DNA from: Limnothrix sp. FACHB-406
GTDB taxonomy: Bacteria > Cyanobacteriota > Cyanobacteriia > CACIAM-69d
Direction of reading: 5' to 3'
DNA length: 64,000 bases
Assembly (NCBI RefSeq): GCF_014698235.1
Contig: NZ_JACJSP010000004.1
Coordinates: 248,001 to 312,000 of the forward strand
The translations under genes were made by a program, and so were the position numbers. Numbering within the stretch: position 1 is the first letter of the stretch; each line of letters opens with the position of its first letter. Of the stretch, positions 1 through 64,000 are shown one piece after another. The notes beneath the pieces were generated by a model, which worked only from the letters and a program-made list of their open reading frames with translations, ran no database searches and was not told the DNA's origin.

Positions 1-185
1 AAGGCCTGGTGAGCCAAAATCTGGCGGTGTTTGATCCGGCTCGATCGACCAGCGCCGACCCTTGCGACCTGGCCGATCGATCCAGACAGTGGCTCAAGCA
101 GTGATTTCAACGCCTGACTTCTTCGGATCTCGCAGCGGAAGAATCAGAATTTTGCCGATCCGAGGACAAGTCTTGAAGACAGACC
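1..185. other. Gap downstream of rpsB; tsf not reached
   Basis: In cyanobacteria tsf (elongation factor Ts) usually follows rpsB. Reading the minus strand from the rpsB stop to the window edge I find no ATG start, so tsf, if present, starts beyond the edge. I see no clear terminator hairpin. Open frames here are low-complexity overlaps of the acidic rpsB tail. Confidence 0.5.
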
Positions 186-953
186 TTAGGCTTCGGTGCT
201 TTCTTCTTCTTCGTACTCTTCTGCGTCGTAGTCGTACTCTTCGTCGAAGGCTTCGTCTTCGCTATCCAATTGACCGTGGCGACCTTCATAGATCGCGTCG
301 GCCAGCTTGCCGATGATCAGCTTGATCGATCGAATTGCGTCGTCGTTGGCGGGAATGGGCACATCCACCGTATCGGGATCGCAGTTGGTGTCCAGCAGCG
401 CCACGATCGGGATCCCCAGCTTCACGCACTCTTGCACGGCGTTGTATTCCCGACGTTGGTCAACCATGACCACGATGTCGGGCAGCTTGCGCATGTGCTT
501 AATGCCGTTCAGGTACTTTTGCAGCTTGGCCATTTCGCGGCGCAGCACCGAAGCTTCCTTCTTGGGCAGCAGGTCAAGACCGCCGGTTTCTTCGCGGCGC
601 TCCAGTTCCTTCAGCCGATCGGCCCGGCTCTTGATCGTGGTCCAGTTGGTGAGCATCCCGCCCAACCAACGCTGGTTCACATAGAAACTGCCGCAACGGC
701 TAGCCTCTTGGGCCACGATGCCAGCAGCTTGGCGCTTGGTGCCCACAAACAGCACGCGCTTGCCTTGCTCGGAGGCTTCGCGCAGAAATTGATAGGCATA
801 TTCCATGCACTGGGCGGTTTGCACCAGGTCAATGATATGCACGCCGTTGCGAGCCGCGAAGATGTAGGGCGACATCTTGGGGTTCCAGCGGCTGGCCTGG
901 TGTCCAAAGTGAACACCAGCATCGAGCATTTGGGTAAGGGATACGACTGCCAT
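186..953 (-). CDS. rpsB: 30S ribosomal protein S2
   Basis: S2 is a structural protein of the small ribosomal subunit and binds late in 30S assembly. The 255-residue product begins [19 protein letters not shown] and carries the family blocks VGTKRQA and WLGGMLTNW near residues 65-105 and the conserved late segment [15 protein letters not shown]. The C-terminus is a strongly acidic tail rich in Glu, Asp and Tyr (about the last 30 residues), longer than in E. coli and common in cyanobacteria. The frame stays open 13 codons upstream, but I chose the ATG at 953 because it starts the conserved N-terminus and has an AGGAGA Shine-Dalgarno just upstream on the minus strand. Confidence 0.97.
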
Positions 954-1197
954 GGTTGGCGATTTCTCCTGATATTCGGGTTTATCCTCCATCCAGCGAG
1001 CGATTTTGCAGAAGGCGAAAGGCTGACTAGCTCAGGGTTTGCGACCTTGGCTTCGGCTCTTTGGCAACCAACAAAACACCCGAAACGCTGGATGTGCGTT
1101 TTAGAGAGCTTGACTAGGGTATCACGGGGGGTGCGATCGCGATATTCTTTTGCAAGCGTCCGCTGAGGCGCAAGGCCGATTCCCTAAGGATGCCCCC

Positions 1198-2193
1198 ATG
1201 ATCTCTTCTCCGGCTCGATCGATTCCTGGGTCTGAGTTGCCCTTGGATGATCGCCCCGACATCTCGATCGTTGTGCCCATCCACAATGAAATTGAAAGCC
1301 TGCCCCATCTGCTGGATGCCATTACGGCGGCGATGGAACCAACGGGCGATCGCTACGAGATTGTTTGTGTGGATGATGGATCGCGGGACGGCTCCGGCGA
1401 TTGGCTGAAGCAGGCGGCGATCGAGCGCCCCAACCTGCGATCGGTGATTTTGCGACGTAATTATGGTCAAACGGCGGCCATGGCTGCGGGGTTCGATCGC
1501 TCCCTGGGTCACACGATCGTGACCCTGGATGCGGATTTGCAAAACGACCCCCAAGACATCCCGGCCCTGCTGGAGAAGCTCAACGAGGGCTATGACCTGG
1601 TGACCGGTTGGCGGGTCAAGCGCCAAGATGCGGCCATGACCCGACTGTTGCCCTCGCGGATTGCCAATGCCATCATTCGCCGGGTCACGGGCGTGCGTGT
1701 GCGGGACTATGGCTGCTCGCTCAAGGCCTACCGCGCTGAATTGCTGGCCGATATGAACCTTTACGGCGAATTACACCGATTTTTGCCCGCCTTGGCCTTC
1801 ATGGAAGGGGCCAGAATCACAGAAATTCCCGTGCGTCACCATGCCCGCCAGTTTGGCCAAAGTAAATATGGACTAGGCCGCACGATCCGGGTCGTGATGG
1901 ATCTGCTGACCATTTGGTTCATGAAAAAATTTCTGACCCGGCCGATGCATGTGTTTGGCCCCCTAGGGTTGGGGCTAATTGCGATCGGGGGAGTCCTGTT
2001 TATTTATTTGATTGCGATCAAGGTCTTTTTGGCCCAGGCCATTGGCGATCGCCCCCTGTTGACCATTGCCACTGTGTTGTTGCTGGCGGGTTTTCAATTC
2101 TTCTGCTTTGGTCTGTTGTCGGAGTTGACCATGCGCACCTACCACGAATCCCAAGGCCGACCGATTTATCGAATTCGGGAAGAAGTGGGCTAG
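1198..2193 (+). CDS. GT2 family glycosyltransferase with C-terminal membrane anchor
   Basis: The 331-residue protein resembles DPM/GtrB-type family 2 glycosyltransferases, which move a sugar from a nucleotide sugar to a polyprenyl phosphate at the membrane. The start of the fold reads DISIVVPIHNE (about residues 20-30), and the metal-binding DXD-type motif is seen in TLDADLQNDPQD. Two hydrophobic segments lie in the last 90 residues (about 250-275 and 285-310), as in membrane-anchored members. I chose ATG 1198 over a TTG 16 codons upstream because AAGGA precedes it by 8 bases. The sugar and lipid acceptor cannot be deduced. The gene stands alone, diverging from rpsB. Confidence 0.9.
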   Translation: MISSPARSIPGSELPLDDRPDISIVVPIHNEIESLPHLLDAITAAMEPTGDRYEIVCVDDGSRDGSGDWLKQAAIERPNLRSVILRRNYGQTAAMAAGFDRSLGHTIVTLDADLQNDPQDIPALLEKLNEGYDLVTGWRVKRQDAAMTRLLPSRIANAIIRRVTGVRVRDYGCSLKAYRAELLADMNLYGELHRFLPALAFMEGARITEIPVRHHARQFGQSKYGLGRTIRVVMDLLTIWFMKKFLTRPMHVFGPLGLGLIAIGGVLFIYLIAIKVFLAQAIGDRPLLTIATVLLLAGFQFFCFGLLSELTMRTYHESQGRPIYRIREEVG

Positions 2194-2473
2194 TCAACGG
2201 TTAATCAAGTTGATCAGGTTGATCAACTTGATCAGCAGCAGCTAATCCGCAGCTAATCCGCATTAATGGCTTGAGTAATGGCTTGGCGGTGGTTGAGCGA
2301 CACCGGATTCACAGGCCGATCGGTTTGCGGGGAAGCTGTGAAAAGACTTTGCCATCAAAAGACTTTGCCAAGGGGCGATCGCGGCCTGGGGCCAAGCGGC
2401 GCTTCATTGCGTTTTTGTCACATTCGCTACAATGATCAGTCCTATCGCCAGCGTGTAAGCACCTGAAGTTGCC

Positions 2474-3727
2474 GTGTTATCGCTGTTTCGATCGCTGCCG
2501 GCCCACAGTCGGCGGAATTTGTTGTTTTTAGCGGGGGCGGCCTTCCTGTTTTGGTGCAGCATGGCCTCGCAACTGCCGGTGCTGTCCTTATATGTGCGTC
2601 AAACGGGCGGCAACGATAGCCAAGTGGGGCTTGTGATGGGAGCCTTCGCGATCGGGCTGCTGTTGTCGCGCCCGCAGTTGGGCCAGTTGGCCGATCTCCA
2701 AGGCCGGCGGCGGGTGTTGCTGCTGGGAACCGTGGTGGCGGCGATCGCCCCGATCGGCTACGGCTTGGTCACCTCCGTACCCCTCCTGATGTTGGTGCGC
2801 ATTTTCCATGGACTGAGCATTGCCGCCTTCACCACCGGCTACAGCGCTTTGGTGGTGGATTTGTCTCCTCCGGAGCGAAAAGGGGAGCTAATTGGCTACA
2901 TGACCCTAACTCAGCCGGTGGGTGTGGCGATCGGCCCGGCCCTGGGCAGCTATTTGCAAACGGCCTATGGCTTTTGGCCCACCTTCATTGTGGCCGCCAG
3001 CTTTGGGACGGCCGCCACGATCGGGATGAGCTTTATTCAAGAAACAGCTCCCCCAGCGGAGGATCCTGCCGCCAGCTCATCCGAAAGTGCGGAGCGTTTT
3101 TGGGCCAAGTTGGCCACGCCCGCTCTGCGGACTCCAGCCCTGGTGATGCTAACGATCGGGCTGGTGTTTGGCACGCTCAGCACCTTTGTGCCGCTCTTGA
3201 TTGTGGAGAGCCGCGTGGCCCTGATTCCCGGCCTGTTCTACACCGCCGCCGCCGTGGCCAGCTTCAGCGCCCGATTTTTAGCGGGCAAACAGTCCGATCG
3301 TCTGGGCCGCGGTGCGTTCATCACTCTCAGCTTGGTCTGTTATGTGGTGTCCATGGGCTTGCTGGCCCAGGCGGAATCCGTGGCGGGATTCATCGTAGCC
3401 GCCTTGCTCGAAGGGCTGGGGGCTGGGTTGCTGATTCCCTCGATTGTGGCCCTGGTGTCCGATCGGGTTCCTGCCCACGAGCGCGGCCGCAGTTTTTCCC
3501 TGGTGTTGCTGGGGTTTGATTTGGGCATTGCGATCGCCGGGCCCGGTTTGGGGGCCGTGTCCGATGCCTTGGGCTATCGGGTGTTGTTCGCGATCGCCTC
3601 TGGGTTGGCTTTGGTGGCGTTGATGATGTTTATCACCTTGTCGAGCAAGTCTGTGGGGCGATCGATCCGGTTCGCCTTTGGGCGATCGCCGGATGTCTAT
3701 GCCCTCAGCCCTTCGGAATTCCACTAG
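2474..3727 (+). CDS. Major facilitator superfamily transporter
   Basis: A 417-residue integral membrane protein with about 12 hydrophobic segments. The loop after segment 2 carries an MFS motif A-like stretch (GQLADLQGRRRVLLLG, about residues 70-85), and a second, weaker copy follows segment 8 (GKQSDRLGRG). This is the layout of drug/H+ antiporter-type MFS carriers (YajR/MdtG-like). The substrate is unknown. Translation starts at GTG 2474, with only a weak GAAG upstream. A 280-base gap with short direct duplications separates it from the glycosyltransferase, so it is probably transcribed alone. Confidence 0.87.
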   Translation: MLSLFRSLPAHSRRNLLFLAGAAFLFWCSMASQLPVLSLYVRQTGGNDSQVGLVMGAFAIGLLLSRPQLGQLADLQGRRRVLLLGTVVAAIAPIGYGLVTSVPLLMLVRIFHGLSIAAFTTGYSALVVDLSPPERKGELIGYMTLTQPVGVAIGPALGSYLQTAYGFWPTFIVAASFGTAATIGMSFIQETAPPAEDPAASSSESAERFWAKLATPALRTPALVMLTIGLVFGTLSTFVPLLIVESRVALIPGLFYTAAAVASFSARFLAGKQSDRLGRGAFITLSLVCYVVSMGLLAQAESVAGFIVAALLEGLGAGLLIPSIVALVSDRVPAHERGRSFSLVLLGFDLGIAIAGPGLGAVSDALGYRVLFAIASGLALVALMMFITLSSKSVGRSIRFAFGRSPDVYALSPSEFH

Positions 3728-3815
3728 ATTCCAATTGCCGTGATCTAACCCCTGGATTCCTGGCCTAACCCGGCCTCTGAATCAACCCTCACCCCATCAG
3801 CACCCAGCCCAGAAC

Positions 3816-6032
3816 TCAATCCGACGAGGACTCCGGGCGGGTGCTGAGCACCGAAGGTGAAGCCGCGATCGGTGGAGTGGAGGAAGTGGCGGAACCGTTT
3901 TGGGGCGATCGATGGGCGATCGCCGTGGAGCGTCGTTCCGGGCCCCGGCTGGGGTAGCTCGATTGGCGGGTGGGAATCTCGATCGTGAAAGTGCTGCCCA
4001 ATCCCTCCTGGGACTCGCACAGCAGGCGGCCATGATGTCGCTCCGTCACCACCTGATAGCTAATGGATAATCCCAGCCCCGTTCCCCGGCCGACTGCTTT
4101 TGTGGTGAAAAACGGGTCAAATAGTTGCGCTCGGATGGATTCGGGGATCCCCGCTCCATTGTCCGAAATGGAAATTTGTACCCAATGGTTATCCAAAATT
4201 GGGCGAGTGGAAATCACAATTTGCGGCTGAAAATTCTTCCCCTCAACCTGATAGCGATCTTCTAACGCATCCAAAGAATTGGCCAAGATATTAATAAACA
4301 CCTGATTGAGTTGGCCCGGGTGGCATTCCACCAAATTCAGATGCCCATAGTTGCGAATCACCTGCGTGGGGGGATGTTTATCGCTGCCCCGCAATCGATG
4401 ATTCAAAATGGTCAGAGTACTCTCCAAATCATCGTGCAGATTCACTTCCTTCAGTTCTGATTCATCCATTCGCGAGAAAGTGCGCAGGGATTTAATAATG
4501 GCTTTAATCCGATCGGCTCCCATTTTCATGGAAGTAAATAGTTTAGGTAAGTCCTGACTGAGATATTCAAAATCAATGTCTTCTAGATGCTCAGCGATCG
4601 GCTGAATTGCTTCAAAGTCAAAATATTCCCGACAAAGCAAAATCAAATCGAGCAAATCAATGGCATATCGTTTGGCATGATCCAAATTGCCATAGATAAA
4701 GTTCACGGGGTTATTGATTTCATGGGCCACACCCGCCACCAATTGGCCCAAGCTCGACATCTTTTCCTGTTGGATCAGTTGAGCCTGCGTGTGGCGCAAT
4801 TCGCTAATGGTTTCTTCTAGGTCTTTGGCCTGTTGCCGCAACCGCATTTCCGATTCCCGCAAGGCCACTTCCACCGCTTCCCGATCGCTCGCATCCCGCG
4901 CAATGACCCCTAAACAGAGGGGATCATTCGTTTGGGGATGGCGAATGACGAAAATGGTGTAATCAACGGGAATATAACTTTGGGCTTGCAGATTCCACAG
5001 CCGAAAAGCCCCGCTCCAAGTGCCGTCCCGGAGGGCGATCGGGTGAATGAGTCCAGCCGCGATCGGGCGATCTTCCACCGCGAAAAAGTCCATGAGCTGG
5101 TGATTTTGAGCCGCCAATAAATTAGGCAACCCCACCAGGGCCAAGCCCGCCCCGTTCATATATAAAACTTCGCCATCCAGGCTGGTGATGCCAATGAGAT
5201 TCGGGCTGTTTTCCACCAGCGCGGCCAGTTGACGGCGTTCTTGATCCGCCTGCCGCTTCAGGGTCACATCCGAAAACAAACTGACACAACCCATGTAGGA
5301 ACCATCTGCATCATGGATGGGGCTGACTCGCAAAAAAATCGTCAGCATTTGCCCACGGGTGCTTTTCATGGTCACCTCGCCCACCCAAGAGCGATCCGAT
5401 CGCGCCAAGTCATAGATCGCCTGCCAAGTTTGCGGTTGGGCGTAAAGACTCGCCATGCCCCCCGCCGCCACCAGCGTCGATAGCTCATCCACCTGGAACA
5501 ACCGCGCAAAAGCCCCGTTGTGATAAATCGGTTGCCCCTCCGTATCAACCAACGCCACCGCCTCGCTGGTGCTATCCAGGGCGTAGCGATAGCGCATCCG
5601 ATCCTTGTGTACGGTTTTGCGCGATCGCTTGAGGCGAGATTCTGCTTGCTTGAAGGAATTCACCTCCATCAAAGTGCCATGCCACAAAATCGAACCATCC
5701 GCCAATAGCTCCGGTTCTGAGGTGGCATAAACCCAACATTCTTGATGTTGGTGACCATCAAATCGCCCTTGCCAAAACCAGGACGATCGATTGCGGGCGG
5801 CTGCCTGGAGCGATCGGTGAAAAGCCCGGCGATCGCGGCTATGAATGCGCGACAACAAACAGTGACTATCGGCCATGATTGCCTCTGCCGAAAGACCAAA
5901 TAGTCGATGGCAGCTTTCACTAATAAATAGAAATGACAATCGGCCATCACGATCCATTAGGAGCTGATAAGCAACCCCTGGCATCTTGCTGAGGAGTGTA
6001 TGGATAGCAGGGCTTTGCGCGATATCATGCAT
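3816..6032 (-). CDS. Multi-PAS sensor histidine kinase
   Basis: A 738-residue cytoplasmic kinase with no membrane segments. Three PAS-like modules run in series (roughly residues 10-130, 150-260 and 270-390), followed by a short coiled coil. The HisKA box then contains SLGQLVAGVAHEINNP with the phospho-accepting His, and a GHKL ATPase domain carries the N box (NQVFINILANSLDA), DNGAGIPE and GRGTGLGLS. About 50 low-complexity Ser/Pro/Arg residues follow the ATPase domain. This HisKA variant (AHEINNPV) is typical of orphan cyanobacterial kinases. No response regulator is adjacent, so the partner and signal are unknown. Confidence 0.93.
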   Translation of the reverse strand: MHDIAQSPAIHTLLSKMPGVAYQLLMDRDGRLSFLFISESCHRLFGLSAEAIMADSHCLLSRIHSRDRRAFHRSLQAAARNRSSWFWQGRFDGHQHQECWVYATSEPELLADGSILWHGTLMEVNSFKQAESRLKRSRKTVHKDRMRYRYALDSTSEAVALVDTEGQPIYHNGAFARLFQVDELSTLVAAGGMASLYAQPQTWQAIYDLARSDRSWVGEVTMKSTRGQMLTIFLRVSPIHDADGSYMGCVSLFSDVTLKRQADQERRQLAALVENSPNLIGITSLDGEVLYMNGAGLALVGLPNLLAAQNHQLMDFFAVEDRPIAAGLIHPIALRDGTWSGAFRLWNLQAQSYIPVDYTIFVIRHPQTNDPLCLGVIARDASDREAVEVALRESEMRLRQQAKDLEETISELRHTQAQLIQQEKMSSLGQLVAGVAHEINNPVNFIYGNLDHAKRYAIDLLDLILLCREYFDFEAIQPIAEHLEDIDFEYLSQDLPKLFTSMKMGADRIKAIIKSLRTFSRMDESELKEVNLHDDLESTLTILNHRLRGSDKHPPTQVIRNYGHLNLVECHPGQLNQVFINILANSLDALEDRYQVEGKNFQPQIVISTRPILDNHWVQISISDNGAGIPESIRAQLFDPFFTTKAVGRGTGLGLSISYQVVTERHHGRLLCESQEGLGSTFTIEIPTRQSSYPSRGPERRSTAIAHRSPQNGSATSSTPPIAASPSVLSTRPESSSD

Positions 6033-7324
6033 GGTTTAGAGCTGAGAAGAAATGGAAGCATTGCGCAGATTGTTGTTAAAACAATCAAGTCTCACTGGTC
6101 AATGCCAATGATGGGAGTCTAAAAAGATTAAGTAAGAAATTGAGTCGCAATCGGATCAAGTCGAAATCGAAATCAAAGAAAATGAACCCAACGGTATCTT
6201 TTCAGCACCTTTAAACCGATCAAAACAGATCAAAGATGCATTGAGAAATGATGCTAATCTCCATCCATCACGATCGCTATGAGTCTTTGGGTTAAAGGAT
6301 GAGCGGATTGAAAATGGGAAGGATTACCGAGTTAACCAAGGTTGGTGGTTCTCGACTCATCATTTCTCAGTGCTGCTTTGAATGTAACGGCTTTGAATGT
6401 AAAACTATCCTCCTATAAATCGATTGAGAAAGCTAGATTGAAGCTTGGCCAATGGTTGGTTGTGAGATTTTTCGCAAATTTAAAGCAATAAACGCTGATT
6501 GTATTGTGGCGAAGATTGTCACAACCTGTATGGAAATTTAAAAAAATGTAAAAACTCTTGAGAAAGCTCTGATCCCCTAAAATTTTATAAGTTTTCTTTA
6601 AAAACATGCAAAAGTAGACGCATTCATCGGTTTTATGAAGAAAATCTCAAGAAGTGCATTGAATTGGTCTAAGACGAGCTGCAAATTGGGACTTTCCCCT
6701 GTGGACTCGATCTAAGTTGGGTGAAATTTCAGAAAGTTTTCAGGGAAAACAATTCAATTTCAAGAAATAGCGGTCTTTTTTGACTAGAAAACCGTGATCG
6801 AAAAGAAGCTGATATTGGCACATTGATCGAAGGCATAGACAGAAAATAAGCCCCGGTTCAACGCCCCTAAAAGAGCAAACCATGGAAGTCATTCATCGAG
6901 GCATCTAGGGGATAGCTATGATGAATCGCTTACTTTTACCAATTGATCCCCGCCGATCCGGCAACCTGGCCAGAATCCGCTGGGGTGCTGGTTCGATCTC
7001 GCGGGTTCCTCCGGTATTGCCCTTCAGCCCATGCTCCTGGGAAGCTTTTGGGTTGGCTTCCGGCCCGTTGACGAATCAGGCGATCGCCCCAAACAACTGA
7101 ACCCAGATGCTGGGGGCAACTGGGCACAGGGTGAAGATGGGTTCAAGGGACTGACTTTCGGGCAATTAGCTCAACTTTGGGCTGAAAGATGGGTTCACGA
7201 AACATCCAGTTCAGCAAGTCCAGTTCAGCGAGTTCAGTCTAGGTTGGGCAAACCTGCGCCTACTTCAGCCGATATTCAGCCGATATTCAGTCGATATTCA
7301 GCCGATCGCAGGCTATATCACGTC
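6033..7324. other. Long AT-rich intergenic region
   Basis: Nearly 1.3 kb between the kinase and pcyA without a convincing gene. Positions 6033-6900 are clearly more AT-rich than the flanking DNA and have little HIP1. Short open frames at 6413-6607 (minus) and 6918-7100 (plus) have no family features. At 7265-7306 the 11-bp unit TCAGCCGATAT recurs almost four times. The AT-rich half could hold the kinase promoter or an unrecognised small RNA, but I cannot show either. Confidence 0.4.
7265..7306. repeat. 11-bp tandem repeat, 3.8 copies
   Basis: TCAGCCGATAT at 7265-7275 and 7276-7286, TCAGTCGATAT at 7287-7297, and a partial copy to 7306. It ends about 20 bases from the pcyA stop codon. It is non-coding and belongs to the window-wide pattern of locus-specific intergenic duplications. 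Confidence 0.85.
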
Positions 7325-8083
7325 CTATACAACGTCAAAAAGAACAGTGGTCATGTAGCGATCGGCCCAATCGGCTCCAAAGGCTTTTTCCAACACGCGG
7401 CGGGTTTTATCGTTTTGCAGTTGTTGTTGGCAATAGCGCCGCTGACCCATTTCAATGGCGGCAATTTCAGCGGTATCTTCTGTGGGAGAAAGGGCGATCG
7501 CCTGTTGACAATGCAGCCGCAAAAAATCACCAATGCGGGTCACAATTTGTGCTTCTTCCTGGGCATTTTCGGGCCGCACAAACAAGCAGTGAGCGGAAAA
7601 AATAGTGCCCCAACTGGGGAATGTTCGTTCTTGGCTGAAAACCAATTCCGGCAAGGCGCTGAGGGCTTGGTCATAGGGGCTGGGCAAGGCGCGATCGTCC
7701 ATAACGGGTGACAAGTCCGCGATCGCCATGCTCAGTTGCCCCCGTCCAGCCACCAAATCAGATCCAAACATGGGCAGAGCAAAGGTCGATCGAGGGAACA
7801 TGACACAATGCAAAATATCCAAAGCGCTGCCCACTTGCGCCAATTCCAGGTGAATTTTACGAAATTCGCGAGTTTGGTAGCAGCGATTTTCAATAATTAA
7901 TTTTTCGCCTTCTAGGGTTCCTTCCACATACCCCAAATCCTCGGGCATTTGGTAGGGTTCCAGGGTCAATTCCGATTGCCAAATTTGCTCGATCGCGTTG
8001 GCAACGGCGGTAATGGTGGGATGCAGTCGATCGCGCAAGGAACCTGGCTTGATAGGCGCTTCTAAAGACATTTCAGAAGTCAT
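7325..8083 (-). CDS. pcyA: Phycocyanobilin:ferredoxin oxidoreductase
   Basis: PcyA reduces biliverdin IXalpha to phycocyanobilin in a four-electron, ferredoxin-dependent reaction, giving the chromophore of phycobiliproteins and phytochromes. The 252-residue product matches the family's usual length. The segment LHCVMFP followed 17 residues later by the Asp of FGSDLVAG matches the catalytic His/Asp pair (His88 and Asp105 in Synechocystis PcyA). The frame stays open to 8317, but I placed the start at ATG 8083 (MTSEMSLEAP), where the conserved protein begins. No strong Shine-Dalgarno is seen. The upstream reading contains translated repeats and overlaps a different small gene, which argues against the long form. 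Confidence 0.94.
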   Translation of the reverse strand: MTSEMSLEAPIKPGSLRDRLHPTITAVANAIEQIWQSELTLEPYQMPEDLGYVEGTLEGEKLIIENRCYQTREFRKIHLELAQVGSALDILHCVMFPRSTFALPMFGSDLVAGRGQLSMAIADLSPVMDDRALPSPYDQALSALPELVFSQERTFPSWGTIFSAHCLFVRPENAQEEAQIVTRIGDFLRLHCQQAIALSPTEDTAEIAAIEMGQRRYCQQQLQNDKTRRVLEKAFGADWADRYMTTVLFDVV

Positions 8084-8123
8084 GATGATTGTTGAATTTT
8101 TGAATGATTTGAATGAACTGAAA

Positions 8124-8171
8124 TTGGGATGACTGAAGTTTGAGTGATTGAGCTTGGGATGACTGAAGTTT
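8124..8171. repeat. 18-bp direct repeat
   Basis: TTGGGATGACTGAAGTTT occurs at 8124-8141 and again exactly at 8154-8171, a 30-base period, between pcyA and the small membrane protein gene. A related GAATGA motif surrounds it. Non-coding. Confidence 0.85.
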
Positions 8172-8187
8172 GGATGAATAAAGCGCC

Positions 8188-8331
8188 CTAAAACCCCATA
8201 GGCAACCATTCCAAAATGGGCGCTGGAACCATTTCTCGGCTGTCTAAGATCTGCACCACAATCAGATAAATTGCCCCCAACAGCAACGAAATTGCGCCAG
8301 TGGCAATGGCTACCCACTTCGATCGGGTCAT
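8188..8331 (-). CDS. Small single-pass membrane protein, 47 aa
   Basis: This ORF is below the 60-residue size usually listed. Reading from ATG 8331, it starts MTRSKWVAIATGAISLLLGA, continues with one hydrophobic helix (about residues 7-28), and ends in a short segment with DSREMVPAPILEW to a TAG at 8188. A GAGGA Shine-Dalgarno lies 5 bases upstream of the ATG. Positively charged residues before the helix suggest the N-terminus is inside the cell. I believe similar 45-50 residue proteins occur widely in cyanobacteria, but I cannot name a function. It lies upstream of pcyA in the same direction, with a 104-base gap, so co-transcription is possible. Confidence 0.72.
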   Translation of the reverse strand: MTRSKWVAIATGAISLLLGAIYLIVVQILDSREMVPAPILEWLPMGF

Positions 8332-8654
8332 GGGGGTTCCTCGCAAGGTTTAGGGTGTTTTCGCGGTATTTTCGGAATTGACCGAGTTGGCTGGGGTGCT
8401 GAAAGTCTCAGTGTCCCGAATCATGGGCCCAACCGGGGCCTTGTGTATTCTTCAGTCTAAGGCTCGCCGGGCCAAGGGCGATCGTCTGCCAACCCAATGC
8501 AAAACCCACATCCACAGGGTTCATGAACAGCACAATGGGGATTGCGACAAAATTGGTGCATTGGCTTGGATCTGGATGCATCCCGTTTTGATCGACCTCT
8601 GTTGCCTTGGCCCGTACTGTTTTGATCTTGCTGCATTAACCTTGCTGCGTTGCT
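8332..8654. other. Intergenic region between divergent genes
   Basis: 323 bases between the small membrane protein gene (minus) and the ABC ATPase gene (plus). It should hold both promoters. I see no clear operator, hairpin or further gene. A plus-strand frame from 8378 has no family features. Confidence 0.4.
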
Positions 8655-9596
8655 ATGGAACTGGAATCCTGGATTGTTGAAGCCCACAACATTCGCAAAA
8701 CCTACCGCACTGGTTTTTGGCTCAATCAATTGGTCACCACGTTGCGGGGCGTGTCCTTGGCGGTGCGATCGGGCGAGACCTTTTGCCTGTTGGGGCCCAA
8801 CGGGGCGGGCAAAACCACCCTGCTCAAAATTCTGCTGGGAATTGCTAACCCAACGGTCGGGAGCGGCACGGTGCTGGGGCGGCCCTTGGGCGATCGAGCC
8901 GTGAAGCAGCGGGTGGGCTATTTGCCGGAAAATGCCTATTTCTATGACCACCTCACCGGTTGGGAATATTTGGAGCAGGCGGCGGCCCTGTTTCAAATTC
9001 CGCGTGCCGTTGCCCAAAAGCGCATCGTGGAACTGCTTGATTGGGTGCAACTGTCCGAAACGGCGGCCCGCAAAAAACTGATGAAGCAATATTCCAAAGG
9101 CATGTTGCAGCGGGTGGGCATGGCCCAAGCGCTGATCAATGATCCGGAGGTGATTTTTCTGGATGAGCCAATGTCGGGCCTTGACCCGATCGGGCGGCAT
9201 CAGTTTCGAGAAATTGTGCTGACTCTGAAGGAGCGCGGCAAAACGATTTTTTTCAATAGCCACATCCTCTCCGATGTGGAGCAAGTGTGTGATCGGGTGG
9301 CTATCTTGGCTCAGGGGGAGTTGCTCTGTGTGGGATCTCTGGATGAACTACTGGGCCCCAGCAGTACCTATCGTGTTGTGGGCCGAGGGGGGACACCGGA
9401 GGCGATCGCGTCGTGGCTGACGGAGGCGGATTTTCAGGGCGATCACTGGCGCGGTTTGCTGAAGGGCGATCCGGCTGAGTTTCTGCGGGCGATCGACCAG
9501 GCCCAAGCCCAAGTGCTGAGCTTGAACCTTCAACGCCCTTCCCTGGAGGATTTTTTCATGAACCTGATCCGCGATCGACAGGTTCGCCCCAGTTAG
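8655..9596 (+). CDS. ABC transporter ATP-binding protein
   Basis: A 313-residue nucleotide-binding subunit of the CcmA/DrrA type. Walker A is LLGPNGAGKTT (about residues 47-57), the signature region reads YSKGMLQRVGMAQAL, and Walker B with the catalytic Glu is VIFLDEPMSGLDP. A switch His follows in FFNSHILSDVEQ. The last 80 residues form an accessory domain seen in export-type ATPases. No permease gene is adjacent: a tRNA and a HetZ-like gene follow. The membrane partner must be elsewhere and the substrate is unknown. The start ATG lacks a clear Shine-Dalgarno. Confidence 0.9.
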   Translation: MELESWIVEAHNIRKTYRTGFWLNQLVTTLRGVSLAVRSGETFCLLGPNGAGKTTLLKILLGIANPTVGSGTVLGRPLGDRAVKQRVGYLPENAYFYDHLTGWEYLEQAAALFQIPRAVAQKRIVELLDWVQLSETAARKKLMKQYSKGMLQRVGMAQALINDPEVIFLDEPMSGLDPIGRHQFREIVLTLKERGKTIFFNSHILSDVEQVCDRVAILAQGELLCVGSLDELLGPSSTYRVVGRGGTPEAIASWLTEADFQGDHWRGLLKGDPAEFLRAIDQAQAQVLSLNLQRPSLEDFFMNLIRDRQVRPS

Positions 9597-9689
9597 CCGT
9601 TGCGATTGCTGGGCCTCGGGGCAAGGAGCTTAGGGCCTGTCATCAAATCGCCTGAAACCCTGATGATCTCGTTCTTCAAACCAATCAAT

Positions 9690-9861
9690 CGTAGGGGCGG
9701 GGTCTCCCCGCCCAGTTCCGGGGTCTCCCCGCCCAGTTCCGGGGTCTCCCCGCCCAGTTCCGGGGTCTCCCCGCCCAGTTCCCGTGACCCTTGGGTGTTC
9801 CCAGGGGTGGACAGGGTTGTGGCGATATCCCGGGTTAGGGTTGGGAGACCCAACCCCTACG
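9690..9861. repeat. Repeat element with inverted ends and four 21-bp tandem units
   Basis: An inverted 8-bp end (CGTAGGGG at 9690-9697, CCCCTACG at 9854-9861) bounds the element. Inside, GGGGTCTCCCCGCCCAGTTC plus C (21 bp) is repeated exactly four times (9699-9719, 9720-9740, 9741-9761, 9762-9782). Each unit can fold through GGGG/CCCC. A diverged right half (GGGTTGGGAGACCCAACCC) forms its own hairpin at about 9837-9857. GTAGGGG...CCCCTAC elements of this kind are common non-coding repeats in cyanobacterial genomes. No transposase is present. Confidence 0.8.
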
Positions 9862-9880
9862 GCGCTCAAAATTTTAGAAA

Positions 9881-9952
9881 CTCCCCAGACAGGATTCGAA
9901 CCTGTGACCAATCGATTAACAGTCGACCGCTCTACCGCTGAGCTACTGAGGA
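9881..9952 (-). tRNA. trnN-GUU: tRNA-Asn (anticodon GUU)
   Basis: On the minus strand the 72-base sequence starts TCCTCAG and ends CTGGGGA plus discriminator G, giving a seven-pair acceptor stem with one G-U pair. The D arm (AGCTCAGCGGTAGAGC), an anticodon loop reading CTGTTAA with GTT, and the T arm with GGTTCGAATCC are all present. CCA is not encoded. It lies between the GTAGGGG repeat element and the HetZ-like gene. Confidence 0.95.
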
Positions 9953-10562
9953 ATGTGCGTCCAACGCGGAAACTAAGATAATCGCCGCAGCTAGGGTTTG
10001 TCAAGCGAATTGCTCAAGAAATTTTGAATGCTGCTGTTTGGGGTCTGCGAGGCGGTCGGAAAACTTCGGGGAATTTTTGACGATTCCGGCATCCTCCGAG
10101 CGCACAACACTTTGAACCACGGCGATCGAGCGGCTCTTGGCTTGAATACTCCAGGATTCGGCGGCGCAGATCCGGATCCTCGCCCCCTTGCCCGAAACAT
10201 TGGCAGGGAGGATTGTGCAACCCGGCAAATCCGCAACCCCATCCTCAAAAATGCGCTGCTTCGATCCGGTTGGTCAACTGGCTGAGGAAAGCGACGGTTT
10301 CAGGGGCGGTTGCCAAGCTGGATAGTCTCGGAAACAGATCGCCACAAGCTTTATCCCGTCTGCTCTTGGGCGTTTTAGGTGTCTGCTATGGTCGATCGCC
10401 CCGAAACAGGGGGCCGATTGCGATCAAGCCAGTGACACAGACGCGCGATCGGCAATGGGGCTAGCTCCGTAGAGTGAAGCTGTCAAGAGAAACGCACCTC
10501 CCAAGCGCTTCCCCGACAACCTTCGTCGTCACCGTTGTGTTGTGCATCCTGAGGTAAGAATC
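9953..10562. other. Intergenic region upstream of the HetZ-like gene
   Basis: About 610 bases between tRNA-Asn (minus) and the HetZ-like gene. Several short frames overlap on both strands between 10000 and 10290, but none shows a family motif and all three minus frames are equally open, which suggests chance. The region must hold the tRNA promoter and the regulatory region of the downstream gene. A GAGG Shine-Dalgarno at 10551-10554 precedes the chosen start. Confidence 0.4.
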
Positions 10563-11798
10563 GTGAACGCTCAACTGGCCACCGCCCCCCAAGTCCGCCG
10601 CCCTTCCAGCCCCGTTCCCGCCGCGACCGTTGCCCTCAGCCTTGTGCCAGCCCCCGCCGATGCCAGCGCCCAAGTACAGATGTTGTTGGATGAGGTGATG
10701 AATTCGGTGGGACAAATGCCCACCCGAGCGATCGCCACAGTTGAGCGCATCCTGAACGAAGTCAGCCGTGTTTGCCAAAAGAGCGATCGCATCCAAGCTT
10801 CCGGTCAAGTGGACGATTGGGCCCTGTCCTTGGCTCGTCACCGGCTTCAAAAGTGCCTGGCTTACTATAAGCGCGGCTCCGAGCGTGGCCGAGTGGAACT
10901 GCACAGCACCCTCAGCGCCATGGTCTATCGCTACATTGCTCCGGCCCAAGCGGAACTGAGCTTCCAGGCTCGCTACACCCTGATTGAAGATTTCATGCAA
11001 GCGTTTTACATCGAATCCCTGCGGGCCTTTCGGCGGGAAAACGACTTGCTTGAGACCTACCAACCTCGCACCCGGCTGGAGTTGGCTGAATATCTCTCCT
11101 TCGCGGAGCAATATGCCAAGCGCCGCATTTCCCTGCCCGGTTGCCGCAACCAACAATTGATCGTGCTGCGGGCGAAAAGCTTTGCCCGTCGCCAACCGCC
11201 GGAAGTGGCGATCGACATGGAATTGGCCGTGGAAGGGGGCAAAGGCGAAGAGGCTGAACAATATGCCCGCAGCAGCGCCGTGCAGCAAGTGCGCGAGCAG
11301 ATGGTTTCGGAGGCGATCGACCCGGCGGAAGCTGTCCTGCGCGATCGAATCTTGAACGAACTGGTGGACTATTTGCGCAACCAAGGTCACCACGACTGCG
11401 TGGATTACCTGGCCCTGAAAATGCAAGACCTGTCTGCCCCGGAAATTGACGAAGTGTTGGGCCTCAGCCCTCGCCAGCGGGACTATTTGCAACAACGGTT
11501 TAAGTATCATGTGGAGCGCTTTTCCCGGATGCACAACTGGGAATTGGTTCACCAGTGGCTCGGGGCCGATGTGGACGATCGCCTAGGGATGTCCGGTGCG
11601 CTGTGGACCTTGTTTTGGGAGGAACTGACCCCCGAGCAACAGCAACTAGTGCAACTGAAGCAAGCTCAAAAAGACGAAAAAACCATTGGCAAGGCGATCG
11701 GCTGCACCCCCAAACAGGTACAAAAACGCTGGTTCAAGCTGCTGACCTTTGCTTGGCAAGTGCGCAACGGTGAAGTAACGCTGCTGCAAGAGGCCTAG
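10563..11798 (+). CDS. HetZ-family protein
   Basis: HetZ is a putative DNA-binding regulator needed early in heterocyst differentiation in Anabaena. Relatives also occur in filamentous cyanobacteria that make no heterocysts. The 411-residue product is mostly helical. Its conserved core has FYIESLRAFRRE, TRLELAEYLSFAEQYAKRR and QQLIVLRAKSFA (about residues 140-215), and the C-terminal part has ALWTLFWEELTPEQQQLVQLK and a helix-turn-helix-like stretch (TIGKAIGCTPKQVQKRWFKLL). I chose GTG 10563 with GAGG 8 bases upstream. An upstream in-frame GTG at 10542 lacks a site. PatU, the usual HetZ neighbour in Anabaena, is absent. The family name rests on remembered conserved blocks. Confidence 0.75.
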   Translation: MNAQLATAPQVRRPSSPVPAATVALSLVPAPADASAQVQMLLDEVMNSVGQMPTRAIATVERILNEVSRVCQKSDRIQASGQVDDWALSLARHRLQKCLAYYKRGSERGRVELHSTLSAMVYRYIAPAQAELSFQARYTLIEDFMQAFYIESLRAFRRENDLLETYQPRTRLELAEYLSFAEQYAKRRISLPGCRNQQLIVLRAKSFARRQPPEVAIDMELAVEGGKGEEAEQYARSSAVQQVREQMVSEAIDPAEAVLRDRILNELVDYLRNQGHHDCVDYLALKMQDLSAPEIDEVLGLSPRQRDYLQQRFKYHVERFSRMHNWELVHQWLGADVDDRLGMSGALWTLFWEELTPEQQQLVQLKQAQKDEKTIGKAIGCTPKQVQKRWFKLLTFAWQVRNGEVTLLQEA

Positions 11799-11869
11799 GC
11801 GATCGACCCATTTCCCTCCTTAGGGGCCGATCGCTCAGGAATTCAGCCCCTTCGGTAACGACGAAATTC

Positions 11870-11897
11870 AACGGCAGGCCCCGCGCCTGCCGTTTTT
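11870..11897 (+). terminator. Rho-independent terminator after the HetZ-like gene
   Basis: A perfect 9-bp stem, AACGGCAGG (11870-11878) with CCTGCCGTT (11886-11894), loop CCCCGCG, followed by a T run at 11893-11897. It lies 72 bases after the stop codon. Confidence 0.9.
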
Positions 11898-12018
11898 GTT
11901 GGCTGGTCAACTTCAGGCAATCTGTTAGAGTAATTGGAAGCTCCGCACCACCGACCCTGCGGGCTGCCGCCAAAGCGGTATGCTCGTTTCCAACCGACGA
12001 GAAAGACCCACAGCACCT

Positions 12019-12672
12019 ATGAAATCGAAAGCATTTTGGGGCTTGGTTTCCCTGGTGGCGGCTAGCGTGCCTACGGTGGCCCAAGCTGCGCCTGCGTTGA
12101 ACCCCCACATCAAAGTTGACTACCACGAGCAAAGCCTTGCTCAAGAGGTGGTCTATGGAACCTACTACGATGGCCCTCGCCTGCGCGTGGTGACCGATCC
12201 GACCGGTGCAGCTCTGCGCAAGAGCTTTGAGTTCCCGATCGACCTCTCGCTGAAAAAAGAGAGCAGCATCACCACCAGCACCCCGATCACCGATCGCTAC
12301 AAGATTCACCAATTTGGTGATTGCAACAGCGACAACAAAATTACCTTCGAAGACCTCGATATTCACCGGGGCATCTGCAACTCGCGTTTCCAAGCTTGGT
12401 CGCGCGAAGTGCAAGAGTGCTTGAAGGCTGGCCCTGTGTTGATTCGTGACCTGACCGGTAACGAAGTGTTCATCTACAACAAGGACGGCCAAGAGCTGTC
12501 GCGCGATATTGTGCTGAATGCTTCCGGCAAGGCCGTGTGCCGTCAGTTCATCGGCCGCGCCACCCCCGTGAGCATGGATCGTCAGTGCCGTGACGTGGTG
12601 GTTGAGCAACGTCCGTTCGTGGCTCCTTCTGCGCCGATGGTTCCCTCGGGCCCGATTCAAGGTCTGTGGTAA
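12019..12672 (+). CDS. Secreted protein of unknown function
   Basis: A 217-residue protein with a signal peptide: MKSKAF, then a hydrophobic stretch ending in the signal peptidase site AQA-AP at about residues 23-25. The mature part has six Cys, which could form disulfides in the periplasm, and an EF-hand-like piece, GDCNSDNKITFEDLDIHRG (about residues 98-116). I see no enzyme motif. I chose ATG 12019 because it begins the signal peptide; the frame is open 13 codons further upstream. The gene follows the HetZ-family terminator, so it is its own transcription unit. Confidence 0.75.
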   Translation: MKSKAFWGLVSLVAASVPTVAQAAPALNPHIKVDYHEQSLAQEVVYGTYYDGPRLRVVTDPTGAALRKSFEFPIDLSLKKESSITTSTPITDRYKIHQFGDCNSDNKITFEDLDIHRGICNSRFQAWSREVQECLKAGPVLIRDLTGNEVFIYNKDGQELSRDIVLNASGKAVCRQFIGRATPVSMDRQCRDVVVEQRPFVAPSAPMVPSGPIQGLW

Positions 12673-12842
12673 ATTAGCCCCTCCTGCTCTGGTTGCTGCA
12701 TTCGGTTTCAACGCCGAATCGTGATCGATGCTGGCGGAGTCTAAATCAGCGGAGTGAAGCAGCGGAGTTTAGATCCGGTCTCAAGACTCTCTAAATTTGC
12801 TGCTGCAAAGTGCTCTGGCTAACAACTCTGAAAAGGGTTTTT

Positions 12843-12876
12843 GGAAAAGGGATTGGTTTCGGCCAGTCCCTTTTCC
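12843..12876. terminator. Long hairpin, probable bidirectional terminator
   Basis: GGAAAAGGGATTGG (12843-12856) pairs with CCAGTCCCTTTTCC (12863-12876) around a six-base loop, 14 pairs with one G-T. It sits between two convergent genes. The T run is inside the stem (CCCTTTTCC), so it is less classical than the others in the window. Confidence 0.6.
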
Positions 12877-12882
12877 ATTGCT

Positions 12883-12973
12883 GGTTGCGGTTGTTGGTTG
12901 CGGTTGTTGATTGCGGTTATTGGTTGCGGTTGTTGGTTGCAGTTGTTGATTGCGGTTGTTGGTTGCGGTTGAG
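12883..12973. repeat. 13-bp tandem array, 7 copies
   Basis: Seven contiguous copies of GGTTGCGGTTGTT with few substitutions (units start at 12883, 12896, 12909, 12922, 12935, 12948 and 12961). The unit is not a multiple of three, and the array ends at the base before the helicase stop codon (12974-12976). Confidence 0.92.
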
Positions 12974-15265
12974 CTAGGGAGCCGATCGCTTGCATTCGGG
13001 AAAATCTGTCTCTAAAGCCAAAAATGCAGGGCAGGGCGTTTTGGTGGTGAGGTTTTCGGGCTTGTTCCAGGTGAAGGGAGCCTGTTGTTCGGCCGCCATC
13101 CACAGCAGTCGCTTCGCCCGGGTCATGGCCACGTAAAGCAGGCGATATTCTTCGGCCACTTTTAACCAACGGGCTTGGTGGGTGGCGATCGCGATCGGGG
13201 GAAGTTTGGCGGCTCCATGCACCCGATCGCGAATTTGGGCCCGTAAACAGTCGCCCAAGTTAAATGCCCCCAAAAACTCCATTTGCAAAGGCACACGCGC
13301 TTCGGTGCTGAAATAGTCGCTGTGGAGGAAGGGCAAAAAGACCCCATCCCAGTCGAGGCCTTTGGCTTTGTGGGCGGTGATGATGGTGAGCTGGCCGGGG
13401 CGGGTGTAGGGGGATTCGGGCAACTCCTCGGCTTCGACGGGGGCGAAGGTTTCGTTACTGACAATTTCCGCGAGGTTGTTCAGGGTGGTCTCTAGCCGTT
13501 GGTCACCCCGATCGCGCTGCACGAGGGTTTCGATCAATTTGTCGGTGGTGGCCAGCTCGGCGCGATCGTAGCCCAAGGTCATGGCCAAAAAGGACAGGAG
13601 GGCATAGTGGGGCAAATGCAGCCGGGCGGCCAAAATGCCAGCACAAATGCGCCGGGCCTGGCGGGCCGGTTCTGCCAAGGGTGGATCTAATGGCCCCGGA
13701 TAGAGAAACTGTTCGGGCTGGGCGGCCAGGCTGTCCAGGTCTTGGGTGGGGATTCGTTGTCGATCGACCAAAACCCGCAGCAGGGCCTTCAGGTATTGGG
13801 GTGAGTGGGGCCGATCGAGAAATTGCAACAGGGTCAACATTTCCCCGGGCACGTGGGATTGGCGATCGCTGGCTCCCACTTCATAAAGATTGAGCCGATC
13901 GCCAAATCGATCGCCCAAGGATTTGGCCACCCAGCGCCCCTGATCATTGGTGCGCACCAAAACCGCCAAGCTGAGATCGGGGGCCTTGGCCCACAGGTCG
14001 ATCGCCCGTTGGCCAATTTGGGCGATCGATTGGTGAATATCGGCGGGCCGCACCAACTCCAGCCCCAATCCGAGCGGCGTTGGGTTGGCGTTCGGCTGGG
14101 GGTCGTTGGGTTCTGCTGGTTGAATGCATTGCAACTCAAAGGGTGGCAGGGCCGATCGAGTGCCAATCTGTTGGGTGAGGCGGGGAAATTCCCGATCGTT
14201 CGTCCACTGCACCAGGACGTTGGCCGCTTCCAGAATGATCGGGCTGCTGCGTCCCGATCGATCCATTTGGGCAAACCGTCCCTGCGATCGACAGGCTTCG
14301 CAAAACCGCCGAAAGAATACTGGGTCGGCCGGCGTGAAGGAGGAGTTAATCGCCTGATTGGGATCGCCCACCCGCACCAAGTTCACCGCATTCGTGGCCG
14401 GGTCGATCGCCAATTGTTCCAACAGCCGCGCTTGCAGGGGCGAGGAATCCTGCGCTTCGTCCTCAAACACCGCAAAGATGCGCGATCGCCAGAGGCTAGC
14501 CGCCTCTGGATCCGCCAAAACCCGCAAAGCCGCCAAAATCATGTCGTCATAGTCGATCGCATTGCGCCGTTGCAGTTGGGCTTCATAGGCTTCGTAGAGA
14601 CCCGCCGCGATCGCCAAACCCGGGTAGCGATCGGCGGCCAGCTCCGGTGCTTGGCCCATGTGCTGCAAATCTGCGGGTTTCAGACCCGAGCTTTTGGCCT
14701 CGCGCACCACCGTTAGCATCAACTCCGGCAACAAATCCGTTCGCAACACGGACAGTCGCCGCAACCGTTCCGCCTCTTCCCCGTCAAATTCCAACCCCTC
14801 CAGCAACAGCCCGTAAAGAGATGGGTTTTGGGTAATCCAATCATCCACGGCATTGGCGATCAGTCGGTGCTGGCGATCGGGAGACACCAGGGTGCGATCG
14901 CGCTCCATGCCCGACAGTTCCGGATTGCGTCCGGCAATTTGCAAGGCCAGCCCATGGAGGGTTTGCACCGTGAATCCCTGGCGCGGGAGGCCCAATATTT
15001 GCAGGGATTCGCGAATTTTGGCCTTCAGGTGGGCCGCGGCCGATCGGGTAAAGGTCACCACGGCCAATTGGCGGCGCGCGTCCAACTGGAACCGGGCGAT
15101 CGTCAGGGCCGCTGCTCGGGCCATGCCCGTGGACTTGCCCGCGCCCGGCACCGCCGAAACCGCCAAGGGCCCGCCCGCCCAGTCAGCAATTTCCCGCTGG
15201 CCCGGCCGCAAACCATCCCGTAACCGTTGCCAAGCGATCTCGTCTCGACTGCTGGTGATGACCAT
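12974..15265 (-). CDS. UvrD/Rep-like superfamily 1 DNA helicase
   Basis: A 763-residue ATP-dependent 3'-5' helicase of the UvrD/PcrA/Rep class, acting in DNA repair or replication restart. Motifs in order: Walker A with AVPGAGKST (about residues 37-45), Ia (VTFTRSAAAHLKAK), II as FEDEAQDSS (DExQD box), III with GDPNQAINSSF, V as TAHKAKGLDWDGVFLP, and VI with LYVAMTRAKRLLW. The protein is slightly longer than typical UvrD (about 720) and quite diverged between motifs. I chose ATG 15265; the frame is open to a TTG at 15322. No Shine-Dalgarno is obvious. A 13-bp repeat array touches its stop codon. Confidence 0.9.
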   Translation of the reverse strand: MVITSSRDEIAWQRLRDGLRPGQREIADWAGGPLAVSAVPGAGKSTGMARAAALTIARFQLDARRQLAVVTFTRSAAAHLKAKIRESLQILGLPRQGFTVQTLHGLALQIAGRNPELSGMERDRTLVSPDRQHRLIANAVDDWITQNPSLYGLLLEGLEFDGEEAERLRRLSVLRTDLLPELMLTVVREAKSSGLKPADLQHMGQAPELAADRYPGLAIAAGLYEAYEAQLQRRNAIDYDDMILAALRVLADPEAASLWRSRIFAVFEDEAQDSSPLQARLLEQLAIDPATNAVNLVRVGDPNQAINSSFTPADPVFFRRFCEACRSQGRFAQMDRSGRSSPIILEAANVLVQWTNDREFPRLTQQIGTRSALPPFELQCIQPAEPNDPQPNANPTPLGLGLELVRPADIHQSIAQIGQRAIDLWAKAPDLSLAVLVRTNDQGRWVAKSLGDRFGDRLNLYEVGASDRQSHVPGEMLTLLQFLDRPHSPQYLKALLRVLVDRQRIPTQDLDSLAAQPEQFLYPGPLDPPLAEPARQARRICAGILAARLHLPHYALLSFLAMTLGYDRAELATTDKLIETLVQRDRGDQRLETTLNNLAEIVSNETFAPVEAEELPESPYTRPGQLTIITAHKAKGLDWDGVFLPFLHSDYFSTEARVPLQMEFLGAFNLGDCLRAQIRDRVHGAAKLPPIAIATHQARWLKVAEEYRLLYVAMTRAKRLLWMAAEQQAPFTWNKPENLTTKTPCPAFLALETDFPECKRSAP

Positions 15266-15300
15266 GCTGGCTATCTTGCTCGTGATTTCCGCAATGATTT

Positions 15301-15343
15301 GGCCCAAAACTATTCGGCCCAAAACTATTCAGCCCAAAACTAA
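15301..15343. repeat. 15-bp tandem repeat containing a stop codon
   Basis: GGCCCAAAACTATTC at 15301-15315 and 15316-15330, then AGCCCAAAACTAA at 15331-15343. The stop codon of the esterase gene (15340-15342 on the minus strand) lies inside the third copy, so duplication has extended from or into the gene end. Confidence 0.88.
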
Positions 15344-15999
15344 TGGAGTGCTTGGGGAGGGTTGAGGAGCTGAAAAAATCGCTCGATCGTTTGCCAAATT
15401 GGCTCGATCGCGTCGCCCATGCTGTGATCTGTTTCCAGTTCGATCAACTCCACCCAAGGATGGCTCGCTGCCCACTGCTGACTTAGCTCGATCGACACCG
15501 TGCGATCGGCCCGCCCATGCAAAATCACCGTTGGCAACACCCGCTGAAGCTTGGACTGATCATAGCGCTGGGCATCTTCCCAAAAGCCCAACCCCAAGGG
15601 CAGCTCTTTCCCCGCCGTGTAGTGATAGACCATCAACTGGCCGCTCCTTTGCCATTGGTCTAACTGATCCGGCGACAGGCGATCGTGCCAACTTTGGGGA
15701 AATCCCAAGGCCGGAGCCAACAGCCCCAACCGTTGCACCTGGGGGCATTGTTCCGCCAGCCACAGGGCCGTCAAGCCACCAAAGCTCGAACCAATCAGCC
15801 CGATCGGTTCCTCCGGCGTTTGGTTAATCAGGGCTTGCACTTGCTGAATTTGGCGGCTGAGGGTCAGTCCGGTGAATCCCCCCTCATTAAAGTCGGGAAT
15901 TTCAAGGGCGATTTGATGTTGTTGGAATCGATCGGTCAAAGCCCTGGCCTTGAATGAACCGGGGCCCGAAGCAAAACCGTGCAGGTAGAGATGGCGCAT
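15340..15999 (-). CDS. YqiA/YcfP-type alpha/beta hydrolase
   Basis: A 219-residue cytoplasmic esterase-like protein. The start MRHLYLHGFASGPGS is characteristic of the YqiA family. The nucleophile elbow is GSSFGG (about residues 69-74), a candidate acid is in VILHGRADRTVSIE, and the final His is in ETDHSMGD. Length matches the family (about 190-220). The natural substrate is unknown in this family. The helicase gene follows in the same direction with a 75-base repeat-filled gap. Confidence 0.88.
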   Translation of the reverse strand: MRHLYLHGFASGPGSFKARALTDRFQQHQIALEIPDFNEGGFTGLTLSRQIQQVQALINQTPEEPIGLIGSSFGGLTALWLAEQCPQVQRLGLLAPALGFPQSWHDRLSPDQLDQWQRSGQLMVYHYTAGKELPLGLGFWEDAQRYDQSKLQRVLPTVILHGRADRTVSIELSQQWAASHPWVELIELETDHSMGDAIEPIWQTIERFFQLLNPPQALH

Positions 16000-16356
16000 A
16001 GAGCTGGATCCAAGCCAAGGAAAAACAGCAAACGGGCAGCATGATCGCCGTGATCACCACAGTTACGATCCCAACATTGCCATCGCCCTGATTGGTCAAA
16101 TGTTCACCAAATTTTTAATAGATTCGCAGCAGAAAATCCTCAGCAGAAAACCGCGCAGGACAGGCGATCCTACACGGTTATTGGGTTGCAGCGTTGGCTG
16201 GTGCTGGGAAGTTGGCTGGTGCTGGGAAAATGACCGAAAAACCTTTGGGAAACTCTCTGAAGCCATTCCTAGCAATTTCCCTAGTCATTTCTCTAGTCAT
16301 TTCCCTAGAAAAATTGCTTTGAGGAATCAATTGGAGAGCACCAACCTATTGCGGTT
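16000..16356. other. Intergenic gap with two sets of short tandem repeats
   Basis: 357 bases. GTTGGCTGGTGCTGGGAA occurs twice at 16193-16228 (18-bp period), and ATTTCCCTAGTC occurs three times at 16275-16310 (12-bp period, one substituted copy and one with a changed end). No gene is seen. It separates the Spy-like operon end from the esterase gene. Confidence 0.75.
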
Positions 16357-17022
16357 CTATTGCGGCCGTTGGTTATTAGGCTGCCCTTGGTTATTGGGTT
16401 GTCCTTGCCGATTCCAGCCCTGGCCACCTTGACTATTAGGTTGCCCTTGCCGATCTCGACCGCCGGGCCCACCCTGGCCGTCGGGGCCGCCATGTCGCCG
16501 GCCGGGCCCGCGCTCCTGCATCCGTTGAGCCAATTGTTGTCGCTGGGCCGGGGTCAAAATTTCCCGCATGGCCAACATGCTTTCAAAGCGCAAATCACCC
16601 ATTTTTTGCATTTCCGCCTGCAAGCGGTTGTGCTGTTGGCGCAGTTGGTCGGCGCTGGCGCTGCCGGCCATCAGGCGGCCCATCTCTTGGCGAACGGTGT
16701 CGATCGCGGTTCTTTGTTGATCCATGCGGCTGCGGAATTGTTCGCGCACTTGATCGAGTTTTTGGGTTTGTTCGGTGGTCAAGTTCAGGTCGCGCAACAT
16801 GCCGCCGGGGCCACCCCGACCGCCCCGTTGACCACCGGGAGGGCCACCGTCTGGGCCGCCGGGGCCGCCCGGGCCGGGGCGATCGTCCATTTGCGACATC
16901 CAATCATCATCGGGCCCCGCTTGGGCGTTGGCCAACGGCACCAGGGCCGCAGTTCCCACGGTGGCGACGGCGGCCATGGCCATGAGGGTGATCTGAAGGC
17001 GATTCAAGTTCCAAAATTTCAT
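16357..17022 (-). CDS. Spy/CpxP-like periplasmic LTxxQ protein
   Basis: A 221-residue exported protein: signal peptide with hydrophobic core and ANA-QA cleavage at about residue 33, then a Gly/Pro/Asp-rich linker. The helical Spy/CpxP domain carries two LTxxQ motifs (LTTEQ near residue 83 and LTPAQ near 156). The last 50 residues are a Gly/Gln/Asn-rich disordered tail. Spy-family proteins are periplasmic chaperones or metal/stress sensors, in some bacteria tied to envelope-stress sigma factors. It is the third gene after an ECF sigma factor and a putative anti-sigma factor in the same direction, which supports an envelope-stress role by inference. Confidence 0.85.
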   Translation of the reverse strand: MKFWNLNRLQITLMAMAAVATVGTAALVPLANAQAGPDDDWMSQMDDRPGPGGPGGPDGGPPGGQRGGRGGPGGMLRDLNLTTEQTQKLDQVREQFRSRMDQQRTAIDTVRQEMGRLMAGSASADQLRQQHNRLQAEMQKMGDLRFESMLAMREILTPAQRQQLAQRMQERGPGRRHGGPDGQGGPGGRDRQGQPNSQGGQGWNRQGQPNNQGQPNNQRPQ

Positions 17023-17060
17023 AATTGACGAACTCCTGAGAGATGCTGATTAATCAGGGG

Positions 17061-17591
17061 CTAGAGGTAAGGTGTCCATTGATCGGGAAGCGCCATGGCT
17101 GAGAGCGATCGATTCACCAGCTTGGTCGGCTCCGTTTCCCAGGTGTGGGGGTCAAAACTCCAGGGCAGCGAGTCATCGGTGCTGGCCGTTTGGGTGGTGA
17201 CGTTGCTGGGCGCGAGGGTCATGCCCCAGGTTTCGTTGATGAAGCTTTCGAGATCGGCTTCCGCAACGCTGGGGGCTGGGGTTTGAGTTCCCGGGCCCGG
17301 TTGGAAGAGGGCCCAACAGCCGATCGCGATCGCCCCCAAACTGCCTAACCACCATTGCCGATGGCGGCGGGCGGCCCGCAGTTGGCTGGCCTCAATTTCC
17401 AACAGCAGCGATCGCTCTAGACCCGGGGCGGCGGGCGGTGGGCTGGGGCGATGTTGGCGCAAGAAGTTCACCAATTTGACATCCTCCTGACCGGAAGGGC
17501 CGGCAGCCGGATGGGCAGGCCGGCGGGGGTTGCCACCGGAGCGGGGTTGAGCGTTAGCCTCATCGGATGGGTGAGATGGGCGATCGGTCAT
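17061..17591 (-). CDS. Putative membrane anti-sigma factor
   Basis: A 176-residue protein with a Pro/Ser-rich cytoplasmic N-terminus, a short helical section (VKLVNFLRQHRP), one membrane helix (about residues 83-98, WWLGSLGAIAIGCWALF) and an extracytoplasmic C-terminus. Its start overlaps the end of the ECF sigma gene by four bases (ATGA), so the two are translationally coupled, which is the classical layout for sigma/anti-sigma pairs. No zinc-binding ZAS motif (HxxxCxxC) is visible, so it is a non-ZAS or diverged type. The role is inferred from context and topology. Confidence 0.72.
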   Translation of the reverse strand: MTDRPSHPSDEANAQPRSGGNPRRPAHPAAGPSGQEDVKLVNFLRQHRPSPPPAAPGLERSLLLEIEASQLRAARRHRQWWLGSLGAIAIGCWALFQPGPGTQTPAPSVAEADLESFINETWGMTLAPSNVTTQTASTDDSLPWSFDPHTWETEPTKLVNRSLSAMALPDQWTPYL

Positions 17592-18226
17592 AGTTCCACC
17601 CCCTGTTGCTGCAAAAACTGCCGAATTTGGGCCCGGGCGTAAAAGAGCCGCGATTTGACGGTTCCCACCGGAATTCCCAAAATTTCCGCCGCTTCCTTTT
17701 GCGAAACATCTTCGAGATCACACAACACCAACACGGCCCTGGCCTCGAACCCCAAGATGGCCAGCGATCGCTGAACCAAGTCTTGGTAGTGCAGTTGGCT
17801 GAGGGGGGACTTGTCTTGGGTTCGGGGATCGATCGCCTGTTCGATCGCCCGTTCCGACAAGTCAGGATCCGCCGTCGGTTCCAAGCGGCGGGCGCGGTTT
17901 TTGGCCAACTCCCGCCGCCGATCGCTGGCCACATTCCAAGTGATTCGATAAAGCCAAGTGGAAAAGCTGGCCGACCCTCGAAAACGCGGCAACCCTCGCC
18001 AAACCCGCAGGAATACCTCCTGCACCAAATCATCTAAACCATCCGCATCGCAGAGGGAATAGAGCGTGGCGCGTACCCGAGCTTGGTGTTGGCGATAGAG
18101 ATGCTGGAAGGCCCGCGCGTCCCCACCAGCGGCCCGTTGCACGATCGAGCGATCGTCCGTGGCCACCGCCAAAACCGCCGTCCTTTGCCAGCGACCCAAT
18201 TGAGCATAGAGAGCCTTTCCCAGCAT
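17588..18226 (-). CDS. ECF-type RNA polymerase sigma factor
   Basis: A 212-residue group 4 sigma factor. Region 2 includes DDLVQEVFLRVWRGLPRFRG and FSTWLYRITWN (about residues 62-100), and region 4 has the helix-turn-helix VSQKEAAEILGIPVGTVKSRLFYARAQI (about residues 170-200). Regions 1 and 3 are absent, as expected. It leads an operon with the anti-sigma candidate (overlap ATGA) and the Spy-like gene. Cyanobacterial ECF factors of this kind (SigG class) respond to envelope or metal stress. No auto-promoter was identified. Confidence 0.92.
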   Translation of the reverse strand: MLGKALYAQLGRWQRTAVLAVATDDRSIVQRAAGGDARAFQHLYRQHQARVRATLYSLCDADGLDDLVQEVFLRVWRGLPRFRGSASFSTWLYRITWNVASDRRRELAKNRARRLEPTADPDLSERAIEQAIDPRTQDKSPLSQLHYQDLVQRSLAILGFEARAVLVLCDLEDVSQKEAAEILGIPVGTVKSRLFYARAQIRQFLQQQGVEL

Positions 18227-18511
18227 TCAGCCCTTAAACCTAGAAATCCTAGAAACACTGCTGCTGGCGGCTTGTTTGCCCCTCCATGCTCGCAATGCTG
18301 TTGAATTGCTCCTTTGGACAGGGGGCTAGCGAAAAAGGTTCAGCGTTGGGGCAAAGTTTTTGGGGTGATTTTGAATAACGGTTTGTTGAATGGCTGGGCG
18401 AAAGGGCTGGGATGCTCTTAGGTTAAGGACTTTGGGGTATTTTGGGGAGGTGTTTTGGGGGAATTTTTGAGGAGTGTTTGAGGAAAATTTGAAACAACTC
18501 TCCTGGGGCGT

Positions 18512-19165
18512 TTATCGATCGATCGGTAGGGCGATCGCTTGGCGCAGCAACATCACTTGCCGACCGTCCACCACCATGGCCGTGAATCCCCGATCGCTCA
18601 AACGGCGCATCAACTCGCCCGCCGCCTTGCTGTCTGTGCTGCTCGATGCCAACAGATACGGGCGATCGGCATAGCTGGCTAACCCCACATCCCGGCTCAG
18701 AAAATCCCGTAACTCGCGAGCCACCGTCGGGTCGTCAAAATAATTCACCAACACCGCATAGCCATTTCCTAATGCCGTGGGCTGAAAGGCCGCCGCCGCC
18801 CGCGCGCTGGGCGATTCGATCGCAAAAGCCTGCAACCCCGTGCGATCGCGCACATAATCGGCCCAAGCCTTGGCAATGTTCAACGAGGGAAACCCTTCCA
18901 AGCGCATCACCGCTTCCCCCACATAGCGACAGGGTTCCGCTGATACATTTTGGGGCAACGCCGTGTAAAGCCGATCTTCCACATCCCGGCTGGCCCGGCG
19001 CACCAACAGCAAAAATTCACCGGACTGGGGCGGTTCGCACTCGGGCAAGTCTTCCCGAGTTTGGGCTTGGGCCGCAGGAATCAGACCACCGGCCGCGATC
19101 GCCGCCAGGCCGGTTCCGATCGCCAGGGATTGCCACAGGGGCCGCCATAACCGCTGTTTCAACAT
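18512..19165 (-). CDS. Secreted protein of unknown function
   Basis: A 217-residue exported protein. The signal peptide has WRPLWQSLAIGTGLAAIAAGG and an AQA-Q cleavage site at about residue 34. The mature part has two repeated alpha/beta units that look similar (LVRRASRDVEDRLYTAL... and VLVNYFDDPTVARELRDFL..., followed by AGELMRRLSDRGFTAMVVDGRQ), reminiscent of SPOR-like folds, but I cannot assign the family. I chose ATG 19165 because it begins the signal peptide; the frame is open 50 codons further upstream. The neighbouring ECF operon runs in the same direction but is separated by 285 bases. Confidence 0.72.
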   Translation of the reverse strand: MLKQRLWRPLWQSLAIGTGLAAIAAGGLIPAAQAQTREDLPECEPPQSGEFLLLVRRASRDVEDRLYTALPQNVSAEPCRYVGEAVMRLEGFPSLNIAKAWADYVRDRTGLQAFAIESPSARAAAAFQPTALGNGYAVLVNYFDDPTVARELRDFLSRDVGLASYADRPYLLASSSTDSKAAGELMRRLSDRGFTAMVVDGRQVMLLRQAIALPIDR

Positions 19166-19461
19166 GGGTTTGAGGGTTAGATTCTGATGGTTGGTTGGGT
19201 TCTGAGGGGTGGATTCTGAGGAATGGAATCTGGGGTGCAGTCTCCCAAGCCTAACCCGAGCGATCGTGAAAAACCGGACTTTCCACCTAAAAACCAATTC
19301 CGTCACACTTGGCAATCACCGATCAACGCCAGTAATCACTGATCAACACCAAAAGGGAGGATCCGACTGCGGATCCTCCCTCTTCCCCAACGCACAGCCC
19401 TGGCCAAGACCAATGGGGGTATTCAGCCTTGCGCTGGTTATCGTAGTCGCTTGTGCAGAAC
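19166..19461. other. Gap between ycf54 and the secreted protein gene
   Basis: 296 bases containing the ycf54 terminator (19355-19380) and short duplications of CACTGATCAACRCCA around 19313-19350. No gene is seen. Confidence 0.5.
19355..19380 (-). terminator. Terminator of ycf54
   Basis: GGGAGGATCCG (19355-19365) pairs perfectly with CGGATCCTCCC (19370-19380) around a four-base loop. On the minus strand the stem is followed by TTTT (plus strand AAAA at 19351-19354), fitting termination of the gene ending at 19462. Confidence 0.82.
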
Positions 19462-19797
19462 CTAGCTGGCCGAAACGGGAGCCAACGACTTTAACGGTTC
19501 CGGAATCGACTTAGAAGGCGCTTCAAACTGGCCCGTCGCCACATATTCCAACCGTAACCGCAACCAGGTGATGAAGGTGGGGTTGGTGGAAATGATCGCC
19601 GCCGACGGTTGGGGGCATTGCTGCTTCATTTCCTTGAACTCAGGAGCTTCCAGGAATGCCGGTTGCTCCACCAGCCAAAAATCAATTTCCTGTTCCCGCT
19701 CGTGATAGTTGCGCGTCCGTTCCTTGAGCACTTCTTCAAGGGGTTCTTCTTCCAGGAGAAAATGACGGCTAGCCAAACAGAAGTGATAGGTGGTCAT
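19462..19797 (-). CDS. ycf54: Ycf54 family protein (Mg-protoporphyrin ester cyclase helper)
   Basis: Ycf54 (DUF2488) binds and supports the oxidative cyclase AcsF/CycI, which closes ring E in chlorophyll synthesis. The 111-residue product starts MTTYHFCLASRHFLLEEEPLEEVLKERT, has the conserved DFWLVEQPAFLEAPE, and matches the family's usual length. The ATG is followed immediately by the conserved N-terminus. It is transcribed after pdxJ in the same direction with a 130-base gap and has its own terminator. Confidence 0.92.
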   Translation of the reverse strand: MTTYHFCLASRHFLLEEEPLEEVLKERTRNYHEREQEIDFWLVEQPAFLEAPEFKEMKQQCPQPSAAIISTNPTFITWLRLRLEYVATGQFEAPSKSIPEPLKSLAPVSAS

Positions 19798-19927
19798 CGG
19801 TTTTGGGGAGAGGTAGCAGGTTTACCAGAGGAATTTTAAGGACTTTGAAAACAGGCGCAATCAACGGAAGTGCTAGCGACTTTGCATTTTAGCGGCCTGG
19901 CGATCGAATCGTTGGGCGATCGCACCC

Positions 19928-20671
19928 CTAGCGACGAAACTTTATATCCAACGCTGCCCGCTGCAAAATTTCCTTCATCTCGCGCACCGCTCGCTCCATG
20001 CCCACCAGCGCCGCCCGACTGACGATCGTGTGGCCAATGTTTAGCTCTTCCATGCCGTCAATGCAGGCCACTTCGTAGGTGTTCCAATAGGTCAAGCCGT
20101 GGCCCGCATTCACCCGCAAGCCCGCCTCCCGGGCCCGCCAAGCGCCTTGGGCCAAAATTCCCAGCTCCTTGCGCCGCTCTTCGGGGCTGTGGGCTTCCGC
20201 ATAGCGACCCGTGTGCAGCTCAATGAATTTCGCGCCCGTTTTGGCAGAGGCTTCAATTTGCTTGCTGTCGGCATCAATGAACAGGCTGACGGGAATCTGG
20301 GCATCTTGCAGGGCTTCCACCACATCTCCGAGCCGATCGACCGCCCCCACCACGTCCAGGCCGCCTTCAGTGGTCACCTCTTCTCGCCGCTCAGGCACGA
20401 GGGTCACGTAATCCGGCTTGATATCCAGGGCGATCGCCACCATTTCATCGGTCGCCGCCATTTCCAAATTCAAATGGGTGCGCACCGTTTGCCGCAACAG
20501 ACGCACATCGCGCTCTTGAATGTGGCGGCGATCTTCGCGCAGGTGTACCGTAATCCCATCCGCACCCCCCAATTCTGCCAAAACAGCCGCGGCCACCGGA
20601 TCCGGCTCCACGGTGCGGCGGGCTTGGCGGATGGTGGCAATGTGGTCAATATTGACTCCGAGGGTCAGCAA
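19928..20671 (-). CDS. pdxJ: Pyridoxine 5'-phosphate synthase
   Basis: PdxJ condenses 1-deoxy-D-xylulose 5-phosphate with 3-amino-2-oxopropyl phosphate to give pyridoxine 5'-phosphate, the last ring-forming step of DXP-dependent vitamin B6 synthesis. The 247-residue product begins [18 protein letters not shown]. It has [13 protein letters not shown] (about residues 40-52), the central [25 protein letters not shown] and the late GHGLTYWN motif. The length equals that of E. coli PdxJ. The gene is intact. Confidence 0.96.
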
Positions 20672-21333
20672 GGGGACTGTCTCCGGTATGTGAGTGAATA
20701 AAATGATGAATAACTAGCGGAATGACCAACGAACTGGGTCAGACTAGTGGACGCATCTGGACTGATGATTGTAGCGAATGTTGCCGATCGATTGGGCAGT
20801 TACGACGGATTGCCGGATTGCCGGTTGCTCGGGTTCAATGGTCAAGTCTGTTGCGTTTTAGCCTGCCGAGTCTGGGGCTTTCAAGCTCAGGGTTAATGCA
20901 ACGGCTTCCGAGTCTAGGGCTGCTGAGCTTGAGCCTGTCGAGTTTCAAGAAACCCAACGAACCCATAAAAAAAATCCCCATTCCCATTGGGAACTGAGGA
21001 TTTGGCATTGGGGTGCATCTATTTTCAAAAACTGATTGCTCGATCGCCCAAGGGTCATCCGGATGATTTAGCCACTTTCCTGGCCAATTTGCGGGGCGAT
21101 CGGGTCAAGCCAGCTAGCTCACGGAAGCCTTTGAAGACTTTTTCATCACCACAGGGCGATGGGAGGCGGGGGCAACCTTGGGTTGCCTTTCAACGGCTTC
21201 ATTGCCTTGATATGCTTAGTCCAATGGGCAGAACCATTCAATTTCTTCGTCGATCTATTCAATTTCGTCGATCAACCCCTTCTCGTTCCCTGTCGCACCT
21301 TGCTGCATCGTCCTCAGAGCCGGAGTCAACAGG
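20672..21333. other. Intergenic region between divergent pdxJ and pentapeptide gene
   Basis: About 660 bases. Short plus-strand frames (20722-20997, 20987-21361) have no family features and run over runs of CTG/GAG with repeated TGCCGAGTCTGGGGCT-like pieces at about 20860-20945. ATTCCCATTGGGAA is a small palindrome at about 20980-20993. Both promoters must lie here. No RNA gene is recognised. Confidence 0.4.
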
Positions 21334-22230
21334 ATGGCAAACCCCGAGCACCTCGTGCTGATCGAGCAAGGTGCAGATGTTTGGAACCGCTGGCGACGCG
21401 CCAACCCCAACGTCTATCCCAACCTCCGCGAAGCCGATCTCAGCAAAGTTAACTTGCAGCAATTTGACCTCAGCCATGCGGATTTGTGTATGGCGAATTT
21501 GGAAGGGGCCAATTTGCAGCGGGCCAGCCTTCGCAAAACCAACCTCTACACGGCCAACCTATCGGGGGTGAACCTGCGGGAATCGGTGATGCGTCATGTG
21601 GACTTTCGCGAGGCAACCTTGCGACGGGCGGATCTGTGCATGAGTGTGGTGCGGGAGTCGGACTTTAGCCGAGCTGATTTGCGGGAAGCTAGTCTTTACA
21701 CGGCCAACCTGAAGGGAATTAAGCTGCGGGAGGCGGATCTCAGCCGCTGCGATTTGCGGGAAGCGAACTTGGGCATGGCAGATCTGCGGGAGGCGAACCT
21801 GCGGGAGGCTAATTTGAGCCTGGCGATCGTCTGTTTGGCCAACTTGGTGGGGGCCAACCTATATTGCGCCAATATCCGCATGGCGAATCTCAGCTTGGCT
21901 AACCTCTGCATGGCCAGCTTGATGAGTGCCAATTTGGATGAGGCGACCCTGATTGGGGCGAATCTCATTGGGGCCAACTTGTATATGGCAACGCTGCGAG
22001 ATGCCATTTTACGGGAAGCGGATTTGCGGGAGGTGACCCTCAGCCAGGTGGATGTGTCCGGGGCGAATTTGATGTTGGCTAACCTGAGCATGGCCAATTT
22101 GCGAGAAGCGAAATTCCATGGGGCGAATTTGGAAGGAGCCAATTTACACCGGGCGAATCTTTACTCAGCTTCCTTTGAGGGCGCTCTGATGGCGGCGGCG
22201 ATTATGCCCGATGGCCACAAGCACGAGTGA
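21334..22230 (+). CDS. Pentapeptide-repeat protein
   Basis: A 298-residue protein made almost entirely of A(D/N)LXX repeats from about residue 30 to 285 (for example ADLCMANLEGANLQRASL), which fold as a right-handed quadrilateral beta-helix. No signal peptide, membrane helix or partner domain is present. About 50 repeats give roughly 13 coils. Such proteins are very frequent in cyanobacteria and mostly of unknown function. The short N-terminal cap (about residues 1-25) contains VLIEQGADVWNRWR, a lead-in often seen in cyanobacterial members. A 17-bp duplication follows the stop codon. Confidence 0.93.
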   Translation: MANPEHLVLIEQGADVWNRWRRANPNVYPNLREADLSKVNLQQFDLSHADLCMANLEGANLQRASLRKTNLYTANLSGVNLRESVMRHVDFREATLRRADLCMSVVRESDFSRADLREASLYTANLKGIKLREADLSRCDLREANLGMADLREANLREANLSLAIVCLANLVGANLYCANIRMANLSLANLCMASLMSANLDEATLIGANLIGANLYMATLRDAILREADLREVTLSQVDVSGANLMLANLSMANLREAKFHGANLEGANLHRANLYSASFEGALMAAAIMPDGHKHE

Positions 22231-22237
22231 CGGGCCA

Positions 22238-22272
22238 AGAATTCCTGAATTATCAGAATTCCTGAATTAATC
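22238..22272. repeat. 17-bp tandem duplication
   Basis: AGAATTCCTGAATTATC (22238-22254) followed by AGAATTCCTGAATTAATC (22255-22272), eight bases after the pentapeptide gene stop. Each unit contains the palindrome GAATTC. Confidence 0.85.
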
Positions 22273-22343
22273 GTGAATTACGTCTTCCAAATCGCGCTAT
22301 GATTGCTAGTTTGGTTTTGAACAAAGAGCGGTAGGTGAGGCGT

Positions 22344-23702
22344 ATGTCTCTTCCGGTGGTGGCGATCGTGGGACGGCCCAACGTAGGCAAATCGACCCTG
22401 GTGAATCGGTTCGCGGGGGATCAATCAGCGATCGTGTTCGACCAACCGGGGATCACGCGCGATCGCACCTATCGGCCGGCATTCTGGGGCGATCGGGATT
22501 TCCTGGTGGTGGATACGGGCGGGCTGGTGTTTGATGATGACACGGAGTTTTTGCCCCTGATCCGCGAGCAGGCGATGGCGGCCCTGTCGGAGGCGGCGGT
22601 GGCGATTTTTGTGGTGGATGGGAAGCAAGGCCCCACCGATGCCGATCGGGAAATTGCCGATTGGTTGCGTCGCCAACCGAAGCCGGTGTTGCTGGCGGTG
22701 AACAAGTGTGAATCACCGGATCAGGGCTTGGCTCAGGCGAGTCTGTTTTGGGAATTGGGATTGGGTGAACCCTTCGCGGTGTCGGGGATTCACGGCAACG
22801 GCACGGGAGATTTGTTGGATGCGGCGCTTCGCTACCTGCCGCCTGTGGATCAGTTGCCGGAGGAACCGGAGCTGAACATTGCGATCGTGGGGCGGCCGAA
22901 TGTGGGCAAGTCCAGTTTGTTGAATGCCTTTGTGGGCGAAAACCGGGCGATCGTCAGTCCCATTTCGGGAACCACTCGGGACTCGATCGACATGATGGTG
23001 GAGCGTAATGGCAAGCGCTACCGGCTGATCGACACCGCCGGGATTCGCCGCAAGAAAATGATCGACTACGGCCCAGAATTTTTCAGCATCAATCGGGCCT
23101 TCAAGGCCATCCGTCGATCGGATGTGGTGTTGTTGGTGATTGATGTGTTGGATGGCATCACGGAACAAGATCAGCGCCTGGCAGGCCGGATTACCGATGA
23201 TGGGCGAGCCTGTGTTTTGGTGGTGAATAAGTGGGATGCGGTGGATAAGGATTCCACCTCAATCTATGAATATGAGCGGGAATTGCGTAGCCGTCTCTAT
23301 TTCCTAGATTGGGCGGAAATGATTTTCACCAGTGCCGTGACCGGTCAGCGAGTCCCGAAGATTTTGGAATTGGTCGATCGCGCCGCTGAGCAACATCGTC
23401 GCCGGGTTTCCACGGCCACAATCAATGAGGTGTTGGAAGATGCGCTGCGTTGGCACTCGCCGCCAACCACCCGCCAAGGCAAGCAGGGCAAGATCTATTA
23501 CGGAACCCAAGTCAGCAGCCAACCGCCAGCGATCGCCCTGTTTGTGAACGATCCCCACCGGTTCAACGACAACTATCGCCGCTACATTGAGGGCCATTTC
23601 CGTAAAGAATTGGGCTTTGAAGGCACTCCGGTGAAATTCTTCTGGCGCGGCAAAAAGACCCGCGACGCAGAACGCACCACAAACCGTGCAACCAGGGTTT
23701 AG
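22344..23702 (+). CDS. der: Ribosome biogenesis GTPase Der (EngA)
   Basis: Der is an essential double GTPase that assists 50S maturation. The 452-residue product has two G domains, each with P loop GRPNVGKS (about residues 9-16 and 185-192) and its own DTGG or DTAG switch. NKCE and NKWD are the two G4 motifs. A C-terminal KH-like domain follows ([18 protein letters not shown]). I chose ATG 22344 with AGGT upstream, three codons inside the longest open frame. The length is within the family range (435-490). Confidence 0.97.
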
Positions 23703-23933
23703 ACGGATCCGGAGGGCGATCGTTGATCGCGGAACTAAAACAGAAGCACTACAACAGTAGTACAGCCATGCAAAACCCCGACTCGGGACAGCGCCCCCAA
23801 AATGCCCCCAAGGCATGAACAGGAGGGCCAGTCGTTCCGGGTCGAGTTTGGTTGGGCCCGTTGACCGGTGGGCCCAAACGTTGGATGGCGAAGGATTGCT
23901 AATGGGGCCCGGTGTGAGGCCATGGGGATCGAA

Positions 23934-26393
23934 ATGAGTAAGCAAATGACGGTGATCGGGTGGATGGTGGTGCTGGCTGCGGGGGGCGTGATGGTCCAGT
24001 CGTCAGCACCCGTGATGGCGCGATCGATGCCCAAAACCGATGCCATGACTGCCATAACTCGCCCCACGGTTGCTCCCGCTGCTCAGTTAACACAACGAAT
24101 GTCTCCGGAGGGCCGCCCGATGGTTTCGCCCCAGCCCGATCGCCCGGTGGGCGGTCTTTATGCCCCCAATCCCGATGGCTCGCTCGATCGGTTTGTGTTG
24201 GATAAAACCGAGGTGACCGCCCAGGTGACCGGCAACCTGTCGCGAGTGACGGTGCAACAGACCTTTACCAATCCGTTCGATCGCCCTTTGGAGGCGGTTT
24301 ATGTCTTTCCACTGCCGGAAAATGCCGCCGTGGACGATATGGAAATTCGGATTGGCGATCGGGTAATTAAGGGAGATTTAAAAACCCGCGAAGAAGCCCG
24401 CCAAATTTATGAGCAAGCCCGCCAAGAGGGGCGCACAGCAGGACTGCTGGAGCAAGAGCGCGATAATATCTTCACCCAATCTTTGGCTAACATTCGTCCC
24501 GGGGAAGCGATCCAAGTCACCATTCAATACACCGAATCCCTGAAGTTTGAAGGGGGGGATTATGAATTTGTGTTCCCAATGGTGGTGGGGCCGCGGTATA
24601 ACCCCGGCAACCTGATCGGCCCCAACGGCAGCACGGATCAAGTGCCCGATGGTTCGCGGATTAATCCGCCAGTGTTGCCCCCCGGCAGTCGATCGGGCCA
24701 TGACATCAGCCTTCGACTGTCGATCGATGCGGGCGTGCCGATCGAAGCGGTGCGATCGCCCTCCCACAAAATCGACTTCACCGGCAAGGGGCGCTTCACC
24801 GCCGTGCAACTGTCCCCAGCGGACTCAATTCCCAACAAAGACTTCATCCTTCGCTATCGGGTGGCGGGGGCCAACACCCAAGCCAGTGTGCTCACCCAAG
24901 GGGACGATCGGGGCGGTTTCTTTGGGCTATATCTGATCCCGGCGATTGGCTATCCCCAGCGGGCGATCGTGCCCAAGGATGTGGTGTTCTTGATGGACAC
25001 CTCCGGTTCCCAACAGGGGCAGCCGTTGGCCAAGTCCAAGGAATTGATGCGCCGTTTCATCAATGGTCTGAACCCTAACGACACCTTCACGATCATTGAC
25101 TTTGCCAATGCGGCCACCCGCTTGTCCGATCGCCCCTTGGCCAACACCGCCGCCAACCGACAGCGGGCCTTGGGCTACATCGAAGCCCTGCAAGCCAACG
25201 GCGGGACTAATCTGCAAGCGGGCATTGATGAAGTATTGCGGTTTCCAGCGGCCGAAGCGGGGCGATTGCGGAGTGTGGTGCTGCTGACCGATGGCTACAT
25301 TGGCAATGATCGGGAGGTGATCGCCAGCGTTCAGCGCAATCTAAAACCCGGGAATCGGCTGTTTAGCTTTGGGGTGGGCAGTTCCGTCAACCGCTTTTTG
25401 CTCGATCGCTTGGCGGAAGTGGGACGCGGAACCCTGCAAGTGGTGCGCCAAGACGAAACCACCGACGCTCCCGTGGAAAAATTCTTTCGTCAAATTGCCA
25501 ACCCGGTGCTCACGGAGGTGCGGGTGCGTTGGGAAGGGCCCGGCCCCGGCCCAGATCTTTATCCGGCCGCCGCGCCGGATCTGTTTGCGGCTCAACCCTT
25601 GGTGATCTTTGGGCGCAAGGCCGATCGCGCCCCCGGAACCCTAATTGTGACAGGCAGAACCGCCGGTAACCAACCCTTTGAGCAACGGTTCAAGGTGGAG
25701 TTTAGTCAGAGCGATCGACCGGCCATTGCTCAACTGTGGGCCCGGTCACGGATCAAAGACCTCATGAATCAGCTCTATGGCAACGAGGTGAAATCCCTGA
25801 TTGATCGGGTGGTTGAAACCTCCTTGGCCTACCGAGTTTTGTCTCAATACACCGCCTTTGTGGCCGTGAGTGAGGAAGTGCGTGTCAACCCGGATGGTTC
25901 AACCCAGCGGGTGACGGTTCCCGTGGAGTTGCCAGAAGGAACCAGCTATGAAGGCTTCTTTGGCGCATCTGATCGCTCCGAGGCGGCCCGATCGGTGGGT
26001 GCTCCCCCGCGCCCCACGGGTGGCCGCAGCGGCTTGCAACCCGCGCCCCTCCCGATCGCCCCGCCGCCGCCCGCTGGGGAAGTGGAGGGCGATCTTACGT
26101 CTCCGTTGCCAACGGGCCCCACGGTGCAGATTGCCAGCGCACCGGGATTGGATCAACGGGCGATCGAGCAGCTCACGCAACACCTCAAACGCAATTTGCC
26201 AGCCAATCTGCGGGGGACGTTCGTGGTTACCCTCACCCTGGAACGCGGTTCCGTGGTGGGTGTGGTTTGGGATGACACGGTTTCCAGTGCCCTGACCCCC
26301 GAGCAAGCGGCCCAATTCCGGCAAGTGCTGCTGCGTTGGGCCAATGCTCCAACCAACTTGCGATCGCTTCAATTGCAAGTGGAATTGCGCTAG
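23934..26393 (+). CDS. Exported VIT and VWA domain protein
   Basis: An 819-residue protein. The N-terminal hydrophobic stretch (VIGWMVVLAAGGVMV) looks like a signal peptide. The VIT domain (about residues 65-190) includes TFTNPFDRPLEAVYVFPLPENAAV and IKGDLKTREEARQIYEQA. The VWA domain (about 335-500) has an intact metal-ion-dependent adhesion site, DTSGS, with the later TDGYIGND. A Pro-rich linker (about 700-740) and a small C-terminal domain (about 750-819) end the protein. This is the inter-alpha-trypsin inhibitor heavy-chain-like architecture of bacteria, probably periplasmic or surface located. I chose ATG 23934 with GGGGA five bases upstream. No sortase motif is seen, and the role is unknown. 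Confidence 0.9.
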   Translation: MSKQMTVIGWMVVLAAGGVMVQSSAPVMARSMPKTDAMTAITRPTVAPAAQLTQRMSPEGRPMVSPQPDRPVGGLYAPNPDGSLDRFVLDKTEVTAQVTGNLSRVTVQQTFTNPFDRPLEAVYVFPLPENAAVDDMEIRIGDRVIKGDLKTREEARQIYEQARQEGRTAGLLEQERDNIFTQSLANIRPGEAIQVTIQYTESLKFEGGDYEFVFPMVVGPRYNPGNLIGPNGSTDQVPDGSRINPPVLPPGSRSGHDISLRLSIDAGVPIEAVRSPSHKIDFTGKGRFTAVQLSPADSIPNKDFILRYRVAGANTQASVLTQGDDRGGFFGLYLIPAIGYPQRAIVPKDVVFLMDTSGSQQGQPLAKSKELMRRFINGLNPNDTFTIIDFANAATRLSDRPLANTAANRQRALGYIEALQANGGTNLQAGIDEVLRFPAAEAGRLRSVVLLTDGYIGNDREVIASVQRNLKPGNRLFSFGVGSSVNRFLLDRLAEVGRGTLQVVRQDETTDAPVEKFFRQIANPVLTEVRVRWEGPGPGPDLYPAAAPDLFAAQPLVIFGRKADRAPGTLIVTGRTAGNQPFEQRFKVEFSQSDRPAIAQLWARSRIKDLMNQLYGNEVKSLIDRVVETSLAYRVLSQYTAFVAVSEEVRVNPDGSTQRVTVPVELPEGTSYEGFFGASDRSEAARSVGAPPRPTGGRSGLQPAPLPIAPPPPAGEVEGDLTSPLPTGPTVQIASAPGLDQRAIEQLTQHLKRNLPANLRGTFVVTLTLERGSVVGVVWDDTVSSALTPEQAAQFRQVLLRWANAPTNLRSLQLQVELR

Positions 26394-26469
26394 GGGGATG
26401 TCGGAATAGCCAAAACTGCACAGCCAAAACTGCACAGCCAAAACCGTAACCTGATGGGCTTCGTCGAGG

Positions 26470-28257
26470 TTAGGGGCTAGCTGGCGCAGGCGAGATCCAC
26501 CGCTGCCAAGCGCTAATTTGGGTTTGGGCGGCCTCGTAGGTGGTGGCTGCCCGGGGAATGCGGCGAGCCAAGGCCACCGCACCGGGTAAGTCGCCGTTGG
26601 CCGCCTGCTGTTGGGCCAAAGCTAAAAGCTGCTGGCTCCAGCGGGCAATGTTACCGTCAGCCTGACTCCGCCAAGGGCTGTTGCGTTTGACCCGATCGGC
26701 CAGCAGGATGGCGCTCACGAGGCCGTCCGGACTGTTGGCGGTGGCGAGCTGTTGGGCCTCCGTGAGTTGTTGTTGATCTTGGCGCTGGGTTTGCCAACGG
26801 GCGATCGCCTGTTGGGCCTGGCGATAGAGCGATCGGCCACTGGCAATTTGGTTCGCCATGTCGATCGCCCCCGCGAGGTCGCCCCCCCGAGCCAGCTCCT
26901 CCGCCTGTTGCAAAATCGGCTCGTCCTGTCGCTGTTCCAACTCCGCTCGCCAAGCGGCCACCCGGCGACGGGCATCGGCGGCCAAAGGGCTTTCCGGTTC
27001 AATGCGCTGGGCCTGGGCGATCGCCTCGGCCCAACGCCCCTGACCGGCCAGGGTTTCCGCTTGATCCAACAGGGGGCGATCGCGCAGTTCTTGAATTTGA
27101 CGGCTCCAGTTGGTAATTTCCCGCCGCGCCAGGGCCGCCAAACCGCTGGTGTCCGGAATTTCCTGGGCCTGGGAAATGGCGTTGGTTAGGTCTACTAACG
27201 TGCCCGATTGGGCTAACTCTTTTGCTCGCTCCAACCGCGCTGCATCTTCGCTGTCCCGTCGCCATTGGGCAATTTTGGCTTGGGCTCGTTCATAGAGGGG
27301 TCGCCCTTCCGGAATTTTGCTGGCCTCCTCGATCGCCACTTCCAAATCCTTAGGCGTGCCCCCTTTGGCCGCCGTTTCCGCCGTTGCCAGGTTGCGTAAA
27401 TCTTCTGCTTGGGCCCGCAACGATTCCCGATCGGGCAGCAAATCCGCCCACCGCAACGCCGCCTCTCCATTACCGCGATCGATACTTTTCTGGGCCAGGG
27501 TCAGCACCTGTTCCGTTAAATCCGCGATCGTCTGTTGCGCAAGGGGATACAGTCGCCGCCGCGCTTCAATGCCCCGCAGCAGTTCAAAGGCCTGCTCAAA
27601 GCGATCGGGATTGCCGCCTTTTGCCAGCGCCAGGGCCCGGCGAATCCGTCCATCATCCTGGCGCGTTTCCGCAATCAGCACCCGCAGCTCATCGTGTTTG
27701 ACCGTTGCCCAATAGCGCAGGGGGCCACGCACCAGCCGGTTAGCATTCCCGATCGCCGCATCCCACTTGCGTTGGTCGATCGCCCCAATCACCGCGTTAT
27801 AAATGCCTTCTGCCTCCCGCCAGTCCCGCTCCCAGTCGGCCATCTGTGCTTTCACTTGGCCGTGATTGGGAACCGTTGTTGGGATCTGACGAGCAATTTT
27901 CAGCGCCTCTTCCAAGTTGCCCGCTTGCACGGCCCCATCCGCCAACCGCAAAATTTCCTCCACCCAAGCGACTAAGTAGCGATTCGCTTGGGGGCGCAAT
28001 TCGTGATCTGCCGGGAGCACCTCCACCAGGGCGATCGCCTCCAGCAAATCCCGCACCGTCCGCTTGTTGGCCGCCACTTCCGCGCAGTAAAGGCGCATGG
28101 AAGCCGAAGCCAGCGGCCAAAAGATGGCGGGGCAGTTGGGCAAGGCCGGAACCCGCAACAACAGGGCGATCGCCAGGGCCGTCACAACCAGCAACGCGCC
28201 ACCAATGGCAGCCGACAGCACCAACCAAGAACGATGAGCAGGTTTGGGCGAAATCAC
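26470..28257 (-). CDS. Single-pass membrane protein with helical repeats
   Basis: A protein of about 595 residues. After a short cytoplasmic N-terminus comes one membrane helix (SWLVLSAAIGGALLVVTALAIALLL, about residues 9-33, shown in parts), then a long extracytoplasmic region with about nine repeats. Each repeat has the form A..LA..G.L..AI..A..I....P...A...I..W, and the recurrent W and the A-rich helices suggest a TPR/Sel1-like solenoid. Similar proteins are often labelled 'chromosome segregation ATPase' in cyanobacteria, but no ATPase motif exists here. The frame is open to a TTG at 28350. I favour GTG 28257, which places the helix near the start, but this is uncertain. Confidence 0.65.
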   Translation of the reverse strand: MISPKPAHRSWLVLSAAIGGALLVVTALAIALLLRVPALPNCPAIFWPLASASMRLYCAEVAANKRTVRDLLEAIALVEVLPADHELRPQANRYLVAWVEEILRLADGAVQAGNLEEALKIARQIPTTVPNHGQVKAQMADWERDWREAEGIYNAVIGAIDQRKWDAAIGNANRLVRGPLRYWATVKHDELRVLIAETRQDDGRIRRALALAKGGNPDRFEQAFELLRGIEARRRLYPLAQQTIADLTEQVLTLAQKSIDRGNGEAALRWADLLPDRESLRAQAEDLRNLATAETAAKGGTPKDLEVAIEEASKIPEGRPLYERAQAKIAQWRRDSEDAARLERAKELAQSGTLVDLTNAISQAQEIPDTSGLAALARREITNWSRQIQELRDRPLLDQAETLAGQGRWAEAIAQAQRIEPESPLAADARRRVAAWRAELEQRQDEPILQQAEELARGGDLAGAIDMANQIASGRSLYRQAQQAIARWQTQRQDQQQLTEAQQLATANSPDGLVSAILLADRVKRNSPWRSQADGNIARWSQQLLALAQQQAANGDLPGAVALARRIPRAATTYEAAQTQISAWQRWISPAPASP

Positions 28258-28503
28258 AGTGACGCACTCAGCAAGGTTTGGATCGAACGAGTCGATCGCG
28301 TCCCGAATTTTAACCTTAGTGGAGAGACGACGGGGATCGCAATCATGCAATCAACTTCGTTATCACCATTGGGAATCAGAGATTGAGAGTTTGGATCAAG
28401 CTAGCTTGATCAGTCAGCTATATGCATGATTAAGACCCTAAACCTAGAAAGTTGAAACTCAGCATCCAAAGTGTGGTGGTTTATTTTAAAGGATTCAAAT
28501 GAA

Positions 28504-30255
28504 TTATGTGCAATTGTAGCTTTCATTCGAATTAAAGCAACGTTCCAGTGCTTGAACAAGAGTTGGTGGTGAGAGAGTTAGATTATGATAAAAGCTGATT
28601 TGACTAAGAGAAGGATGAGAATTATTGAGAACAGTATTACCTGGCAAGTAATAATATTGAAAACCTAATTGGTGACTCATGCGCCAGTAGCATTGATTGA
28701 CATAGCTTGGAGCAAAAAATTCTAATATCTTCACGGATTTTTGACACCAAATCATGTTTGTGAAAGCCGCTCCATGAGGGCCGGCGATAACTTCTGCTTG
28801 CGAAAAGAGGTCAACTTGTTCAGTAAATGACAAGCCCTCAGAAACATACTCAAAGTTAAATTTCTCTAAGATTGGATACAGCTCGTTTTCATTTAAAACT
28901 CGTCGAGCACGGGAACGGGATAAATATAAACGTTTCGATGGATATGAATTCAAATTATTTCTAGGTAACAGCCAATCACGTAGTTTGTGAAGACTCCGGC
29001 TATGGCACTCAATGATGCCCAGAAAATTAAATGTCAAAATTGTGTCGGCTGCCAAATGATTAATGAATTGGCTAGAAATACAATTCTTCTCACTGATTCC
29101 CAGCGCTTCTAAGCTTTGAATCTGAAAAGGCAAAGACTCTCCATGAAAGTACCAGTAATCGATTGTTTGACCTATGGATTTTGAGAATTCTAGAAGATCA
29201 ATCACTTGAGGTAGGAACTCAGTAACCCAGTGAAAGTAATTATTGGTATTTTGCTTGGCAATGACAGCTACTGTTCCTGCAATGTATTGGGGATGCGAGA
29301 GTTGATTGGAAGTAGTAATCAGGCGCTCTGCTCCAATTGACAGACCATCAATTACCGCTCCATCTCGATTCCAGAATACTCGATTGCAAGAATCTACCCA
29401 AACACGCCCCTGCTCAATGGCCCAGCAGTGGCGAGGAAATTGGCCAAGCGGGCCGAGCGGGGCAAAGGTGGTAACATTATGATCTGCAAGAATCGGCTGC
29501 GGCTCGGGTATCTCTGAGGAATCAGAAATTGGCCATTCTACTAACTGTTCTATTCCGTTTTCTGTATTGTCAATTAATGGTAAACGTTCAATCGAGCATA
29601 GTAGATCAGGAATAAATTCATCTAATAACGCATCTGGGATACTTCGATAGAGACAACTGCGAGCCTCTTCATGTCGATCAAGGGCTGTAAATGCCTCAAA
29701 AAGGAGATTATGAGGTGCATGAGAGTCTGGGGCAATACGTAACACCCGCAAACACCAGCGGGCTGCGAGGGTTGCATTGCCCTGGTGGATTAATTGGCGA
29801 ACTTCGGGAATGAGCCGTTTCAAGGCAGCTTGCTCGAAGGCGGTGGCTTCGGTGGGTCGATCGCGCCGTCGCAGCCAACGACTCAGATCATCGAGGGTTT
29901 GCAGGGAAATGAGGGTGGGGTTCAGCGCGATCGCATTGAGGAACTGCGCGATCGCCCCATTATGTTCTCCCAGTTCCCATTGGAGTTTGCCGAGTTCCCA
30001 ATGGGCGATCGCCGTTTGGGAGGGCTGGGGCAATCCTTGGGCGATCGCTTGGTTCCAGGCTTGGACGGCCGCTGGTCGGCGATCGGCTCCCCGCAGCGAC
30101 TGAGCTAGGGAACCGTAGGCCAGGGCGGAATCAGGAGCCAACTGGATCGCCTGTCGATCGAGCGCGATCGCCTCGGGCCAATTGCCCTGCTCACGACAAG
30201 CGGCCGCTCGATCGAGCAGCCGCTGTAGGTCTGGGGTGAGGTCTGATGCCGCCAC
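28504..30255 (-). CDS. TPR domain fused to GT61-type glycosyltransferase
   Basis: The 583-residue protein has TPR-like helices in residues 1-160 (EAIALDRQAIQLAPDSALAYGSLAQ and similar) and a DUF563/GT61 glycosyltransferase domain in about 250-583. Family marks are NNYFHWVTEFLPQ, RLYLSRSRARRVLNE, FVSEGLSF-like EYVSEGLSFTEQVDLFSQAEVI, and AGPHGAAFTNMIWC. GT61 enzymes add sugars to surface polysaccharides or glycoproteins. The 3' two thirds (28504 to about 29860) are AT-rich and contain no CGATCG, while the TPR part has many, so the gene looks composite. I chose GTG 30255, 24 bases after the ccsA stop; the longer frame would overlap ccsA. It follows ccsA in the same direction. Confidence 0.82.
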   Translation of the reverse strand: MAASDLTPDLQRLLDRAAACREQGNWPEAIALDRQAIQLAPDSALAYGSLAQSLRGADRRPAAVQAWNQAIAQGLPQPSQTAIAHWELGKLQWELGEHNGAIAQFLNAIALNPTLISLQTLDDLSRWLRRRDRPTEATAFEQAALKRLIPEVRQLIHQGNATLAARWCLRVLRIAPDSHAPHNLLFEAFTALDRHEEARSCLYRSIPDALLDEFIPDLLCSIERLPLIDNTENGIEQLVEWPISDSSEIPEPQPILADHNVTTFAPLGPLGQFPRHCWAIEQGRVWVDSCNRVFWNRDGAVIDGLSIGAERLITTSNQLSHPQYIAGTVAVIAKQNTNNYFHWVTEFLPQVIDLLEFSKSIGQTIDYWYFHGESLPFQIQSLEALGISEKNCISSQFINHLAADTILTFNFLGIIECHSRSLHKLRDWLLPRNNLNSYPSKRLYLSRSRARRVLNENELYPILEKFNFEYVSEGLSFTEQVDLFSQAEVIAGPHGAAFTNMIWCQKSVKILEFFAPSYVNQCYWRMSHQLGFQYYYLPGNTVLNNSHPSLSQISFYHNLTLSPPTLVQALERCFNSNESYNCT

Positions 30256-30278
30256 AGGAACTAGCCGTTGATTAACCC

Positions 30279-31289
30279 TTAAAAAAACCAGCCGTAGGAA
30301 TGCAGGCCCTTGCCCAGCAGGTTCACGCCCAAATAGCAAACCCAAACCACCACAAAGCCCAAGGCGGCCAGGATCGCCGGTTTGCGGCCTTGCCAGCCCT
30401 TGGTTAAGCGGGCGTGGAGATAGGCAGCGAACACCAACCAGGTGATGAAAGCCCAGGTTTCTTTAGGATCCCAGCTCCAGTAGGATCCCCAAGCTTCGTT
30501 GGCCCACACGCCACCGGCAATGATGCCAATGGTGAGCAGGGGAAAGCCCAGCCCGATCGTCCGGTAGCTGATGTTATCCAGGGTGTCCGCCAGGGTCAAC
30601 CGTTGGGGCGACAGGTTCAGGGCGGTGGTGCTGTCAGTGGCGGGGCGATCGAGCAGGGCAACCCCGCTGGCTTCCCCCCCGATCGACAGGGCGGCCGGCG
30701 CTTCAACGGCCGCCGTGCTGACCGCCAGCCGCGCCACCTTATCCCGAAAACTGCCCGTGCCCACGGAGCTACCGCGCAGGGTCACATTCTGCCCCTTCGT
30801 CACAATCAAAAAGGCGATCGCCAGCAACGACCCCACCATCAGGGCCGAATAGCTGAGCATCATCACGCTCACATGCATCATCAGCCAGTTGGACTTCAGG
30901 GCCGGAACCAACGGCTCGGCGGCCTGCATACTGTCCGGGAGGGACAGGGCCGCAAAGGCCGTAATCCCCATGGCCACGGGAGCCGTGACAATTCCAACCC
31001 AGCGGCTGCGGCTGTTGCGTTCGGTCAACAAATGGACAGCCGTGATTCCCCAAGCGAGGAAAAACAGCGATTCATATAAATTGCTGAGGGGGAAATAGCC
31101 CGCCTCAATCCATCGTGCGCCCAACAATGCCGCCATGCAGAGGTTGGCGATCGCCATGCCAGCCGTGCCCAAGGATCCCAACAGAATCCATTGGGGAAAC
31201 GCCGCCCCCACCCAATACAGCAGCATCGTCACCAGCAGGATGCCAAACGATGCGTTATCTAACCAGGTTTGCAGTACAACCAAATCCAT
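30279..31289 (-). CDS. ccsA: Cytochrome c biogenesis protein CcsA (Ycf5)
   Basis: CcsA is the haem-handling half of the System II (Ccs) cytochrome c maturation complex in the thylakoid or plasma membrane. It carries haem to apocytochromes such as c6 and f. The 336-residue product has about eight membrane helices. Near the C-terminus is the tryptophan-rich WWD domain, [18 protein letters not shown] (about residues 265-282), and conserved His residues lie in MMHVSVMM and YLHARL. Some databases call this family CcsB (TIGR03144), while plastid and algal usage is CcsA/ycf5. An Ala/Ser-rich loop around residue 200 is an insertion common in cyanobacteria. Confidence 0.93.
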
Positions 31290-31606
31290 AGCTTACGGCG
31301 GGTTTAAAAGCCCCTAGTAATCCCAACCATCCACCCTATCAACTCCCGATCGATTCCGTGCAAGTTTCGGCAGCGACGGCGGTTGACCGTGGCGGGATGT
31401 TGGGTTGGGGAAACGATTCGATCGCGGTGTTTTCTTCTCTATCAATTTTAGAGAACTAGGGAGCCAGAAAGTCTGGTCTGGGGGGGCAATCACCTTTTGC
31501 GCCGCCGAACTGGATCTTGGGGCCTGGCCGATCGGGGCCGGTAAACTATCAAACAAGCCCCTGATTGCTGTTCCCGATCGCCCAAGCAGTCAGGCCATTC
31601 CGACCC
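31290..31606. other. Intergenic region between divergent genes
   Basis: 317 bases between ccsA (minus) and the small acidic protein gene (plus). The region must carry both promoters. Short frames on both strands lack family features. I see no hairpin or operator. Confidence 0.4.
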
Positions 31607-31975
31607 ATGAACCCCTTTTTTCCCGATCGCCCCGAGCCGTCTAACATGCCCGAACCGGAACCACCCCAGCCCCCCCAAGCGCAACAGACCGCCCAAAAGC
31701 GGGCGATCGCGTTTTTAACCCTGGATATTCAGCGGGTGAAAGCAGCGGCGACAGAATTGCTCGAAAAGCTAGAAGCGGTGCGAACGGGGGAACTAGACGG
31801 TTGGGAGCGGTTGGGTAATGCCTATTGTTTGAATCTGTCGGGCGATCTCGCCACGATTGAAGACACGGTGGATGACGAATCGCCAAGTTGCACCCTGTCG
31901 ATCGAGGAATTTGCCCAACTCGTTCAGGATTGGATTATTGATCTGGAGGCGGACGAAACGGATGAGAATTTCTGA
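31607..31975 (+). CDS. Small acidic protein of unknown function
   Basis: A 122-residue soluble protein. The first 40 residues are Pro/Glu-rich and disordered. The rest is predicted helical (KRAIAFLTLDIQRVKAAATELLEKLEAV), followed by an acidic tail (DLEADETDENF). No motif of known function is seen. Start choice is uncertain: ATG 31607 begins MNPFFPDRP, and ATG 31646 (MPEPEPPQPP) is equally possible. Neither has a clear Shine-Dalgarno. A membrane protein gene follows 40 bases downstream in the same direction. Confidence 0.6.
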   Translation: MNPFFPDRPEPSNMPEPEPPQPPQAQQTAQKRAIAFLTLDIQRVKAAATELLEKLEAVRTGELDGWERLGNAYCLNLSGDLATIEDTVDDESPSCTLSIEEFAQLVQDWIIDLEADETDENF

Positions 31976-32015
31976 TGGCCGCCAGGGACTAATTCAGTAA
32001 AACTTCGTAACTAGA

Positions 32016-32489
32016 ATGTCCTTTCCGCCTTCTCTGCCCTGGCTCTCGCTTCGGCAATTTTGGTTCTGTTTTCTGAGCTATTTACTCTTGAGCACTGTCC
32101 TGTTCATGGGTAGCTCGTTTACCATGCTGGCTTGGATTGTTTATCTATTTTTTCTCTTGCCATTCTATGGATTTTTAATTCTGTGGCTGGCAACCTTAAC
32201 CAGTCGATATCGTGGATATCGGTTACAGGTCAAGCCATTGTTTTTAGTCTTGGTTCTGGTTAGCCAAATTTTGGCAATTATCGTGAGTCCGGGGAATTGC
32301 TATGGCTTCAAGCAAGGCAATCAATGCTATAGCCTGGCTCAGGTTTGGTGGGGAAATTTAGGCGAAATCAGCTCTCAAAATCAACCGCCCCATTGGAGTG
32401 CGATCGAGCAATCCTTTTTGCCCCTTCTTGTAATTTACGGTTTTCTGTTAGTGCTATCAATTAGTACGCTCAGGCGGTCTAGTCGATAA
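32016..32489 (+). CDS. Four-helix membrane protein of unknown function
   Basis: A 157-residue integral membrane protein with four hydrophobic segments (about residues 14-35, 38-60, 73-92 and 133-150) and a loop between segments 3 and 4 with two Cys (NCYGFKQGNQCYS), which may form a disulfide on the outer face. The DNA is more AT-rich and has less HIP1 than the neighbours, so recent arrival is possible. I do not recognise the family. The ATG at 32016 lies 40 bases after the preceding gene, and a hairpin follows the stop. Confidence 0.62.
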   Translation: MSFPPSLPWLSLRQFWFCFLSYLLLSTVLFMGSSFTMLAWIVYLFFLLPFYGFLILWLATLTSRYRGYRLQVKPLFLVLVLVSQILAIIVSPGNCYGFKQGNQCYSLAQVWWGNLGEISSQNQPPHWSAIEQSFLPLLVIYGFLLVLSISTLRRSSR

Positions 32490-32526
32490 ACAAGGGGCTT
32501 AAGATCTTGGTTTTAAACCCCTTGTT
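32489..32526. terminator. Hairpin between convergent genes
   Basis: AACAAGGGG (32489-32497) pairs with CCCCTTGTT (32518-32526) around a 20-base loop. The left arm begins at the stop of the four-helix membrane protein gene. On the minus strand it is followed by TTTATC. It probably serves both this gene and psaK, but the T run is short. Confidence 0.55.
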
Positions 32527-32597
32527 CTGAAAATTGGGTGGAAATTTTTGCGTGATGCTAACGTGCGGTTTTAAAGCCGACGTTGAGCAGCTAAACC

Positions 32598-32873
32598 CTA
32601 CAGCAAACCAGCGTTAGCCAAACCCAAAATCATCCCTGCTCCCAACAGGTGACCAAAGCTCGCGGTTGCCAACAATTCCGGAATCCCAAACCCGGTGAAA
32701 ATGGCAGGCAAAGGCAAGGGCAAAGTGGGGCCAACGCCGCGCTTTTGAATTGCGTAGTAACCAATCACGATCGCGAACACATTGCAAGTGATCATGATGA
32801 TCCCCACATTGGGCGACCATTCAGTGGTGGTGGCGGTGGCCAAAAGATTTTGAATCGTGAATAGATTAAACAA
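32598..32873 (-). CDS. psaK: Photosystem I reaction centre subunit PsaK
   Basis: PsaK is a two-helix peripheral PSI subunit that binds chlorophyll and carotenoid at the antenna edge and helps attach phycobilisome or IsiA energy input. The 91-residue product has the conserved WSPNVGIIMITCNVFAI (first helix), the turn KRGVGPTLPLP, and FGIPELLATASFGHLLGAG (second helix). No ATG is in frame near the N-terminus. The TTG at 32873 has a strong GGAGGA seven bases upstream, so I take it as the start (MFNLFTIQN). The larger open frame from TTG 32888 would include the ribosome-binding site itself. Confidence 0.93.
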   Translation of the reverse strand: MFNLFTIQNLLATATTTEWSPNVGIIMITCNVFAIVIGYYAIQKRGVGPTLPLPLPAIFTGFGIPELLATASFGHLLGAGMILGLANAGLL

Positions 32874-33383
32874 GGGTCGTTCCTCCAAGGATTCAGAATG
32901 CTAAAGCCATCAATTGCTAAAGCCATCAATTGTTGAGGATAATTAACAGAAATTGCCCAAGAGCAAAGCGTTAAAAATCCAATGGAAATTGATATTGTAA
33001 ACAGGTTGTGAAGGAATCGGGCTGCTGGGAACTGCTGGTTGGATCAAAAATGGGGCTAATGATTGGTGCAAATTTATGACTCAAATTCATGACCCAAATT
33101 CATGACCCATTGATCGGTCATTTTGATCGGTCATTGACGGCTCATGGATAGCTTATGACTAGCTCAAATTGCCATGAGTGAACCATTGCAGCCTGCTGAC
33201 TCCCCGCAGCGGAAACCGGCCAAATTATAGAAACCCGATCTCAGGGGTAGACAGCCCTGTTATTAAGACTTAACAGAAATTTCGGTAGACTTTAACAGTA
33301 CTCAACATTGCCAACCTTAGGGTTTTTGGACAACAAAGCCCGATCACAACGCTCAGGCTTGGAATTTTTCGGAATTTTTGCTG
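32874..33383. other. psaK-trpF divergent regulatory region with repeats
   Basis: About 510 bases. Contains TGCTAAAGCCATCAAT twice (32899-32930), three copies of a 13-bp unit AAATTCATGACCC (33070-33108, first copy diverged) and two copies of TGATCGGTCATT (33111-33135). The psaK promoter should lie here. A GTTTACA half-site of the high-light HLR1 type is present on the minus strand near 33000, but a proper direct repeat was not found. No gene is seen. Confidence 0.55.
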
Positions 33384-34073
33384 ATGCTCGTCAAAATTTG
33401 CGGACTGAAGGATCCTGACCAAGCGGTGGCGATCGCCCGTTTAGGTGCTTGGGCGATCGGGTTGATTGCTGTGCCCGCTTCGCCGCGCTATGTCAGTCCG
33501 GCGCAAATGCGCTTGGTAAGCGATCGGCTGGTGGCGGCGGGCTGTGCAGTGGAGCGGGTGGGCATCTTTGCGAACACGGATCTAGACACGATCGCCGCAA
33601 CCGTGACCACAGGCAACCTGACGATCGTGCAACTGCATGGGGATGAGTCCCCGGAGTTTTGTGAAGCGGTGCGATCGCGCTTGCCCCATCAAACCCTTTG
33701 GAAAGCGCTGCGGGTGCGATCGGCGGAAACCCTTGATTTAGCAGAATCCTACGCAACGGCGGTGGATGCTCTGTTGTTGGATGCTTACCGGCCTGAGGCC
33801 TTGGGCGGCACGGGCCACACCCTCGATTGGCAGCGGTTACAAGCTTGGCGATCGCCCCTGCCTTGGTTTTTGGCGGGTGGCATTACCCCCGATAACGTGC
33901 TCCAGGCGATCGACACCCTGGCCATGGCTGCCCCGATCGGGATTGATCTGTCGAGCGGGGTGGAGCGGGGGCCCGCTGATAAAGACATGGAGCAGGTGGC
34001 TCGGTTGTTTCGGGTGTTGCGCCAACGGTTGCCCTTGGCCGCGCCGGTCACCGATCGCCCCTTGGAGTCTTAA
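33384..34073 (+). CDS. trpF: Phosphoribosylanthranilate isomerase
   Basis: TrpF performs the Amadori rearrangement of N-(5'-phosphoribosyl)anthranilate to CdRP in tryptophan synthesis. The 229-residue TIM barrel starts MLVKICGLKDPDQA, with the catalytic Cys in KICG. It has GVFAN-like VGIFANTD, VQLHGDESPEFC, the catalytic Asp region LLLDAY, and the phosphate-binding FLAGGITPDNV and GIDLSSGVERGP. I chose ATG 33384 over a TTG two codons earlier. The gene is complete. The hybrid kinase gene converges on it with an 8-base gap. Confidence 0.96.
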   Translation: MLVKICGLKDPDQAVAIARLGAWAIGLIAVPASPRYVSPAQMRLVSDRLVAAGCAVERVGIFANTDLDTIAATVTTGNLTIVQLHGDESPEFCEAVRSRLPHQTLWKALRVRSAETLDLAESYATAVDALLLDAYRPEALGGTGHTLDWQRLQAWRSPLPWFLAGGITPDNVLQAIDTLAMAAPIGIDLSSGVERGPADKDMEQVARLFRVLRQRLPLAAPVTDRPLES

Positions 34074-34081
34074 GGGTTGGG

Positions 34082-36172
34082 CTAATCGCTACCGTCGTCA
34101 CTGGCTGGGCCAACAGGATGATAGCCGGTGAACTCGGCCACGATCGCCCGCAAGGCTTGATGATCCAGCGGCTTGCTGAGATAGCCCTGCATCCCGGCGG
34201 CTAAACAGCGCTGGCGATCGTGCTCCATGGCCAGGGCCGTGGCCGCCACCACGGGTAAATCCTGCCAACGTTCATCACTGCGGATTTGCTGCAAGACCGC
34301 CAGCCCGTCCATATCCGGTAGTTGGATATCCAGCAATACCAAATCCACCGGGTGACTGTCTAGCCAGTCGATCGCCCGCCAACCGTCTGGGGCGATCGCC
34401 ACGCCACAACCCCAACTGCTCAACAGGTCTTGCAGCAACTTGGCATTGGTCGAATCGTCTTCAACAACCAAAATTTGCGGTGGCCGGGCCTGTTCCGCCG
34501 CCATCACGCGCGCCGCCGATGCGCCGGGTTGAATGGCCGGTGCGGGCGATCGACCGGGAGGCACAAAGGTTAAGGGCAACCGAATCATGAAGGTGCTGCC
34601 TTGGCCCAGCTTGGATTCAAAGTCCACGGAGCCGCCGTGCAATTCCGCTAACTGTCGGGTGAGGGACAGGCCCAACCCCGTGCCCTGGTGCCGACGGGAG
34701 AGGGAATTATCCAGTTGATGAAAGGGCTGGAACATGACGGCGCGGGCTTCTTCGGGAATTCCGATCCCGTGATCCCACACGCAAAAATGCACGTAGCCGC
34801 CTCGCTCGATCGCCTCAAGGCCAATTTCGCCTCCCTCATGGGAAAACTTGACCGCATTACTGAGCAGGTTCAACAGCATTTGGCGCACACGCACCTCGTC
34901 GGCCATCAGGGGTTGTAAGCGCTTGGGAATTCGTTTGCGAATCCGAATATCCCGATCGGCCGCCTGTTGACTGACCAGGGCCAACGCCGAATCGCAGAGG
35001 GTGGGCACATCGATCGCCTCGATCGCTAGCTCAATTTGGCCCGCCTCAATTTTGGACAGATCCAACACGTCATTAATCAAACTGAGCAGGTGATCACCAC
35101 TCTTGCGAATTTGCTCGATATAAACCATCTGTTTTTCGTTCAGGGGCCCATAGAGTTGCTGCTTCAGCAGGGAAGAAAAGCCCAAAATAGCCGTCAGCGG
35201 TGTGCGCAACTCATGGGACATGTTGGCCAAAAAGGCGGATTTCAATTGGCTGGCCCGCTCCAACTCCAAGTTTTTGGCCGCCAACTCCGCTTGGGTTTGT
35301 TTTTGATCACTGATGTCGCGGGTAACGATCGAAAAGGCCACGGGACGGCCCTGCTCGTCGGGCACGGGCCCCACCGAGACCAACGCAGGGAACCGATCGC
35401 CCCCTTGGCGCTGGCAAATGACTTCCCCGCTCCAACCGCCGTCGATCGCCTGTTGCACCAGCCAATGCACTTGTTTTGTGCCCGCTTCTGGATAAAAAGC
35501 TGCTGCATTTTGGGGGCGGTTGGGCCCCGTGATCCAACCAAAAACCCGATCGGTCGCTGGGTTCGCATAGATTAAGCCCCCCTGCAAGTCCGCGATCGCG
35601 GTGCTGTCGTGGGTTGATTCCAGGGCCCGCACAAACATCTGCACCTGCTGTTCTGCCTGCTTGCGATCGGTGATGTCCCGCGCAATGCCCAAGCCACCAA
35701 TCAACTCTCCCCCCGCATAGAGCAAACGCCCATTCACCTGCATGTGAATTTCTCGACCGGCGCGATCGAGCAGCGCAAACTCAAAATCCATCAGTTCGCC
35801 CGTGTGCAACAGGTTGGCAAAGGCCTGGCCCGTGGGTTCCTGAAAAGCCGGAGCCACAAAGTCCATGTAGGGGCGGCCGCGCCATTCGCCCGGTTCAATC
35901 CCCAACAGCCGCTCTCCGTAGGGATTAATAAACACCAGTCGCCCCAGCAGATCCACCGCATACACCATGTCATTGGCGGTTTCCACATAGGCCCGAAACA
36001 GCCCCTCGGAGTTAAAGGGATCCACTTCTGTGGGTTCCTGCGTCCGATCCAGGTTGATGCCGTAGGGCTTGGGCGGCGGCCCGGCGGTTGGGCGATCGCG
36101 CCATTGGGCCAGTTGTTGTTCCAGCTCATGCACGCGCTGCTGGAGGCGGGCGTTTTCGGCTTCGAGGGTCAT
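34082..36172 (-). CDS. Hybrid sensor histidine kinase/response regulator
   Basis: A 696-residue soluble hybrid kinase. Order: a short coiled coil (MTLEAENARLQQRVHELEQQ), PAS 1 (about residues 40-160), PAS 2 with PAC (about 165-290), HisKA with FLANMSHELRTPLTAI (about 312-325), GHKL ATPase (NLLSNAVKFS, DHGIGIPEE, GTGLGLSLT), and a C-terminal receiver domain (about 560-690). In the receiver, EDD is the acidic pocket, LLLD holds the phospho-accepting Asp and YLSKP the conserved Lys. No stand-alone regulator is adjacent. Signals are probably bound by the PAS domains. Confidence 0.94.
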   Translation of the reverse strand: MTLEAENARLQQRVHELEQQLAQWRDRPTAGPPPKPYGINLDRTQEPTEVDPFNSEGLFRAYVETANDMVYAVDLLGRLVFINPYGERLLGIEPGEWRGRPYMDFVAPAFQEPTGQAFANLLHTGELMDFEFALLDRAGREIHMQVNGRLLYAGGELIGGLGIARDITDRKQAEQQVQMFVRALESTHDSTAIADLQGGLIYANPATDRVFGWITGPNRPQNAAAFYPEAGTKQVHWLVQQAIDGGWSGEVICQRQGGDRFPALVSVGPVPDEQGRPVAFSIVTRDISDQKQTQAELAAKNLELERASQLKSAFLANMSHELRTPLTAILGFSSLLKQQLYGPLNEKQMVYIEQIRKSGDHLLSLINDVLDLSKIEAGQIELAIEAIDVPTLCDSALALVSQQAADRDIRIRKRIPKRLQPLMADEVRVRQMLLNLLSNAVKFSHEGGEIGLEAIERGGYVHFCVWDHGIGIPEEARAVMFQPFHQLDNSLSRRHQGTGLGLSLTRQLAELHGGSVDFESKLGQGSTFMIRLPLTFVPPGRSPAPAIQPGASAARVMAAEQARPPQILVVEDDSTNAKLLQDLLSSWGCGVAIAPDGWRAIDWLDSHPVDLVLLDIQLPDMDGLAVLQQIRSDERWQDLPVVAATALAMEHDRQRCLAAGMQGYLSKPLDHQALRAIVAEFTGYHPVGPASDDGSD

Positions 36173-36393
36173 GGAGAGACGGGGAAGAAACAAACAACGG
36201 GGCAATCATCGATCAGAGTCGCTACGATCTAAGCTAATACAGGCTTCGATCGACCCCTAATCGGCTACTGAATCGCTTCACGATCGCCCGCCGTTGATCC
36301 GCCCAATTTCCAAACCCCCATCCCCGATCGCCCGCTTGGCCGGTGGCGACGGCGCATGGGAGTTTGTTCGGCCCTTTGTCCTGAGACTTGACC

Positions 36394-37530
36394 ATGGCTC
36401 CCGCCCCGATCGCCCTGAACACCGCCGCCCAAACCGATTCGCAGATTTTGCAGTCCCGCCCCGATCGTCAGCCCCTGCCGCCGCTGTTGGGCGGCTCCCT
36501 CACGGAACTGACCCAATGGGTGAAAGACCAGGGCCAGCCCGCTTACCGCGCCAAGCAGTTGCACCAATGGATCTACGAACGCGGGGCCCGATCGCTGATG
36601 GATATCACCGTCTTCCCCAAAAACTGGCGAGAAGCGGCCGCCGACATCCCGATCGGTCGATCGGAGCTGCACCACCGCTCCGAAAGCCATGACGGAACCG
36701 TGAAATTCCTGCTGAAAATGACCGACGGGCAAATCGTGGAAACCGTGGGCATTCCCACCCGCGATCGGCTGACGGTTTGCGTCTCATCCCAAGTGGGCTG
36801 CGCCATGGCTTGCGATTTTTGCGCCACGGGCAAGGGCGGCTTTGTGCGGAACCTGTCGCGATCGGAAATTTTGGATCAAGTGCTGACCGTCCAAGAAGAC
36901 TTCGATCGCCGGGTCAGCAATGTGGTGTTCATGGGCATGGGTGAACCGCTGCATAACCCCGCCGCTGTGCTGAGTGCAACGCGATCGCTCAACCAAGACA
37001 TCGGCATCGGCAAGCGCTACATCACCATTTCCACCGTGGGCATTCCCGGCCGAATTCGGCAGCTCGCCAACGAACGGCTGCAAGCCACCTTGGCCGTCAG
37101 CCTCCACGCGCCCAACCAGGAAATTCGTGAATCGATCGTCCCCAGTGCCGCCCAATACCCGATTGAAGAGCTGATCGAAGACTGCCGCGACTATGCCGCC
37201 GAAACCAGCCGCCGCGTCACTTTTGAATACATCCTGTTGGCAGGGGTCAACGACAGCCGCGACTGTGCCGCCGAGCTAGCGGAGTTGTTGCGCGGGTTCC
37301 AAGCCCACGTCAACCTAATTCCCTACAACCCGATCGCGGAGGTGGACTACCAGCGCTCCGACCCGATGCGCGTGCGGGACTTCATGCAAACCCTGGACGA
37401 TCGCCGCGTCGCCGTCAGTGTTCGCCGCACCCGGGGCCTGGAGTCGGACGCAGCCTGTGGCCAACTCCGCGCCAACCTGGGCAAAACCACCGGCAAAATC
37501 GGCCGCTTTGGGGGCGATCGTCGCCGCTAG
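36394..37530 (+). CDS. rlmN: 23S rRNA (A2503-C2) methyltransferase RlmN
   Basis: RlmN is a radical SAM enzyme that methylates C2 of A2503 in 23S rRNA (and A37 of some tRNAs). The 378-residue product has the Cys triad in [11 protein letters not shown] (about residues 140-150) and the family start [29 protein letters not shown]. It also has [10 protein letters not shown], and the second catalytic Cys lies in [15 protein letters not shown] near the C-terminus, with a second conserved Cys on the CVSSQVGC side. I chose ATG 36394 two codons inside the longest open frame. The gene is intact. Confidence 0.96.
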
Positions 37531-37588
37531 GTTCCCACGAAATGTGAATTGCTGACTACCATGAAACTAGTCATTGTGAATTCACATC

Positions 37589-38818
37589 ATGTCAAACCAA
37601 AACTGGGGAAAGGAAACGATCACCCGTGGTCTAGAACTTCTGCGCCAGGGATTGTTTCCTTTCATTCAAGAAGCCATGCAGGCAGGGTATGGTGATGATT
37701 GGGCCAAAAATTCTCTACAGTCTTTGCCTAAGCAGCGAACAGCCCAACCAATTCTAAAAAACTATTCTCCTATCAAAATCATCAGTGAAGATGTAGCTAA
37801 TTTACTAACAATTCTAGATAAAAATTACACCAAGGTCTTTAAAGACCGATTAAGCAAAAGCGACAAAGTTCTAGTGAATGAACTTCAGGAAATTCGTAAC
37901 CAGTGGGCCCATGAATCGGAATTTCCCACGGCAGATGTTTATCGATCGCTCGATAGCATTCGTCGGTTACTACAGGCCATCGGCTCGCCTCTATTGGAAG
38001 AGGTAGTAACCCAGCAAAATGAAGCATTGCTAGCCTTGAGTCATCAAAACCAAGCGCAGCAATGGGGACGAAACCCTAACACGCAAGCAGACCGACAGTT
38101 TCAAGAGCAGTGCGATCGCCTCATTTCTCAAATTCCGTTCCAGAATCGCAGCCTCCTGAACCAGGCTTTGACCCATAGGTCTTATAAGAATGAACACCCA
38201 AGCAGTGGTGATGACAATGAACGGCTGGAGTTTTTAGGCGATTCCGTTTTGGGGTTGGTGGTGGCTGAGTATATCCACAATAAACACCCATACCTCACTG
38301 AAGGGGAACTAACTCAGATCAAGTCTCGAATTGTAGAGAATACACAACTTGAGTTCTTTGCCAGTCAGCTTAATTTGAGTGATTGTCTGAGGCTGGGAAA
38401 TGGGCTTAAGCGTGATCAGAAGATCAGTCAAAAGAACTCGGTTCTTGCTAATGCCTTTGAAGCATTAATCGGAGCCTACTATCTTGATTCTGGTTTGGCA
38501 GCAGTTCAGGCATTCTTCTGGCCAAAGCTTGATCAAGTGATCGATAAACTGGGTTACGAAGGCGCAACAGCCCGACATCCTAAAAATGCTCTTCAGGAAT
38601 TTCTACAACAGCCAGGAAATTCAGCAATATTCGGTTCGGTTGATGAGTTAGTCTATTGTCGATCTCCACAAGGCCCACCCTGGACAGTGCTCGTCCAAAT
38701 TGCTCATTTCCCCTACGGTCAAGGCATTGGTGACACGATCAAAGCGGCAGAAACCCAAGCGGCGATCGCAACTTTAGCTATGCTGAAAGCGGAAGGGGTT
38801 GAGGTCGATCGCCCGTGA
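37589..38818 (+). CDS. Swt1-like HEPN domain fused to ribonuclease III
   Basis: A 409-residue fusion. Residues about 1-135 form an all-helical domain with R-x4-H in RNQWAHES (R103, H108), the mark of HEPN RNases; its length and start resemble Swt1-type HEPN domains. Residues about 172-320 are an RNase III domain with the signature ERLEFLGDSVLG (E211, E214, D218) and NAFEALIGAYYLD. In that second motif the usual metal-binding Asp (E. coli D114) is Asn288, while the Glu (E117) is kept as E291. Residues 330-405 resemble a double-stranded RNA-binding domain (NALQEFLQ to AAETQAAIATLAML). The DNA is more AT-rich than its neighbours. The stop overlaps the next gene's GTG. Confidence 0.85.
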   Translation: MSNQNWGKETITRGLELLRQGLFPFIQEAMQAGYGDDWAKNSLQSLPKQRTAQPILKNYSPIKIISEDVANLLTILDKNYTKVFKDRLSKSDKVLVNELQEIRNQWAHESEFPTADVYRSLDSIRRLLQAIGSPLLEEVVTQQNEALLALSHQNQAQQWGRNPNTQADRQFQEQCDRLISQIPFQNRSLLNQALTHRSYKNEHPSSGDDNERLEFLGDSVLGLVVAEYIHNKHPYLTEGELTQIKSRIVENTQLEFFASQLNLSDCLRLGNGLKRDQKISQKNSVLANAFEALIGAYYLDSGLAAVQAFFWPKLDQVIDKLGYEGATARHPKNALQEFLQQPGNSAIFGSVDELVYCRSPQGPPWTVLVQIAHFPYGQGIGDTIKAAETQAAIATLAMLKAEGVEVDRP

Positions 38819-39513
38819 TTGCCATCGTTCCAAATACTGAGCCGATCGCCCATTGGCAGCCCACAAGCTGGGAAACTTACCTGGCCACGATCGCCCTGGC
38901 CGAGCAAGAATCCAGTCGATCGCCCAAAGGCTATTACTACCAAGGCAGGATGTTATTGGAGATGGCAGCGATCGGGAATCCCCACGCTCGGGATCACTAC
39001 ATTCTGTTGGCAGCGATTGCCCTCTACAGCAGCCTGCTGGGTCTGGATTTGGATGGCCACGACAATTGCACCTATCGCCGATCGGGCGAATTGGAAGTGC
39101 AGCCCGATGCCTCGTTTCATGTGGGCGATCGGGCTAATTTAATTCCTTGGGATGAAACAATTGTCGATTTAGATCGCTATCCCGCTCCAGATTTGGCGAT
39201 CGAAGTGGCCTACAGCTCCTTGGGGGATGATTTGGGCGAAAAACGGCTGATTTATGAAGAAATCGGCGTTCAAGAATATTGGGTGGTGGACGTGCAAAAC
39301 GTGCGGCTGTTGGCCTTCAGCATGATCGGAAAGGGAAGTGAACGCATTACCCGATCGCGCGTGTTGCCCGGTTTGGATTTGACGCTGTTGCAAGAGGCTT
39401 TTCATCGCAGCCGCACCACCAATCACGGCCAAGTCACCCGCTGGTTACTGCAAGAATTTCAACAGGCGATCGCGGCAAATTCCACCAACCCCACCAGCCT
39501 CGATCCCCAGTAG
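38815..39513 (+). CDS. Uma2 family (DUF820) putative nuclease
   Basis: A 232-residue protein of the Uma2/DUF820 restriction-endonuclease-like fold, greatly expanded in cyanobacteria. The PD-(D/E)XK-type core is seen in APDLAIEVAYSS (about residues 121-132), followed by EKRLIYEEIGVQEYWVVD, with the catalytic Lys in EKR. A preceding QPDASF (about 99-104) matches the family pattern. The start GTG 38815 overlaps the stop TGA of the HEPN-RNase III gene in GTGA, so the two are translationally coupled. Most Uma2 proteins have no assigned function. A cobalamin riboswitch for the next gene follows about 20 bases after the stop. Confidence 0.88.
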   Translation: MIAIVPNTEPIAHWQPTSWETYLATIALAEQESSRSPKGYYYQGRMLLEMAAIGNPHARDHYILLAAIALYSSLLGLDLDGHDNCTYRRSGELEVQPDASFHVGDRANLIPWDETIVDLDRYPAPDLAIEVAYSSLGDDLGEKRLIYEEIGVQEYWVVDVQNVRLLAFSMIGKGSERITRSRVLPGLDLTLLQEAFHRSRTTNHGQVTRWLLQEFQQAIAANSTNPTSLDPQ

Positions 39514-39534
39514 GGGCAATGTACCAGACCGGGC

Positions 39535-39675
39535 AAGGTGCTAAGGTATTTCGGCAGCTTGGTGGGAAATGGCGGTGAAATTCCGCGACTGTGCCGCAGC
39601 CGTGATTGGTGGGGCTGTGCCAACAAATATGCTTAGCCAGCCCTGAGCAAACCATGAGTCGGAATGCCTCCAATC
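39535..39675 (+). promoter_or_regulatory. Cobalamin (B12) riboswitch
   Basis: The conserved aptamer core is readable: TGGGAAATGGCGGTGAAATT near 39570-39590, CGACTGTGCCGCAGCCGTGA (the B12-box region) at about 39589-39608, a 3' block with GCCAGCCCTGAGC, and GAGTCGGAATGCC at about 39655-39667. Blocks, order and spacing match the AdoCbl aptamer consensus. It lies 150-290 bases upstream of cbiX in the same direction, so B12 probably represses cobalt chelation by feedback. The expression platform between 39676 and 39826 is not resolved by eye. The boundaries are approximate. Confidence 0.9.
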
Positions 39676-39826
39676 TGCTGGGGCGATCGCGCTGCTTCCC
39701 TGTCCTGTGCGAGTGGCATTCGATCGGCTGTGAGCCATTAAAAACGCGGAAACTGATCGCCCCGTCAGTTCAAATCACCCATTCCCTTAGACCCTCGGCG
39801 ATGCACCGGGGCGCGAACTGAAATCC

Positions 39827-40948
39827 ATGCTGAATGTGTCTGTTAAGTCCGCTGAGTCCGTTGAAGCGATCGCCCCGTCTACCCCTGACAAGTTTCCGCT
39901 GCTGTTGATTGGTCACGGCACGCGCGACGACGATGGCCGCCGCACCTTCATGGAGTTTGTGGAAGCCTTTGCGGCCTATGACACCTCGCGGCCCGTCGTT
40001 CCTTGTTTTTTGGAGTTGACGGAACCGTCGATTCAAGAAGGGGTCGATCGAATGGTGGCCATGGGCTACCAGGAAATGACCGCTCTGCCGGTGTTGCTGT
40101 TTGCGGCGCGGCACAACAAGTTTGATGTGACCAATGAACTCGATCGCGCCCGGGCCCGCCATCCGGAGCTGAAGTTCCACTATGGTCGCCATTTTGGTGT
40201 GGCCGATCGCCTGGTGGAATTGTGGCGATCGCGCTTGGATGAACTCGATCGGCAAAGTGAAATCCCCCGCGATGAATCAGTGTTGCTGTTCGTGGGTCGT
40301 GGCGCTTCGGATCCCGATGCCAATGGCGATGCTTATAAGTTGGCGCGGGTGCTCTGGGAAGGCAGCGGCTTCAAGGGATTGGAGCTGTGTTTTAGTGGCA
40401 TCACCCATCCGCGTTTGGATGCGGGTTGGGAACGGGCTTGGACTTGGAACCCCAAACGGGTGGTGGTGTTGCCGCACTTCCTGTTCACGGGGGCACTGAT
40501 GAAGCGGATTCACGGCTATTCCGACCAAGCGCGGCTCGATCGCCCCGATGTGCAAATCCAATCCCTGCCGGAAATTGGCTTAGATCCCGTCTTGTTTGAG
40601 TTGGTGAAGGAGCGGGAACAGGAGGCGATCGCTGGTCAGGTGGCCATGAACTGCGAGCTATGCAAGTTCCGCCGGGCCGTCAGCCGCAATCTGTTGGGCT
40701 TGGGTCAGGATGATGGCGAGGCGATCGCCCCGGACGCGATGGCGAGCGGACATCATCACCACGATCACGGCCATAGTCACGATCACGGGCATCATGCCCA
40801 CAGCCATGGGCATAGTCATGATCACGGCCACAGCCATGGGCATAGCCACGGCCATGATCATAGTCATGGGCATGGACACAGCCACGACGCACCCGACCCC
40901 TACGCCACCCAAAACGACTATCACGAAAAGGCTTGGCGGGTTCCCTAG
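39827..40948 (+). CDS. cbiX: Sirohydrochlorin cobaltochelatase with His-rich tail
   Basis: CbiX inserts cobalt into sirohydrochlorin, the entry to the early-cobalt (anaerobic) B12 route. The 373-residue protein has two CbiX-type halves: [14 protein letters not shown] (about residues 24-37, active-site His), [30 protein letters not shown] and [18 protein letters not shown]. Cys residues in MNCELCKFR (about 280) could hold an Fe-S cluster or metal. Residues 309-354 are a tail in which 25 of 46 residues are His, mostly as HGHS/HDHG repeats, probably storing or sensing cobalt or nickel. Expression is likely under the upstream cobalamin riboswitch. A terminator follows. Confidence 0.93.
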
Positions 40949-40976
40949 GATTGGGTTCACGGATTTTGGATACGGC

Positions 40977-41010
40977 AAAGGGGCGATCGAACTAGTCGAT
41001 CGCCCCTTTT
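40977..41010. terminator. Bidirectional terminator built on a HIP1-like palindrome
   Basis: A perfect 14-bp stem, AAAGGGGCGATCGA (40977-40990) with TCGATCGCCCCTTT (40996-41009), five-base loop, followed by T on the plus strand and preceded by A on the other, between convergent cbiX and rpsR. The HIP1-like core CGATCG forms part of both arms. Confidence 0.88.
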
Positions 41011-41089
41011 AAACACCTTAAATACAGCGTTTCTAGGCAAAAGGTTTAGAAAAACCCAAAGGCTTAAAAACCAAATGCCAAACGGAGAT

Positions 41090-41305
41090 CTAGGCTTCTT
41101 TGTTGATGAATGGCAGCAGGGCTAGGATGCGGGCGCGCTTGATGGCTACAGCCAAATCGCGTTGTTGCTTGGCCGTCAGACCGGTTACACGACGGGGCAG
41201 GATTTTGCCGCGCTCGGTGATGAAGCGACGCAGCAGGTCAACGTCTTTGTAGTCGATCGGCTCTTCGGGTTTGAGGGGAGAAACGCGACGACGATAGTAA
41301 GCCAT
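41090..41305 (-). CDS. rpsR: 30S ribosomal protein S18
   Basis: S18 binds 16S rRNA in the platform with S6. The 71-residue product starts [13 protein letters not shown] and has the family core [27 protein letters not shown] and [12 protein letters not shown]. Its length is normal for cyanobacteria. It is transcribed after rpmG in the same direction, which is the common plastid and cyanobacterial order (rpl33-rps18). Confidence 0.97.
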
Positions 41306-41457
41306 GGTGATTCGCTAAGGATTCAGGGGTGATTCAGGAAAAGCGGGCGGCTCGGCTTGGAAACAGCCGATCGCACCGAGTTCGTATAACGAGACTGCAC
41401 AATCCGCGACCGGGGCGATCGAGCGCTCCGGGCAAGGACTGGGTTATGGGCGAAAAA

Positions 41458-41652
41458 TTACTTAATTTCGCGGTGCACTGTGTGCTTGTTGCAGTGGGGG
41501 CAGAACTTTTTCAGTTCCAAACGCGCGGTGGTGTTGCGGCGGTTCTTTTGGGTGGTGTAGCGCGACACGCCGGGCGAGCGCTTGTCGGTGTTGGTGCGGC
41601 ACTCGGTGCACTCCAGGGTGATCACGAGCCGTACGTCTTTACCTTTAGCCAC
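41458..41652 (-). CDS. rpmG: 50S ribosomal protein L33
   Basis: L33 is a small E-site protein of the large subunit. The 64-residue product starts [18 protein letters not shown]. Its zinc ribbon is C+ type, with ECTEC and CPHCNKH supplying four Cys. The start is GTG at 41652 with AGGAGT eight bases upstream. It pairs with rpsR downstream, separated by 152 bases. Confidence 0.96.
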
Positions 41653-41811
41653 GGTGGGAAACTCCTAATGGTTCGATCGGTGCAAAGGGTTTGCGATTGG
41701 ACGATCGTGCGCCGCCGCATTGGCACTGGGCAAAACAGGCGGGGGGCGATCGCCGATCGAGCAGAACTGCTGATTTTGTCCGCAAACGGATTCGGGCAGT
41801 TTTGCAGCACT

Positions 41812-42357
41812 CTATCTTCGCATAAAACGCTCAGTTCGATCGCGCAGGAGACGATACCACCGTTGCACCTTCAAATCTAGGGAAAACCCCCGAGAAGTTT
41901 GCACCACAATCGACCCAATCAGGCGATCGTGAAAGGACTGTTGTTGGCGGCTTTCATCCGTAGCCGTCACAATGCCATCGACAATTGCCGGAGCCAAACA
42001 AAGCAGCGCCACCGGGTTCACCTGTGACAACAGGGACAATCCCTGCAAGGCCAGCCAAGCTTCAATGCCCACGATGCCCTCCCGTTGGGTCAGCTCCACC
42101 ATCGTTGGCAGGCGGCGGGTGCGGGGGTTCACCAGTTTGATATCCATGGCCAATCGCCCAATGCTTTGGCCGCGATTATTGGCTACCATCACCACCCGCA
42201 CCAGGAGCCACAGGATCACAAAAACCGGCAGTTCAAACCCGGCTCCCAACAGGCTGCTGAACAGTCCCGCAATGACCGCATCGATCGCCGTGGCCACACC
42301 ACGCCGCCACAGGGGCACACGGGGAAGGTAAGGAGCAGGTTCAAGGCGATCGCGCAT
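41812..42357 (-). CDS. RDD family membrane protein
   Basis: A 181-residue protein with two or three membrane helices (about residues 20-45, 45-65 and 100-125). The RDD pattern is seen in WRRGVATAIDAVIAG (R and D of the first helix) and QSIGRLAMDIKLV. A last domain contains SFHDRLIGSIVV. RDD proteins are mostly of unknown function, and a few act as Na+/H+ antiporters. It lies between rpmG and an ExbD/TolR gene in the same direction. Confidence 0.87.
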   Translation of the reverse strand: MRDRLEPAPYLPRVPLWRRGVATAIDAVIAGLFSSLLGAGFELPVFVILWLLVRVVMVANNRGQSIGRLAMDIKLVNPRTRRLPTMVELTQREGIVGIEAWLALQGLSLLSQVNPVALLCLAPAIVDGIVTATDESRQQQSFHDRLIGSIVVQTSRGFSLDLKVQRWYRLLRDRTERFMRR

Positions 42358-42532
42358 GGCAGGTGAGCCTAAACAATGAGGAGGAGGGGGAGATCTAATT
42401 CAGAATCAACGCATCAGAATCAGCGCAGTGGTCTGCTGCGATTCTCCCCAAATAATGCCATTAATGCCATGGCTCGAAATGCCATAGCTGGGATTGTCAT
42501 GGCTCGGAATCCCAAGGCTCAGGCTCTTGGGG

Positions 42533-42958
42533 TTAGGGGTCGCTCGATCGCGTCGCGATCGCCAATTGCAGGTTGGGGATTTGGCGCAACCGATCCATCA
42601 CTTCCACCACTCGCCCGTGGCTCACGGCTCGATCGGCCTCAATGGCCACGGTGCGCAAGGGCTGCTCTGGGGTGCGAGGCCCCAACTTTGCCTGCACCAG
42701 GGTGGGTAATTGTTCGATCGGGATCGGCTGTCGATCGACTGCCAAATTTCCCGCCGCATCCACCGTCACCACTGGCATTGACTGGGTTTGGGCTTGGCCT
42801 GTGGCGGCGCTGGGCAAGTTCACCGGCAAACCCCGCGATCGGGTCAAGAAAGCCGTAGCCACCACAAAAAACGCCAGAATTGCAAAAATCACGTCCACCA
42901 TGGGCGTGACGTTAATTTGGAGGGGCGGATCATCATCCGAATCTAGAAAATTCATCAT
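42533..42958 (-). CDS. ExbD/TolR family biopolymer transport protein
   Basis: A 141-residue protein with a short acidic cytoplasmic start (MMNFLDSDDDPPLQ), one membrane helix with the key Asp (INVTPMVDVIFAILAFFVVA, D at about residue 21), and a periplasmic domain ending ATRSSDP. ExbD/TolR units use the proton gradient together with ExbB/TolQ to energise outer-membrane transport. No ExbB gene is adjacent, so the partner must be encoded elsewhere. I chose ATG 42958 with GGGG upstream; a second ATG follows directly. The longer frame starts in the 15-bp repeats at 43008-43052. Confidence 0.88.
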   Translation of the reverse strand: MMNFLDSDDDPPLQINVTPMVDVIFAILAFFVVATAFLTRSRGLPVNLPSAATGQAQTQSMPVVTVDAAGNLAVDRQPIPIEQLPTLVQAKLGPRTPEQPLRTVAIEADRAVSHGRVVEVMDRLRQIPNLQLAIATRSSDP

Positions 42959-43007
42959 CTGTGCCCCAATTTCAATAACTGCAACGAAATTTAGTCCCGA
43001 TCTGTTC

Positions 43008-43052
43008 GCCCATGCTGGCAGTGCCCATGCTGGCAGCGCCCACGCTTGCAAC
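43008..43052. repeat. 15-bp tandem repeat, 3 copies
   Basis: GCCCATGCTGGCAGT (43008-43022), GCCCATGCTGGCAGC (43023-43037) and GCCCACGCTTGCAAC (43038-43052), between exbD and the peroxiredoxin gene. The period is a multiple of three, and the minus frame reads LPAWA repeats, but the exbD start lies downstream of it. Confidence 0.85.
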
Positions 43053-43193
43053 GGTTAAATCAGTTGAAATTAATGATTGCACTGCGTTGATTTTAGCGAC
43101 TCCCCCTCCTTAGATTCGGTTGTAGGCGCATCGATCGCCGACCAAGGGCGATCGCTTGTCAAATTCTTCCCTTGTCAAATCATTTCTTGTAAG

Positions 43194-43208
43194 TCATAAT
43201 CATTATGA
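43194..43208. promoter_or_regulatory. Candidate PerR/Fur-type operator
   Basis: TCATAATCATTATGA is a perfect 7-1-7 inverted repeat, the architecture and near sequence of PerR boxes (TTATAATnATTATAA, two symmetric differences). It ends 42 bases before the peroxiredoxin ATG. In Synechocystis the orthologous type II peroxiredoxin gene (sll1621) is known as a PerR target, which supports the assignment. It is proposed from sequence only. Confidence 0.6.
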
Positions 43209-43250
43209 GTTTAGGCAAGATTCCATCTCACCCATAAGGAAGTCACCACC

Positions 43251-43781
43251 ATGCTCGATCGTGTCCCCGATGTTGTGTTCAAAACCCGCGTCCGCGATGA
43301 GTCCGTGCCGGGCCCTAACCCCTTCCGTTGGCAAGATCTCAGCACCCAAGACCTCTTCGGTGGCAAGCGCGTTGTGTTGTTTTCGCTGCCGGGTGCTTTC
43401 ACGCCCACCTGTTCCACCAGCCATCTGCCGCGCTACGAAGAACTCTATGAAGAAATTAAGAGCCTAGGCGTGGATGCGGTGGTTTGTTTGTCGGTGAATG
43501 ATGCCTTTGTGATGTTTCAATGGGGCAAACAACAAAACGCCCAGAATGTCTTCTTGCTGCCCGATGGCAATGGGGAATTTACTCGCAAGATGGGCATGTT
43601 GGTAGACAAGTCCAATCTGGGTTTTGGGATGCGTTCCTGGCGCTATTCCATGGTGGTCAATGACGGCGCGATCGAAAAGATGTTCATTGAACCTGGCTAT
43701 GGAGACAATGCTCCCAGCGATCCTTTTGAAGTTTCTGATGCTGATACGATGCTGGCTTACTTGAAGTCGGTGCAGTCATAA
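43251..43781 (+). CDS. Type II (Prx5-like) peroxiredoxin
   Basis: A 176-residue thiol peroxidase that reduces H2O2 and alkyl hydroperoxides. The peroxidatic Cys is in [15 protein letters not shown] (about residue 53), with the helper Thr and the downstream Arg ([10 protein letters not shown]) present. Further family blocks are [15 protein letters not shown] and [16 protein letters not shown]. An AGGA Shine-Dalgarno precedes ATG 43251. A PerR-like box lies upstream and a strong terminator follows, so it is a one-gene transcription unit, probably peroxide induced. Confidence 0.94.
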
Positions 43782-43890
43782 AAACTGCTCGATCGACTCA
43801 ATTGATCGATTCGACTGATTGGATTAACTGGATCGATTTAATCGGCTTGGTCGATCGAGCGGCTTAGCTCAATTAACCCATGTCATCGAG

Positions 43891-43923
43891 GAGGGGCAAG
43901 TTAAAAGACGGGCCCCTCTTTTT
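43891..43923 (+). terminator. Terminator of the peroxiredoxin gene
   Basis: GAGGGGC (43891-43897) pairs with GCCCCTC (43912-43918), followed by TTTTT (43919-43923). It lies about 110 bases after the stop codon. Confidence 0.85.
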
Positions 43924-44053
43924 GCTGTCGTTCTTGCTGCTGTTTTTGCTGTCGTTTTTTCTGTTAGCTCGGGATGGTTATGGCAATTGGATAGGCATCT
44001 TTGGGTTAATTCCAGAACTCATCCCAAGGGTGGGTAGCCATCTTGGCGACCCA

Positions 44054-44530
44054 TTAACGACGCACGCGAGCGGTGAACCCTGCTGCCTTAAATTGCTTGA
44101 GCTGGAGTGGCTCCGGTTGGCTGACGGGCACAGAAATCCGAAACTCAAATTCGCTCACGCCGGGCGGAATTTGCTCGATCGCGCCCAAACGAGTGCGATT
44201 TTCCATAATGGAATTATCCGTCGCGTCATAGATTCGCCCAAAGATATCCGCATCAAACACCGTTTTTCCCGTGGTGTTGTTTGCCTTGCCATAGACGATG
44301 AAGCATTTGGCCGGCAGCGTTGCGCCACCAGAGGTGACGGCCCCAGCGGCCACTTCAGCCGGACATTCCCGATAGTTCAAATCCGACAGCTTGATATTGG
44401 TGAGGGCTTGGGCCGCACCAGTGGGAACCATCAGCCACATCAACAAGCCCAACAGGCCGATCGCCCCGCATTGTCCCAGCCGTTTGCTCAGTTGCTGCCC
44501 GATCGCCCGCAATAAACCTGAAATTTGCAT
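44054..44530 (-). CDS. Secreted protein of unknown function
   Basis: A 158-residue exported protein. The N-terminus has a basic part, a hydrophobic core (AIGLLGLLMWLMV) and an AQA-L cleavage site at about residue 42. The mature domain has two Cys (YRECPAE, AKCFIVYG) likely bridged in the periplasm, and a beta-rich pattern with FDADIFGRIYDATDNSI and VSEFEFRISVPV. This suggests a beta-sandwich, and DUF-type proteins of this form exist in cyanobacteria. No enzyme motif is seen. The ATG has no obvious Shine-Dalgarno. Confidence 0.7.
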   Translation of the reverse strand: MQISGLLRAIGQQLSKRLGQCGAIGLLGLLMWLMVPTGAAQALTNIKLSDLNYRECPAEVAAGAVTSGGATLPAKCFIVYGKANNTTGKTVFDADIFGRIYDATDNSIMENRTRLGAIEQIPPGVSEFEFRISVPVSQPEPLQLKQFKAAGFTARVRR

Positions 44531-44657
44531 GATTTTGATCGTTCGGAGGAGATTACCAAAACCCTGACGCGAAGACCGACGGATCCCCGCGACCGGTGAG
44601 CAAAGTTGCCTCTTCTCATTAAAAGCGAGATGGATAGGAGCGAGGTCGGAACAGGAT

Positions 44658-44691
44658 AAAGAAAAGCGGGATAGGTTTAGCCCTAACCCGC
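44658..44691 (-). terminator. Terminator of atpD-atpC
   Basis: On the minus strand GCGGGTTAGG pairs with CCTATCCCGC (one mismatch), followed by TTTTCTTT. It is 94 bases after the atpC stop and fits the end of the ATP synthase operon. Confidence 0.72.
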
Positions 44692-44784
44692 CTTGGATGA
44701 GTCAATCCAATCGTTGATCTGAATAATCAAGATCATCAACAAATAGATATTGAGATCGAGAAACTATGAAAATTGGTTGGCGGT

Positions 44785-45186
44785 CTAAACCGTGCCACCA
44801 GCCGCCTGCACCCGAGCACGGGCGCGTTTGAGGGCTTGGGTTGCCTTAATTTTCTCTTGAGGACTGTTAGCGGCAGCTACCCGAGCTTCTGCGTCGGTAT
44901 ATTCTGCTTGGGCGGCGGAACGGTCGATCGAGTCACCCCGTTCGGCTCCATTCACCAGCACCGTCACTTCGTTATCTTCGATTTCAGCAAAGCCACCCAT
45001 CAGGGCGATCGGCAACCAATCCTTGCTGACCCGAACACGCATCACTCCCGTGCCCAACGCCGTCAGCAGCGGCGCGTGGCCGGGTAGGATGCCTAACTGT
45101 CCTGTGGTACTCGGCAGGATCACTTCCTCTGCCTGGTTATCCCAAACGGTCTTGTCTGGGGAAATAACACGAACTGTTAAGCTCAT
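44785..45186 (-). CDS. atpC: ATP synthase F1 epsilon subunit
   Basis: Epsilon is the rotor subunit that regulates F1 by its C-terminal helices. The 133-residue product starts [39 protein letters not shown], the typical beta-sandwich domain, and ends in two Ala/Lys-rich helices ([21 protein letters not shown]). It follows atpD by 107 bases in the same direction, the standard cyanobacterial arrangement, in which atpB-atpE are separate from the main atp cluster. Confidence 0.97.
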
Positions 45187-45293
45187 AACCTCTTGGCTCG
45201 ATCGAGCGGAATTGCAACACCGTGAACAAACAACACCAGCGGCAGCGGAGACCGGTTAGCCCAGCCCCCGCATTCCGCAACGCGATTTAAAAA

Positions 45294-47557
<2,264 letters not shown>

Positions 47558-47980
47558 GTGGCTGCAACAAAAACTCAAACTCCCGAGACCGAGAACGGTG
47601 TTGCTCCGAAAAACGGACTCAGCACGAACCAAACCGAAGCACGGCCCTGGGGATCTTTTACGGTGTTGGAAGAGGGACGCGGCTACAAAATCAAGCGCAT
47701 TGAGGTGGGGCCCGGCCATCGCTTGAGCTTGCAGATGCATCACCATCGCAGCGAGCATTGGATCGTTGTCTCAGGCACGGCGCGTGTGGTTTGTGGCGAT
47801 AACGAAATCATGCTCACGCCCAATCAATCCACCTACGTTCCCCAATGCACTGCCCACCGGCTGGAGAACCCCGGCACTATTCCCCTGGTGTTGATTGAAG
47901 TGCAGAATGGGGAGTATTTGGGCGAAGACGATATCGTTCGTTTTCAGGATGACTACGCCCGCACCCCTGCTGCTAAGTAG
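47558..47980 (+). CDS. Cupin protein, mannose-6-phosphate isomerase type II-like
   Basis: A 140-residue protein equivalent to the C-terminal cupin domain of bifunctional ManC/PMI type II enzymes, without the nucleotidyltransferase domain. The metal-binding cupin motifs are GPGHRLSLQMHHHRSEHWIVVSG (His trio and Glu, about residues 53-75) and the second motif TYVPQCTAHRLENPG. RPWGSF near residue 30 is the usual family entry. GTG 47558 has CGAGGA seven bases upstream. It probably interconverts mannose-6-P and fructose-6-P or acts as a sugar-binding cupin. The activity is inferred. Confidence 0.85.
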   Translation: MAATKTQTPETENGVAPKNGLSTNQTEARPWGSFTVLEEGRGYKIKRIEVGPGHRLSLQMHHHRSEHWIVVSGTARVVCGDNEIMLTPNQSTYVPQCTAHRLENPGTIPLVLIEVQNGEYLGEDDIVRFQDDYARTPAAK

Positions 47981-48200
47981 GGTAATTGCTTCGATTTAAT
48001 TTTGATTTGTTTTGCTTGATTGGTCTTGATTTGGCTTGCCCTGATTTTGCATTGAGTCTGTTTGCCTGGGTTTGCCTAAGATCGTGAACGCTGTTGCTAT
48101 GGCAAAGGTTTCAGGGGTGGCTCTTGGCGTTTGGCGAGCCAAATCACACTTCGTTGACCGCATTTTTTAAACCATTTCTCAAAAATTCTGTTGATTATCC

Positions 48201-48542
48201 ATGTTGGTTCTGTCTGCTGCGGCCCAAGCTGAAGTTCAACGTCTTGCTCAACAATGGGGACTGGAGCAAGGCTGGTTTCGGCTGGAGGTGCGATCGGGAG
48301 GATGTCGCTCCTTAACCTATGTCTTGCAGTTCCACCCACCGAGCCAGACGATCGGCCCTGATGAACAGGCTCTGGAAGGAGATGGTTGGCGGGCGATCGT
48401 GCGCGATCATGATTTGCCCTACCTGCGGGGCTTGACGATCGACTATTCCGAAGATCTGGTGGGTGGTAATTTCCGGTTTCAAAATCCCAATGCTCGCAAC
48501 AATTGCAGTTGTGGGCACTCCTTTGACCATGGCGAATCGTAG
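48201..48542 (+). CDS. HesB/IscA-type iron-sulfur assembly protein
   Basis: A 113-residue A-type carrier that accepts or transfers Fe-S clusters. The three conserved Cys are C35 (RSGGCRS) and the C-terminal pair C102/C104 (NNCSCGHSF), spacing C-x66-C-x-C. The fold start (LVLSAAAQAEVQRL) is typical. The Trp/His-rich end differs from canonical IscA, and the protein may be a diverged member. It precedes the str operon in the same direction by 232 bases but looks independent. Confidence 0.87.
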   Translation: MLVLSAAAQAEVQRLAQQWGLEQGWFRLEVRSGGCRSLTYVLQFHPPSQTIGPDEQALEGDGWRAIVRDHDLPYLRGLTIDYSEDLVGGNFRFQNPNARNNCSCGHSFDHGES

Positions 48543-48774
48543 CCGATCGATGCGTTTGGTCAAGGGTTGAGGGCGATCGTCTCGAAACCATGACCACCGC
48601 AACGGCCAAGAAACGGCAAACCCTGGCGAAACGCCCACCTAGCGAAGCCATTCCCAGAAAGCTGTCAACCTAGCTACGCTTCATTGACAAAGGTAACAGC
48701 CCATCCGTATAGTTATAGACCGTGACATTTTATGACCCCATCGAATATCTAGAATCTGCCGGTGCAGTAAGCCC

Positions 48775-49155
48775 ATGCCCACGATTCAGCAACTCATCCG
48801 ATCTGAGCGCGCCAAAGCTAAGAGCAAAACCAAATCGCCAGCGCTCAAAAGCTGTCCTCAGCGCCGCGGCGTTTGCACGCGCGTGTACACCACCACACCC
48901 AAAAAGCCCAACTCTGCCCTGCGTAAGGTGGCACGTGTTCGCCTAACCTCCGGCTTTGAAGTGACAGCCTACATTCCGGGCATTGGGCACAATCTGCAAG
49001 AACACTCAGTGGTCATGATTCGCGGTGGTCGGGTAAAAGACCTGCCCGGCGTGCGCTACCACATCATTCGCGGAACCCTTGACACTGCCGGCGTTAAAGA
49101 TCGTAAGCAAGGGCGATCCAAGTACGGTGCGAAGCGCCCGAAGCCCCAAAAATAA
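48775..49155 (+). CDS. rpsL: 30S ribosomal protein S12
   Basis: S12 forms part of the decoding centre. The 126-residue product starts [51 protein letters not shown], which I quote only to show that the streptomycin-sensitive residues Lys ([12 protein letters not shown] region) and the PGVRYH segment are wild type. It is the first gene of the str operon (rpsL-rpsG-fusA-tuf-rpsJ). A 279-base gap to rpsG is larger than in most bacteria. Confidence 0.97.
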
Positions 49156-49434
49156 TGGTGGTTCCGTAGTCCCGGGCCGGCACTGTTAACCGCAACTTCA
49201 ACATGGTCAGTTCAACCACTGAAATTGCTCATGATGAAGTTGCCGGTGACTGCTCGGGTGCTTGGTACGCAAAGGAATTAGAAAATCGCGGTTAGCCATT
49301 TCAGGCTCCCGGCAAGCACCCATGCAGCCCCCTGACTGAGTGCTGACTGGGTGGCAGATATTCATGGACTTTGCGACACCAAAGTTTTAGTTTGCTTGTT
49401 CACGCTCTGATTGTGACCTAACGGCTACTGTTAT

Positions 49435-49905
49435 ATGTCTCGTCGCACAACTGTCAACAAACGCCCTGTTCCCCCTGACCCTGTTTACAACAGCCGCCTG
49501 GTCAGCATGACCGTTCGCCGGATCATGAAATCCGGTAAGAAGTCGGTTGCTTCCCGGATTGTTTACGATGCCTTCAAGCTGATCCAAGAGCGCACTGGCT
49601 CGGAACCGCTTGATGTTTTCGAGCGGGCCGTGAAGAACGCAACGCCCCTGGTGGAAGTGAAAGCCCGCCGGGTGGGTGGTGCGACTTACCAAGTGCCCAT
49701 GGAAGTGCGGAGCGATCGGGGCATTGCCCTGGCCCTGCGCTGGTTGATCCAATTTGCTCGCCAACGCGGCGGCCGCAGCATGGTGAGCCGCTTTGCGAAT
49801 GAAGTGATGGATGCGGCCAACGAAACGGGTAGCGCAATCCGGAAGCGCGAAGAAACGCACCGGATGGCGGAAGCGAACAAGGCCTTTGCTCACTATCGCT
49901 ACTAG
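49435..49905 (+). CDS. rpsG: 30S ribosomal protein S7
   Basis: S7 nucleates the head of the 30S subunit. The 156-residue product begins [25 protein letters not shown] and carries the conserved core [22 protein letters not shown] and ALRWLI, ending AHYRY. The size is standard. Its place between rpsL and fusA matches the universal str order. Confidence 0.97.
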
Positions 49906-50133
49906 GTTTCGAGAGTTTCGAGCGTTTGTCACGACGATTCATCGGCTGACAAGTGGCTCAGTGCTTCAGTCCTCATGAGTTGGAAACTGAGACAAGCGCT
50001 TTGGTGGCAGCGGGGTTCGATCGCACTCTAAATAGCGATCAGCCCAATCTGTTCCCCCGGCGTTCTGTCTTTGTTTCGATTACTTAACAAGGATGTAACA
50101 TGGTATCTGCGATAGGAGTCCCAGGAGGTTAAA

Positions 50134-52209
50134 GTGGCCAGATCGATTCCGCTCGAACGAGTGCGAAATATTGGAATTGCCGCCCACATTGATGCGGGCA
50201 AAACAACGACGACCGAGCGGATTCTGTATTACTCGGGCGTGGTTCACAAGATCGGTGAAGTTCACGAAGGAACTGCCGTCACGGACTGGATGGAGCAGGA
50301 GCGTGAGCGTGGGATCACGATCACCGCTGCGGCCATCAGTACGAGCTGGAACGATCACAAGATCAACATCATTGATACGCCTGGTCACGTGGACTTCACG
50401 ATCGAGGTGGAGCGCTCCATGCGGGTGCTCGATGGTGTGATCGCGGTGTTCTGTTCGGTGGGTGGCGTGCAGCCCCAGTCGGAAACGGTGTGGCGGCAAG
50501 CTGACCGTTACAAAGTGCCCCGGATCGTGTTCGTGAACAAGATGGACCGGACGGGTGCGAACTTCTACAAGGTCTATGGTCAGGTGCGCGATCGCCTGAA
50601 GGCCAATGCTGTGCCGATTCAAATCCCGATCGGGGCTGAATCCGAGTTGCGCGGCATTGTTGACCTGGTGAAGATGCGTGCCTACCTCTACACCAACGAT
50701 CTGGGCACCGACATCCAAGAAACCGATATTCCTGAAGATCTGGTTGACCTGGCTGATGAATATCGCCTGAAGTTGGTGGAAGCGGTTGCAGAAACCGACG
50801 ATGTCTTGACCGAAAAGTATCTTGAAGGCGAAGAGCTGACCCAAGAGGAAATCAAGGGTGCGCTGCGCAAGGGCACGATCGACGGCACGATCGTCCCCAT
50901 GCTCTGTGGTTCTGCCTTCAAGAACAAAGGGGTTCAACTGCTGCTCGATGCCGTGGTGGACTACCTGCCCGCCCCGATCGACGTGCCCCCGATTAAGGGT
51001 CTGCTGCCCGACGGTTCGGAAGTGACCCGTCCGGCCGACGACAACGCGCCCCCGGCAGCCCTGGCCTTCAAGATCATGGCTGACCCCTACGGTCGCTTGA
51101 CCTTCATCCGGGTCTACTCCGGCGTGATCACCAAGGGTAGCTACGTCTACAACGCCACCAAGGGTAAGAAAGAGCGGATTTCGCGCTTGATCGTGCTCAA
51201 AGCTGACGAACGAATCGAAGTAGACGAAATGCGTGCTGGCGACCTCGGCGCAGCCCTGGGTCTGAAGGACACCATCACCGGCGACACGATTTGTAGCGAA
51301 AGCGATCCGGTCATTCTGGAATCCCTGTTCATTCCTGAGCCGGTGATCTCGGTGGCCGTTGAGCCGAAGACCAAGCAGGACATGGAAAAACTATCCAAGG
51401 CCCTGCAATCCCTCTCGGAAGAAGATCCGACCTTCCGCGTCAGCATTGACTCGGAAACCAATCAAACCGTGATCGCTGGGATGGGTGAGCTGCACCTCGA
51501 AATCCTAGTAGACCGGATGATGCGGGAATTCCGCGTGGAAGCCAACGTGGGTGCGCCTCAGGTGGCGTATCGCGAAACCATCGGCAAGGCTGCCAAAGCA
51601 GAAGGCAAGTTTGTCCGCCAGAGCGGTGGTAAGGGTCAATACGGCCACGTGGTGGTTGAGATTGAGCCGGGCGAACCGGGGACGGGCTTTGAGTTCGTCT
51701 CGAAGATCGTCGGTGGTGTGGTGCCGAAGGAATACATCGGCCCTGCGGAACAGGGGATGCGCGAAGCTTGCGAATCCGGTATCCTAGCAGGCTACCCACT
51801 GATCGATGTGAAGGTCACCATGGTCGATGGGTCTTACCACGATGTGGACTCGTCGGAAATGGCATTCAAAATTGCTGGCTCCATGGCTGTCCGCGAGGCG
51901 GTCATGAAAGCAGCACCCGTCCTCCTCGAACCTTTGATGAAGGTTGAGGTTGAAGCTCCTGAAGAGTTTCTCGGTGACGTGATGGGGAACCTTAACTCCC
52001 GTCGCGGTCAAATCGAAGGGATGGGTTCCGAGAGCGGAACGGCCAAGGTTGCTGCTAAAGTACCTCTGGCAGAAATGTTTGGTTATGCCACCGACATTCG
52101 CTCGATGACGCAAGGCCGCGGTATCTTCTCGATGGAGTTCAGCCAATACAGCGAAGTTCCTCGCAACGTCGCTGAGGCGATCATCGCGAAGAGTAAGGGG
52201 AACGCATAG
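50134..52209 (+). CDS. fusA: Elongation factor G
   Basis: EF-G drives translocation and ribosome recycling. The 691-residue product has the GTPase motifs [15 protein letters not shown] (about residues 17-31), DTPGHVDFT and NKMDRTGA, then domains II-V. It starts at GTG 50134 with CCAGGAGG upstream (perfect Shine-Dalgarno). It is followed by tuf after 25 bases. The length matches E. coli (704) minus small loops. Confidence 0.98.
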
Positions 52210-52234
52210 CAAGGAAAAGGAACGCACAAGACTC

Positions 52235-53464
52235 ATGGCACGCGAAAAGTTTGAACGGACTAAACCTCACGTCAACATCGGGACGATCGGTCACGTTGAC
52301 CACGGCAAAACGACCCTGACCGCTGCAATCACCATGTCGCTGGCGGCTCAAGGGAAGGCCAAGGCTCGTAACTACGCCGACATCGACTCCGCACCGGAAG
52401 AAAAAGCCCGTGGGATCACGATCAACACGGCTCACGTGGAATACGAGACCGAAGATCGTCACTACGCCCACGTGGACTGCCCTGGTCACGCGGACTACGT
52501 GAAGAACATGATCACCGGTGCTGCTCAAATGGACGGCGGCATCCTGGTGGTGTCGGCGGCTGACGGCCCCATGCCCCAAACCCGTGAGCACATCCTGCTG
52601 GCTCGTCAGGTGGGCGTGCCCAACCTGGTGGTTTTCCTGAACAAGGAAGACTTGGTGGATGATGCTGAACTGCTGGAGCTGGTTGAGCTGGAAGTCCGTG
52701 AACTGCTGAGCAGCTATGACTTCCCCGGCGACGACATCCCGATCGTGATTGGTTCGGCTGTGAAGGCTGTGGAAGCCCTGACCGCTAACCCCAAGATCGC
52801 TCGCGGCGAAAACGAGTGGGTTGACAAGATCCTGAAGCTGATGGATGAAGTGGATGCCTACGTGCCCACTCCTGAGCGTGATGTGGATCGTGACTTCCTG
52901 ATGGCGGTGGAAGACGTGTTCTCGATTACGGGTCGTGGTACGGTTGCCACCGGCCGGATCGAGCGCGGTATCGTCAAGGTGGGCGACACGGTGGAAATCG
53001 TGGGTCTGAAGGACACCCGCAGCACCACTGTGACCGGCGTGGAAATGTTCAAGAAGTCCCTGGATCAAGGGATGGCTGGGGACAACGCTGGTTTGCTGTT
53101 GCGCGGTATCCAAAAGGAAGATATCGAGCGCGGCATGGTGCTGGCGAAGCCGAAGTCGATCAGCCCCCATACGCAATTCGAGGCTGAAGTGTACGTGTTG
53201 ACCAAGGAAGAAGGCGGCCGCCACACCCCGTTCTTCGCTGGCTATCGTCCTCAGTTCTACGTGCGGACTACGGATGTGACCGGTCAAATCACGGCTTACA
53301 CCGCTGACGACGGCTCGACCGTGGAAATGGTGATGCCCGGTGACCGGATCAAGATGACGGTTGAGTTGATCTGCCCGGTGGCAATCGAACAGGGGATGCG
53401 CTTCGCTATTCGCGAAGGCGGCCGGACGATTGGTGCTGGCGTGGTTGCCAAGATCGTTAAGTAG
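52235..53464 (+). CDS. tuf: Elongation factor Tu
   Basis: EF-Tu delivers aminoacyl-tRNA to the ribosome. The 409-residue product has [14 protein letters not shown] (about residues 18-31), [15 protein letters not shown] and NKEDLVDD. It also carries the short insertion common to cyanobacterial EF-Tu ([18 protein letters not shown], about residue 185). Translationally linked to fusA. Complete. Confidence 0.98.
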
Positions 53465-53490
53465 TTGTTGGTTCATCTGAGCTAGACACT

Positions 53491-53518
53491 GTAGGAACGC
53501 TGAATTCAGCGTTCCTAC
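53491..53518. terminator. Perfect 28-bp palindrome between tuf and rpsJ
   Basis: GTAGGAACGCTGAA followed by its exact complement TTCAGCGTTCCTAC, so a 14-bp stem with a minimal loop at EcoRI-like GAATTC. No T run follows, so termination may be partial or the structure may be an RNA processing or stability element inside the operon. Confidence 0.55.
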
Positions 53519-53583
53519 GGCTGTCTTCAGTCAAACCCTGAACCTTGAAAATTTGAGTCTTTACACCCCCTGAGTCTTTGAGT

Positions 53584-53901
53584 ATGGCGACGATTCAGCA
53601 ACAGAAAATCCGGATCCGCTTGCAAGCTTTCGATCGGAAGCTGTTGGATGCTTCCTGCGAAAAGATTGTGGATACGGCGAACCGCACGAGCGCAACGGCG
53701 GTGGGCCCGATTCCGCTGCCGACGAAGCGCAAGATCTATTGCGTGCTGCGTTCTCCCCACGTAGATAAGGATTCGCGTGAGCATTTTGAAACGCGCACTC
53801 ACCGCCGTGTGGTTGATATTTATCAACCGTCGTCGAAAACGATCGATGCTTTGATGAAGCTCGATTTGCCGGCTGGTGTGGATATTGAAGTGAAGCTCTA
53901 G
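53584..53901 (+). CDS. rpsJ: 30S ribosomal protein S10
   Basis: S10 is a 30S head protein and the NusE factor. The 105-residue product begins [22 protein letters not shown] and has the core [34 protein letters not shown] and the C-terminal [14 protein letters not shown] chose ATG 53584 over a TTG two codons upstream. It ends the str operon, as in most cyanobacteria, and is followed by a strong terminator. Confidence 0.97.
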
Positions 53902-54070
53902 AGATTTTCAGTAGGGCGATTGATCGCCAATTATCCCTAGCAATTTCAATCAGCAATTACCAGCAACTGCCAGTAATTAAAAAAGTTGCCAGTGTTGCCA
54001 GTAATTAAACGCTGCGTTGGTTGAATTGCCCAGTGGGGGATTGAGTTTGTTACTCAAGCTAATGCTTCAG

Positions 54071-54103
54071 CGCCCGAGAGTTCATGTAACTCTTGGGCGT
54101 TTT
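54071..54103 (+). terminator. Terminator of the str operon
   Basis: CGCCCGAGAGTT (54071-54082) pairs with AACTCTTGGGCG (54088-54099), 12 pairs with one G-T, five-base loop, then TTTT (54100-54103). It lies 170 bases after rpsJ. Confidence 0.9.
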
Positions 54104-54143
54104 GGATTGATTTTGGATTGAGCTTGGATTGATCTTGAAGCGA

Positions 54144-54836
54144 CTAGGGCTGAGTGGCTTGATTGGCTTGAGCGACGGCCAGGGCGATCGCCTGGGGAAA
54201 AATCAAATGCTCTTGGGTTTGGATTCTGGCATGGAGCGTTTCGGCGCTGTCGGTGGGGTAAACAGGAACAGCAGCCTGCATCAGGATGGGGCCGCTGTCC
54301 ACCTCTAGCTCCACGAAATGCACCGTGCAGCCAGTGATTCTGACTTGGGCGGCGAGGGCCTGTTCAACGGCTCGAATGCCGGGAAAGCTGGGCAACAGGC
54401 TGGGGTGAATGTTGATGGCCCGCTGGGGAAAGGCGTTGACGAGGGTTTCGGTGGCCCGCCGCATCCAACCGGCCATGGCAACCCATTCCACTCCAGCGGA
54501 CTGGAGCGCTTGGACAACGGCAGCGTCAAACTGGTTGCGATCGGGGTATTGGCGATGGTCGAGGAGAACGGCGGTCACGCCCCAGCGGGCTGCCCGGGCG
54601 GCGACTTTGGCCCCGGGATTGTTGTAAACCAGCACTTTCACCTCTGCCCGTAAGCGGCCATCGGCGATCGCCTCCATGATGGTTTCAAAATTGCTGCCAC
54701 TTCCTGAGGCCAATACACCCAGGGCGATCGGGGGCAGGTTTTGATAGAGCGCTAATAGGTCACCGGACAGTTGAGGGGAGACCAAGTTAGGCTCGGAAGC
54801 GCGATCGATCGGAGCCTCGGTCATAGTTCCAGCCAT
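54144..54836 (-). CDS. purN: Phosphoribosylglycinamide formyltransferase
   Basis: PurN transfers formyl from 10-formyl-THF to GAR in purine synthesis. The 230-residue product has ALGVLASGSGSNFETI (about residues 37-52), the catalytic AINIHPSLLPSF (Asn-His pair), and the Asp in VDSGPILMQ. The N-terminal 35 residues extend beyond the E. coli enzyme. ATG 54836 starts it. The gene converges on the rpsJ terminator. Confidence 0.95.
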   Translation of the reverse strand: MAGTMTEAPIDRASEPNLVSPQLSGDLLALYQNLPPIALGVLASGSGSNFETIMEAIADGRLRAEVKVLVYNNPGAKVAARAARWGVTAVLLDHRQYPDRNQFDAAVVQALQSAGVEWVAMAGWMRRATETLVNAFPQRAINIHPSLLPSFPGIRAVEQALAAQVRITGCTVHFVELEVDSGPILMQAAVPVYPTDSAETLHARIQTQEHLIFPQAIALAVAQANQATQP

Positions 54837-54913
54837 TGCGAAAAATCAGCACGATTGTAGGCTCCGCTTGCCCGAAAGGGAAGTGCTAGAATACGCGACT
54901 GCGAAACAAACTG

Positions 54914-55540
54914 GTGCTTTACGCGGCGCAGCGCAGGAGGTGTGCTGTTTATACTCGTCCTTTGGCTCGATTGATTGAGCAATTGCAACGGCTACCGGGC
55001 ATTGGCCCCAAATCTGCCCAGCGGTTGGCGCTGTATCTGTTGAATCGCCCGGAAGCGGAAATTCAAACCCTGGCCCAAACGCTGCTGGATGCCAAGCAAC
55101 AGGTGGGCCATTGCCAAGTTTGCTATCACCTCTCGGCGGAGCCGGTTTGCGAGGTTTGCAGCAACCCGAACCGCGATCAACAGACGATTTGCGTGGTGGC
55201 GGATTCGCGGGATCTGATTGCGATCGAGCGCACTCGTGAATATCGTGGGCGCTACCACGTTTTAGGCGGGGTCATTTCCCCCATGGATGGCATTGGCCCC
55301 GAAAGCCTGACGATTCAGCCCCTGGTGCAGCGGGTGCATCGCGAAAAGACCCATGAGGTAATTTTGGCGATCGGGCCCAGCATTGAAGGGGAAACTACCA
55401 CCCTGTATCTATCCCAACTGCTCAAGCCCTTTACCAAGGTGACCAGAATTGCGTTTGGGTTGCCCGTGGGGGGTGAGTTGGAATATGCCGATGAGGTGAC
55501 CTTGGCCAGGGCTTTGGAAGGGCGGCGCGAGGTGGAATAG
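54914..55540 (+). CDS. recR: Recombination protein RecR
   Basis: RecR works with RecO (and RecF) to load RecA at gaps. The product (up to 208 residues) has [16 protein letters not shown] (helix-hairpin-helix), a Cys4 zinc finger ([16 protein letters not shown]) and a Toprim domain ([16 protein letters not shown]). The start is odd: the only in-frame start is GTG 54914, with no Shine-Dalgarno, yet a perfect AGGAGG (54935-54940) lies six bases before a GTT codon (54947) from which the family-typical VYTRPLARL begins. See findings. Confidence 0.93.
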
Positions 55541-55632
55541 TTTCTGATCATTACTGGTAATTACTGGGGTGATTACCTGGGCGATCGCTCGGGCTGGGGA
55601 GAGGGAGTCAGGTTTGCTGGATGCTTCTACTG

Positions 55633-56868
55633 CTAATTTGTTTCGATGCTTTTCTGAAGTTTCTCGCTCCCGATCGCGATCGGGAGGCTGAATTGAAACG
55701 TGCTGCCCTTGCCTAGCTCGCTGGTCACCTCCATTTCACCCCCCTGAAGCTCCACCAACCGCCGAGAAATGGATAGACCAATTCCCGCGCCAGTGGATTG
55801 GCGACCCTCATGGCGGCAACGACTGCGATCGGCCCGCCAAAATCGCTCAAACACATGGGGCAAATCTTCCTCAGAAATGCCTTCCCCCGTATCCGTGACC
55901 CCGACCCAAAGGGCGCGTTCATCCTTGGGGTTGGCCCAAAGGCGAATTGAGCCACAGGTGGTGTGGCGTAAGGCATTGCCCATCAGATTCAGCAACACCT
56001 GTTCCACCCGATCGGGGTCGGCAGCCACGAGCGGCAGCACAGCCGGACAATCCAAAATTAACTTTGGTTCGTCATCAAACACCTGATCGGCAATGCGGTT
56101 AATGATCGATTCCAAAAGCGGCCGCAGATCGATCGACTGCACATGAATTGGTAAATAACCTGTTTCTGCCCGTGATAGTTCTTGAGTGTCGCTCACCAGC
56201 CGCTCCAGTCGCTTGGTTTCGCGAATCAGGCGATCGAACAAATCCGGCGTGGGATCAATGCGCCCTTCACTCAGTTCTTCGAGATAGCCCCTTACCACCG
56301 TCAGCGGTGTGCGCAGTTCATGGGTCAGGTCGCTGATCAAATCCCGGCGGCGCTGCTCCGTGCCCTCTAAGCTCGTGGCCAAACGATTGAAACTACTGCC
56401 CAACTGATTTAGTTCTGGAATATCACTGGCTTGAATTCGGGCATCCAGTTCCCCCGAGGCAAACCGCACAGTCACCTCTTCCATGTGCTTCAGGGGCCGC
56501 GCAATCCGCAAAGCCGCCCAATAGCTAAAGGCTCCTGCCGCCGTGGCCCCAACCAGCGCTGACCAAAGGGTACTTTGCTGCAACACAAACCCAAAACTGT
56601 TCACCAGTTGGGTGCGGGCATAGCGCAACCGAAACCCCCGCACCTCCAGCTCATCCAGCTTCCAAACAAAGGTTTTGGGGGACGAGAACCAACCCACCAA
56701 CGCAAAGCTACCGATGCTGAGGAAAACCACCAGCAGGTGGGATAGCAACAGGCGCGATCGCAAGTGGGGGCGAAGTTTGGTCAGGTCGGTGAGCAGGGAG
56801 TTCAAGGGCGATCGGGGGGGTGAGGGTGGATTGATGTGGCTACCGGCCCGGGAACAGGGGCAGCTCAT
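55633..56868 (-). CDS. Membrane sensor histidine kinase
   Basis: A 411-residue kinase with an N-terminal cytoplasmic stretch and two membrane helices (about residues 40-60 and 98-122) enclosing a short periplasmic loop. A HAMP domain follows (RPLKHMEEVTVRFASGELDARI), then HisKA with ISDLTHELRTPLTVV (about residues 185-200), and a GHKL ATPase with NLMGNALRHT, DTGEGISEE and STGAGIGLSIS. This is an EnvZ/BaeS-like layout. No response regulator is adjacent. The start is uncertain: ATG 56868 is chosen, and the frame is open to 56979 through the 12-bp repeat. Confidence 0.92.
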   Translation of the reverse strand: MSCPCSRAGSHINPPSPPRSPLNSLLTDLTKLRPHLRSRLLLSHLLVVFLSIGSFALVGWFSSPKTFVWKLDELEVRGFRLRYARTQLVNSFGFVLQQSTLWSALVGATAAGAFSYWAALRIARPLKHMEEVTVRFASGELDARIQASDIPELNQLGSSFNRLATSLEGTEQRRRDLISDLTHELRTPLTVVRGYLEELSEGRIDPTPDLFDRLIRETKRLERLVSDTQELSRAETGYLPIHVQSIDLRPLLESIINRIADQVFDDEPKLILDCPAVLPLVAADPDRVEQVLLNLMGNALRHTTCGSIRLWANPKDERALWVGVTDTGEGISEEDLPHVFERFWRADRSRCRHEGRQSTGAGIGLSISRRLVELQGGEMEVTSELGKGSTFQFSLPIAIGSEKLQKSIETN

Positions 56869-56919
56869 TTCATTGTGCCAAGGTCGATCGGCTTCGTGGC
56901 CCCGATGACGTAAATCCCA

Positions 56920-56955
56920 AGGTCGATCGAGAGGTCGATCGAGAGGTCGATCGAT
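56920..56955. repeat. 12-bp tandem repeat, 3 copies
   Basis: AGGTCGATCGAG at 56920-56931 and 56932-56943, and AGGTCGATCGAT at 56944-56955. The unit contains CGATCG. It lies upstream of the kinase start. In the longer kinase frame it is read as DRPL repeats. Confidence 0.87.
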
Positions 56956-57073
56956 CAAACGCTGGGCAATCGTGGGCATCGCTGGCTACGATCGAGCAAT
57001 CATCCAACTTCTCACCACATCATCGAAACCGGCGATTCAACATGCCATTGCACAGGCGATGGGCAAGGTGACC

Positions 57074-57553
57074 ATGAAACGACGCGGGCGGCGCTGGCCG
57101 CTTCAAACCTGGCAACGCTGGTTACTCACTGCCCTGGCAGAAATCTTGCTGGGCTTGTTGCTCTTTGCGATCGCGCCGTTCTTTCTCAATTCCCATTGGC
57201 CCCTCTTGGGGTTTGCGATTGTGTTGGGCGTGCCGATCGCCTGGGTTGGATCGCTGGGTTATGGCCTGTGGCGGTGGCTGGATGCTCGACGGGCCCGAAC
57301 CCTGTTGGCGCAATACGATCCGGTCTATCGGCGGCTGCGAACGGTGCAATTACTGGCGATTTCTTCACGATCGGTGGAGGAGGCGATCGAAACATTGCAA
57401 TTGCTCAATCAGGATGAAACCTATCGTGTCTTGAACCGATCGCCCTTAGATTTGTTGCAGCCTTTTCCTGATTGGGAAACTGATCATCAACGGCTGATTT
57501 CCCATGTTGCTGATCAGTCCCAAGCCGTTAAACCTACTCACCGATCGCCCTAA
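57074..57553 (+). CDS. Two-helix membrane protein of unknown function
   Basis: A 159-residue protein: basic start MKRRGRRWPLQTWQRW, two membrane helices (about residues 17-38 and 43-66), then a soluble helical C-terminal domain with RTLLAQYDPVYRRLRTVQLLAIS and EEAIETLQLLNQDETYRVL. I do not recognise the family. I chose ATG 57074 with AAGG five bases upstream. An ATG 15 bases earlier and a frame open to 56972 are also possible. It diverges from the kinase gene. Confidence 0.62.
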   Translation: MKRRGRRWPLQTWQRWLLTALAEILLGLLLFAIAPFFLNSHWPLLGFAIVLGVPIAWVGSLGYGLWRWLDARRARTLLAQYDPVYRRLRTVQLLAISSRSVEEAIETLQLLNQDETYRVLNRSPLDLLQPFPDWETDHQRLISHVADQSQAVKPTHRSP

Positions 57554-57731
57554 TCACTGATCGCCCTAAAAAGATGGCTTAATGCAAGCTTTGTTTGAAA
57601 TTAATTTTTGATTGATTTTTACCAACAACTTGATTGATTACCTACTGAATTCATGATTAATTCTTGATTAATAAATCCTTTACCTAAAATAATTGACACG
57701 CCATATCGCAAATGCCATGAAGCAACGGTTC

Positions 57732-57748
57732 GGTGGGCACTGCCCACC
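57732..57748. repeat. Short hairpin repeat of the GTGGGCA/TGCCCAC type
   Basis: GGTGGGCA, one base, TGCCCACC, then CTACGGG. This GGTGGGCANTGCCCACCCTACG form is a common dispersed non-coding repeat in cyanobacterial genomes and is related in ends (CCCTAC) to the element at 9690-9861. It lies in the gap before the SPFH gene. Confidence 0.65.
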
Positions 57749-57827
57749 CTACGGGCTGGCAAGTGCTTCAAGACACTTTTCAGCCATTCTTTTAACTGAT
57801 TTTTAATTGAAAGTGAGAGCGTCAACC

Positions 57828-58778
57828 ATGAAAAAATTCCCAAAACGAGTCATCATCCAAACTTCGCTGCTTGCCCTGCTTACCTCAGCCCTTAACGCCT
57901 GTGGCATCATTCCTGGAACCAGCATCACCACCGTTGAGCCAGGGTATGCCGGCCTCAAAATTCAACTCTATGGTGGCAGCAAAGGAATTGATAAAGCTGA
58001 ATTGGTTTCGGGGCGTGTTTGGTTTAATGGTTACACAGAAGAAATCGTTGTTTTTCCAACATTTGTCAATACCTATCCTTTCACCAAAGAAACAACGGAA
58101 GGCTCACCCGTTGATGAGTCGATCGTGTTTTCGGTGGCCGGTAGTCCCGTTTCGGCTGATGTGGGTCTATCGTTTGGTTTTTCTACGGAAGTAATTCCCA
58201 ACACCACCAAAACCAGACTGCATGAGTTTTATGAAACCTATCGCAAAACTCCCGATCAATTTCGGGCGAATGAGCTGAGAAATGGATTGAGAAATTGTTT
58301 TTCGGAAGCGGCAGAAACCTTAGCCCTGACTCCTGTGCAAGTGCCCACCAGCCAGCAGCGATTAGTGGCAACGGTGCGGGCCTGTGTGCAACGACGCTTT
58401 CAGTTCATCACCGTTCAAGATGTGTCCCTTTTGGGGCCGTTGCGGCTGCCCCCAGACATTCAAAAAAGCATTAACGAACAGTTTGCGGCCCAACAGGCGG
58501 CCCAAACGGCTGAGGCCAATCGCCGCAAAGTGGAAGCAGAGGCGGCCTCCAATGTGGCGAGGGCCAAGGGAGAAGCGTTGGTGACGATCGAGCAGGCCCG
58601 GGCGGAGGCGGAGTCCAATCGCCTGCGGGCGGGTTCCATCACCCCGCAATTATTGGAGTTGGAGCGGTTGCGGGTGGAACGAACTCGCATTGAAAAGTGG
58701 AACGGTCAGCAAGCCCCAACCATCCAAACGCCCAATGTTCAAATCGGCGGCTCGGCGGCGGGTTCCAAGGCTCCCTAG
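57828..58778 (+). CDS. SPFH/band 7-like lipoprotein
   Basis: A 316-residue protein. The start MKKFPKRVIIQTSLLALLTSALNAC is a lipoprotein signal with lipobox LNAC (Cys at about residue 25), so it is probably anchored to a membrane. The prohibitin/SPFH-like domain (about 40-200) has VEPGYAGLKIQLYG and SVAGSPVSADVGLSFGF. A Ala/Glu-rich coiled coil (about 225-290, AANRRKVEAEAASNVARAKGEA) follows, as in flotillin-like proteins. I chose ATG 57828 because it starts the signal. The 5' half is AT-richer than the 3' half. Function unknown. Confidence 0.87.
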   Translation: MKKFPKRVIIQTSLLALLTSALNACGIIPGTSITTVEPGYAGLKIQLYGGSKGIDKAELVSGRVWFNGYTEEIVVFPTFVNTYPFTKETTEGSPVDESIVFSVAGSPVSADVGLSFGFSTEVIPNTTKTRLHEFYETYRKTPDQFRANELRNGLRNCFSEAAETLALTPVQVPTSQQRLVATVRACVQRRFQFITVQDVSLLGPLRLPPDIQKSINEQFAAQQAAQTAEANRRKVEAEAASNVARAKGEALVTIEQARAEAESNRLRAGSITPQLLELERLRVERTRIEKWNGQQAPTIQTPNVQIGGSAAGSKAP

Positions 58779-58831
58779 ATCTGGTGCTCAAGATCTGGTG
58801 CTCAAGATTTGGTGCTCAAGACCTGGCGCTA
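58777..58831. repeat. 14-bp tandem repeat joining two convergent stop codons
   Basis: AGATCTGGTGCTCA at 58777-58790 and 58791-58804, AGATTTGGTGCTCA at 58805-58818, and AGACCTGGCGCTA at 58819-58831. The first copy overlaps the SPFH stop (58776-58778) and the last contains the stop of the RluA-like gene (58829-58831), so the whole space between the genes is repeat. Confidence 0.9.
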
Positions 58832-59788
58832 ACTATGGGCGGGTTGGCCAAATGGCGACGGCGCAGGACAGCAAACCTCGATCGGGGCTTGGGTTTGGGG
58901 ATGGCGGAAGGCGAGGGTTTGGGCATGGAGCCAATAGCCACAGTCGCCGGGCAGGGCGATCGCATCGGGATCCCTTGCGGCCTCCGGCGCGATCGGGGTC
59001 AGTTGCGGTTGCCCACCGGCCCCATAGAGTGGGTCGCCCACGAGGGGAAATCCGGCGGCGGCTAAATGAATCCGAATTTGGTGAGGACGGCCCGTGAGAA
59101 TGGTGACTTCAACCAACATTTGGTCACGATCCCGCCGCAACACTTGGCAATCGCTGCGGGCAAAGGCTCCATCCGGGGTGACCCCGTAAAGATGCCCCAA
59201 TTGGGGGTGGGGAATTTTGCCGATCGGCTGCTCAATCCGAAACCGATTCATGGGAGCGTTGCCCATTGCCAAAGCCCAGTAGACCTTATGCATTTGTCGA
59301 TCGCGCATTTGTTGGGTCAGGTGCGATCGAGCCTGGGGCGATCGGGCCAACAACACCAAACCGGAAGTGCCGCGCCCCAGTCGGTGAATGGGCACAGGGC
59401 TGGATTGTGGATAGCGTTTTTGTAATTGCCGCAACAGGGTGTGTTCCAAGAAACCCCCCGCCGGCATCACGGGCAAGCCAGCGGGTTTCGCCACCACCAA
59501 CAGATCGGCATCTTCATAGAGCACTGCAAAATCCAGGGGCACGGTTGGTTCCACCCAAGGAGGGCGATGGTAGGTTAACCGTTGTCCCGATCGCAGAATT
59601 TGCTGAGGACTGGCCGGGCCATCTTCAACCAAAATTTGACCCGCCAAAATTCGATCGCGCCAAGTCTGTTCCGTGGAGTGCCGATAGTTTTGGCTGTAGT
59701 AGGCCAAAAGGGTGAGGCCCGCCGCTGCGCGATCGACCCGATCTTGATAGACCCAGCCCTGATTGAGCTTGCCGGTTTCTCCCGCCAT
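58829..59788 (-). CDS. RluA-family pseudouridine synthase with altered active-site motif
   Basis: A 319-residue protein: an S4-like start (QTWRDRILAGQILVEDGPASPQQILRSGQRLTYHRPPW), then the RluA catalytic domain with VVAKPAGLPVMPAGG, the active-site block IHRLGRGTSGLVLLAR, and TGRPHQIRIHLAAAGFPLVGDPLYG. RluA enzymes convert uridine to pseudouridine in rRNA or tRNA. The universal motif is HRLDxxTSG with the catalytic Asp; here the codon is GGG (Gly). I recall plant and cyanobacterial subfamilies with HRLGRGTSG, so this may be a real subgroup rather than a dead enzyme. Confidence 0.87.
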   Translation of the reverse strand: MAGETGKLNQGWVYQDRVDRAAAGLTLLAYYSQNYRHSTEQTWRDRILAGQILVEDGPASPQQILRSGQRLTYHRPPWVEPTVPLDFAVLYEDADLLVVAKPAGLPVMPAGGFLEHTLLRQLQKRYPQSSPVPIHRLGRGTSGLVLLARSPQARSHLTQQMRDRQMHKVYWALAMGNAPMNRFRIEQPIGKIPHPQLGHLYGVTPDGAFARSDCQVLRRDRDQMLVEVTILTGRPHQIRIHLAAAGFPLVGDPLYGAGGQPQLTPIAPEAARDPDAIALPGDCGYWLHAQTLAFRHPQTQAPIEVCCPAPSPFGQPAHS

Positions 59789-59810
59789 TCAGATATACAA
59801 ACTCGGATAT

Positions 59811-60239
59811 TCAAAGACGGTCGTTACTTTGGGGTGGCGACTGCGGAAAATGTGGCAGCTCCTCATTCAGGCAAACCCACGAAGCTGCGCTCGATGTCCA
59901 GATGTCCAACGCTGGATAAAAGTTACTTTGATCGTCAAGCGTCGTGAAGCGTATGGATGTGAAATCGGGCCTTGCTTCGCCGGTTGCGAATAAAGGGCTA
60001 CCGCAATTTGGACAAAAGCTGCGAGTTGTTTGAGCACCACTAGAGGCGCGAACGGAGTACGTGCTTGGAGAACCCGTAACCCTAATGGACTTTGTAGAGA
60101 CAACCACGCCAGATGCGAATGGCGCTCCGCTAGATTGCTGACAATCGCGACAATGGCAATTGAGCATCGCCATTGGTTGGCTAGAGCACTCGTAGCGTAT
60201 AACACCGCACGCACAGCCACCTGAAAATGGAACGTTCAT
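59811..60239 (-). CDS. GFA (glutathione-dependent formaldehyde-activating enzyme-like) family protein
   Basis: A 142-residue Mss4-like fold protein. The zinc-binding Cys pairs are in GGCACGVIRYEC (C9, C11), NCHCRDCQQ and FCPNCGSPLF, spaced as in the GFA/CENP-V family. Most members are of unknown activity despite the name. It follows the RluA-family gene on the same strand with a 22-base gap, so co-transcription is possible. Confidence 0.9.
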   Translation of the reverse strand: MNVPFSGGCACGVIRYECSSQPMAMLNCHCRDCQQSSGAPFASGVVVSTKSIRVTGSPSTYSVRASSGAQTTRSFCPNCGSPLFATGEARPDFTSIRFTTLDDQSNFYPALDIWTSSAASWVCLNEELPHFPQSPPQSNDRL

Positions 60240-60301
60240 AAAAGCCTTTCCTCATTTATGTCTCATAGCGCTTTGAGGCTCAACTATGCATTAAACAACC
60301 C

Positions 60302-61318
60302 TCAAAGGCGCGATCCTCCAATCAGAATAATTCCACCAAAGGCGCAGAACGTCCCGATCGCCACTCGCAAAATTTGCTGGCGACCGGTCACCTCTCGAAA
60401 TAACCACAGACCCCAAGCTGCATTCACCACGATCGCAAACTGAGTTAGGGGCATTCCCACCGCCATTCCGAGGTGATCGACCGCGAAAAAGCTGCCCACA
60501 TTCGCCACATTCCAAAGCATTCCCGAGCAAACCAACGCCAACAGGCTCGATCGGGGCAACTGCCGCAACACCCGACCGCCCCGTTGCCCAGCCAACAGAC
60601 TCGCTGTTCCCAAAATTCCAAGGGACATAGACGGCACAAAGGCGATCGGGCTTTGGGCCGCAAAGGCAAAGGGGACTGATTGCGATCCAAACAGCAACCC
60701 CACCACGCCACAAAGCCACCAGCCCTGATTCTGGATTTTGGGTCGGCGGCTGGGCTGCTGGCTCGATCGGTTAACCGGTGAATTGGTCGATCGAGTGTCT
60801 GGGGGTTGCGTTCCGGCCGGGCGATCGGGCCAATTCATCAGGGCAATTCCCGCCACCAGCAGCGCCACTCCCCCAACGGCCACCGGCAACAACACCGGCT
60901 CCCGAAAAAACAACGCTCCCCAAAGAAACGAAACCCCAATCCCGATCGTGGCCCACAGGGCCAACCCCCGCGCCAATCCCAAGGCCCGCACCACAAAAAT
61001 AGAGCCGTAATTGCCCAAGGCCCAAATCACCCCCGCCAGCAGGCCCCAACCATTGGGAATCCAAGCGCCAGAGGCGATCGCCAACGGAATGGCTAACAGC
61101 ACAATCCCGATCGCCATGCTCAGTTGCGCCGCCAAGGGATCCACCGTCGGTAGCCGCTTCACGGGCACTAGATACGACCCCCAAAACAGTGCCGCCACTG
61201 TTGCCCCCAACCAGCCCACGCCAGGGTGCGCCATCCCCACCGGGGCGATCGAACTAGCCGCCAGCGTTGCCGCCATCCATCCTGTAACGTCCAAAAGCCA
61301 AACTCTCCCGGTCAGCAT
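60302..61318 (-). CDS. DMT superfamily permease (GRP/EamA-like)
   Basis: A 338-residue membrane protein with about ten hydrophobic segments in two halves joined by a polar Pro/Arg/Gln-rich loop (about residues 168-200, NWPDRPAGTQPPDTRST). The start of the first half reads WLGATVAALFWGSYLVPVKR, which resembles the glucose/ribose porter (GRP/RhaT) family. Substrate unknown. The start is uncertain: ATG 61318, 61276 or 61234 (MAHPGVGW), the last being the most family-like. Confidence 0.85.
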   Translation of the reverse strand: MLTGRVWLLDVTGWMAATLAASSIAPVGMAHPGVGWLGATVAALFWGSYLVPVKRLPTVDPLAAQLSMAIGIVLLAIPLAIASGAWIPNGWGLLAGVIWALGNYGSIFVVRALGLARGLALWATIGIGVSFLWGALFFREPVLLPVAVGGVALLVAGIALMNWPDRPAGTQPPDTRSTNSPVNRSSQQPSRRPKIQNQGWWLCGVVGLLFGSQSVPFAFAAQSPIAFVPSMSLGILGTASLLAGQRGGRVLRQLPRSSLLALVCSGMLWNVANVGSFFAVDHLGMAVGMPLTQFAIVVNAAWGLWLFREVTGRQQILRVAIGTFCAFGGIILIGGSRL

Positions 61319-61407
61319 TCCTAACCCGGAGATGATGGCACAGGCTAGGCCCAGGCCAAGCGCGGTTTTTCCAAAAAACAGCCTTTGCCCGCCAGGTCGC
61401 CAACCAG

Positions 61408-61461
61408 TAGCCGAAAATTAGCCGAAAATTAGCCGAAAATTAGCCGAAAATTAGCCGAAAA
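61408..61461. repeat. 11-bp tandem repeat, 5 copies
   Basis: TAGCCGAAAAT at 61408-61418, 61419-61429, 61430-61440 and 61441-61451, then TAGCCGAAAA at 61452-61461. It is upstream of the permease gene and overlaps the T run of the PEP-CTERM terminator. Confidence 0.92.
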
Positions 61462-61495
61462 AAGGTGGGCGAGTTGACTTTGCTCAACTCACCCA
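61458..61495 (-). terminator. Terminator of the PEP-CTERM gene
   Basis: On the minus strand TGGGTGAGTTGA pairs with TCAACTCGCCCA (one mismatch) and is followed by CCTTTTTT. It lies about 205 bases after the PEP-CTERM stop. Confidence 0.75.
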
Positions 61496-61700
61496 TGACC
61501 TACCGAACCAAATCCATATCCATTGCTCGATCGAACTGGCGGATGGAACTTCAGCCCAATTGAAAGGTTCACCCGCCAGTCTGATGGCTAGCGATTGCTA
61601 ACAACTAGCAAGCGCTAGCCACCACCCACTTCAATCATCCGCCCATTCAATCATCTGCCTACTGTTGAGTGGCAACCCATGGCAGCATCACTTGAGCGGT

Positions 61701-62444
61701 CTAGCTATCTTGCTGACGACGGCGGGACACCAAGCCCAAAGCCGCAGCAGCAGCCAACGACAGCATCACCGAAGGCTCAGGCGTTGCCACCTTCGAGCCG
61801 GAAACACCACGAACCACAAACACCGTGTCGTTATAGTCCAGGTCACCGCCGGTCACGATGTCTTCAAAGCCCATCAGAGTCCAACCATCGCCCAGGTCAT
61901 AGGCAATCATGTGTTGCAACTTGTCGCCGTTGCGGTTGGCATCAGCGCCCAAGAAGTTCCAAGTCCCGGTGCCATAAACCTGATCCGAAGTCATGCCGGC
62001 GTAGTTTTCGCCACGGCTGTAACCATCAGAGTTCAGGAAGAAGTCAATCACGCTGCCTTTGCTGAAGGATCCGAGGCTCACGCCTTGACCCCGCTTCAGG
62101 GGGCCATCAGCCTCAGCCAAAATCGACTCCTTGGAAGACACATCGTTGAAGACCGTGCTCAAAGGGCCATTGTTGGCGGAAAAGAGCAACTGGTTGCGAT
62201 AACCTGCGCCTTCGTTGATGAAGTAAACTTCCAGCGAATCAGCAGCACCCGACCATTTCAGGCTGTTGGGGTTAATTTTTGAAAGTTCCAGCGCCGTAAA
62301 TGCTTTGCGCTCCTGTTGGACGTAAGTATCAAATTGGGCCAACTGTTCGGGAGTTAGTTGCAACGCGCGAGCAGCGGAGGCAGACATGGTGCCGACGAGG
62401 GTAGCCGCTGCGAGGACAAAGCCTTTCCAAATAAAACCTTTCAC
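61701..62444 (-). CDS. Exported DUF4114 protein with PEP-CTERM sorting signal
   Basis: A 247-residue protein. Signal peptide: MKGFIWKGFVLAAATLVGTMSASAARA. The mature part contains a DUF4114-like beta domain (FFLNSDGYSRGENYAGM to DGWTLMGFEDIVTGGDLDYNDTVFVVRG, the last with Asp residues likely to bind calcium). The C-terminus is a PEP-CTERM signal: TPEPSVMLSLAAAAALGLVSRRRQQ, recognised by exosortase/EpsH systems. GTG 62444 has GGAGGA eight bases upstream. It is likely a surface or matrix protein tied to polysaccharide export. No exosortase gene is visible here. Confidence 0.9.
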   Translation of the reverse strand: MKGFIWKGFVLAAATLVGTMSASAARALQLTPEQLAQFDTYVQQERKAFTALELSKINPNSLKWSGAADSLEVYFINEGAGYRNQLLFSANNGPLSTVFNDVSSKESILAEADGPLKRGQGVSLGSFSKGSVIDFFLNSDGYSRGENYAGMTSDQVYGTGTWNFLGADANRNGDKLQHMIAYDLGDGWTLMGFEDIVTGGDLDYNDTVFVVRGVSGSKVATPEPSVMLSLAAAAALGLVSRRRQQDS

Positions 62445-63298
62445 GATTTAAATCCTCCTAGTCCTAATCCGAATGTTCTTGGTGAGCAGTGGTAGTTTTG
62501 CTGGAATCGCTTTTCCTGACAGCACCCTTGATGTCGATCGCGCCCACTTACCAAACCGGTGAATGATTTAGTCCGCTTGTTTTGCCTGGAAAAGCACGCG
62601 CTCTTTTGGGTTCTTGATTTACTTGTACTGTGTTTACGAAAGCCTGTCTAGCGTTTTTCTGGCTCTTGGCGGAATCTTTAATTGCAAGCTAGTTTTATGA
62701 AGCCTATTTAAAGTTTAAAGATTAAATAAAGATCAAATTTAAAAAGACTAAAAGTCTTTATGGGCAAAGCTTTTGGCGATTGAGAATTTGAGAAAGTTTA
62801 AATTATGGTGACCGTCATCACGGGAAGTTTTTGTCAGAAATCACGAAGCCTTTAGGCGAAAAATTGATAACTCTGTTCAGGTGATTCTGCAAAAGTTGCT
62901 CCAAAAATCACTCCAAATTACTCAAGATTTTTGATTGCGATTTCTGATGCCATTGTCCTCTTGGGACTGATGAGTTGTCGTGGCTTTTGTGGCCAAAGGG
63001 CTGTTGAACTATTTCGGCTTTCGAGGGGCACGAAGAGGTTAGTAATCCTAAATGAAACGTTTTAGCCCGTTTTTCGGCTAATTCGGCTGTTTAGTGCCGG
63101 TTGATGCTGGGCTATGTTGGTTTTTTGCGCTGGGGAGTTGCGCGGCTGGGGCGATCGAGGGTTGCGAGTTGCCCGATTCGATTAGGGCGATGGATTGAGG
63201 AACTGTTGATTAACCCCAGCGGCCGGCAACCCAGGAGGGGCCATTGGTTTGAGATAATGGGAGCCGCGATGCTTTGTGGTTGCGGGAGGGCTTGAAGG
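62445..63298. other. AT-rich intergenic region
   Basis: About 850 bases between the PEP-CTERM gene and the DUF3370 gene, AT-rich up to about 63100. A plus-strand frame at 63101-63295 is in the same phase as the next gene but ends in a stop just before it and has no family features. GGGAGGG at 63284-63290 is the ribosome-binding site of the next gene. No RNA gene recognised. Confidence 0.45.
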
Positions 63299-64000
63299 AT
63301 GGTGTTGGCAAGCTGGCTACTGGCGGGGATTGTGGGAGCACAGGGCTTGCCACCCGGAACGCCTGCACCAAGTCCGAGTCCGAATCTACGGCCCCAAGAG
63401 GTGCGATCGCTCCCGGGACATTTGGATGCGGTGCCTGTGCTGAATAGCAACAGCCCGGAAATTGTCCAGCAAGCGGGAATTTTGCTCTCGACCTTTCCCC
63501 CTGCTGGGATGCGCAGTCCCGAGGCACACCTCAACCAGGTGTTTCAAGGGCGGTTTGATATTTTTGCCCACCACATTGCCAAAGCGGCGGCAACGGGGCC
63601 GGATGGGGCGATCGACCTGCGATCGCTCTATGTGGGAATTGTGCTGGGCAACGCGGATCCCAATCGATCGGCAACGGTGCGAGTTCTTCAGGGGGCCAGT
63701 TATCTCAGCCAGCCCGATGCGCCATTTATTGCGCTGCCGCCGATGGTGGATAACCCGATCGGCCAGGTCTACTCGGGCCCCGGCAGCCGAGCGGTGGATT
63801 GGGTGTTGCGCGGCCGCCGCCAAGCGGATTTGCCCGATCGGGTCACCATTCCCCCGGGCGAGACAGTTGTGCTGACCAGTTTGCCCATTCCGGTTCGATC
63901 GCTCAACCCACCCCTGAACGGTCGCTCAACCCTGCTGCGTCTGGACAGCGATCGCCCGGTTTATGCCGCCACCCTCGCCCGTTTTGCCCAGGCAACCCCC
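63299..64000 (+). CDS. DUF3370 family protein, 5' part (runs off the window)
   Basis: Open from ATG 63299 to the window end without a stop, at least 234 codons. The protein starts with a short hydrophobic signal (MVLASWLLAGIVGA), a Pro-rich linker (PPGTPAPSPSPNLRPQ) and the family pattern RSLPGHLDAVPVLNSNSPEIVQQAGILLSTFPPAGMRS, followed by HLNQVFQGRFDIFAHHIAK. Similar proteins are cyanobacterial, exported and of unknown function. GGGAGGG lies eight bases before the ATG. The missing 3' half probably holds the rest of the domain. Confidence 0.82.
   Translation, partial: MVLASWLLAGIVGAQGLPPGTPAPSPSPNLRPQEVRSLPGHLDAVPVLNSNSPEIVQQAGILLSTFPPAGMRSPEAHLNQVFQGRFDIFAHHIAKAAATGPDGAIDLRSLYVGIVLGNADPNRSATVRVLQGASYLSQPDAPFIALPPMVDNPIGQVYSGPGSRAVDWVLRGRRQADLPDRVTIPPGETVVLTSLPIPVRSLNPPLNGRSTLLRLDSDRPVYAATLARFAQATP

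Follow-up and report, generated by a model that had tools for sequence, protein, structure and literature searches.

The stretch of DNA analysed here (the window; 64,000 nt, positions 248,001-312,000 of contig NZ_JACJSP010000004.1 in assembly GCF_014698235.1 of Limnothrix sp. FACHB-406) carries on its forward strand an ORF with an ATG start (37589-38818, +), which encodes a protein of 409 aa. Comparison with Pfam, NCBIfam and orthologous sequences revealed that this protein is a fusion of a HEPN domain, an RNase III catalytic domain and a dsRNA-binding domain (dsRBD). The N-terminal part (residues 13-132; 37625-37984, +) matched the HEPN_Swt1 profile PF18731 over its entire length (profile positions 1-115; E 2.9e-31, 108.6 bits vs a cut-off of 27.5) and contains the catalytic motif R103-N-Q-W-A-H108 (37895-37912, +), which conforms to the R-x4-6-H pattern of HEPN domains. 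The RNase III catalytic domain (residues ~182-320; 38132-38548, +) was recognized by Ribonucleas_3_3 (PF14622, E 3.8e-33), by Ribonuclease_3 (PF00636, E 2.1e-24) and, over residues 182-397, by the RNaseIII equivalog TIGR02191 (E 6.7e-55, 186 bits vs a cut-off of 166.25). Its signature NERLEFLGD (38216-38242, +) provides E211, E214 and D218, the equivalents of E. coli E38, E41 and D45, while a second acidic motif, N288-A-F-E291 (38450-38461, +), provides the equivalent of E. coli E117 (E291) and places Asn (N288) at the position of E. coli D114. The C-terminal dsRBD (residues 331-399; 38579-38785, +) gave a weaker match (PF00035, dsrm; E 8.7e-7, 29.9 bits vs a cut-off of 23). The protein therefore carries the equivalog score, the ERLEFLGD signature with the E38/E41/D45 and E117 equivalents, and the C-terminal dsRBD that characterize class 1 RNase III. 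Since both the HEPN and the RNase III halves score above curated cut-offs, the fusion is not a chance motif. The original prediction, which had proposed a Swt1-type HEPN domain with an R-x4-H motif (R103/H108) followed by a full RNase III and a dsRBD-like region in a single chain, was thus borne out by the curated profiles, including the HEPN match on which it hinged.

Structural comparisons added little to these assignments. A sequence search of PDB chains with the HEPN half gave no match at a meaningful E-value. The model of this half was all-helical (pLDDT 55.5), having been built from three near-identical sequences, and a fold comparison of this low-pLDDT model returned assorted helical folds (Z ≤7.4). 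The other structure model, based on an equally shallow alignment of three near-identical sequences, had a pLDDT of 39; both models were of too low quality to be interpreted.

It is worth mentioning that the HEPN-RNase III-dsRBD architecture, together with the idea of two nucleases in one chain, was published in 2013, when Anantharaman et al. (PMC3710099) described a Lyngbya protein (gi 119489560) as a 'two-headed RNase'. The Lyngbya protein and the fusion agree in domain order, in phylum and in the logic proposed for them, with dsRNA as the target of two RNase centres, and the fusion fits the description well, with HEPN, RNase III and dsRBD in one cyanobacterial chain and the HEPN motif intact. 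Judging from this architecture, the two are probably orthologous. The passage presents one example; relative to it, the new elements of the present study are the census, the replacement of a catalytic Asp by Asn in nearly all fusions, the coexistence with ordinary RNase III and the solo-gene context. In the open-access literature we found no later or experimental study of the HEPN-RNase III-dsRBD architecture.

The distribution of the fusion was analysed in 388 genomes drawn evenly from Cyanobacteriia, using a threshold (E 1e-40 or better) that could miss more diverged fusions. Thirteen of the 388 genomes gave a match. In eleven of the matching proteins the alignment spans both HEPN and RNase III within a single frame, a twelfth (G008) is split across two contig ends with overlapping translations, and the remaining one (G371) is an ordinary RNase III. 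The 12 carriers are scattered over six families. A looser search (E 1e-3) of 96 relatives yielded no additional fusion among the matches listed. All 12 carriers contain at least one further RNase III which, like the fusion itself, exceeds the curated cut-off; the exception is one partial match in G269, a genome in which a full further RNase III is also present (at C54). In the genome of the window, where the presence of a second canonical rnc had been raised as a point to check, we identified two other complete RNase III-dsRBD genes lacking HEPN (L002, L003). The fusion is therefore a rare accessory gene, additional to the normal RNase III. The alternative offered with the original prediction, that the protein is simply the cyanobacterial form of RNase III and might be universal and the only such enzyme, can be considered refuted: of the two groups of cyanobacterial RNase III that were sampled, its RNase III domain does cluster with the larger, but the fusion is found in so few of the genomes, and never as their sole RNase III.

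Phylogenetic trees placed the RNase III domains of the fusions next to, and not within, this larger of the two sampled groups, and separated their HEPN domains from those of ORFs of ~1100 residues. The latter ORFs, also detected with HEPN_Swt1 in two genomes of the genus (G001, G002), presumably correspond to a type described in the literature, which combines Swt1-like HEPN with an AAA+ ATPase (DUF499; Ava_2192 type) and is encoded in restriction-modification operons; their ATPase half is presumed from that description. The ATPase type shares the HEPN subfamily and the RN-x-WAH motif with the fusion, but differs in its partner, which is an ATPase instead of RNase III, and in its operon context. 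Both the RNase III and the HEPN trees cluster the fusions, which is compatible with a single origin without proving it; independent fusion events were considered as well, but one and two origins are not distinguished by these trees.

Orthologues of the window protein are 93% and 83% identical to it within the genus, and 34-38% identical in other families. Despite this divergence, R, N, W, A and H of the HEPN motif R-N-x-W-A-H are invariant across the 11 complete fusions, as are E211, E214, D218, E238 and E291 of RNase III. The RN-x-WAH motif is also present in most other cyanobacterial Swt1-HEPN proteins. Estimated dN/dS ratios were 0.06-0.32 for HEPN and 0.04-0.14 for the RNase III domain; the lowest values were obtained for the RNase III half in most pairs and the highest mostly for the dsRBD. 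Purifying selection thus acts on both the HEPN and the RNase III halves.

The fusion resembles canonical bacterial RNase III (rnc of E. coli and cyanobacterial paralogues such as L002) in the RNase III domain, the dsRBD and the signature motif; it differs in possessing HEPN and in lacking the Asp expected of class 1 enzymes at the position of E. coli Asp114, where Asn occurs in 11 of the 12 fusions and Ala in one (L053). The Glu corresponding to E. coli E100 is apparently missing from the Limnothrix-like copies. Asn also occupies the D114 position in RIIIDa of Drosha (MANCFEALIG; alignment to solved structures). Drosha is a eukaryotic microRNA processor without HEPN and with two RNase III domains per chain, of which RIIIDa is an active domain. 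Among the related cyanobacterial RNase III that stand alone and belong to the larger group (L002, L009-L032), most have Ser or Cys at this position, and a few have Asp. In view of this variability, Asn288 was not treated as excluding class 1 membership. Variation from D to N has been noted in some class III enzymes (PMC5357909), and the D114A variant of the E. coli enzyme shows only weak activity when magnesium is in excess (PMC8708148, Table 1).

On these grounds, the change from Asp to Asn may weaken the RNase III half of the fusion. It is no proof of a dead enzyme, because Drosha RIIIDa shares the Asn and the other acidic residues are kept; complete loss of RNase III activity through this substitution was not accepted for the same reasons. 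A weakened RNase III half is the basis of an explanation that we consider unlikely, in which the RNase III-dsRBD part would serve mainly as a sensor of dsRNA with little cutting of its own, and dsRNA binding would pair the HEPN domains, so that cellular RNA is cut and growth stops (abortive infection, by analogy with RNase L). The presence of Asn in place of the Asp in nearly all fusions, the full conservation of the HEPN dyad and the weak activity of E. coli D114A are in line with such a sensor-effector arrangement. However, E211, E214, D218 and E291 are all retained, the Drosha domain is active with Asn at this site, the occurrence of Ser or Cys in many cyanobacterial paralogues indicates that the site tolerates change, and it is the RNase III half that mostly shows the lowest dN/dS. 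A more specific version, a one-gene, RNase L-like bacterial immune enzyme in which an Asn-weakened RNase III-dsRBD dimer would sense phage dsRNA and switch on a paired HEPN toxin, is about as unlikely.

Analysis of base composition confirmed that the gene is more AT-rich than its surroundings: the fusion has 43-50% GC and GC3 of ~0.40-0.46, as against 59-62% and 0.67-0.76 for HK, rlmN, trpF and cbiX, and it was the AT-richer part in all 10 loci compared as well as in the window. Within the genus the fusion is placed after rlmN. The order HK-rlmN is common to two sister-genus genomes (G003, G004), in which rlmN is not followed by the fusion, and no HEPN_Swt1 match was found in the sister-genus genomes G003, G004 and G005. 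The low GC content and the absence from these three genomes suggest that the ancestor of the genus acquired the fusion laterally, although loss elsewhere is possible. In phage, plasmid and viral collections we found no fusion, all matches being at the level of RNase III or of HEPN; an origin from these sources was therefore rejected. PADLOC models gave no match to the full protein or to its N-terminal part.

The stop codon of the fusion is overlapped (GTGA) by a gene for a Uma2-family nuclease-like protein (38815-39513, +; PF05685, E 1.4e-23), with which, judging by position, it probably shares an operon. The overlap is seen in two species of the genus. In a third (G002/L034) a deletion has removed all of the Uma2 gene except its first codons, which now adjoin the riboswitch region of the gene that follows (L034, 9227-9330), and the fusion is intact. 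Uma2 is absent beside the fusions of other families. An obligate partnership was rejected, since Uma2 has been lost from one species with the fusion kept. No neighbour is conserved between unrelated carriers: the adjacent genes are mostly housekeeping ones, different in nearly every clade and shared by only two related carriers (G096 and G115). The idea of a conserved partner gene or operon was thus abandoned, and the differing neighbours make the fusion look like a solo accessory gene.

The chromosomal location among housekeeping genes would also suit an accessory housekeeping RNase III, acting in the processing of antisense RNA or rRNA, with HEPN serving only to bind RNA or to promote dimerisation; cyanobacteria commonly possess several RNase III genes, among which the roles are divided (PMC10989914). 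This explanation, possible but on balance improbable, has to account for a HEPN dyad that is invariant over proteins of such low identity, and for a patchy presence and solo context unlike those of a housekeeping gene.

The best-supported reading, to which we assign a probability of roughly 0.5, is that the gene was acquired laterally and encodes a self-contained RNA enzyme of two nucleases, with HEPN domains paired by dimerisation and two RNA-cutting centres. RNase III is a homodimeric enzyme, and the active site of HEPN nucleases is built from two HEPN domains. The RNase III-dsRBD half would bind dsRNA and form the obligate RNase III homodimer, which would bring two N-terminal HEPN domains together into a composite R-x4-H active site; with both domains on one chain, HEPN pairing would be automatic once RNase III dimerises on dsRNA. 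RNase III would then cut the duplex and HEPN nearby RNA. The presence of both RNA-cutting activities in one chain is a prediction from the conserved residues. The enzyme would add to ordinary RNase III without replacing it, and would probably be used against foreign or aberrant dsRNA, such as phage or antisense transcripts. This two-nuclease reading is favoured by the strong profiles for both halves, the invariant residues and low dN/dS, by the rare spread, coexistence with RNase III, varied neighbours, AT-richness and the HK-rlmN order in sister-genus genomes lacking the fusion, and by the functional proposal made for the same architecture in PMC3710099. Against it count the change of a metal-ligand Asp to Asn, the weakness of E. 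coli D114A, the apparent loss of the E100 Glu and the mostly highest dN/dS in the dsRBD. A defensive role in particular can be put forward only as a proposal, given the lack of a PADLOC match, the mostly housekeeping neighbours and the absence of fusions from the phage, plasmid and viral collections.

The fusion would offer a compact test of dsRNA as a bacterial danger signal, and of the ability of an RNase III dimer to bring about HEPN pairing. Since the gene is rare and accessory, and ordinary RNase III is present as well, it could be removed with the normal enzyme left unaffected.

Several minor features were observed around the fusion genes. Between rlmN and the start codon of the fusion lies a short, nested leader hairpin (37542-37587, +), conserved in sequence in three species of the genus. 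The fold was predicted in all three, with an energy only about one standard deviation better than that of shuffled sequences (z -0.95 to -1.2). The hairpin may serve as an operator or as an RNase III site for autoregulation; the latter was set aside in view of this small difference. No sigma-70 or terminator pattern was found near the fusion gene. Further downstream, an AdoCbl-II-like cobalamin riboswitch (39555-39677, +; 35.4 bits, narrowly missing the gathering score of 36.5) precedes the gene for a cbiX-type chelatase (39827) and is retained in three genomes of the genus. Beside the fusion of G312, four consecutive ORFs (L047, 8808-12113) resemble a single 711-aa protein encoded near the fusion of G250, with sequences that look TPR-like.
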